A stretch of 32,932 bases of DNA, from NCBI GenBank assembly GCA_003602475.1, contig QQSC01000039.1, positions 1-32,932 on the forward strand, written 5' to 3'. The notes beneath the pieces were generated by a model. It was not told the DNA's origin and made no database searches. It was given only the letters and a program-made list of their open reading frames with translations. Both the position numbers and the translations under genes were made by a program. The stretch is from Candidatus Poseidoniales archaeon (GTDB lineage Archaea; Thermoplasmatota; Poseidoniia; Poseidoniales; Poseidoniaceae). Shown piece by piece: positions 1-32,932 of the stretch. Numbering within the stretch: the stretch's first letter is position 1; each line of letters opens with the position of its first letter.

Positions 1-1
1 G

Positions 2-199
2 GAGAGGGGACTTTCCTCAGAGTCGAACTCTGTCAGCGATCCTCCTGCTCCCTCCGTTTCCAACGGTGAGCGGAATCCATATCAAGCGTTCGCTGAAAAA
101 AAGGAGTCAATTGTAAGGGTTCTCACCAGGAGAAACATCGGGGGTCTGTGTGGAATCGTATGGACCAACGGGAGCCGAGGTTGGGCGCATGTTCGCTGA
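2..199 (+). CDS. Possible C-terminal tail of a + strand membrane/surface protein (5' end outside window)
   Basis: The second forward frame is open from the window edge to a TGA at 197-199. Up to about position 112 its translation reads like a hydrophilic tail (Ser/Pro/Asn rich, then GERNPYQAFAEKKES). This resembles the GENPYN ending of the anchored surface protein encoded on the opposite strand next door, so it may be the cytoplasmic tail of a similar protein. Against this, it would overlap that convergent gene by 93 bases. The competing third frame stops at 114-116 and looks less protein-like. No domain is visible. The call is tentative. Confidence 0.28.
   Translation, partial: ERGLSSESNSVSDPPAPSVSNGERNPYQAFAEKKESIVRVLTRRNIGGLCGIVWTNGSRGWAHVR
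96..102 (-). terminator. Oligo-T terminator after the large surface-protein gene
   Basis: Seven consecutive T on the - strand begin five bases past the TGA stop of the 1680-residue gene. No strong hairpin is seen. A short U-tract just after the stop is what archaeal termination (intrinsic, FttA-assisted) generally uses. Confidence 0.5.
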
Positions 200-3100
200 A
201 CTGGCCTTGGCCAGAGAGGGGGGTTGTTTGGGTACGGTTGGCTCGCCTTTGCGGCGCATTCCCACAGCAATAAACGTCACCAAACCCACCACGAGGAAAC
301 CAAAGATGGCGAGCAGTGAACCATTGATGCTGGAGACCGAACCGAGCACACCTGATGATCTTGGTTCGTCCACCAACACAGTCGGGGATTGAGAATTTGG
401 CCCCCCAATGACGCTGACTTCCAGCCACATCGTTCCGCTTCGGTCAGGAATCCAGACGTACTGGTACAGGGAGTTTTCACCTGATTGAACGCTCATAACA
501 CGAGCGTCGAGACGCGTACGAGCCCCGGTTGTTTCAACCAATTCAAGGACGATGTTGGCCTCTCCGTCGGCCAATCCTTCGTTGCTGATGGTCATGCCAA
601 CCGTAACCGCATCGCCCTGACGGAACGAACTCGAGGTGCGCAATTCGACCTCGGAGAGGACATAGGATGGGATTCGCTGCTCAAGGGCCCAGACACGAAG
701 TGGTGCGTCGACGTCATTGAACACGGCATCAATATCGTAACCAGCTCGGTCTTGACCGCTGACCCAGATTCTCAACTCAACACGTTCTGTGCGGAAGGCG
801 GGGAGCATTTTCTCGTTCAGGTCAAACGAGGCCCGGACGGGAATTGAACGGCCGCTTGTTCGTTCTCCGACAATTGACAAGGGGAGACTGCCGTTGTCGT
901 ACATGTAGGAATTTAAGCCCAGACCGGCTTGGTTCAACGACCAATGGAGGCGCAAACTTTCTACGTCGAGTTGAGCCTCTTCGAAGAGCCTCAGTTCAAA
1001 CACCAAATCCGTCCAGAGGTCTTCTGTCAGCAAGGTCGAAGACATGGGGGAGTCGACATCGACAACACGGGGCGCTTCTTGATCGACAATCAGCCAAACA
1101 AGCGGTGAACCATCGCCGCGATACACCGCTCCAAGTGGCTCATCGAACAATTCAACCGTTAGCCCATAGGTGTCCTCAAGCAGAGGTGACAACATCGGGA
1201 CCCTGAACGTCCCGTTTGTGGTCCCTACGGTGGTCTCCTGCATCCCTGCTTCAAACGTCAAGGAAAGTGGAGTCATGACCAAACGTTGGGTGCGGGACCA
1301 CACCAAATCTCCAGCGATATCGACCGCTGTTCGAGGTTGGACCCAATATCCTGCATCATTGAGCCCCTCGCCTGAAACAATGGTTTGCACGGAATCGGCA
1401 TCAACAACAACCTCTCCAGAAAATCGCCATGACAAATCAGTGAGGAGGTACTGATTGGATTGTCCAGATTGGTCGAGCAAACCAATGTGTGGTGTTCGTA
1501 TCAAGGACACATCTGGGTCGTAACCCCACTCAAACGAAAATGAGGCGTCAAAGTAACCGTTTCGAGAGAACAAATCGGCCGAATCCAAGGCCCTTAAGCC
1601 ACAAGAATTCACCGTCAAATAAACGTTGGATGACGTGCATGTGCCCAAACTTTGATTCCACGTGATGAGGCTAGGGGAAGGTGTATTGGACGCCAACGCG
1701 AGTTCTATTTCAGCCAGGTCATAAATCCCGTTTTGTTCCCAAACCGGAATGGAGATGGTGTGTGTTTCACCCGGATGGAGCCAAGGCAATGTACCGTTTT
1801 CCCACACCATTGGCGTGGCACCCAGCGACGGCGCACCGTTGGTGTTGATTTGAACATGGAACAAAGGTTCACCAAAATCTCCGCTAAGGGGCATGATGTG
1901 TCCGGCACTGTCAGCAACCTCCAACCAACCGATGAAGTGGTCGGACGATTGGACTTCGGATGTGTCCAACACAAGGCTGTACGACCCAACCACATCGTTC
2001 ATGTCAGCAGGATGAATCAGTGGCAAGGTCAAGACCTCGTCTTCATCCATAAGCCCGTCAAGGTTGGAATCGTCCAACCATGACCTCCAAAGGTGGACAT
2101 AGGCGTGAACCGGCAGATGCGGACGGTCAGCGATGGAGAAGTCAAGTGTTGTGACAGGAGATGCATCTCGGTTATCGAAACGCTCAACATCCATACCCAC
2201 AAGACTTGGGACGGTGTTGTCGAACAAGAACGTCAACTCATCCTCCACGGCGTACTGTACGTTTTGCCCGCGAAGAGGGAGAACCTCAACCGCAAGGTCG
2301 AGGGAAGTTCGCCCTGTTGGGATGTTGTATGGGAACAAAATCACACCGTTGTCATAGATTGATGTCGAAGCGTATTCGTTGCCGTCAACCAGCAAGCGAA
2401 CAAGGGCTTGACCTGAGCGAGGCGTCCCTTCTGAGGCGTTCTCGAAGCCGAGCACCACCTCGATGTTGACCAGAGAGCCACTTGTCAGGTAAGGGTATTC
2501 TTGAGAGGTACGAACACCGTTGGCGTGAAGGACAGACCATGAATCAACAACAAGATCGTTTTCGACTCCCAACGTACTGCCCAGGCCGAGCGTGGTGGTG
2601 AGGGGGAGCATGGGGCCACTGTTGGACACAAGGGTTACGGAGAGTTGAACCGCAGGTTCGTCGTCCCAACCGTCCGGAAACTGGAATCGATGTTGCACCT
2701 CCAAGAAAAGACCAGAACCAACCACCTGCAAATGACCTTCATCCGTCTCACCGTTCCACAACAAGCCGAGACCTGTGCTCGTGCAACCTGCCAGACCAGA
2801 CCCCGAGAGAGGAAGCGATGCCATGGAACAGGTGATTGAGGCGGCTCGTTCTTCGCCGCTCAGCATCAACATCACATCCCATCCCGATTGACTGCTGTGT
2901 GTCAACGCATTCGTCACACCCAATGAACTGAAATCGAATGTTGAGGAGACCTCGATCCAATCGTTGCTCGGCACCAATGTATCGGTTGCATTCTGCAGTG
3001 TTTGGGTCACCGGTCGAACCGATGCAGCGTCCACCATGTTGTCAATCGTTACCTGCACAGCACCTGTGGTGGACATTCGGATGGGCAACGAGACTGTGCG

Positions 3101-5149
3101 TAGACCACCGACGGCGATGGTGTCAGTTAATGCGTCGTTGAGGCTGACAACCACCGGATGGATGCCGGTCAGGCCAATCGTCAACTGTGGGTCAAATGGA
3201 GAGAAAACACCTCCAATCAACAAATCGGCTGAAGCCAATGAAGATCCAATCCGTACTTGGACGGTGGCCATCGGTAGATCGCCTCCGGTGTTGGCGGTCG
3301 TGCTGGTCAAGGCGTTGTTTAACGACTGAAGCTCTGTTGAACTGAGCGTCAAAACTTGCATATCACCGAGGGTGGGAAGCCCCCGATTGAGGATGTCTTG
3401 ACCGTTAACAGCCATGGCCATGAAGGGGTTTGAAAGCGGGGTGTTGGGAGAGGCAACGGAGAACGTCAAGTCATCGACTCCTGAGGTTGGAAGCAGGAAT
3501 TCAACAACACCGGTCGAGGATGGCGTGGTGGAGAGGAGTTGCCATGAACTCCCATCGGAAAGGCGTGTTTGCAACCCCAACGTTTGGATGCCACTGTCCA
3601 CGATCGACCACTCGTTGACACCATCAAGCCCCACATCAATGGCCACCGATTGTGTAGGCGCATTGCGAACCAATTCGACCTCAAAATTCGACCACGAATA
3701 AGAACTGGATGAAACGGCCGACATCCGAAATTGCGCCATATGAGCCGGTGCTGATAGATTCAACCGCCCATTCATGTCCAGAGGAATCCAATCCAGACCT
3801 CCATCTACACTGACGTGCATGGATGCGGTTCCAGTTACGGCCATCTGAGTTTCAATCATGGAGAACCCACCCCGCATGCGATAGGTGTCTGAGAACACCA
3901 ATCCGTTGCTGCTGATCGCTCCATTGGCGTGACCTCCACTTTGAATGTCCCAGCCCGATGCTGTAGGGTCGCTTTCGAAGGTATGTGAAAGGTGACCGTT
4001 GTGGGAAATGCTGCGCACGGTGACTTCACCGCCGGTTGAGCCCAGACGCATGTGCAATTTTAGGCGGACAAGAGGATGATCGTGTTGGTTCACCATGCCC
4101 AAATCAATGTGTGTGCTCGTCATCCGCTCAAACCCTTGAACGGGTTGCATGGTGACGGCATCCAACAGTTGCCATTCGAACAGGGCATCACCCGTGACGG
4201 TGGCGTCCATGTGCAGAAGGCCGTACGAGGTCAACTCGCCTCGGCCCATCCGTTCAGGACCAAAGGGTTCTGATGTCCAATTTCCTTCCCCTGAAGAGAT
4301 ACCGCTTGCAGCAGGTAGCACCGAAACATCGTCGATGTTCCACCCGGAATAATGGACGCTGCTGTCTGCTGTGCCGATACCAAATCTTACTTGGAAATTG
4401 GCGTTGTTCGCAACATAGGTCGAGATGTCAATGGTTTGCTTCGAGAAGGTTCCGTCGTTGATCGTTCCACTGTTTGACCAGACATTGACCCAGTTGCCTT
4501 GTGTGTTCTTCACGGAAGCATAGGCATGGTCCCACGTGCTGCTTTCTACACCGAGTTGTTTCATGTATTCAAGGTTCCAATTGCCAGAGCAGGATGCACA
4601 GTTCATGACCGGAGATGTGGCCCAAAAGGTGGAGGTCATGTACCCATAGTCACCATCATGGGAATACAGGGTGTAATTTCCGCTGGGGACGGTTGAGGTG
4701 GTTGGTCGGGAGGAAGTGGTGTCCTTACCGAGAAACCAATTTGATCCAAGAGTCCATGAATTTGTACCCTCAAAATCGTACGTCCATCCCTGCGGAAGGA
4801 CAGCGAGGGCTGTGTCGTTCACGTTCATGCCGTCGTAGATTGTGTTGCTACGGAACTCTTGTGGAGAATCCCAAACCAGAGCAGTGGATTGAGGCAACAC
4901 ACCCGGTTCAATCGTTACGTCCATTGATTGAATGGCATGACCGTCCTGAACGCTGATCTCAACCCGCTCACTGGCGCCGTTGGGCCATGAGCCTATGTTG
5001 ACGCTGGTGGCCTGGCCCAATGGGGTGACGCCCTGAACCACCGTGTCCACCTCAACACCGGACGGAGAATCTGGAAGTGGAGCCAGACCCGTCAACATAA
5101 GCGTGACCAACATCAAGGGAAGAACTGGCCACCGCCTCCCACTGGTCAT
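107..5149 (-). CDS. Giant secreted, C-terminally membrane-anchored surface protein (1680 aa)
   Basis: The reading frame is open further upstream, but that part lies antisense to rpiA. The ATG at 5149 is preceded by GGGAGG at a suitable distance and starts a clear signal peptide: Arg-Arg, then a hydrophobic core over residues 8-22. Residues about 120-280 form a jelly-roll/MAM-like module: Cys187-x-x-Cys190 and a closing GWNIDDVSV strand typical of such folds. The long middle is beta-rich with many Asn-x-Ser/Thr sequons and few Cys, suggesting repeated Ig-like or beta-sandwich domains. Near the C-terminus is one membrane helix (about 1608-1630), then MRRK and a 45-residue Pro/Ser tail inside the cell. 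I see no catalytic motif. A structural, adhesive or S-layer-associated role is inferred from the architecture only. The gene is divergent from rpiA across 91 bases. Confidence 0.85.
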   Translation of the reverse strand: MTSGRRWPVLPLMLVTLMLTGLAPLPDSPSGVEVDTVVQGVTPLGQATSVNIGSWPNGASERVEISVQDGHAIQSMDVTIEPGVLPQSTALVWDSPQEFRSNTIYDGMNVNDTALAVLPQGWTYDFEGTNSWTLGSNWFLGKDTTSSRPTTSTVPSGNYTLYSHDGDYGYMTSTFWATSPVMNCASCSGNWNLEYMKQLGVESSTWDHAYASVKNTQGNWVNVWSNSGTINDGTFSKQTIDISTYVANNANFQVRFGIGTADSSVHYSGWNIDDVSVLPAASGISSGEGNWTSEPFGPERMGRGELTSYGLLHMDATVTGDALFEWQLLDAVTMQPVQGFERMTSTHIDLGMVNQHDHPLVRLKLHMRLGSTGGEVTVRSISHNGHLSHTFESDPTASGWDIQSGGHANGAISSNGLVFSDTYRMRGGFSMIETQMAVTGTASMHVSVDGGLDWIPLDMNGRLNLSAPAHMAQFRMSAVSSSSYSWSNFEVELVRNAPTQSVAIDVGLDGVNEWSIVDSGIQTLGLQTRLSDGSSWQLLSTTPSSTGVVEFLLPTSGVDDLTFSVASPNTPLSNPFMAMAVNGQDILNRGLPTLGDMQVLTLSSTELQSLNNALTSTTANTGGDLPMATVQVRIGSSLASADLLIGGVFSPFDPQLTIGLTGIHPVVVSLNDALTDTIAVGGLRTVSLPIRMSTTGAVQVTIDNMVDAASVRPVTQTLQNATDTLVPSNDWIEVSSTFDFSSLGVTNALTHSSQSGWDVMLMLSGEERAASITCSMASLPLSGSGLAGCTSTGLGLLWNGETDEGHLQVVGSGLFLEVQHRFQFPDGWDDEPAVQLSVTLVSNSGPMLPLTTTLGLGSTLGVENDLVVDSWSVLHANGVRTSQEYPYLTSGSLVNIEVVLGFENASEGTPRSGQALVRLLVDGNEYASTSIYDNGVILFPYNIPTGRTSLDLAVEVLPLRGQNVQYAVEDELTFLFDNTVPSLVGMDVERFDNRDASPVTTLDFSIADRPHLPVHAYVHLWRSWLDDSNLDGLMDEDEVLTLPLIHPADMNDVVGSYSLVLDTSEVQSSDHFIGWLEVADSAGHIMPLSGDFGEPLFHVQINTNGAPSLGATPMVWENGTLPWLHPGETHTISIPVWEQNGIYDLAEIELALASNTPSPSLITWNQSLGTCTSSNVYLTVNSCGLRALDSADLFSRNGYFDASFSFEWGYDPDVSLIRTPHIGLLDQSGQSNQYLLTDLSWRFSGEVVVDADSVQTIVSGEGLNDAGYWVQPRTAVDIAGDLVWSRTQRLVMTPLSLTFEAGMQETTVGTTNGTFRVPMLSPLLEDTYGLTVELFDEPLGAVYRGDGSPLVWLIVDQEAPRVVDVDSPMSSTLLTEDLWTDLVFELRLFEEAQLDVESLRLHWSLNQAGLGLNSYMYDNGSLPLSIVGERTSGRSIPVRASFDLNEKMLPAFRTERVELRIWVSGQDRAGYDIDAVFNDVDAPLRVWALEQRIPSYVLSEVELRTSSSFRQGDAVTVGMTISNEGLADGEANIVLELVETTGARTRLDARVMSVQSGENSLYQYVWIPDRSGTMWLEVSVIGGPNSQSPTVLVDEPRSSGVLGSVSSINGSLLAIFGFLVVGLVTFIAVGMRRKGEPTVPKQPPSLAKASSANMRPTSAPVGPYDSTQTPDVSPGENPYN

Positions 5150-5240
5150 GCTTCTTGCACAACCTCCCACGGGTCTAAACCCTTCCCCCTGACCCTTTGG
5201 AATTTGAGAGAAGAAACTCAATAGAGCCGGGGATGAACCG

Positions 5241-5936
5241 GTGGCCATGGACGTGGAAGACCTGAAGAAAATGGCCGGTGAGCAGGCCTGCACTTTCGTG
5301 AACGACGGCATGGCTGTTGGGCTTGGAACTGGATCAACCGTGAAATACACTGTCATTGAACTGGGTCGACGCATTCGAGAAGAAGGCCTCAACATTGTTG
5401 GTGTCCCGACGTCGATTGCGACTCGAGATTTGGCCACTTCGGTTGGCATTCCTTTGGTCGATTTGGACGACTTGGATGGATTGGATGTTGTCATTGACGG
5501 CACCGATGAGTTTGATGGGAAATTCCAACTCATCAAGGGCGGTGGAGCTGCACTTCTACGTGAAAAAATCGTGGCCCAGTCCTCCACCAGCATGGTGGTG
5601 GTAGCGGATTCCAGTAAACAGGTCGAAGCACTGGGGTCGTTTCCTTTGCCCGTTGAGATCACGCCATTTTCATTTGGCACCACGGTCAAAGCCCTTCACG
5701 CCCTCCTCGGTTGCGAAATCATCGTTCGACAAGAAAATGGAGAACGAACGGTAACCGACAACGGGAATTACATTGCAGACGCACACACCGGACCGACCAT
5801 CATCGATCCCGTTTCACTCGAACGCAGCATCCTAACGGTGGCCGGAGTGGTGCAGGTTGGCTTGTTCACCAACATGTGCACAGCGGTGGTGTTGGCATCA
5901 CCTTCAGGTGTCGTCACCATCAAGAAAGATGAGTGA
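5241..5936 (+). CDS. rpiA: Ribose-5-phosphate isomerase A
   Basis: This cytosolic enzyme interconverts ribose 5-phosphate and ribulose 5-phosphate, and supplies ribose for nucleotides in organisms without a full oxidative pentose phosphate pathway. At 231 aa it is the usual RpiA length. Family motifs are intact: the phosphate loop GLGTGSTVKY near residues 27-36, DGTDEFD with its catalytic Asp residues (about 86-92), KGGGAALLREK with the catalytic Lys/Glu (about 99-109), and GNYIADAHTG near the C-terminus. The start could be GTG 5241 or ATG 5247, two codons later; a weak GGGGAT precedes both. It is divergent from the giant surface-protein gene and followed 61 bases later by tRNA-Lys. Confidence 0.95.
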   Translation: MAMDVEDLKKMAGEQACTFVNDGMAVGLGTGSTVKYTVIELGRRIREEGLNIVGVPTSIATRDLATSVGIPLVDLDDLDGLDVVIDGTDEFDGKFQLIKGGGAALLREKIVAQSSTSMVVVADSSKQVEALGSFPLPVEITPFSFGTTVKALHALLGCEIIVRQENGERTVTDNGNYIADAHTGPTIIDPVSLERSILTVAGVVQVGLFTNMCTAVVLASPSGVVTIKKDE

Positions 5937-5969
5937 GCGGAGCACGCCCACTTCGCCAATTGTGAAGCA

Positions 5970-5977
5970 TTAAATAT
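5970..5977 (+). promoter_or_regulatory. TATA box (box A) of tRNA-Lys
   Basis: The sequence TTAAATAT is centred about 24 bases upstream of the first tRNA base. This matches the archaeal TATA-box position and is the most AT-rich spot in the 61-base gap after rpiA. Confidence 0.6.
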
Positions 5978-5997
5978 GCGAGTTAGGAGCCCGACGT

Positions 5998-6071
5998 GGG
6001 CCTGTAGCTTAGTCAGGTAGAGCGACGGACTCTTAATCCGTCGGTCGCGGGTTCGAACCCCGTCAGGCCCG
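5998..6071 (+). tRNA. tRNA-Lys (anticodon CTT)
   Basis: The 74 bases fold into a full cloverleaf. The acceptor stem GGGCCTG/CAGGCCC is perfect, followed by D stem GCTT/GAGC, anticodon stem ACGGA/TCCGT with loop CTCTTAA (anticodon CTT), a 5-base variable loop, and T stem GCGGG/CCCGT with loop TTCGAAC. The discriminator base is G. CCA is not encoded and there is no intron. sodX ends 11 bases beyond it on the opposite strand. Confidence 0.96.
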
Positions 6072-6082
6072 CTACCCATCCT

Positions 6083-6403
6083 CTATTGCTTAGCCTCGGA
6101 ATCTCCATTCGTTGTTGGCATCCACACACCCAGTACTGCAGACCGGTTCACAGGTCCAAAATTGTGGGAATCTTCTGATGCGAGTGGGTCTGGATGATCA
6201 CCTTCGAGAAACAGCGATTGGCCTTCTGCCCGCTTCACTCGCTTGACGACAACCACGCCACTTTTGAGAGGATGACGAGCCACCACCACGTCGTTGACGG
6301 AGATGGATGATGAATCGGCTCGTTCCTCAAACAACAGTTGTTGGCCACTTACGAAGGTCGGCCACATGCTGTCACCGCTGATTTCAACGGTGAATTGAAC
6401 CAT
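6083..6403 (-). CDS. sodX: S26-type maturation peptidase for Ni-superoxide dismutase
   Basis: This 106-residue protein has the S26 signal-peptidase catalytic core without a membrane helix. The nucleophile is Ser12 in GDSMWPT, the general base is Lys54 in VVVKRVKR, and the late GD...S.DS..FGPV box lies at about 68-92. It starts nine bases after the stop of the Ni-SOD gene, with GAGGAC ahead of the ATG overlapping that stop. In bacteria, small S26 proteases encoded beside sodN remove the leader and expose the N-terminal His of Ni-SOD; the same role is inferred here from adjacency and size. A LexA/S24-like regulator is less likely because no DNA-binding domain is present. Confidence 0.85.
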   Translation of the reverse strand: MVQFTVEISGDSMWPTFVSGQQLLFEERADSSSISVNDVVVARHPLKSGVVVVKRVKRAEGQSLFLEGDHPDPLASEDSHNFGPVNRSAVLGVWMPTTNGDSEAKQ

Positions 6404-6412
6404 GAGTTGTCC

Positions 6413-6856
6413 TCAGGAGGCACGAATCCAAGGCACTTCTCGGCCCTTGACGGCCCAAAACATGTTGTGAATCGCTTCGCAGGCATCCATCAATTCTTGG
6501 GCATGGTCAGCTGAGACTTCGACCTTACAAGCAGAGCAAAGTTTGGCAGCGTGCCAGAAGGTGTCGTGAAGGTCAGGGTTGCCTTCAAGATGTTGTGGCT
6601 TGAAGAAATCGGTCCAGAGAACAAGAAGTTCTTCCTTGCATTTGTGGGCTTCCTCTTCTTTGATGGCTGCGTAGCGTGACATGGTGTTGAGGTATGCGGC
6701 CATACCAGGTGCATCGCTGGTGTCGGGGCAGGTCATGGCGAGCATCTTCTTGGTCATGGATTGAACCGCCTCTGCGGCAACTCGAGCGCTGGCTGGGTCG
6801 TACACGCCGCATGGTCCGTCACAATGTGCTTCTGCAAGCATAACAGGGGTCTTCAT
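6413..6856 (-). CDS. sodN: Nickel superoxide dismutase (Ni-SOD)
   Basis: The 147-residue precursor has a ten-residue leader followed by the diagnostic nickel-hook sequence HCDGPCGVYDP at residues 11-21. After leader removal, His1, Cys2 and Cys6 (precursor His11, Cys12, Cys16) would ligate Ni, and Tyr9 would gate the active site. The remainder is alpha-helical with Met and His residues, as expected for the four-helix subunit that assembles into hexamers. Mature length (137) fits the family. The enzyme dismutates superoxide in the cytosol. The protease gene sodX follows after nine bases, and arcC ends 23 bases upstream, so the three may be co-transcribed. Three additional Cys (SACKV, ACEA, HKCKE) occur beyond the hook. 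Confidence 0.95.
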   Translation of the reverse strand: MKTPVMLAEAHCDGPCGVYDPASARVAAEAVQSMTKKMLAMTCPDTSDAPGMAAYLNTMSRYAAIKEEEAHKCKEELLVLWTDFFKPQHLEGNPDLHDTFWHAAKLCSACKVEVSADHAQELMDACEAIHNMFWAVKGREVPWIRAS

Positions 6857-6879
6857 GTCTTGTGCGAGAACGGGCTACC

Positions 6880-7815
6880 CTATGAATGTGATTCTCCATC
6901 CACGGCTTCGTCTGAAACGATGGTTGTCCCGCCGTCACCCCGCAAGACCAACAAAACATCCCCGGGTCTACAGAGCATGGCTCTTCCACCGGCACTCTGT
7001 TCTGCAAAGTCCTTGAGGGCGTTTACTTTAGGCAGCATTGATCCAGCGGGAAATTGGCCGTTCTCGATCATTCCCTTCACGTCGTGTGTTGCCAATTTGT
7101 GATGGGCCTGAGCCGTTGGGGTGCCAAAATCTGAATAGATGGCGTCAGCATCTGTGCTGATGATGAGGGCATCGGCATTGAGGTCCAAGGCCAGTCTGCA
7201 CGACAGATGATCCTTGTCAATCACGGCTGGAGCACCGACCAAATGGCCGTTGGTGTTGATGACCGGAACACCACCACCTCCACCGCAAATCACCACCGCA
7301 CGAAGAGCGACGAGGTGACGAATGACTTCCAATTCCACAATTCGAAGCGGACGAGGGCTGGCGACCACACGACGCGGGCCATGGATGGTTTCAGCAATGT
7401 CCCAATCGGCTGACATGACAGTTTCAGCATCAAGAATCGGGCCAACTGGTTTCACCGGACGGGTAAAGCCAGGATCGTCGGCTTGAACCTCAACGTGGGT
7501 GGCCAACACGACGGTTCGCTCTGGGCGTTTTCGCCGTTCCAAGATGCCTTGGAGGTGCAAGGACAACTCGTGTCCAATCATGCCTTGAGTGGCTGCCACC
7601 CAAACCTCCAGAGGTTGTGTCATCTCTCGGTCCATGGCCATCAAATGTCCAACTTGCGGTCCGTTGCCGTGGGTCAAGACGACCGACCATCCCATTTCGA
7701 GCAAATCAACGATGTCGCTCATGACCTTAGCGAGAATCAACGATGAGCCCGCGTCCTTTCCGCCCGGGGGCTGAATCGCGTTTCCGCCCAACGCATAGAC
7801 AACCGTTCGCCCCAC
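6880..7815 (-). CDS. arcC: Carbamate kinase
   Basis: This amino-acid-kinase-family enzyme interconverts carbamoyl phosphate + ADP and carbamate + ATP. Family signatures are present: ALGGNAI near the N-terminus, THGNGPQVG, the EVWVAATQGMIG loop, ICGGGGGVPV, VIDKD, LIISTDADAIY, and the late FPAGSMLPKV motif. I use GTG 7815 (311 aa), which directly precedes the first beta strand; a TTG three codons upstream (7824) is also open. An AT-rich box about 26 bases upstream of the GTG suggests a leaderless transcript. No arginine deiminase or ornithine carbamoyltransferase gene lies nearby, so the pathway context (ATP from carbamoyl phosphate, or carbamoyl-phosphate synthesis) is open. It is followed by sodN in the same direction. 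Confidence 0.93.
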   Translation of the reverse strand: MGRTVVYALGGNAIQPPGGKDAGSSLILAKVMSDIVDLLEMGWSVVLTHGNGPQVGHLMAMDREMTQPLEVWVAATQGMIGHELSLHLQGILERRKRPERTVVLATHVEVQADDPGFTRPVKPVGPILDAETVMSADWDIAETIHGPRRVVASPRPLRIVELEVIRHLVALRAVVICGGGGGVPVINTNGHLVGAPAVIDKDHLSCRLALDLNADALIISTDADAIYSDFGTPTAQAHHKLATHDVKGMIENGQFPAGSMLPKVNALKDFAEQSAGGRAMLCRPGDVLLVLRGDGGTTIVSDEAVDGESHS

Positions 7816-7838
7816 ACCGTGCAATCGCCCCGAATCCC

Positions 7839-7846
7839 ATTTATTT
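7839..7846 (-). promoter_or_regulatory. Probable TATA box for arcC(-sodN-sodX)
   Basis: On the - strand the sequence AAATAAAT is centred about 27 bases upstream of the GTG at 7815. This places the predicted transcription start at or next to that codon, consistent with a leaderless message. Confidence 0.5.
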
Positions 7847-7918
7847 CTTTGTCATCGCAGTGCGGTGAGGGACTCGGTTTGAGCACCTCGCAGGGTGACA
7901 TTGAATTAGACGCGACCG

Positions 7919-9286
7919 ATGGCCAAGACGAGCGACATGGTCAAAGACATCTGGATTAAGGACGTTCAAAACGGCGTTTATGACGGACAAGAAGTGACCC
8001 TGATGGGTTGGATTAAGCGAACCCGAGGTTCAAACAAGATCCGCTTTGTGGTCCTAAGAGATTCAACTGGAACCATCCAATGCGTTGGGAAAAGGGATGT
8101 TTTGGGCGATGAAGTGTTCGAGAACTTGAAGGAATCCCTGATCGAATCCAGCGTTCACATCCACGGCACGGTTCGAGCGGATGAACGTGCTGAAGGCGGC
8201 CATGAATTGGACATCGACGGATTCACCGTCATCGGCCCAGTTGACCCTGAGCGCCCGTTCCCAATCACCGAATCGGCCATGCAAACAGAAGACGAGGAAG
8301 GCAACATTGTTTGGGGTGGTTCTGAATTCCTCCTCGACCAACGTCACCTCTACCTTCGGACCACGCGTTCAACGACCATGCTGAAGCTCAGAAGTTCTGC
8401 TTTTGGAGCCATCCACTCCTACTTCAGGAACCATGATTTTATTGAATATCAGGCGCCCAATTTCGTCGCAGGTGCCGTCGAAGGGGGTTCAACCTTGTTT
8501 GAAGTGCCGTACTTTGGACGACAGGCGTACTTGACACAATCATGGCAACTTTACGCAGAGGCTGCCATGCCCGCCCTTGAACGACTCTACACCATCGCAC
8601 CATCGTTCAGGGCAGAAAAATCCCGGACACGCCGCCACCTCACGGAATTCTGGCATGCTGAAATGGAAATGGCCTGGTCCAGTAACGACGACATCATGAA
8701 ACACGGGGAGGGTGTTGTCCGCAGCATTGCCAAAACCCTTCTGGACGAACGTGAAGAAGAACTTACATTGCTCGAGAGAGATCTTGATACCATCGCACGG
8801 TACGCCGATTCCCCCTACCCGAGAATCAGGTACGACGAAGCCGTTGAAACACTGCAAGGGATGGGCGTTGACGTTGAGTGGGGCCAAGATCTTGACTATT
8901 CCAAAGAGAAGGTGTTGACACAAGATTTCGATGTGCCGCATTTCCTCACACATTACCCGAAAATCGCAAAACCATTCTACCACAGAATGGACCCTGATGA
9001 TGAAAAGTACGTGCTTTGCCACGACCTCCTCGCACCGGAAGGCTACGGTGAAATCATCGGTGGAGGCGAGCGCACGTGGTCGGAGAAAGAGATTCTAAAA
9101 CGAATTGAAGAGGAAGGCACGCCGAAGGAGCCGTATCAATTCTACATCGACGTACGCTCGTATGGTGGTGTACCGCACGGAGGGTTTGGCCTCGGTGTGG
9201 ACCGGGTGGTGAGTTGGCTTGCTGGTGCAACCCACATCCGCGAAGTGATTCCATTCCCGAGAACCTCACGACGAGTCACGCCTTGA
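7919..9286 (+). CDS. asnS: Asparaginyl-tRNA synthetase
   Basis: This 455-residue class IIb synthetase charges tRNA-Asn. The N-terminal OB-fold anticodon-binding domain covers residues about 10-110. The catalytic domain carries the EGGSTLFEV region and TQSWQLYAEAA. Motif 2 is FRAEKSRTRRHLTEFWHAE, and motif 3 is GGFGLGVDRVVSWLAG, followed by the RxxIPFPR ending. HLTEFWHAE and the TQSWQLY segment favour Asn over Asp; AspRS usually has HLNE and a different QLY context. The ATG at 7919 has no strong ribosome-binding site. The stop abuts the stop of the convergent zinc-ribbon microprotein gene in the palindrome TGATCA. Confidence 0.93.
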   Translation: MAKTSDMVKDIWIKDVQNGVYDGQEVTLMGWIKRTRGSNKIRFVVLRDSTGTIQCVGKRDVLGDEVFENLKESLIESSVHIHGTVRADERAEGGHELDIDGFTVIGPVDPERPFPITESAMQTEDEEGNIVWGGSEFLLDQRHLYLRTTRSTTMLKLRSSAFGAIHSYFRNHDFIEYQAPNFVAGAVEGGSTLFEVPYFGRQAYLTQSWQLYAEAAMPALERLYTIAPSFRAEKSRTRRHLTEFWHAEMEMAWSSNDDIMKHGEGVVRSIAKTLLDEREEELTLLERDLDTIARYADSPYPRIRYDEAVETLQGMGVDVEWGQDLDYSKEKVLTQDFDVPHFLTHYPKIAKPFYHRMDPDDEKYVLCHDLLAPEGYGEIIGGGERTWSEKEILKRIEEEGTPKEPYQFYIDVRSYGGVPHGGFGLGVDRVVSWLAGATHIREVIPFPRTSRRVTP

Positions 9287-9388
9287 TCACAAGAGCGGTT
9301 CGCCGCACGAGGGGCATGGCATACCGGGAACGAACACCCCGAGCAAAAACCCGCAATGGGGACAAATGGACATGATGTCGTCAAACAT
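9287..9388 (-). CDS. Zinc-ribbon microprotein (33 aa)
   Basis: This tiny frame encodes a single zinc ribbon: CPHC and CPSC pairs separated by 12 residues, ending CGEPLL. GGAG sits nine bases before the ATG at 9388. An ATG at 9406 would add six residues and lies eight bases after the HAD phosphatase stop. The tight spacing to that gene and the shared TGATCA stop with asnS suggest a real, co-transcribed gene rather than chance. The function is unknown; isolated ribbons of this type usually bind nucleic acid or act as small accessory subunits. Confidence 0.55.
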   Translation of the reverse strand: MFDDIMSICPHCGFLLGVFVPGMPCPSCGEPLL

Positions 9389-9413
9389 GCTTAACCACTC
9401 CAGCATGAACCGA

Positions 9414-10184
9414 TTAAGGCTTTGGCCACCCAAAGCGTTCGCACAACAATTCCAACACCACGCCAAGGTCTTTCTCATGGACGACGTGATGTGCATATGG
9501 AAGTGGTTTTTCGTCCCAGGGGTTGAACAGAACAGCGCACCCTGAATTTTTGAACATGCCAATGTCTCCCGCTGAATCGCCGATGGATGCCGTGTGTTCA
9601 GGCAAGACTCCCAAACGGCGTTGAAGCATCTGAACGATGGCGCCCTTGCCGTTCATTTCCACTTGATAACGCCCGAAGTGTTGAATTTCATTCAACCCGT
9701 TGTCCTTTTTTCGACCCATCAACCATCCGTTGGTGAAGACGTGGAGGAGGGTGTCGTTACCATCGCATCGTTCCTCTGAGGTTTGTCTGTTGATGCCGCC
9801 CCATCGCTTGACCCATGGTTTTTCTGAGGGAAATGAGGCTGCGATGTCCCGAGCAGTCTTTTGCAACCCTCCGCTTACGATGGCAACATGAATGCCGAGA
9901 TTCAGAAGGTGCTGAATGGTGGAATGCCATCCTTTCATCATCGGCATGCCCTCCATGAGGCCGCGAAGCTCCTGATCGTGTACTGGAGCAGATGGGGAGG
10001 TTTGTATCAAGGCGAGATCCAGTTTAATCCAATCCCATTCGTTGAGCAGTCCCTGATTGTAGAGAGCAAACGATTCATCGTTGGAGATGCCGAGTTGGTC
10101 GTACACAAATTGCCAGGTGGACAGGTGGTCAACCAACACCCTGTCCATGTCAAAGCAAACCAAGTGATTGTTCATGTCGTGCAA
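9414..10184 (-). CDS. HAD-superfamily phosphatase, phosphoserine-phosphatase-like
   Basis: The 256-residue protein has the four HAD motifs: FDMDRVLVD (nucleophile Asp11 and acid Asp13 in the numbering from the TTG start), SGG in VAIVSGGLQK, the Lys in MNGKGAIV, and IGDSAGDIGMF (motif IV). The helical cap between motifs I and II resembles SerB-type enzymes, so a small phosphorylated metabolite is the likely substrate. Motif I has Arg where Gly is usual (DxDG to DxDR). AGGAGC lies nine bases before a TTG at 10184 and is too far (18) from the first ATG at 10175, so TTG is preferred. The upstream glycosyltransferase stops 14 bases before this start. Confidence 0.8.
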   Translation of the reverse strand: MHDMNNHLVCFDMDRVLVDHLSTWQFVYDQLGISNDESFALYNQGLLNEWDWIKLDLALIQTSPSAPVHDQELRGLMEGMPMMKGWHSTIQHLLNLGIHVAIVSGGLQKTARDIAASFPSEKPWVKRWGGINRQTSEERCDGNDTLLHVFTNGWLMGRKKDNGLNEIQHFGRYQVEMNGKGAIVQMLQRRLGVLPEHTASIGDSAGDIGMFKNSGCAVLFNPWDEKPLPYAHHVVHEKDLGVVLELLCERFGWPKP

Positions 10185-10198
10185 ACGAGAACGCTCCT

Positions 10199-11029
10199 CT
10201 AATTGTCTTTGGGCCAGTTGTATTGGTGTTGAATGCGTTCGACCTGTTTCCCCATGATGTACAAAATCAGGGCCACCATCATACCAAACAATCCAGTCAA
10301 TGTCATGGCCACCGTGACCAATGTGACGCCAACAGAGGTTGAATTGACCTCTTGGAGCAACGTACCCAAGTCACCAGAAAGCCGATAGCCCAACACGAAC
10401 AAGACCAGTCCGGGAATTCCAAAGAGCAGAAGAGGGTGTTTGCTTTCCAACATCCAATAGAACAGTTGAGCGAATCTTGAAGCGGTTGCCAACGATTCTC
10501 TCTGTGGCAGTTGAATGGGTGCTTCTACGCCTACAAAACGAACCCGAAGAGCTGTTGGCACGTCTGCGACGAGAGCAGATGCCGGCATGGTGGCCAGCGA
10601 TTCGCACCCCTTCAGGCTCATGGCAACATGGCGAAGTCCAAGCGTTCCAAGGACAAGATCATCAAGCTCAACCCCTTCCTCGGAGCGCTCATGGTACGCG
10701 ATGTGCAAGTCCCATCGTTCACGAGAGCGATTAACGCTCATGCTCAAATCGGTCAGACGCCAAGAGTCATCGATGTTGATGAGAAGCATGTGTTCCGCAA
10801 TCAGATCTTCCTGAATGAGAAGACGAGCCAAGGCCTGCGGCCCTCGTTGGTCTTGAATTCGTACGACTTGGCAACCGATTTCATTGGCGAGTTGAACGGT
10901 TTCGTCGCTTGAACCTGCGTCCAACAACACAACGTCATCCGCCAACTCACGTGCACGGACGATGAGTGACACGATACGGAGTTCAATGTTGTGTGCTACC
11001 AAAAAAAGCCTTGAGAGGGTTGGTGGCAC
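10199..11029 (-). CDS. GT2-like glycosyltransferase with two C-terminal membrane helices
   Basis: The N-terminal half matches the GT-A nucleotide-sugar fold: LFLVAHNIELRI, then VVLLDAGSSDETVQLANEIG, then a DD pair in LINIDDSWR standing in for the usual DxD. The C-terminal hundred residues contain two helices (LLLFGIPGLVLFVLGY and VTLVTVAMTLTGLFGMMVALILYI) with a Gly-rich turn, as in archaeal dolichol-phosphate-sugar or polysaccharide glycosyltransferases. The start is uncertain. GTG 11029 (276 aa) begins just before the first strand. ATG 11131 (310 aa) is in frame but overlaps the start codon of the divergent GT2 gene within GCATGC. The product likely acts at the inner membrane face in surface glycan or N-glycan assembly. 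Confidence 0.7.
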   Translation of the reverse strand: MPPTLSRLFLVAHNIELRIVSLIVRARELADDVVLLDAGSSDETVQLANEIGCQVVRIQDQRGPQALARLLIQEDLIAEHMLLINIDDSWRLTDLSMSVNRSRERWDLHIAYHERSEEGVELDDLVLGTLGLRHVAMSLKGCESLATMPASALVADVPTALRVRFVGVEAPIQLPQRESLATASRFAQLFYWMLESKHPLLLFGIPGLVLFVLGYRLSGDLGTLLQEVNSTSVGVTLVTVAMTLTGLFGMMVALILYIMGKQVERIQHQYNWPKDN

Positions 11030-11129
11030 AACCTGTGGCCGATGGATGAACCTATGAATCCTCTTCTCATTGGACCGTCTTGTGCTTTGATTGAGATAGG
11101 TTGATGTTGGGGCCACAAGAGGTCGCAGC

Positions 11130-12038
11130 ATGCACGCAGGCCACAACATTGGCGTCGTGATACCTGCGCGAAATGAAGCTGAATTCATCAACCGCGTGTT
11201 GACAACCCTGCCAAGTTGGATTGACCTGGCTGTTGTGGTCGACGACGGTTCAACCGACGGCACGGCCGAGGTTGCTCGGCAAGTCATCGGACAGCCGGCC
11301 ATCGACATCATCAGGTTGGAGGGCGAGGGTGTGGGCTCAGCCATTAATGCAGGGCATCAGCACCTTCTCAGCCGGTGGAGTGAACCTTTCGTGAGCGTCG
11401 TCATGGCGGGTGATGGACAAATGGACCCCAATGATTTGGAAGCGGTTGTAGACCCCGTTGCACGAAATGTGGCAGACCATTCGAAAGGCGAACGAATGTC
11501 GGATGGTTGCATCGGCATGCCGGTTGTGCGTCGGGTGGCGAGTCACATGTTGGGTTTCTTCACAACCTTGGCATGTGGCCAACGAATTCTTGATCCTCAG
11601 TGCGGCTACACCGCAACACACAGCAGAGTGCTCAAGGGGATGAACTGGAAGAAGGCATGGAAGGGCTACGGCTATCCCAATCACTGGTTAATTTCCATGG
11701 CCAAAGCCGGCTATAGAATCGGCCATGTGCCAGTGAAATCTGTTTATGGTGATGAAACATCGGGGATCGTAAAATCCGCCTTTTTTTTGAAGGTTGGCGG
11801 GATGCTCATTTTGGAACACCATCGAAGAAACCTGTCGTGGTTGAACCCCCGTCGCGGCACGTGGAGCACCTATGCTGCCCTTGCAGCATACACCGTTGGG
11901 TGGTGGGCATTGTGGCCCGTTAGGACTGGCTCGGTGGCGATGGTGCCGTTGGCAATGTTGGCGTGGGGGATGGCACATCTCTTTGACCGACAATCGGTAC
12001 GCACACACACAAGGAGGCGGACGCATGAGAAGATTTGA
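11130..12038 (+). CDS. GT2-family glycosyltransferase (polyprenyl-phosphate sugar transferase type)
   Basis: This 302-residue protein has a canonical GT2 catalytic domain: VVIPARNEAEFI at the N-terminus, VVVDDGSTDGTAEVAR, AINAGHQH, and the metal-binding motif MAGDGQMDP. It then has the RRVASHMLG, DPQCGYTA and GYPNHWLI segments seen in DPM1/GtrB-like enzymes. A short hydrophobic stretch near residues 250-285 may associate with the membrane, followed by a basic tail. GAGGTC seven bases before the ATG supports the start. It probably moves a sugar from a nucleotide donor onto a lipid carrier. It is divergent from another GT2-like gene, so the pair probably serves the same surface-glycan pathway. 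The 3' end overlaps the parvulin gene by 14 bases. Confidence 0.85.
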   Translation: MHAGHNIGVVIPARNEAEFINRVLTTLPSWIDLAVVVDDGSTDGTAEVARQVIGQPAIDIIRLEGEGVGSAINAGHQHLLSRWSEPFVSVVMAGDGQMDPNDLEAVVDPVARNVADHSKGERMSDGCIGMPVVRRVASHMLGFFTTLACGQRILDPQCGYTATHSRVLKGMNWKKAWKGYGYPNHWLISMAKAGYRIGHVPVKSVYGDETSGIVKSAFFLKVGGMLILEHHRRNLSWLNPRRGTWSTYAALAAYTVGWWALWPVRTGSVAMVPLAMLAWGMAHLFDRQSVRTHTRRRTHEKI

Positions 12039-12354
12039 TCGAAGAAGGAAACCGAGAATGGCTCATGCTCGTCATATCCTTGTCAAAACAAGACCCGAAG
12101 CCAAATCCATTCTTGAGGAAATCCAGGCCGCAAAGCGCCCCTTTCGAACGTTCAAGCGGATGGCAAAAAAACACTCAACCTGCAATTCAGCCCGCAAAGG
12201 CGGGGATCTTGGAGAATTCAAAGAAGGCCAGATGGTGCAGCTGTTTGAAGACGCTGTTTGGCGATCCGAACCTGAAGGTGTTCCAAAAGAGTATGTCAAA
12301 ACCCAATTCGGTTACCACATCATTTGGGTGCACAGCACGACGACACCTGAGTGA
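12025..12354 (+). CDS. Parvulin-type peptidyl-prolyl cis/trans isomerase
   Basis: This single-domain parvulin (109 aa) catalyses cis/trans isomerisation of X-Pro bonds and assists folding in the cytosol. Landmarks are HARHILVKT, the KHSTCNSARKGGDLGEF block with the active-site Cys/Ser neighbourhood and Gly-Gly-Asp-Leu-Gly, MVQLFEDAVW, and TQFGYHIIWVH closing the fold. AAGGAGG lies eight bases before the ATG at 12025, inside the end of the glycosyltransferase gene. That adds a basic leader (MRRFDRRRKPR) before the second Met (12058), where most relatives begin. Small free-standing parvulins are known in Thaumarchaeota and MGII. The stop is directly followed by the 3' CCA of tRNA-Pro on the other strand. 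Confidence 0.9.
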   Translation: MRRFDRRRKPRMAHARHILVKTRPEAKSILEEIQAAKRPFRTFKRMAKKHSTCNSARKGGDLGEFKEGQMVQLFEDAVWRSEPEGVPKEYVKTQFGYHIIWVHSTTTPE

Positions 12355-12432
12355 TGGTGGGCGTACCAAGATTTGAACTTGGGTCCAAGCGTCCCAAACG
12401 CCCGAGTATAGGCCAAACTAACCCATACGCCC
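12355..12432 (-). tRNA. tRNA-Pro (anticodon TGG), CCA encoded
   Basis: The acceptor stem GGGCGTA/TACGCCC is perfect. The D arm GGTT-AGTTTGGCCTA-TACT keeps A14, GG18-19 and A21. The anticodon stem GGGCG/CGCTT carries loop TTTGGGA (anticodon TGG), and the T stem CCAAG/CTTGG carries loop TTCAAAT. The discriminator A is followed by an encoded CCA (12355-12357), unlike tRNA-Lys in this window. The body is 75 bases with no intron. The D stem has one weak closing pair. An AT-rich TTCAAATG about 26 bases upstream may be its TATA box. Confidence 0.93.
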
Positions 12433-12464
12433 TTACCTCGCCCACGGCGTACAGCATTTGAAGT

Positions 12465-12896
12465 TCACTCAATGAACTGCCAGCGGTCATGCCCCAAACG
12501 AAGGACCAATCCTTCGTGTTCAACGAGGGCCATGAACTCGGTTGGCGGAGTTTGAACATTCAATGAACGAAGCACTCGCTGCACTTCTTCAGCTGAAATG
12601 GTCTCTCCTTGGGCAGCCTTTCGAAGGGCCATCATCGTGGCCGAGGCAGAGGTGTCTCGATTGGCATCCTCATGTCCCACACCAATGCGAAACGCCAATT
12701 CATCGCGCAGTTCCTCGGGCGTGTTCGCCAACGCAACCGCCCGTTGAAGAAGAGCAGCAGATTCCACCTCCGAAACCACTTCGGTCTCACGTGGTAGGGG
12801 TTGGCCGCACAACGTACACGAACGAGGAATGGAACGTTGACCTGTGCATCGTAAACACGATGGGCATCGAACGACGAGCCAGCGCTGTTCCTTCAT
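12465..12896 (-). CDS. Zinc-ribbon protein of unknown function
   Basis: The 143-residue product starts at ATG 12896; frame upstream of that lies in the neighbouring gene. It opens with a zinc ribbon (CPSC at about residues 11-14 and CTLC at about 27-30), continues with an Arg/Glu-rich helical segment, and ends in a compact helical/strand region that may be a winged-helix-like fold (EEVQRVLRSLNV...TEFMALVEHEGLV). The ribbon-plus-helix layout resembles haloarchaeal DUF5817-type proteins, but that is only a visual similarity. It lies ten bases after the arginine-decarboxylase-like gene in the same direction, so co-transcription is likely. Confidence 0.7.
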   Translation of the reverse strand: MKEQRWLVVRCPSCLRCTGQRSIPRSCTLCGQPLPRETEVVSEVESAALLQRAVALANTPEELRDELAFRIGVGHEDANRDTSASATMMALRKAAQGETISAEEVQRVLRSLNVQTPPTEFMALVEHEGLVLRLGHDRWQFIE

Positions 12897-12906
12897 GCCA
12901 GCACCA

Positions 12907-13551
12907 TCATAGGGTGAAGTCGGTGTTTTGATTGGAGGATTGCCCAGGCCGACGTGCTGGTGCTGCTGGAGCTTTTGTGTCCACACGCTTCGGAGGTTCA
13001 GTAGCGGTTCGAGTCAATCCGCCACGAATTGGCCCGGTACGTGTTCGAGCACCCATCGCTAACGATTCGGGCAAAATCAAGGCTGCTACGGCCACCCCGT
13101 GATGGTCCTGACCTGCGGTGACCTCGTCGACGGCCATGTCGAAATGAATGACTTCCAAATCTCGACTGGCCAACCTTCGTTGCAAGTTTCTGCGTAGAAG
13201 GATGGTGGTCTCTTCATAGTCCAAATCCGTGGCGATTGTTGCGACGATGGCACACTCGTCCCCTTCAGGAGTCACACAAGATGCCCATGCCACGCCTGCA
13301 GAAGCAGAAGAACCGCTCCAAGCATAAGCCGTAGCCAAGTGGCACTCAACGAGAGAACCCATGGGCAACGGTCGGGGGGCAGCAACGCCGAATCCCAGCG
13401 GTAGCATGGCGCCTTGAGCTTGGATCAATCGCACATCGCCAAGTCCCAACTCAACGAGGCCCTGATCGAAGGCGTCTTCCGCATTCTCACCCCAAGGTGC
13501 AACGGAAGTCATCAACCATCCGGGGCAAGCAGGTCCAGAACCTTGGTTCAT
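12907..13551 (-). CDS. Pyruvoyl-dependent arginine decarboxylase-like protein lacking the processing serines
   Basis: Residues about 20-165 follow the PvlArgDC fold: an AFDQGLVELGLGDVRLI segment (family: AFD.ALL.AGIG.VNLI), then PLPMGSLVE (family: LPMGALVP), an Ala/Ser-rich strand, a helix, and a final GVAVAALIL strand. Known enzymes self-cleave between two serines in (V/I)xxSSxxPP to form the pyruvoyl cofactor. Here the equivalent stretch reads QAQGAMLP, so Ser-Ser is replaced by Gln-Gly. It is therefore probably not a pyruvoyl enzyme: either a pseudoenzyme or a protein with a changed function. A basic, Pro/Thr-rich 45-residue tail is added at the C-terminus. ATG 13551 (214 aa) is preceded by GTGAG. 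The gene sits just upstream of a zinc-ribbon gene. Confidence 0.7.
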   Translation of the reverse strand: MNQGSGPACPGWLMTSVAPWGENAEDAFDQGLVELGLGDVRLIQAQGAMLPLGFGVAAPRPLPMGSLVECHLATAYAWSGSSASAGVAWASCVTPEGDECAIVATIATDLDYEETTILLRRNLQRRLASRDLEVIHFDMAVDEVTAGQDHHGVAVAALILPESLAMGARTRTGPIRGGLTRTATEPPKRVDTKAPAAPARRPGQSSNQNTDFTL

Positions 13552-13601
13552 GGTGCGCACTCACGCATGAGGTTCATGAACACCGTGGTGCACCATCATG
13601 C

Positions 13602-13886
13602 ATGACCATAGGGCCGAGACGACTCTTTGCGCTGGCCTTTTCCGCCATGGGCGTCGCTGTTGCTGTGCGTTCAATACAACAAAGTGAATGGATGCTCACA
13701 TTGGCCGCATCGTCGTTGACGATGGGCTTTGTGTTCTTGTTATGGATGAGCTCATCCTCACCAGTGACCTCAAAGGCGCGCCATCCTACGGCAATTGAGC
13801 AGGGACTTGGTCAAGCAGGTAGGGTCGATGCAGTGGCCTCGGATTTGCCCGACCCGCTTGAACACGGATTTGACATGCCCCTCTAG
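13602..13886 (+). CDS. Small membrane protein of unknown function (94 aa)
   Basis: The product has two predicted membrane helices (about residues 8-23 and 31-48) separated by a short loop, then a hydrophilic C-terminal half ending DPLEHGFDMPL. I recognise no family. It is divergent from the arginine-decarboxylase-like gene across 50 bases. Its stop shares CTAG with the stop of the convergent fttA gene, which argues that the frame is maintained. Start: ATG 13602 with no obvious ribosome-binding site, possibly leaderless. Confidence 0.55.
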   Translation: MTIGPRRLFALAFSAMGVAVAVRSIQQSEWMLTLAASSLTMGFVFLLWMSSSSPVTSKARHPTAIEQGLGQAGRVDAVASDLPDPLEHGFDMPL

Positions 13887-15787
13887 AGGAGTCGGACCGT
13901 TTCGAGGTTCTTTGGGGCGTAGGTTCTGCACTTGTAACGTTCTCGCAGGGTGTGGCCAAGTTCGTTGCACTTCTGATAGTCGCCATGGTGACAGATGATG
14001 TTGCGGGGAGGTGGGCTGAGTTGGTCAACGAATTCAAGGAGTTGTCGCCGGTCGGAATGCCCAGAGAACCCGTCAATGGTAACCATTTCACAGCCAATTT
14101 TGACGATCTCTGTCTTCCCGTTGATGAGCATGGGGACTTCACCAAATCCTTTTTGCAATCGACGCCCAAGCGTTCCTTCTGCTTGGTACCCGACGAAACA
14201 CAAGGAATTGCGTTCTTCATGAGCCCAATTCTTGAAGTATTCCATCACCGGACCGCCGTTGAGCATTCCCGAGGTCGCCAACACGATGCAAGGTGAACTG
14301 TCCATGACAATGCTCTCTCGCAACTCTCGCCCTTTCACGGGTCGGAACCATTCACTGGTGAACGGGTTTTCTCCGTCGTCCTTCAACAAGGAACGGCTAA
14401 GGGATTTGGTGAGGTACTTGGGGTGGGATGCATGGATGGCCGTGGCCTCCTGAATCATCCCGTCCAGCCACACCGGAACAGGCTTAACGGCGCCCGAACG
14501 GAAGAGTTCGTCAATGGCGATCATCACTTCTTGACTGCGTCCAACAGCAAACACGGGGCAAATCATTTTTCCACCTCGCAAAAGGGTACGCTGGACGATG
14601 TCCTGAAGTTCTTGATTGGCTTCTTGCCGTGAAGGCTGATAATCGCCCGAGGCACCGTAGGTGGATTCAATCACGAGGGTTTCCACGCGGGGGAATCGGG
14701 TGTTTGCTGCATCAAAGAGCCATGACTTCTCGTACTTTTGGTCACCACTGAACACGATGTTGTGCTTTCCGTCTGCGATGTTGAGGTGGACAGCCGATGA
14801 ACCAAGAATGTGGCCTGCGTTGGAGAAGGTCAGTTTGACATCCGGGGCGATGTCCGTGGTTTCTCCCCAATCCACGTCCACCACGTGCTTCATGCACATG
14901 CGGATGTCTTCCATGTCATAGGGCGAACGCTTTCCTTCAGCTCCACTTACTTTGATGTAATCGGTCTGCAGCAAGAGCATCAAATCCCGTGTGGGTGGAG
15001 TGCAGTAAACCGGACCTCGGTAACCGTACTTGAACAGGACTGGAAGCATTCCCGCATGGTCAAGGTGAGAGTGTGTCAACACAACGGCGTCAATTTTTTC
15101 CAAAGGCAGAGCCTCAGGGGCAGTGAAATACGGCATGGGGTCGGTATCGGAGGCGATGTTGACCCCGACGTCAATCATGATTCTCGACTCGTTGGTGGTC
15201 ACGAAATGACAGGCTCGGCCGACTTCACGGTACGAACCGAGAGCCGTAACACGGGCCCAGGTTGAGCCGGGTCGGGTTGGCCTGTGAATGTTCAATCCGA
15301 AATCCTTGAGCAACTTGCGCCGTTCGTCGGCGTTGTGTTGGCGGTAGGTGCGTATGTCATGAACCGTTCTTGACGCCAAGGGGGGCGTACGCTCAACGTT
15401 AACGCTCCAGCCCGTTGCATCTCGGATGGATTTGAGGTGCTCACCTCGGCGACCAACAGCCGTGCTGGGCTGTTTGCACTGGATGGTCACTTCTCCGTAG
15501 CAACCGTCGAAGTACATCTCGGTAATGTCGACATCTTCAGGGAGAAGATTCTCGATGAATTCCTTGGTCTCGTCAATGTCCAACATTTTGTCCTGTGGCG
15601 TTCGCAGGACGATCTTACGCTTGATGCGCTTAGCAATCTTCCCAATAAGTCCATCACTTCCAGTAAAAGCGTTCATTTCTGTGGTGTAGATGGCGATGTT
15701 GCCGCCTTCCAAATCCACCGAGTATTCAACCCCTCTTGGGACCATCTTGGCAATTTCGTCCTTCAGTTCTTTGTACGACATACGCAT
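13883..15787 (-). CDS. fttA: KH-domain beta-CASP ribonuclease, transcription termination factor FttA/aCPSF1
   Basis: This 634-residue protein has the archaeal CPSF1 layout. Tandem N-terminal KH domains come first (residues about 1-140; GxxG-type loop in VGRRGEHLKSIRDATGW). A metallo-beta-lactamase domain follows, with motif II as THSHLDHAG near residue 240 and further zinc ligands in AGHILGSS and SGD. The beta-CASP insert holds VFAVGRSQEV and ATSGML, and the C-terminal motif is CHHGD. Family members are 3'-processing endo/5'-3' exonucleases that act with RNA polymerase and Spt4/5 to terminate transcription at U-rich sites. AGGTG six bases before ATG 15787 sets the start; GTG 15796 lies within that ribosome-binding site. 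It lies downstream of psmB, separated by an oligo-T tract. Confidence 0.95.
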   Translation of the reverse strand: MRMSYKELKDEIAKMVPRGVEYSVDLEGGNIAIYTTEMNAFTGSDGLIGKIAKRIKRKIVLRTPQDKMLDIDETKEFIENLLPEDVDITEMYFDGCYGEVTIQCKQPSTAVGRRGEHLKSIRDATGWSVNVERTPPLASRTVHDIRTYRQHNADERRKLLKDFGLNIHRPTRPGSTWARVTALGSYREVGRACHFVTTNESRIMIDVGVNIASDTDPMPYFTAPEALPLEKIDAVVLTHSHLDHAGMLPVLFKYGYRGPVYCTPPTRDLMLLLQTDYIKVSGAEGKRSPYDMEDIRMCMKHVVDVDWGETTDIAPDVKLTFSNAGHILGSSAVHLNIADGKHNIVFSGDQKYEKSWLFDAANTRFPRVETLVIESTYGASGDYQPSRQEANQELQDIVQRTLLRGGKMICPVFAVGRSQEVMIAIDELFRSGAVKPVPVWLDGMIQEATAIHASHPKYLTKSLSRSLLKDDGENPFTSEWFRPVKGRELRESIVMDSSPCIVLATSGMLNGGPVMEYFKNWAHEERNSLCFVGYQAEGTLGRRLQKGFGEVPMLINGKTEIVKIGCEMVTIDGFSGHSDRRQLLEFVDQLSPPPRNIICHHGDYQKCNELGHTLRERYKCRTYAPKNLETVRLL

Positions 15788-15855
15788 GATGTTCACCTGT
15801 TTTTCCGCGTGGCATCACAGCTCAATCGCCGAGGCGAAAGCGACGTTGTCGCGGG

Positions 15856-15862
15856 AAAAAAA
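15856..15862 (-). terminator. Oligo-T terminator after psmB
   Basis: Seven T on the - strand start four bases after the psmB stop, with no hairpin, in the 78-base gap before fttA. Readthrough into fttA may still occur. Confidence 0.5.
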
Positions 15863-15865
15863 GGC

Positions 15866-16486
15866 TCACTTGAGCAGTTTGGCAATCTCGTCTTGCGAGA
15901 CTTGTTGGTAGCCTGCATTTGGGGTTATGACAGCCAAATCCATGCCGTTTCCAGACGCTGCATCGCGTTGTCCAGACGCTCTAAGGGCCCGGGCGGCGAG
16001 ATTTAAGGCCTCCGCTTGGGTCATGTTGGCTTTGAATCCGTCTTCCAGAACACCGTACATGTAGGGTGATCCCGAGCCAGTAGCACAGTAGTCGTCGGGA
16101 ATGGAGCCGCCGGCAGAGTCAATGGAATACACGTGGCCGCCATCCTGGTCAACGCCGACGATGAGGAGTTGAACCCAGTGCGGTCGGCCGGAGAGAATGT
16201 TGGCGGTCAGGGTTGCGGCCCCTTTGACGGTCATGGGTTGTTGGCGTCGAAGTTCAAACAACGCCACCTCAGCCGTGAGTGTCCTGGACAGCGACTGCGC
16301 ATGGCCAACGAGTCCGGCGGTGGTGAGGGCAAGGTTGTCGCCAATCTTGAACAGCTTTTGCACGCTTTTGTTGGCAATGAAATGGCCCATGGTTGCTCGG
16401 TGGTCTGCACCAACCACTACACCACCTTTGAAAGTGATGCCAACGGTGCTGGTGCCGGTCTTCAGAACGCCTTGTTGCTCGGTCAT
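15866..16486 (-). CDS. psmB: Proteasome beta subunit
   Basis: This is the catalytic subunit of the 20S proteasome, which degrades unfolded proteins with PAN-type ATPases. The 206-residue precursor has an 11-residue propeptide ending in Gly, followed by catalytic Thr12 in TGTSTVGITFKGG. Mature Asp17 lies in GADHRATMG, Lys33 in VQKLFKIGD, and SGSG and the late GNGMDLAVI stretch are present. ATG 16486 is preceded by GGTGGAG; longer upstream reading frame lies antisense to sepF and is rejected. It is divergent from sepF. No alpha subunit is present in the window. Confidence 0.95.
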   Translation of the reverse strand: MTEQQGVLKTGTSTVGITFKGGVVVGADHRATMGHFIANKSVQKLFKIGDNLALTTAGLVGHAQSLSRTLTAEVALFELRRQQPMTVKGAATLTANILSGRPHWVQLLIVGVDQDGGHVYSIDSAGGSIPDDYCATGSGSPYMYGVLEDGFKANMTQAEALNLAARALRASGQRDAASGNGMDLAVITPNAGYQQVSQDEIAKLLK

Positions 16487-16579
16487 GTTATCCACTCCAC
16501 CGTGACACTCTTTGAACCTTGAGGCGAAGTCGCTTGCTGCTCCCTGACCGCCACTTGACCATGACCAAGGGGAGCGTTG

Positions 16580-17227
16580 ATGTACGGTCGCTTTCGTGTA
16601 ATGGTCGTGCGCAAGCGCCGGAAGAAGAAAAAGGACGAAGGTCAATCGTCCCTCGACGCCTTTGCACGAGGGGCTGCGCCGCAAGAACAGGCAGGTGACG
16701 ACCTTCCCGTCCCATCCATGGTGGACCTTGACCAACTGGAGGCAGCCCAACACAGCCTCAATGAAGCCTCCGTTGGGGCATCAACCGAGGAAGAAGAGGG
16801 GCCTCGGAGTTTCAGCATGCCTAGCCTTGGAGGGAAAACGAAGCCCCGCGCTGCCAAGGGCAACGGGACAAAATTTCATGACCTCGACCAACTGTATCCA
16901 TCGGCCCCAGTCCCGCTCCAAGGAGGCGGGATGGTGATTCATTACGCCACGTTGAACGATATCACAGGTTGCAATCAGGTCTTGGATTGGGTTGCGGATG
17001 GCCATGCTGCCATTGTGGAAATGCAACGGCTCATGAACAGAACAACAGAATTCAATCAAGCCCTCTCAACACTGCAGGGCCTGGTTGAAGAGGACATTGG
17101 AGGGCGTATCGTAAAGATGACCGATTCAAGACTGATGTGTCTGCCAGAGGGTTGTCGTGGTGTGCGTGGAACGGAAATGGAAGCGTTTGCAGCCGGCGAC
17201 CATGACTTCAGTGATGTGATTTCATGA
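16580..17227 (+). CDS. sepF: Archaeal SepF-like cell-division protein with long basic/acidic N-terminal region
   Basis: The last 90 residues (from about GGMVIHYATLND) match the SepF/DUF552 fold: an initial strand, a helix in ITGCNQVLDWVADGH, AAIVEM strand, a long helix, then EDIGGRIVKMTDSRLMCLPEG, equivalent to the family's GG.I..(I/L)....(I/L).P. SepF dimers tether FtsZ to the membrane in archaea that lack FtsA. The N-terminal 115 residues are unusual: instead of a clear amphipathic membrane helix there is a basic cluster (KRRKKKK), then an acidic/Ser-rich linker. GGGGAG before ATG 16580 supports the start; ATG 16601 is an alternative. The stop overlaps the ZPR1-like start by ATGA. Confidence 0.75.
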   Translation: MYGRFRVMVVRKRRKKKKDEGQSSLDAFARGAAPQEQAGDDLPVPSMVDLDQLEAAQHSLNEASVGASTEEEEGPRSFSMPSLGGKTKPRAAKGNGTKFHDLDQLYPSAPVPLQGGGMVIHYATLNDITGCNQVLDWVADGHAAIVEMQRLMNRTTEFNQALSTLQGLVEEDIGGRIVKMTDSRLMCLPEGCRGVRGTEMEAFAAGDHDFSDVIS

Positions 17228-17850
17228 ATGAACAGGACATTGACTTCCCTTGCCCGGTTTGTGGAGCCCTTGAGTCGGTGAAAATGATCACTCACATCGA
17301 CGAGATACCCTACTTTGGCGAACACACGCAAATCACATTGCTCTGCAATTCTTGTTCTTGGCGCCAAACGGACTTCATCCCAGCAGAAGGAAAAAAAGCA
17401 GGTGCGTGGTCGTTGACCATCGATTCACCAGAAAAATTGACCGCACGTGTCGTACGTGCATCATCCTGCACCATTCGAATTCCGGAACTTGATTTGGCGG
17501 TCAACCCGGGAAGCAACGCAACGGGTTACGTGTCCAATGTTGAAGGCGTACTCAAGCGGTTTCAAGACATCATCAACATGGTTCAACGAGATTTGATGTC
17601 CTCGCCAGACAACAGCCATGAAGAAGCCGAGCACTTGAGTCAACTCATCAACATGTCCGCCATCATCGCCCAACTTTCAACTGAGGAACCCACACCGGTG
17701 ACGCTTGAACTGCTTGACCCCCACGGCCACTCCATGATTCTCCATCCTGATGCAAACGAGCGACCGCTGACAACGGAAGAACTTGTTGAGCTACCTGTGG
17801 GACCAGATCCTGCCGTATTCTCAACCGACGACATGGAAAATTCATCGTGA
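17224..17850 (+). CDS. ZPR1-type zinc-finger protein
   Basis: The 208-residue protein begins with a four-Cys zinc finger: CPVC at residues 10-13 and CNSC at 41-44. Between them is IDEIPYFGEHTQITLL, the hallmark of the ZPR1 family, and the finger is followed by WRQTDF. The rest forms the single beta-rich ZPR1 domain with a helical insert. In eukaryotes ZPR1 chaperones eEF1A; archaeal single-domain versions are assumed to serve aEF1A, which is inference. The gene is coupled to sepF by an ATGA overlap, so the two are co-translated. Its 3' end overlaps the convergent trpS by nine bases. Confidence 0.88.
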   Translation: MNEQDIDFPCPVCGALESVKMITHIDEIPYFGEHTQITLLCNSCSWRQTDFIPAEGKKAGAWSLTIDSPEKLTARVVRASSCTIRIPELDLAVNPGSNATGYVSNVEGVLKRFQDIINMVQRDLMSSPDNSHEEAEHLSQLINMSAIIAQLSTEEPTPVTLELLDPHGHSMILHPDANERPLTTEELVELPVGPDPAVFSTDDMENSS

Positions 17851-19251
17851 ATCTTCAGCTAAAAAATCGTTGACCAAGTGTGCGGTTTGGTCACGCATCT
17901 CTCCCAAATGCGACATCCAAGCCACAGCACGCTCAATGCATTCTTGTTTCATCTCACCTGCCAAGAGATGACCTGAACGGTATTTTGCATTGAGCTCAGC
18001 AAGGTAGGCATCGTCGTCCTCAAAGAAATACATCATGTACTGATAGGCAACATCGATGTCGGGATTCCCTCCCAGGCGACGATGTTCCTCCACCGTCGCC
18101 TGACTGCCCGAAAAAGCACGCTTGATTTTCTTTTCAACCGTGGCCACATCGTCCCGAAGGAACAAGGTTGTTTTCGGCTGACTGCTGCTCATTTTGCTCC
18201 CAGTAAGGCCGACCGCAAAATGGTGGTAGGTGGAAGAAGGTGCCATCAAGCCCAACCCACCGAGGTTCCGCTCCAGACGAAGCAACGACATGCGTAGGCC
18301 GTGGCGGTCGCGAGTCGTGGCCGATGGGACATGGACATGACCTTGTTTGGGATTTGAGATGATGTCGGAGAAACCGAGATTGGCAACGGCCTCGACAATC
18401 TTTTGAAAGACCTCAGCCACCTTGTTTTTGTCAAGACGGCCGTTGGGCTGTCTGCCAAACACGTGCGCATTTTCGTCGTGGACTGAGGTGCTGATCATCA
18501 ACCCTACTGACGGGGCCGGCTTGATGTTGAACCAGTTGGTTTTGGTTGCCAATCCACGTGTGAGACGCAGGTGTGGATCTTGATCCACTCCCACGGGGAC
18601 AACCACAGGACGAAGACCGCCAAATTCCTCCATCTGCGGGTGTAAGATATCCCCCACTTGGACCATTGGAGCCTGAACATGAGCCAGATTGGTCTCGCCG
18701 TTGAATCCATAGATGGCTTCGAACTCACTGAGGTTTGTGCGCTTCCCGAGATGGAATCCCAATCGCTGGACTGCATGCCGCGTCGACTGAAAATAGACCT
18801 GGGTCTGCTCAGGGTCAAGACCCATGGCAGCGTAGTGTGCAATGTATTCTGAAAGCGCTGTTCTGCGGCCTTCCTCGAGCCCGATGCCCCGTGTCGCTTG
18901 GCTTTCCAAATCAGCCACGGCAATGGAAACGTCAGCGCCTTGTTGTTGAAACCACTTGACTTGTTCAACAACCATGGAATGACCCATGTGCATTTGGCCG
19001 CTGGGCATCAATCCCGTCAAGACACCAAAACCATCGCCGGTTCGTTGAGCTTCCTGAACAACATCAAGATCCCGGTGAGCAAACACGATGCCCCTACGGT
19101 GGAGTTTGGTTGGGTTTTCCAAAGGCCACCCATCCAACGAAGTCAATCCAAATTGTTCGATGATGCGGTCGTAATCGGTGGATTGAGCACTGCCCCACGG
19201 GTCGATGGTGATCTCGTCGCCGTCCATGGTTACCGCCATTTGCGTGCTCAC
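17842..19251 (-). CDS. trpS: Tryptophanyl-tRNA synthetase (archaeal/eukaryal type)
   Basis: This class I synthetase of 469 residues charges tRNA-Trp. It starts with the archaeal N-terminal segment DPWGSAQSTDYDRIIEQFG. The HIGH signature appears as GQMHMGHS, VPVGVDQDPHLRLTR binds substrate, and SKMSSSQP is the KMSKS loop. The length and the DYD..I..FG leader favour TrpRS over TyrRS. GTG 19251 overlaps the upstream stop as GTGA, implying translational coupling to the surface-protein gene; ATG 19239 and 19227 are alternatives. The C-terminus overlaps the ZPR1-like gene. Confidence 0.94.
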   Translation of the reverse strand: MSTQMAVTMDGDEITIDPWGSAQSTDYDRIIEQFGLTSLDGWPLENPTKLHRRGIVFAHRDLDVVQEAQRTGDGFGVLTGLMPSGQMHMGHSMVVEQVKWFQQQGADVSIAVADLESQATRGIGLEEGRRTALSEYIAHYAAMGLDPEQTQVYFQSTRHAVQRLGFHLGKRTNLSEFEAIYGFNGETNLAHVQAPMVQVGDILHPQMEEFGGLRPVVVPVGVDQDPHLRLTRGLATKTNWFNIKPAPSVGLMISTSVHDENAHVFGRQPNGRLDKNKVAEVFQKIVEAVANLGFSDIISNPKQGHVHVPSATTRDRHGLRMSLLRLERNLGGLGLMAPSSTYHHFAVGLTGSKMSSSQPKTTLFLRDDVATVEKKIKRAFSGSQATVEEHRRLGGNPDIDVAYQYMMYFFEDDDAYLAELNAKYRSGHLLAGEMKQECIERAVAWMSHLGEMRDQTAHLVNDFLAEDSR

Positions 19252-20546
19252 TCGTCTTCGCCATCAAGGCTTCGCCCATCATCACCGATTGGAGATGATA
19301 TCGCACGCGTGGATTCAGCGCCAGGCCATCGACCTGCAAGCGGCCCTACACCCTCGCGTGCGAGGATGCCCAACATCGCGAGAACACTAACCAAAGCGAC
19401 ACCCACGACGGCATACGTCATCCAGGCTCCACCCTCATCGGCGGGTTTGGGAGTGACCAACCATGTGAAGCGGAGTTCGGGGTCGTCGTTGAATCGCTTT
19501 GACCATCGAAACATGTCGGTCGTGTCGTGCCCGGCCACCGTCACGGCTGCAGAGTGGTTGTTCCACCACGCGGTTTGACCGAGAATGTCGTGTTGAACGG
19601 TGGTGTTGTTCAGATGAATCTGAACGGTTTGATTGTTCACAACAGAAAGAAACACGCTACCGCTGTCGTCCTGCCACCATCCCTCCATCGTGTTTTGCTC
19701 GCCTTGAATGTTGACCATATCACCCTGACCATCCGTGACCCGATGGACATCTTGACCTTCGACATCAACAACCCATGTCACAGGTACATTCCATGTTCGC
19801 CCGTCCTGTACGGAGGTGCATTGTGGTGTGAGAAGCGGGCGAAAGGTCAACACGCTCCCGTTCTCGCTGTTGGCCATGGTGTGTTCAAATTCAAAACAAC
19901 GTTTTGCTGACCAAGCGGACCAAACTTCTCCCCATGTGGTCAACCACGTGGTTTCTGAAGAGGTCAAAAATTCTACAACCTCGTTGTCGTGGCGAACGGT
20001 GGCGTCGTTGATGCGGCCGACCCAATACATGTTGACCAAACCGCCGTCTGCAACGGCTTGCTGGAGCGAGGAAAGATCAGCGATTCCCAGTTCGAGGCTT
20101 CCACCACGTCGGCCGAGATTGAACCAATCCCAGAGATCATCGGGTTGGTCGTCTGCATCGTGCCAAGCGGTCACGGACAATCCAGTGTTGTCTCCGTGAA
20201 CTGTAAATCCTTGATTTTTGATGGTGGTGTGTTGAGCCATGGTGAGGCCGGTGGGCGTGAAGGTGGAAATTGGAGAATCCCCCCATTTGCTGGCCGGCAA
20301 ACGGTTCTCAATGTAGTCACGACAAGTTTGAGCAACGGCTCCGGGGTCGTTGTACCACGAAAGCCCCGGCATCCCATAGCATCCAATCTCATCCCCCATT
20401 TCGACGCGGTCCAAAGCGATGCTCGTGTTGAGCCATCCGTCTTCTTCCCATGCAGATTCTGCTAACACCACAGGCTGAATGGTCACCAACAACAAGCAAT
20501 GCAGCAAGAACATGGGGACGACACGTGCCCCACGACGGTAGCGCAT
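19248..20546 (-). CDS. Secreted, membrane-anchored surface protein of unknown function (432 aa)
   Basis: The N-terminus is a signal peptide: basic YRRGAR, then hydrophobic FLLHCLLLVTIQPVVLA with likely cleavage near ALA. The ectodomain of about 350 residues is rich in Trp and in Asn-x-Thr/Ser sequons and holds two or three Cys pairs (GCYG, QTCRDY, KRCFEF, PQCTS). Near residue 390 is one membrane helix (WMTYAVVGVALVSVLAMLGIL), then a short acidic cytoplasmic tail. No catalytic family is recognised. It is the first gene of a pair with trpS through a GTGA overlap. A TTTAAG box about 50 bases upstream of the ATG may be the promoter. Confidence 0.8.
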   Translation of the reverse strand: MRYRRGARVVPMFLLHCLLLVTIQPVVLAESAWEEDGWLNTSIALDRVEMGDEIGCYGMPGLSWYNDPGAVAQTCRDYIENRLPASKWGDSPISTFTPTGLTMAQHTTIKNQGFTVHGDNTGLSVTAWHDADDQPDDLWDWFNLGRRGGSLELGIADLSSLQQAVADGGLVNMYWVGRINDATVRHDNEVVEFLTSSETTWLTTWGEVWSAWSAKRCFEFEHTMANSENGSVLTFRPLLTPQCTSVQDGRTWNVPVTWVVDVEGQDVHRVTDGQGDMVNIQGEQNTMEGWWQDDSGSVFLSVVNNQTVQIHLNNTTVQHDILGQTAWWNNHSAAVTVAGHDTTDMFRWSKRFNDDPELRFTWLVTPKPADEGGAWMTYAVVGVALVSVLAMLGILAREGVGPLAGRWPGAESTRAISSPIGDDGRSLDGEDE

Positions 20547-20665
20547 GGTCGATGGTCTTGGCCAACCTCTTTGACCGTTGTCCTCGGGCTATCGCCCCTT
20601 AAACAACCGACTTCCGAGCAATATCTGAACAACAGTCAAGACCCATACGCTGCTGGTGTTGAACC

Positions 20666-21448
20666 ATGTCAGCACCCGATGTTGAGGAAGCATGGCAAAA
20701 TCTTCGCCAGCATTGGGCCATCGAATCCACAGGAGAGAAACTCCCGAATACGCCGGTCTATAGTGTGCTCCGTCGGTTCCTTTCACCCATGCTACGTCCA
20801 TTCCTCCGCTGGAAAATCCACGGTGCGGGGCGCATACCACGAACGGGCTCAACCATCTTGGCCGCCAACCACCTTTCTCATGTCGACCCCATCGCCGTGA
20901 TTGCAGCGGCGAGAAGAACCACCTATTACCTCGCCAAAGAGGGCCATTTTGACAAGGCGTTCACACGAGTGGTGATGCATGCAACGGGTCAAATTGAGAC
21001 CAAACGCTCAGAGGGAGGAACCGATGCTTTGGCAAGTGCGGTTTCCGTTCTCGAGGAGGGTCAAGCCCTCGGGATTTTCCCCGAGGGGACCCGGTCAAAG
21101 CGAGCCGAACAGCCGTTCTTGCTTCCTGGCAAAACTGGTATCGCCCGATTAGCTGCAGCCTCACCAAACGCCAGCGTGGTCCCCCTAGCGCTGGTTGGAA
21201 CCCGAGGCATTATGGCTCCTCAGCAGCATAAATTCCCGCGCCTATGGAAACGGTTTGAGGTCAATGTCGGCCATCCCGTGACATGGTTGGAATGGTTAAG
21301 CCATCCAAACGGAGGGCAACTCGATGCTGAAAGTTTGACAGCGATGGCTGACCTTGAGGACCATGAGGTTCGCACGGCGCTGGCCGGCCTGTACCGGAAG
21401 TTTACCGATCAAATCATGGGTTCCCTTCGTGCATTAGGGGCTCAATAA
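20666..21448 (+). CDS. plsC: 1-acyl-glycerol-3-phosphate acyltransferase-like protein (PlsC family)
   Basis: This 260-residue protein of the LPLAT family has catalytic motif I NHLSHVDP (H-x4-D) near residue 69, an Arg-containing QIETKRSEGG block for the glycerol phosphate (motif II), FPEGTRS (motif III), and VVPLALVGTRG (motif IV). The enzymes transfer fatty acyl chains to sn-2 of lysophosphatidate. This is ordinary for bacteria but out of place in archaea, whose lipids are isoprenoid ethers. MGII genomes are among the archaeal exceptions reported to carry such genes. There is no long membrane helix; the hydrophobic segment LRRFLSPMLRPFLRW may bind the membrane. It is divergent from the surface-protein gene and precedes an unknown gene by 32 bases. 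Confidence 0.93.
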   Translation: MSAPDVEEAWQNLRQHWAIESTGEKLPNTPVYSVLRRFLSPMLRPFLRWKIHGAGRIPRTGSTILAANHLSHVDPIAVIAAARRTTYYLAKEGHFDKAFTRVVMHATGQIETKRSEGGTDALASAVSVLEEGQALGIFPEGTRSKRAEQPFLLPGKTGIARLAAASPNASVVPLALVGTRGIMAPQQHKFPRLWKRFEVNVGHPVTWLEWLSHPNGGQLDAESLTAMADLEDHEVRTALAGLYRKFTDQIMGSLRALGAQ

Positions 21449-21451
21449 GAA

Positions 21452-21461
21452 TTCAAATAAC
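21452..21461 (+). promoter_or_regulatory. Probable TATA box for the gene at 21481
   Basis: TTCAAATAAC is centred about 24 bases upstream of the GTG at 21481, in the short gap after plsC. This fits a leaderless transcript starting near that GTG. Confidence 0.4.
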
Positions 21462-21480
21462 CTCGACAAACAATGCTCTT

Positions 21481-22230
21481 GTGTGCTCCCACAAGACCCG
21501 CTTCGGCACCTTGACGCTTCCTTCGGAGGGCAACGAACCGGTTGAACAACATCGGATTGACGCAGAACTTCGTGGCCTATGCCTCCTCGGTTCGATCATC
21601 GACAAAACTGATGTTTGGGAGGAAAGGGTGTTGGAGGGTTCAGATCGTAGGTTGTTGGTGATTGTCATCGATGGTGATGAAGTACGGATTGATGTCATCG
21701 AAACGGTTCATCGGTTTCTCGTCACTGATGACTCACACCTCGCCGTAACCCTTTACCGAGGTCGAAACAGAACCGTGGCTTATGAGGACGAGGTCTGTAT
21801 CCTTAACACCCCCTTGTATCCAGACTGCGCTATCGCTGACGCCCTCGTTTCACTCGTGCTGCTTGGGGCAGCCGGTTGGCCAGAGAGCGGCACGCTCAAT
21901 GTCCTTTGGCGATTGACGAAGAATGGAGGGCCTGGCTGGAGAGGTCGTGGATCCAAGATGGGCGGCATCAATTTGACGGCGGAGGACATCGACGAGATTC
22001 GAGACATCCAAGAGGCCATCGACATCGGGATGCCGATGGCTGCTGTTGACATGCTGCAGATCTTTGCTCAACGTCTTCACAGCAGCAAAGGGGTTGAGAT
22101 GGAAGACATCAAACATCATCTGAAAGGATTGACAGACACCATTGCTGATTGCCATTTTCAAAAATATGCTCAGCATCAAACCTTGAACAGTGACCTCTTG
22201 TTTCTTCCCGTCAAGGCACACCCTGCTTGA
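21481..22230 (+). CDS. Hypothetical cytosolic protein (249 aa)
   Basis: I do not recognise a family. The N-terminal 90 residues alternate short strands with acidic residues (LLVIVIDGDEVRIDVIETVHRFLV). The middle is a hydrophobic segment (ADALVSLVLLGAAGW) followed by a Gly/Arg loop (GPGWRGRGSKMGG), and the C-terminal 90 residues look helical (EDIDEIRDIQEAIDIGMPMAAVDMLQIFAQRL). There is no signal peptide. GTG 21481 is the only reasonable start downstream of the plsC stop. The stop lies inside the first bases of direct-repeat copy 1. Confidence 0.7.
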   Translation: MCSHKTRFGTLTLPSEGNEPVEQHRIDAELRGLCLLGSIIDKTDVWEERVLEGSDRRLLVIVIDGDEVRIDVIETVHRFLVTDDSHLAVTLYRGRNRTVAYEDEVCILNTPLYPDCAIADALVSLVLLGAAGWPESGTLNVLWRLTKNGGPGWRGRGSKMGGINLTAEDIDEIRDIQEAIDIGMPMAAVDMLQIFAQRLHSSKGVEMEDIKHHLKGLTDTIADCHFQKYAQHQTLNSDLLFLPVKAHPA

Positions 22231-22267
22231 GTAACCATCAAGTGCTTCCCATACAGACCCGCCACAG
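22227..22267 (+). repeat. Direct repeat copy 1 (partner at 27142-27182)
   Basis: This 41-base stretch matches 27142-27182 at 34 positions in the same orientation, with an identical 19-base core at 22233-22251 (27148-27166). It begins at the stop of the unknown gene and lies outside coding sequence after that. Together the two copies bracket the giant RCC1/TSP3 gene. No tRNA or integrase is adjacent. Confidence 0.75.
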
Positions 22268-22323
22268 ATATTCTCATTCTGGCATGCATTGACCGAATGA
22301 AACACATCCGTAGTCTCATCACC

Positions 22324-22361
22324 CATGCTCGGTCGATGGCTGTTCAATGGAGCCGAGCATG
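22324..22361. repeat. Inverted repeat (9-bp perfect arms) between convergent genes
   Basis: CATGCTCGG (22324-22332) is the exact reverse complement of CCGAGCATG (22353-22361), with a 20-base loop. It sits between the convergent stops at 22230 and 22435. It may be part of a bidirectional terminator or an RNA-end stabiliser; no T-run follows immediately. Confidence 0.5.
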
Positions 22362-22385
22362 TGCAAGTGAGGGGGCAGAGGAGTC

Positions 22386-22391
22386 AAAAAA
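22386..22391 (-). terminator. Oligo-T tract downstream of the giant RCC1/TSP3 gene
   Basis: Six T on the - strand lie about 44 bases beyond the giant gene's TAA (22435). No hairpin is directly upstream on that strand. It is read as a probable U-rich termination site. Confidence 0.4.
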
Positions 22392-22413
22392 TCCCAAAAG
22401 GTGGAACAAGCAG

Positions 22414-22420
22414 TTTTTTT
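22414..22420 (+). terminator. Oligo-T tract serving the + strand gene at 21481
   Basis: Seven consecutive T on the + strand lie 184 bases after the stop at 22230, downstream of the inverted repeat at 22324-22361. It is a plausible termination site that stops transcripts before they run into the giant antisense gene. Confidence 0.4.
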
Positions 22421-22434
22421 AGCGGAAAAGTGGG

Positions 22435-25400
22435 TTATTCGTCTTTTTTGACCTTCTTCGGTCCAGAGACAAAAGCCGCCGCCAGCATCGCCATCAACAC
22501 CGCTCCTGCCCCCGGGAAAGGAACGTCTTCAGCGCACTCATCTGTGCCCGGAGCGATAGTACAGGTTCTGTATTTTACCGGTTCCGAGGTGTAGACGGGA
22601 GGTTCAACCGGTATGTTTACTTCAGAAGTTCGAGGTGGTGGAATCGCATACTCCGTGTCGGTCGCAGCTCGTACATCCCTTGCTGTTTGTGGGGTTGCCC
22701 AGTCTTTGGTCCACGCTATTCCGAGCTGGGTCTCCTCGTTGTTGCCCCAACATTTGACTTGGTTGGTGTTGAGGACAGCACACGTGTGGAGCGCACCTGC
22801 ATCGATTTGGTTCACGTTGTTGTCCAACGAACCCAAATTCCCTAATTGACTTTCAGTGTCAGATCCCCAGCATTGGACAGAATCGAACTCATCAACGATG
22901 CAGGCATGGTCTTCTCCAACCGTGACCGATTTCGCTCGAACGCCGTCAAGATTGATTTCAGTCATTCCTGAGTACCCCTCGCCCCAACAATACACGGCTC
23001 CCGTGTTAACAACAGCACAAGTTCGGTCACCGTAGGCGTCAAGTGCAATCGCGAACGATGCACCACCGGCAAGGGTCATAGTTTTCATGGGCGTACCTTC
23101 ATCTCCCCCGGAGCGCCCCAACTGGTCAAGACTGTTGTCGCCCCAGCACCAAACGTTTGAGACATCCTTCACGTGGCGGTTTGCGGGGTCCGGATGTGAA
23201 CCAGTCCAGTTTTGAACCAGCCCAAACGACACCATGGGAATGAACCCGGGTACGTTTTCGACGGTGTTGTAATGGTACATTTCAGGGATCGTAAGGGCAC
23301 ATGTATGGGCGTTTCCAGCGGTGATGTCCATCAGTCGCTCTCCCCAAGAGTCGGGGTTCCAATCAACGAAACCCCATGCACAATGAAGGTATTCTCCCGT
23401 GAACGCCCCGCTGTTGTAACATGTTGTAAAATCAACACTTCGATCCGGGCCATCCACCATCACGGGCGAGTTGCTGGTTGAAGTGCTTGAGCTGAGGGAA
23501 CCACGGCCAAGTTGACCGTGGTCGTTCTTCCCCCAACATCGCATGGAATTGTCCACGAGAATAGCACACACATGATTTCGACCTGCGGCAATGTTGGTAG
23601 CGTTTGTGATGCCTGTCACGTAACCTGCATCGTTGCCTCTGCCACCTCCCCAACATTTGATTGGTCCTGCGGAGCTGCCCGCCGCCAAAATCACTGAATT
23701 TGAAACGATGGCACAGGTTGAATCGTCTCCAGCAGCTAGCATGGTAATGATCACATCGCCCTGATCTGATGAGAGGTGACGAAAATCACCCGAATAGGTC
23801 GGTCGGTCGGTCACAGCCATGGGCGGGCAATGGACATCATCGCGAGTCGTGCGTCTCCCGAGGCACTGCCAATCTTCATCGGGAAAAATATCATACGAAT
23901 ACCCGACAGCACCTTCTGCTGCCTCACCCCAACAATACACCTTTGAGCGGTCCTCTGAAATAGCGCAGGAATGCTCTGCACCAACAGCGATGCTCGAGGT
24001 TAAGATGGCTGGCATGCTCATCGAATCTGGGTCGTTGGGTGCAAAATCATCCGTATCAGGAACGGTGTCGCCGTCGCTGTCTGAACAACCTGCCCGATCG
24101 GGGTACACGAGAACCATCCCTCCGGAGTAAGTAATTCGGCCATCTTCGTCCTGTGTAGAATTCGCAAAGTCATCCCATCTCCGGACTTCCAAACCGTCAT
24201 GATGACTGACTGGACAACCGTCTTGGACATCCGTCACAAGGTCGTTATCGTCATCGGTATCTTCGTTGCTGTCCTGACAACCGTCTTGGTCATGGTCCGT
24301 TGTTGGCGATGAACGCCAACCCACGTCCCCTTTGTAGCAATCGTCGATGGTGTCAACCCGACCGTCATCATCGTCATCCGGATCTTCATAGGTATCGTGG
24401 CAACCATCGGCATCGTGATCTGACGTTTGAGAGGAAGTCCACAGAGGCCAACTTGCGAAGGCCTGCCCGTGAAACATGTCGCCTCTGGGACAATTGTCGC
24501 TTCCATCAACAACACCATCACCGTCATCATCGAGATCCTCTGAATCGTCTTGGCACCCGTCCCAATCGTAATCACTTGAATTCATTTGCCCCAGCATGTC
24601 AAACGAGGTCGTCCATCCAACGTCACCCGCTGGACACGCGTCGATGGTGTCCCGCATGTTGTCGTTGTCGTCGTCGAGATCCTCTGTGCTGTCTTCACAG
24701 CCGTCACCGTCGTTGTCGTTAGCGATGCTGGAACTCCATCCAAGTTGACCGACTGGACACTGGTCGCTCACATCGAGAACGCCGTCTCCATCGTCATCAA
24801 GGTCTTCAACGTACGTTGCAGCGTCGCATGCTGAACCGTCAAGCATTGTACCCACCTGGTCTGTCAATCCGTCGCTGTCCGAGTCGAGACCGAAGCAGGG
24901 GTCGAGCGGGTCAACATCCCCCTCATGATTTGGTATTCCATCACCATCTTTGTCCGAATCAAATGCATCAGGAACACGGTCCCCGTCCATATCAGGACAA
25001 CCGAAACCCGATCCCGCTTGTTCAGGACAGAGGTCAGCCATTCTTGGCCAACCGTCGTTGTCACCGTCTCGCTCGTTGTACTCCCGTTCACCTGACCACT
25101 GACTGGCTTGTTCCCATTCCTCCTCGCCGTAATTCACCATTTCATATTGGCTGTCGACCGTGAACATTTGATTGTAGCTGGCCGAGTAACGTACGGTGCT
25201 GTCCGACTCGCAGGTTGTGCAGTCATCTTGAGCCGTGTCGTAGCAAAAAGCCGTACCGTTTTCCATCAACCCGCAAATCATTCGTTCTTGATTGTTGAGG
25301 GAATCCCATCCCTCCTGCAGTGAAATTCGCTTTTGATACGGAGCAAGTTGATCTTGTCCAGTGTTGTAGTAAAAGGTGTGATGGCCAACGATGTCATCGA

Positions 25401-26862
25401 ACGTAAACGTTCCGAACTCGGGGCCGTAGGCAGGGTAGGCTGGGTCTTCGCTGTAGGAGTAATTACGCCTCATGTCCGCTTCTACTGCATCGTTTTTTTG
25501 CCAGCAATACGTCGCACCGTTTTGGTATTGAACGCATGCTTGTGTGTTGCTGTTGTAGAGGGCGATGGCAGGACTGGATTGGAGGCTGTTGCCCCAAGAT
25601 CCTGTTGACAAGGTTTGCACGTGCCCGATTGAACTCATCGAGTACGGCACATCGGCATAGCGGCCAGGTCGACTCAAGTCAAGGGTGGATTGGTTGTACC
25701 ATTCGTTGTATTTGGAGGGATCCCAGTCCCAAAAGGTGCCACCCCAACACGTGACGTTCGTGCTCATCAAGAGCACACAAGTTGAGGCCCCTGTTACGTC
25801 GATTGCAATGGGAATGTTGGTTGTGAACTGCTCCCCTTCAACATTTGATTCTCCGAGCACCGTGGCTTGAATGGGTGAGAAGTTTCCAAAACCACGAATG
25901 AACGTTTTGTTGTACGCACCTTCAATTTGGGGCGCTTCACCGTTGATGAGTTTCCACGGGTCGTGAGGGTAAGGAATGGACCCGTTGTTCCCACTTTTGA
26001 TGCCGTTGCCCAATTGGCCGTAGGCGTTGTTGCCCCAACAGTAGACCTCCGCCGTAAACGACTCGTTCGCGCTCACATCCGATTCCACGATGGCACAAGC
26101 GTGACGGGCTCCGACAGATATCGCCGTAGCACGCTTGTCATCGATATCAAGGGGGGTGAACACATAATTCTCCGTGGTCACATCTGAAGGGTTGCTGTCT
26201 TCTGGATCGGCTCCTGTTTGTTGACGGTGCCCCAAACCGAGTTCTCCATACGTGTTGGTCTGTCCCATGTGGCCTTGTTCGTCCCAGAGGGGGAAGCAAT
26301 AGATGTTGTTCGAGGCTGCATCGGTAAGGGCGCAAGCCATCTTGTCGTTGTGCTCGTCGCATGCCCACGAATCCTCGTAACATTCTTCCTCGTTGACGCC
26401 ACCTATGCCCACCGTAAGGGCCATTTCACCGTTTGGAAGTTGGACCACCGTCTTGTTGAAGTCAGGTTTGTCGGCATCAAAGTAATCGAAACATGACATT
26501 GATCCGTCGTCAAGGATGACACAATACGGGCCCAACCCTTGTCCGTTGATACTAACGGCCGTCCGCCCGTCGGGCACCACCAGAGCCTCATTCGCATTGA
26601 AATCCCATGCTCGCATCCAACACCAGACCTCGCCGTCGTTGATTTCACAGAACCCGTCGCTCATTTCTGGAAATGCCACGGTTTGTCGGCTGTAGATGGA
26701 TCCAATTTGGAATCCGTTCATGTTGCTTTGGTTCGAACCTGATGTTGCTTCTACTACGGGAACGGGTTGGAGCATGTCGTGATCGATGTCGTGTGAAACC
26801 AGTGGCGTGAGAAGTGAAATCAAAAAAAGGGCCATCAAACCCATGGAGATGCGAGCACCCAT
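22435..26862 (-). CDS. Giant RCC1-repeat / thrombospondin type 3 repeat surface protein (1475 aa)
   Basis: ATG 26862 begins a signal peptide (MGARISMGLMALFLISLL). Residues about 50-560 hold RCC1-type beta-propeller repeats recognisable by CWGNNAYGQLGNG, HACAI and V.CWG blocks. About 597-944 is a run of calcium-binding TSP3 repeats (DxDxDGxxDxxDxCP). A second RCC1 array follows (about 944-1425: CWGEAAEGAVG, CWGKNDHGQLGRG, CWGDNSLDQLGRS, CWGNNEETQLG). The C-terminus is Pro-rich, then VPFPGAGAVLMAMLAAAFVSGPKKVKKDE-like: a short membrane helix with a Lys-rich end (quoted in part), similar in shape to archaeosortase-type sorting tails. The Cys in each propeller blade (CWG..., C(A/V)) suggest disulfides outside the cell. 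The function is probably adhesion, glycan or protein binding; this is inferred. It is alone in its own transcript between two direct repeats. Confidence 0.88.
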   Translation of the reverse strand: MGARISMGLMALFLISLLTPLVSHDIDHDMLQPVPVVEATSGSNQSNMNGFQIGSIYSRQTVAFPEMSDGFCEINDGEVWCWMRAWDFNANEALVVPDGRTAVSINGQGLGPYCVILDDGSMSCFDYFDADKPDFNKTVVQLPNGEMALTVGIGGVNEEECYEDSWACDEHNDKMACALTDAASNNIYCFPLWDEQGHMGQTNTYGELGLGHRQQTGADPEDSNPSDVTTENYVFTPLDIDDKRATAISVGARHACAIVESDVSANESFTAEVYCWGNNAYGQLGNGIKSGNNGSIPYPHDPWKLINGEAPQIEGAYNKTFIRGFGNFSPIQATVLGESNVEGEQFTTNIPIAIDVTGASTCVLLMSTNVTCWGGTFWDWDPSKYNEWYNQSTLDLSRPGRYADVPYSMSSIGHVQTLSTGSWGNSLQSSPAIALYNSNTQACVQYQNGATYCWQKNDAVEADMRRNYSYSEDPAYPAYGPEFGTFTFDDIVGHHTFYYNTGQDQLAPYQKRISLQEGWDSLNNQERMICGLMENGTAFCYDTAQDDCTTCESDSTVRYSASYNQMFTVDSQYEMVNYGEEEWEQASQWSGEREYNERDGDNDGWPRMADLCPEQAGSGFGCPDMDGDRVPDAFDSDKDGDGIPNHEGDVDPLDPCFGLDSDSDGLTDQVGTMLDGSACDAATYVEDLDDDGDGVLDVSDQCPVGQLGWSSSIANDNDGDGCEDSTEDLDDDNDNMRDTIDACPAGDVGWTTSFDMLGQMNSSDYDWDGCQDDSEDLDDDGDGVVDGSDNCPRGDMFHGQAFASWPLWTSSQTSDHDADGCHDTYEDPDDDDDGRVDTIDDCYKGDVGWRSSPTTDHDQDGCQDSNEDTDDDNDLVTDVQDGCPVSHHDGLEVRRWDDFANSTQDEDGRITYSGGMVLVYPDRAGCSDSDGDTVPDTDDFAPNDPDSMSMPAILTSSIAVGAEHSCAISEDRSKVYCWGEAAEGAVGYSYDIFPDEDWQCLGRRTTRDDVHCPPMAVTDRPTYSGDFRHLSSDQGDVIITMLAAGDDSTCAIVSNSVILAAGSSAGPIKCWGGGRGNDAGYVTGITNATNIAAGRNHVCAILVDNSMRCWGKNDHGQLGRGSLSSSTSTSNSPVMVDGPDRSVDFTTCYNSGAFTGEYLHCAWGFVDWNPDSWGERLMDITAGNAHTCALTIPEMYHYNTVENVPGFIPMVSFGLVQNWTGSHPDPANRHVKDVSNVWCWGDNSLDQLGRSGGDEGTPMKTMTLAGGASFAIALDAYGDRTCAVVNTGAVYCWGEGYSGMTEINLDGVRAKSVTVGEDHACIVDEFDSVQCWGSDTESQLGNLGSLDNNVNQIDAGALHTCAVLNTNQVKCWGNNEETQLGIAWTKDWATPQTARDVRAATDTEYAIPPPRTSEVNIPVEPPVYTSEPVKYRTCTIAPGTDECAEDVPFPGAGAVLMAMLAAAFVSGPKKVKKDE
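24030..25080 (-). repeat. TSP3 calcium-binding repeat array within the giant protein gene
   Basis: About 350 codons of Asp-rich units with spacing DxDxDGxxDxxDxCPxG recur eight to ten times, alternating with short linkers such as GWSSS, GWTTS and GWRSS. Both strands show the GTCATCGTCATC-type low complexity that results. Antisense frames across the region are by-products of this composition. Confidence 0.85.
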
Positions 26863-27110
26863 GAGATTGCATATCGACGCCCAGCAAATCAACCTTCTTA
26901 CCTTGCATGTTGATGCGTGAGGCGGCCCATGCTGATGCCCGACGTGAACAACGACCGTTGCCTGTGGAAACTTAGCGCAAAAGACCCACGCATCAAGCCA
27001 CGGGGACGGTCATGGAACCGTTGGAATGCGGCCCCATCACCAGCATGAACACGTTCACGGTTTCGTGACGTTGACACACGGCAAGGGGCAATGGACAAGC
27101 AATGACGAAG

Positions 27111-27130
27111 GGCGTTCAAAGGAGAACGCC
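27111..27130. repeat. Perfect inverted repeat upstream of thyA
   Basis: GGCGTTC (27111-27117) and GAACGCC (27124-27130) are exact reverse complements around the six-base loop AAAGGA, 60 bases before the thyA start. It could be an operator or an RNA hairpin; there is no T-run. Confidence 0.4.
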
Positions 27131-27141
27131 GACGGATTCAC

Positions 27142-27182
27142 TTGAACAACCATCAAGTGCTTCCCACACTGACCAGCCAAGG
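27142..27182 (+). repeat. Direct repeat copy 2, just upstream of thyA
   Basis: This copy matches 22227-22267 at 34 of 41 bases, with the 19-base identical core at 27148-27166. It ends seven bases before the thyA ATG. The two copies read in different frames on the coding strand, so protein conservation does not explain the match. Confidence 0.75.
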
Positions 27183-27189
27183 GAACGAC

Positions 27190-27984
27190 ATGCGAGCCTA
27201 CCTTGACCTGATGCAGCACATCTTGGACCACGGTGTGGAAAAGAGCGACCGAACCGGTACCGGGACACGTTCTGTCTTCGGTTACCAAATGCGATTTGAC
27301 CTCGCCGATGGATTCCCCATGGTCACCACAAAGAAACTCCATCTCCCTTCCATCGTGCACGAACTTTTGTGGTTTCTCAAAGGCGACACCAACGTGGGCT
27401 ATCTCCAAAAAAACGGTGTAAAAATATGGGACGCATGGGCCGATGAACACGGGGACCTCGGCCCCGTCTACGGCAAGCAATGGAGACGTTGGGAGGCCAA
27501 GGATGGCCGAATCATCGACCAAATTGAAGATGCCATTCATACCATCAAAACCAACCCCGACAGCCGACGAATCATCGTCTCAGCATGGAACGTTGGTGAG
27601 TTGGAGGCCATGGCCCTCATGCCGTGCCATGCCTTTTTTCAGTTCCATGTCTCCAACGGTCGGTTGAATTGTCAGTTGTATCAACGAAGTGCAGACGTGT
27701 TCCTCGGCGTGCCGTTCAACATCGCATCCTACGCCCTTCTCACCCACATGATGGCGCAAGTTTGCGGACTCGAACCGGGGGTGTTTGTCCACACCCTTGG
27801 AGACGCCCATCTTTACCTCAACCACTTGGAACAGGCCAAATTGCAAGTCGGTCGGGCACCTCTCAACCTCCCCAAACTCAATCTGAACCCCGACATCCTT
27901 GACATCGACGGGTTCACCTATGAGGACATTGAAGTCACGGGTTACGAGCATCACCCGCACATCAAGGCGCCCATTTCGGTCTAA
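27190..27984 (+). CDS. thyA: Thymidylate synthase (ThyA)
   Basis: This enzyme methylates dUMP to dTMP with methylene-tetrahydrofolate, leaving dihydrofolate for the DHFR encoded next. ATG 27190 gives 264 residues, exactly the length of the Escherichia coli enzyme, with catalytic Cys146 in MPCHAFFQF. Other family landmarks are SDRTGTGT, the phosphate Arg in [31 protein letters not shown], and IKAPISV at the end. It is very close to bacterial ThyA and unlike the shorter methanogen enzymes or ThyX, which suggests transfer. folA begins nine bases after its stop. Confidence 0.96.
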
Positions 27985-27993
27985 GGTGATCTT

Positions 27994-28464
27994 GTGCTGT
28001 TGATGATTTTTGCTTGCGACGAACACGGCGCCATCGGAAAAGATGGGGATTTGCCATGGAGGCAATCCACCGACCTGAAGCACTTCAAGAGAACAACGAT
28101 GCAGCGACCCATCGTGATGGGTCGGAAGACGTGGGACAGCTTGGGTGGAGCACTCCCTCAACGGCGCAACATAGTGATGTCGAGGACCGTCTTGGAGGCC
28201 GAAGTGGAGCAGATGAACGTCGACGAAGTGTTGGCCCTAGCAGAGTCCGAAGACGTGTTCATCATTGGTGGTGGAGAAATTTACACGCTGTTCATGGAAC
28301 ACGCCAAAGAAATCCGTCGAACCATCGTGCACACCGCTGTTGAAGGAGCGGACACCTTTGCGCCTACGCTTGACGGTGAAGGGTTCTATTTGATCGGTGA
28401 ACGACGGGTTGAGGCGGGTCCGAAGGACGAGCACGACATGACGTTCCAACATTGGATACGCTGA
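27994..28464 (+). CDS. folA: Dihydrofolate reductase
   Basis: The 156-residue DHFR regenerates tetrahydrofolate using NADPH after thymidylate synthesis. Motifs are AIGKDGDLPW (Met20-loop region), the acidic residue in STDLKHFK that protonates folate, PIVMGRKTWDSLG, and the NADPH site FIIGGGEIYTLF. GTG 27994 follows AAGGTGAT closely; ATG 28003, three codons later, is possible. The stop abuts that of the convergent MazG-like gene within TGATCA. The thyA-folA order is typical of bacteria. Confidence 0.95.
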   Translation: MLLMIFACDEHGAIGKDGDLPWRQSTDLKHFKRTTMQRPIVMGRKTWDSLGGALPQRRNIVMSRTVLEAEVEQMNVDEVLALAESEDVFIIGGGEIYTLFMEHAKEIRRTIVHTAVEGADTFAPTLDGEGFYLIGERRVEAGPKDEHDMTFQHWIR

Positions 28465-28833
28465 TCAGGAAGGACGGTATTCGGTCACACGCACGCCCAA
28501 TCGCCCTTGCAGAGCGGTTCGTTGCATGATTCGTTCGTATTTCTTCTCAAAGGCCGCCTTGAGGTCAACTTCCATGGCCAAACTGTGACCCATCAGCAGG
28601 ATCAGAACATCCGCCATCTCCTCAGCGCATTCTTCGATGGGTTTTCCTTTTGTGACGGCGGCAGCGAGTTCACCCAATTCTTCTATGGTCAAGGCAAGAC
28701 GGTACCCCATGTCGTGGCCGTTTTGACCGGCGAAGTCGTGCTTGTCGTGGAAAAGAGCCACCTTTTGCATCATTGTTTCCCATTCATCCAACGGGGTGTG
28801 GGCCACCCATGCCGGCACGTCTCTTCCTTCCAT
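28465..28833 (-). CDS. MazG-like nucleotide pyrophosphohydrolase
   Basis: The 122-residue all-helical protein carries the MazG/dUTPase-like metal-binding signature: EELGE in LTIEELGELAAAV, and EECAEEMADVLILL with its ExxD ligands. Such enzymes hydrolyse (d)NTPs to monophosphates, cleaning the nucleotide pool or supplying dUMP/dCMP. ATG 28833 lies eight bases after the stop of the nucleoside phosphorylase; longer frame overlaps that gene. The context beside thyA/folA suggests a pyrimidine deoxynucleotide substrate, which is inference. Confidence 0.85.
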   Translation of the reverse strand: MEGRDVPAWVAHTPLDEWETMMQKVALFHDKHDFAGQNGHDMGYRLALTIEELGELAAAVTKGKPIEECAEEMADVLILLMGHSLAMEVDLKAAFEKKYERIMQRTALQGRLGVRVTEYRPS

Positions 28834-28841
28834 GAGCGGTG

Positions 28842-29654
28842 TTACTCGGTGGAGGGCATCATCTTTTCTTCTGTGAGCAACGCGGCTAAACAAGCCATGA
28901 CCGGCGTCAGGCGGTCGTTGGCTTGAGCCGAAACCTCTTGATGGTCAAGGGCTTTTGTTGCGTCTCCAGGTTGTCTGCCTGCCGCCCAGTTTGAAGAAAT
29001 GCAGACGGCCACATACGGAAGAGAAAGTTCGAGCGCGAGTTTCGCTTCACGGGGCATGGTCATACCGACCATGTCACCTCCCATGCGTTCAATCGCATCG
29101 ACTTCCGCAGCTGTTTCAAATTGAGGTCCAGCGGTGAGCCAATACGTGAAGTTCAGCGTTGTTTCATCAGGCAGGTTTTGCACCTTGCGCAGAACCTGTT
29201 CGAGCACCGTGTTGTGAACCGGTGAAAACGGAACGGTGGCCGAAGTAAATGTGGAGGCATCGTCGTGAAACGTGCTTGGCACACCGGTAAAGTCGATGTA
29301 TTGCTTGGCAAGCCCAACCGCACCCGGAGGAAATTCGGGGTGGAGGGTGCCAACGGAACAAACGGCGACCACGAGGTCCAGATTGGCATCGGCCATGGCC
29401 TTCATGTTGGCACGGTGATTGATCTTGTGGGGAGGGCGTCCGTGCCCACTCGCGTCGTGATGGCGCTGAAGGAACACCACTTCATGCACAGCACCCTCGT
29501 TCTCAAGAGAAACGACATGCAACGGCACGGGTCCGTAAGGAGTGTCAACCCGTACGTGGTCGCTGCGGGTAACCGAGAGTCCAAACGCACCAAGCTGGTC
29601 GGCGACGGCGAGTTCAACCAACCCAGTTCCACCGATGACACCCAAGCGAACCAT
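28842..29654 (-). CDS. MTAP/PNP-family nucleoside phosphorylase
   Basis: The 270-residue trimer-type phosphorylase splits a purine nucleoside (or 5'-methylthio-nucleoside) with phosphate. It starts VRLGVIGGTGL. FLQRHH and PPHKINHRANM bind phosphate and sugar, AVCSVGTLHP follows, then DFTGVPSTFHD, GPQFETAAE and MVGMTMPREA. The base-binding segment reads ISSNWAAG: Asn stands where methylthioadenosine phosphorylases have Asp (..TDYD). This suggests 6-oxopurines (inosine, guanosine or methylthioinosine) rather than adenine compounds. ATG 29654 is preceded by AGGA; ATG 29678, eight codons upstream, is an alternative. It stops eight bases before the MazG-like gene. Confidence 0.85.
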   Translation of the reverse strand: MVRLGVIGGTGLVELAVADQLGAFGLSVTRSDHVRVDTPYGPVPLHVVSLENEGAVHEVVFLQRHHDASGHGRPPHKINHRANMKAMADANLDLVVAVCSVGTLHPEFPPGAVGLAKQYIDFTGVPSTFHDDASTFTSATVPFSPVHNTVLEQVLRKVQNLPDETTLNFTYWLTAGPQFETAAEVDAIERMGGDMVGMTMPREAKLALELSLPYVAVCISSNWAAGRQPGDATKALDHQEVSAQANDRLTPVMACLAALLTEEKMMPSTE

Positions 29655-29708
29655 GTTGGTCCTATGGGAACATGCCATGTGAACCCTGCGGCTTCTGGCC
29701 TGAATTCT

Positions 29709-30662
29709 TCACTCGTTCAAGCGAGCGATGAGGTCGGCTTTTTTGCCAGAAACAGGTTTACCAGCCGCCTTGAGAAGGTCCTTCAATTCGGCAACGGTCA
29801 TGCTGCTGAGGTCTGGAGCATCGCTTGAAGGCTCGGGTTCGCTTGCGGCTTCGGCCTTGGCCTCGGGAGCGGCTTCTGCAGGTGCCGTTGCTTCTTCGAC
29901 GGTCTCGGATTCAGTCTCTTCTTCATCGTCTGCATCAGCGTCTTCTTCAGCCATGGCAGCAGCAAGAGCTGCGGCTTTCTTGGCTTTCAGTTCAGCATCT
30001 TCCCGCTGTTCCTGGGAATGGATTTCGTCGAGTGTCGGTCCGGATTGAACCACAACACCCTCTTGCAGCAACTGGCTCTTTTGAATGGCCACCGAGCGAA
30101 CGGGGTAGATGGGTTTGACACCCTTTCGGATGTCCTCTTCGAGCGTGCCGTCAAGAATGGCGGTTTGCACCTGAGCATAGGTGCTTTTGGCTGCGAATGC
30201 GATGATGATTTCTCGGCATCGTGTGCGCATGTCTTGCTTCACGGAGGTTTGGACACGCTGGGTGGTGATGATGAGCGGCTTGACTCGGACGAGGTAACCG
30301 TCGGTAGTAACCACGTCAACAACGTCGTCGACCTTTCCACGGTATCGGCGGATTTGTCGGCGGGTGTGATCGGTCTGATGGTGATGGCCAATGAAGGTCG
30401 TCAAGGCATCTTGGCCCACGCATTCGTGGACTCGGAACCTGAGGATGACGTGCATCTTGGAGAAATCGCCGTTGAATTCTTGCTGGGTCATTTCATAAAC
30501 ACGGCCGACGATGTGTCCGTCAGACTCACCGAGTGTTTCACCAATTTTGAGGAAGTTCCATGGGTGACGAGGGGCACGAATCGTGTACCATCGCTTCATC
30601 TTCCACTTGTCACGTTGCTTACGTGCTGCTGCACGTGCCTTTGCACTAATCTTCTTCGCCAT
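29709..30662 (-). CDS. rps3ae: Ribosomal protein S3Ae (eS1) fused to an acidic linker and SAP domain
   Basis: Residues about 1-215 are S3Ae/eS1 of the small ribosomal subunit: MAKKISAKARAAARK, the KMKRWYTIRAPRHPW motif, TRRQIRRYRGKVDDVVDV, and GVKPIYPVRSVAIQKSQ. It binds near the mRNA exit channel. Then come about 65 residues very rich in Glu, Asp and Ala. The C-terminal 33 residues (29712-29813) read as a SAP helix-extension-helix: MTVAELKDLLKAAGKPVSGKKADLIARL. Normal archaeal S3Ae ends near residue 200-220, so the tail is an addition; the frame is continuous, with no sign of a shift. ATG 30662; nothing resembling a strong ribosome-binding site precedes it. Confidence 0.93.
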   Translation of the reverse strand: MAKKISAKARAAARKQRDKWKMKRWYTIRAPRHPWNFLKIGETLGESDGHIVGRVYEMTQQEFNGDFSKMHVILRFRVHECVGQDALTTFIGHHHQTDHTRRQIRRYRGKVDDVVDVVTTDGYLVRVKPLIITTQRVQTSVKQDMRTRCREIIIAFAAKSTYAQVQTAILDGTLEEDIRKGVKPIYPVRSVAIQKSQLLQEGVVVQSGPTLDEIHSQEQREDAELKAKKAAALAAAMAEEDADADDEEETESETVEEATAPAEAAPEAKAEAASEPEPSSDAPDLSSMTVAELKDLLKAAGKPVSGKKADLIARLNE

Positions 30663-30806
30663 GATGTTCAACTCGGTCGTGTCTTGCGGGGGCTACCCCA
30701 CTTGCATCTCTGCGACCAACCCCCCCTATTTGAATGGGTCTGCGCCTCTTCTCTCGGCTGGCAGCCAATGCAACAACCTCTTGACCGAAGGGCCGCTGGG
30801 AGAAGC

Positions 30807-31253
30807 GTGCCTCTCCATTACGTCTCGTATCGAGCGACAGGCAGTGCGCTATCAAATGTTCAAGCGCTGAAGGACACCATTGCCTGGCTCGTCAACGACG
30901 AAGAACGGGTTGTTTATGAGAAAAGCACCTCTTATCACGGCTCAGAATTGCACCTCATCACGGCGCACGTCACCAACAAACGGGCTGCACTTCGAGCGCT
31001 GGCTGCTTTGGGGAAGAAGAACCTCAAGAGGTTGGAGGTTGAATGGCCACAGCGAACCGATGAAGCCAACGTCCTGTATTTCCGCTTGGAGATGAGCGAT
31101 GCAACGCACAAAACAGCAACACTGGTGGAACCGGGCTTGGGACCCACCATCAAAGGCCAAGCCAAGTTAGCACTCTACCCGGGGAAACAACTTGAGGACG
31201 AATGGAGCGCCACCTTACAAGCCGCCATGGCCTTGGTGGAGGAAGAGGAATGA
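30807..31253 (+). CDS. COG1325-type RNA-binding protein (predicted exosome-associated)
   Basis: The 148-residue product matches the small archaeal RNA-binding domain family (PF01877). It opens with LHYVSYRATGSA and continues with a helix ending WLVNDEERVVYE, a HGSELHLITAHVT strand-loop, a helical segment, LYFRLEMSDATHKTATLVE, and IKGQAKLALYPGK, the family's closing IH...K...YP.K. Members are often encoded near exosome or ribosomal genes; here S3Ae is divergent. GTG 30807 follows GGGAG by four bases and matches the family's N-terminus. ATG 30768 would add 13 residues. The stop overlaps the next start as ATGA. Confidence 0.8.
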   Translation: MPLHYVSYRATGSALSNVQALKDTIAWLVNDEERVVYEKSTSYHGSELHLITAHVTNKRAALRALAALGKKNLKRLEVEWPQRTDEANVLYFRLEMSDATHKTATLVEPGLGPTIKGQAKLALYPGKQLEDEWSATLQAAMALVEEEE

Positions 31254-32932
31254 ACCGACGGACCGCCTTGTCGTTGTTGGTGCTGCTCGTCCTCAGTTAT
31301 GCTGCACCCGTGAGTTGGGGCACCGAAACCACCACAACCTCTTCACCGCCTCCTTGCAACGCCGACCGAACCAACTGGACCATTGGCCTCTTGATGTGCA
31401 CGGAAGAAGCCACCGTTGACTATGTGTTGATGGCTCCTATACCCTCAAACACCACCTACCTCATCGACCAAGAAGGACGGCAGATCAACAGTTGGACCTC
31501 ACCAGGCGGTTACCGGCCTGCTCTTTCTGCGTACTTGTTGCCTGATGGCAGCCTGTTGAGAACTGGAAACATGGGTGATGAGGCAGTTGGGAATTTTTCG
31601 GGTGGAGGCACCGGTGGTGTCATCGAACGCTTGGCGTGGGACGGCACACTGATGTGGTCGTGGAATTATTCATCCGAGGACCGAATTTTGCACCACGACA
31701 TTGAACCCATGCCCAACGGCAACATACTGGCCATCGCATGGGAAGAAATACCCGAGGAAGAGGCGTTAGCGGTTGGTCGCAACCCTGCGTTTGCGAGCGA
31801 TTCACCCAACGGGCAAAACAACGTTTGGCCCGATCACATCATCGAAATTGAACCCGTGGGCACCAACGATGCCAACATCGTTTGGGAATGGCGTGCTTGG
31901 GATCATCTCGTTCAAGATTTCAACGAATCGTTGCCAAATTACGGCGAGATCGCCGACCATCCCCGTCGACTCAACGTCAATCACATCGGTGGCACTGGAA
32001 ACAGTGCTGGCCGGGCGGACTGGATGCACTGCAACGGGATTGATTACAACGAATTGCTGGACCAAATTGCACTCTCCTGTCGAAGCATGAACGAGATTTA
32101 CATCATCGACCACAGCACCACGACCGAGGAAGCCTCCACCAGCCTGGGTGGAAATTCAGGCTTTGGGGGTGATTTCCTTTACCGCTGGGGGAACCCCCAA
32201 GTGTACAACAGAGGAGATTGGAGTCATCAGCGATTCTACGCCCAACACGATGTCCAATGGGTCAACCAAGGTCATCCATTCGAAGGGGGTCTCATGGTGT
32301 TCAACAATGGAAACGGTCGAGCCGTGCCTTACTCCTCTGTGGACATCGTGATGCCACAAATGAACGAAAGCGGTTACATCTTGAACCAAAACTCAACCTT
32401 TGGTCCGATGGAACTAGCTTGGACATGGGACCGAGGCGAAGACATCTATTCTGCATCTGTATCCGGGGCACAGGCCCTGTCAAACGGTCACGTGCTGGTC
32501 ACTCAAGGAACCAAGGGCACCATGTACGAAATCAACCGCACCGGTGAAATCGTCTGGCACTATGTTAACCCGATTGGCCCCGATGGAGCCCATCCGCAGG
32601 GCGAGGCTGTACCTGATGGCAACCGTGCGGGCACCACCCTCAACGCTGTGTTCAAAGCCACGCACTACACGGCATCTTACATTGAAAGCATGAACGTGAA
32701 CATCACCGTTGGAACGTACCTTGAATCGTGGCATGACGCCTGTCCCCAGACACAAGCATGGGGGTTGGACGCCAACGGTGATGGTTGCGTGGACGATACC
32801 GATGGAGACGGCGTCCCCGACCACCTCGATGCATGCTCGGAAGGCCCGGACGATGTCGACGAAGATGCAGACGGTGTGCCGGATGCTTGCGATGAAGTTG
32901 TTGACAACGATGGGGATGGCGTGCCCAACACA
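31250..32932 (+). CDS. Secreted aryl-sulfate sulfotransferase-like protein with TSP3 repeats (3' end outside window)
   Basis: ATG 31250 overlaps the upstream stop and starts a signal peptide (RRTALSLLVLLVLSYAAPVSWG). The ectodomain is an ASST-type beta-propeller: HHDIEPMPNGNILAIAWE, WPDHIIEI, DWMHCNGIDYN, EIYIIDHSTTTEEA, FLYRWGNPQVYN, QHDVQWV and VFNNGNGR. The His and Arg in these blocks correspond to the catalytic set of PF05935/PF14269 enzymes, which pass sulfate between phenolic compounds without PAPS. From about residue 500 (32761 on) Asp-rich TSP3 repeats begin and continue past the window. 561 codons are visible, in frame to the last base. The true substrate is not predictable. Confidence 0.85.
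   Translation, partial: MNRRTALSLLVLLVLSYAAPVSWGTETTTTSSPPPCNADRTNWTIGLLMCTEEATVDYVLMAPIPSNTTYLIDQEGRQINSWTSPGGYRPALSAYLLPDGSLLRTGNMGDEAVGNFSGGGTGGVIERLAWDGTLMWSWNYSSEDRILHHDIEPMPNGNILAIAWEEIPEEEALAVGRNPAFASDSPNGQNNVWPDHIIEIEPVGTNDANIVWEWRAWDHLVQDFNESLPNYGEIADHPRRLNVNHIGGTGNSAGRADWMHCNGIDYNELLDQIALSCRSMNEIYIIDHSTTTEEASTSLGGNSGFGGDFLYRWGNPQVYNRGDWSHQRFYAQHDVQWVNQGHPFEGGLMVFNNGNGRAVPYSSVDIVMPQMNESGYILNQNSTFGPMELAWTWDRGEDIYSASVSGAQALSNGHVLVTQGTKGTMYEINRTGEIVWHYVNPIGPDGAHPQGEAVPDGNRAGTTLNAVFKATHYTASYIESMNVNITVGTYLESWHDACPQTQAWGLDANGDGCVDDTDGDGVPDHLDACSEGPDDVDEDADGVPDACDEVVDNDGDGVPNT
32761..32932 (+). repeat. Start of a TSP3 calcium-binding repeat array in the sulfotransferase-like gene
   Basis: The translation has DANGDGCVDDTDGDGVPDH, then DACSEGPDDVDEDADGVPDAC, then DNDGDGVPNT at the window edge. 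These are TSP3 units of the same type as in the giant protein at 22435-26862. The number of repeats cannot be seen. Confidence 0.8.

Follow-up and report, generated by a model that had tools for sequence, protein, structure and literature searches.

Poseidoniales, which are among the most abundant archaea of the surface ocean, carry a homolog of the pyruvoyl-dependent arginine decarboxylase PvlArgDC that is almost certainly a pseudoenzyme. We analysed it in a window of 32,932 nucleotides, the whole stretch of DNA under study, which is contig 33 of a 1.95-Mb MAG whose named relatives are Poseidoniaceae or Candidatus Poseidoniales. A preliminary description of this DNA had offered a pseudoenzyme as one possibility, and the evidence agrees with it: the pyruvoyl-forming residue is missing from 121 of 121 relatives, two more catalytic residues have been lost and the gene is under strong purifying selection. 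Our main reading, to which we give a probability of about 0.6, is that a displaced PvlArgDC has been kept as a non-catalytic scaffold or ligand sensor together with a zinc-ribbon protein. Families and genera are designated below by anonymous labels (f1 to f3, g1 to g25); f1 is Poseidoniaceae by way of the named relatives, and f2 and f3 are Marine Group IIb-like and Marine Group III-like, respectively, by kinship only.

Table 1. Positions in the window of the PvlArgDC homolog, its parts and the partner gene.
Feature	Position	Strand	Description
Pseudo-PvlArgDC gene	12907..13551	-	214 aa plus stop; coding 13551-12910; stop codon 12907-12909
Pseudo-PvlArgDC protein regions			Folded core, residues 9-161; tail predicted to be disordered, residues 168-214
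Gln-Gly-Ala-Met codons, residues 46-49	13405..13416	-	Align with Ser52-Ser53-Ile; pyruvoyl-forming residue absent
Asp29 codon	13465..13467	-	M. jannaschii Asp35; sole retained active-site residue; 121/121 members
Thr105 codon	13237..13239	-	Position of catalytic Glu109; relatives have Thr, Lys or Ser
Basic Pro/Thr tail predicted to be disordered, about residues 169-214	12910..13047	-	Carries RVDTKAPAAPARRPG and conserved C-terminal DFTL
Partner gene, 143 aa	12465..12896	-	N-terminal zinc ribbon (CxxC...CxxC) and C-terminal winged helix

Fold and active site of the PvlArgDC homolog

The open reading frame is uninterrupted and encodes a protein that runs from MNQGSG to TDFTL. The PvlArgDC framework noted in the preliminary description proved to be above chance by several measures, although the profile suggested there as a check, PF01862 from Pfam, matched neither the window protein nor any other protein of the window's genome. 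This profile matches 24 of the 35 members in a set of relatives that includes six catalytic members, and six divergent f2 relatives pass it. The NCBIfam model TIGR00286 matches the window protein with an E-value of 1.3e-5 and 24.9 bits, far under its equivalog cut-off of 106.95 bits. An HMM of 12 Ser-Ser PvlArgDCs from other Thermoplasmatota gave 46.9 bits (E ~5e-15 in a search of 36 sequences), and a profile comparison with PDB entry 1n2m gave an E-value of 2e-4. When the pseudoenzyme family was aligned with hhalign, the probability was 98.6% over 134 columns for the short (M. jannaschii-type) PvlArgDC and 8.7% for the long type, and an HMM of the long type did not match the window protein. 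These HMM and hhalign results rule out an origin from the long type carried by the sister family f3.

The AlphaFold2 model, for which the underlying alignment took in six catalytic sequences, has a core with pLDDT mostly above 90 and a tail with pLDDT below 50. Overlay on the Methanocaldococcus enzyme, also suggested earlier, gave a good fit of this predicted model, with a best Foldseek match at E 8e-14, TM 0.87 and rmsd 2.3 to 2qqd/1n2m. All of the top 12 Foldseek matches are M. jannaschii PvlArgDC, the S53A proenzyme among them, and significance was reached by pyruvoyl decarboxylases (M. jannaschii PvlArgDC) only. By homology and predicted fold, the window protein is a diverged PvlArgDC. It has in common with the short M. 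jannaschii enzyme (1n2m, 1mt1, 2qqd; PF01862, TIGR00286) the fold, Asp35, and the LPMG and D-H-(H/Y)-G elements. It differs from that enzyme in having Gln-Gly-Ala for Ser-Ser, Arg for Asn47 and Thr for Glu109, in scoring under the family cut-offs, and in an added tail of about 47 residues that ends in DFTL.

The preliminary description had read the self-cleaving Ser-Ser as replaced by Gln-Gly. Ser-Ser is indeed gone, but the best alignments place Gln-Gly-Ala in a loop that is one residue longer and do not support a clean swap. Across 121 family members the loop reads x-[QKEHR]-G-A-[MF]-L-P, and the former cleavage site is always [Q/K/E/H/R]-Gly-Ala; what is conserved in relatives is Gly-Ala (121/121), while the first position varies among Q, K, E, H and R. 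Because Ser, Thr or Cys occurs at this site in none of the 121 members, pyruvoyl formation is impossible by known chemistry. The losses go further than had been described: Asn47 is replaced by Arg41 (1n2m numbering for the former), with Arg invariant in the 121 members, and Glu109 by Thr105, while Asp35 is kept as Asp29. For the roles of Asn47, Glu109 and Asp35 we follow general background and what the titles of two mutant structures, 2qqd (N47A) and 2qqc (E109Q), indicate. With its catalytic residues lost, the window protein is predicted to lack arginine decarboxylase activity.

Distribution, selection and the source of agmatine

Members of the pseudoenzyme family were found in 167 of the 293 genomes of the class, about 135 of 148 in f1 and 32 in four genera of f2, and the pseudoenzyme is, as far as searched, confined to Poseidoniales (Marine Group II). 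In the sister family f3, PvlArgDC is of the long type and intact, and SpeD is absent; PF01862 matches 20 f3 genomes and no f1 genome. Outside the class, PvlArgDC (PF01862) is present in about 225 of 238 Thermoplasmatota genomes. Ser-Ser is intact in all 52 catalytic loci that could be read, with 10 more loci unparsed by the pattern. In the complete genome G002 the gene looked broken, but only because of masked bases. We also noted that a contig placed in the bin of an uncultured Rhodobiaceae bacterium (L044) carries a Poseidoniales locus and is mis-binned.

The pseudoenzyme sequences form one clade (support 100/100) on a long stem, which long-branch effects prevent from being placed among the PvlArgDCs. 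In close pairs of genes, with saturated pairs left out, dN/dS is 0.012-0.061, and identity is 70-91% across the f1 genera sampled. At such dN/dS values (0.01-0.06) the PvlArgDC homolog is maintained by selection and is not decaying. In genomes from seven f2 genera the order psmB-aCPSF1-zinc-ribbon gene is kept and the pseudoenzyme is gone. Six such loci form a single clade (100/99) inside f2 in an aCPSF1 tree; thus, one loss suffices. This Marine Group IIb-like clade keeps both SpeDA and the zinc-ribbon gene.

The preliminary description had raised the idea that the genome encodes a true decarboxylase at another locus. One is present, but it is of the SpeD type; a second, intact PvlArgDC was not found in the window's genome with PF01862. 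A PLP-type arginine/ornithine decarboxylase of family PF02784 was found in 0 of 16 genomes. TiaS, which needs agmatine, is encoded in 16 of 16 genomes, and this rules out that the need for agmatine was lost. The SpeD family is present in 241 of the 293 class genomes, which belong to f1 or f2 without exception. In the window's genome, the SpeD gene lies between speB and speY (G000:C18, ~15.3-17.7 kb; locus L124) and encodes intact equivalents of Ser63, His68 and Cys83 (LIDESHxTAHxY...FTCG). These residues and the speB/speY cluster are the marks of SpeDA, and a speB-speDA-speY cluster has been reported for Poseidoniales (PMC10407285). In assays, SpeDA from Poseidoniales and MGII/III was active with arginine and not with ornithine or lysine, and AdoMetDC function was not restored (PMC10407285). 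The MAG contains two speDA-speY loci, at 15.2-17.7 kb of G000:C18 (L124) and at 1-1.3 kb of G000:C30 (L123), with sequences that differ; they are either paralogs or the product of a mixed bin.

SpeDA of Ca. Poseidoniales (PMC10407285) is thus encoded in the window's genome and probably supplies the activity missing from the pseudoenzyme. It belongs to the AdoMetDC family and is encoded with speB and speY at a separate locus, whereas the pseudoenzyme has the PvlArgDC fold. We consider it very probable that PvlArgDC was displaced by SpeDA, which can explain why catalysis by the PvlArgDC homolog became dispensable. Judged solely from distribution, SpeDA would have been gained before catalysis was lost.

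The zinc-ribbon partner and the C-terminal tail

The zinc-ribbon gene that had been placed ten bases downstream is indeed there, its start codon at 12896 being 10 bases past the stop codon of the pseudoenzyme gene, and a tRNA-Pro lies beyond it. In almost every f1 and f2 locus that was read, it follows the pseudoenzyme gene in the same orientation, with a gap of usually 3-57 bases. Among 12 loci of other Thermoplasmatota with a Ser-Ser PvlArgDC, position and architecture place a zinc-ribbon gene directly downstream in 8. Full-length hhalign comparison of the zinc-ribbon genes of the two groups gave 98.1%, against 0.1-0.5% for column shuffles. Since the zinc-ribbon gene also follows live PvlArgDCs, the gene pair existed before catalysis was lost, and the shared pairing supports positional orthology of the pseudoenzyme and the live PvlArgDC. 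The zinc-ribbon gene itself needs no pseudoenzyme, because it persists where the pseudoenzyme has been lost.

We searched for the function of the zinc-ribbon protein by PDB profile and by fold and found only an MCM8-like winged helix. The resemblance to the MCM8 WH (Foldseek probability 1.00, E 0.02) is weak by sequence and is weakly consistent with nucleic-acid or protein binding. Presumably the partner gene resembles archaeal DUF1922, and like the DUF1922 and DUF5817 zinc-ribbon proteins it combines a zinc ribbon with a winged helix. The Pfam profile DUF5817 weakly matches 6 of 28 partner-gene members (best E 0.017, below the family cut-off), and the window's copy is not among the listed matches. 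The first zinc knuckle is CxxC where the pseudoenzyme is present (21/21; L158-L168) and CxC in the clade that lacks it (12/12; L230-L243); we do not count this change as evidence of contact because it is likely one event on one branch.

Other features of the surroundings were noted. A scan for promoter patterns gave matches at chance level. At 13602-13886 on the (+) strand, divergent from the pseudoenzyme gene, lies a gene for a small membrane-type protein, and counterparts in several f2 loci have a similar C-terminal motif, LPDPxExGFDxPL. Loci L057-L075 have the aCPSF1-psmB block inverted relative to the pseudoenzyme pair, and the pair is then directly downstream of a ZPR1-like gene. The live Thermoplasmatota PvlArgDC is near a PAC2-like gene in L208, L210 and L212 and also near a small GTPase-like gene in L208 and L212, both named by sequence appearance.

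The basic Pro/Thr tail, previously put at 45 residues, is present, but it is about 47 residues long, is predicted to be disordered and is not random in sequence. Tails of f1 members share RVDxKAPAAPAxRPG, and the protein ends in [D/N]F[S/T/G][L/F] in all but a few members of f1 and f2. The linker has diverged while the C-terminal motif is kept, which is the pattern expected of a docking motif.

Possible roles of the pseudoenzyme

In our main reading, the gene would be the descendant, at the ancestral locus, of a short (M. jannaschii-type) PvlArgDC. Arginine decarboxylation would have been handed over to the SpeD-type enzyme SpeDA in the Poseidoniales lineage, and the old PvlArgDC would then have lost Ser52-Ser53, Asn47 and Glu109 along a single long branch to become a pseudoenzyme. 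The protein may form the PvlArgDC trimer, with the retained Asp possibly holding a guanidinium ligand, arginine or agmatine, and may serve the zinc-ribbon/winged-helix protein encoded with it as scaffold or ligand sensor; the disordered tail and C-terminal D-F-S/T-L would dock a partner. That the pseudoenzyme works with the zinc-ribbon protein is possible, at slightly less than even odds. That it is a ligand sensor rather than a pure scaffold we hold to be unlikely. It is quite unlikely that an arginine/agmatine sensor controls, via its DFSL tail, the zinc-ribbon/winged-helix protein as a nucleic-acid-binding protein, with the live enzyme perhaps a moonlighting regulator across Thermoplasmatota.

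A purely structural, ligand-free trimeric scaffold that links the zinc-ribbon protein or the proteasome/aCPSF1 neighborhood is somewhat unlikely. It fits the conserved fold with a disordered tail that ends in a short linear motif, and the long-standing neighborhood with psmB and aCPSF1 in f1 and f2 loci. However, this neighborhood is rearranged in some genera (L057-L075), and a scaffold would have no need of an invariant Asp29 at the former guanidinium site.

Many residues are invariant in the pseudoenzyme family alone (for example H71, C92, H150 and R41), and a new, pyruvoyl-free catalytic activity on the PvlArgDC fold might use them. Selection is also very strong, beyond what a loose scaffold may need. 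Yet several of the invariants are Trp, Gly or Pro, suited to packing or interfaces, a known enzyme motif is absent and Foldseek significance is confined to pyruvoyl decarboxylases, so that we regard a new activity as improbable.

The trypanosome AdoMetDC prozyme is a dead homolog that activates a decarboxylase, and SpeDA and TiaS co-occur with the pseudoenzyme in the same genomes. A prozyme-like regulator of SpeDA or of agmatine use (TiaS, agmatinase) is nonetheless improbable. Although the trypanosomatid prozyme is, like the pseudoenzyme, a dead pyruvoyl decarboxylase homolog under selection, it pairs with its own active paralog, and none was found for the pseudoenzyme. SpeDA is of a different family, and the pseudoenzyme gene is unlinked to the speB-speDA-speY cluster. 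Because an entire f2 clade has SpeDA without the pseudoenzyme, the latter is not an obligate SpeDA partner, and the earlier suggestion of a regulator of a true decarboxylase is unsupported as an obligate role.

A decaying gene heading for loss, as its absence from one small-genome clade of f2 might hint, is refuted in f1 by the selection data. The identity across genera, the conserved tail motif and the presence of the pseudoenzyme in nearly all f1 genomes also speak against it.

The retention of a displaced PvlArgDC as a non-catalytic scaffold or ligand sensor is therefore the reading we prefer. A search of the open-access literature found no description of this pseudoenzyme. The zinc-ribbon/winged-helix gene is next in line both to the pseudoenzyme gene and to most of the other Thermoplasmatota PvlArgDC genes sampled, and the analysis brings this gene pair to light. 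Annotating the Poseidoniales proteins as arginine decarboxylases is misleading. The case is one of non-orthologous displacement: the enzyme that was replaced persisted, strongly constrained, as a pseudoenzyme.
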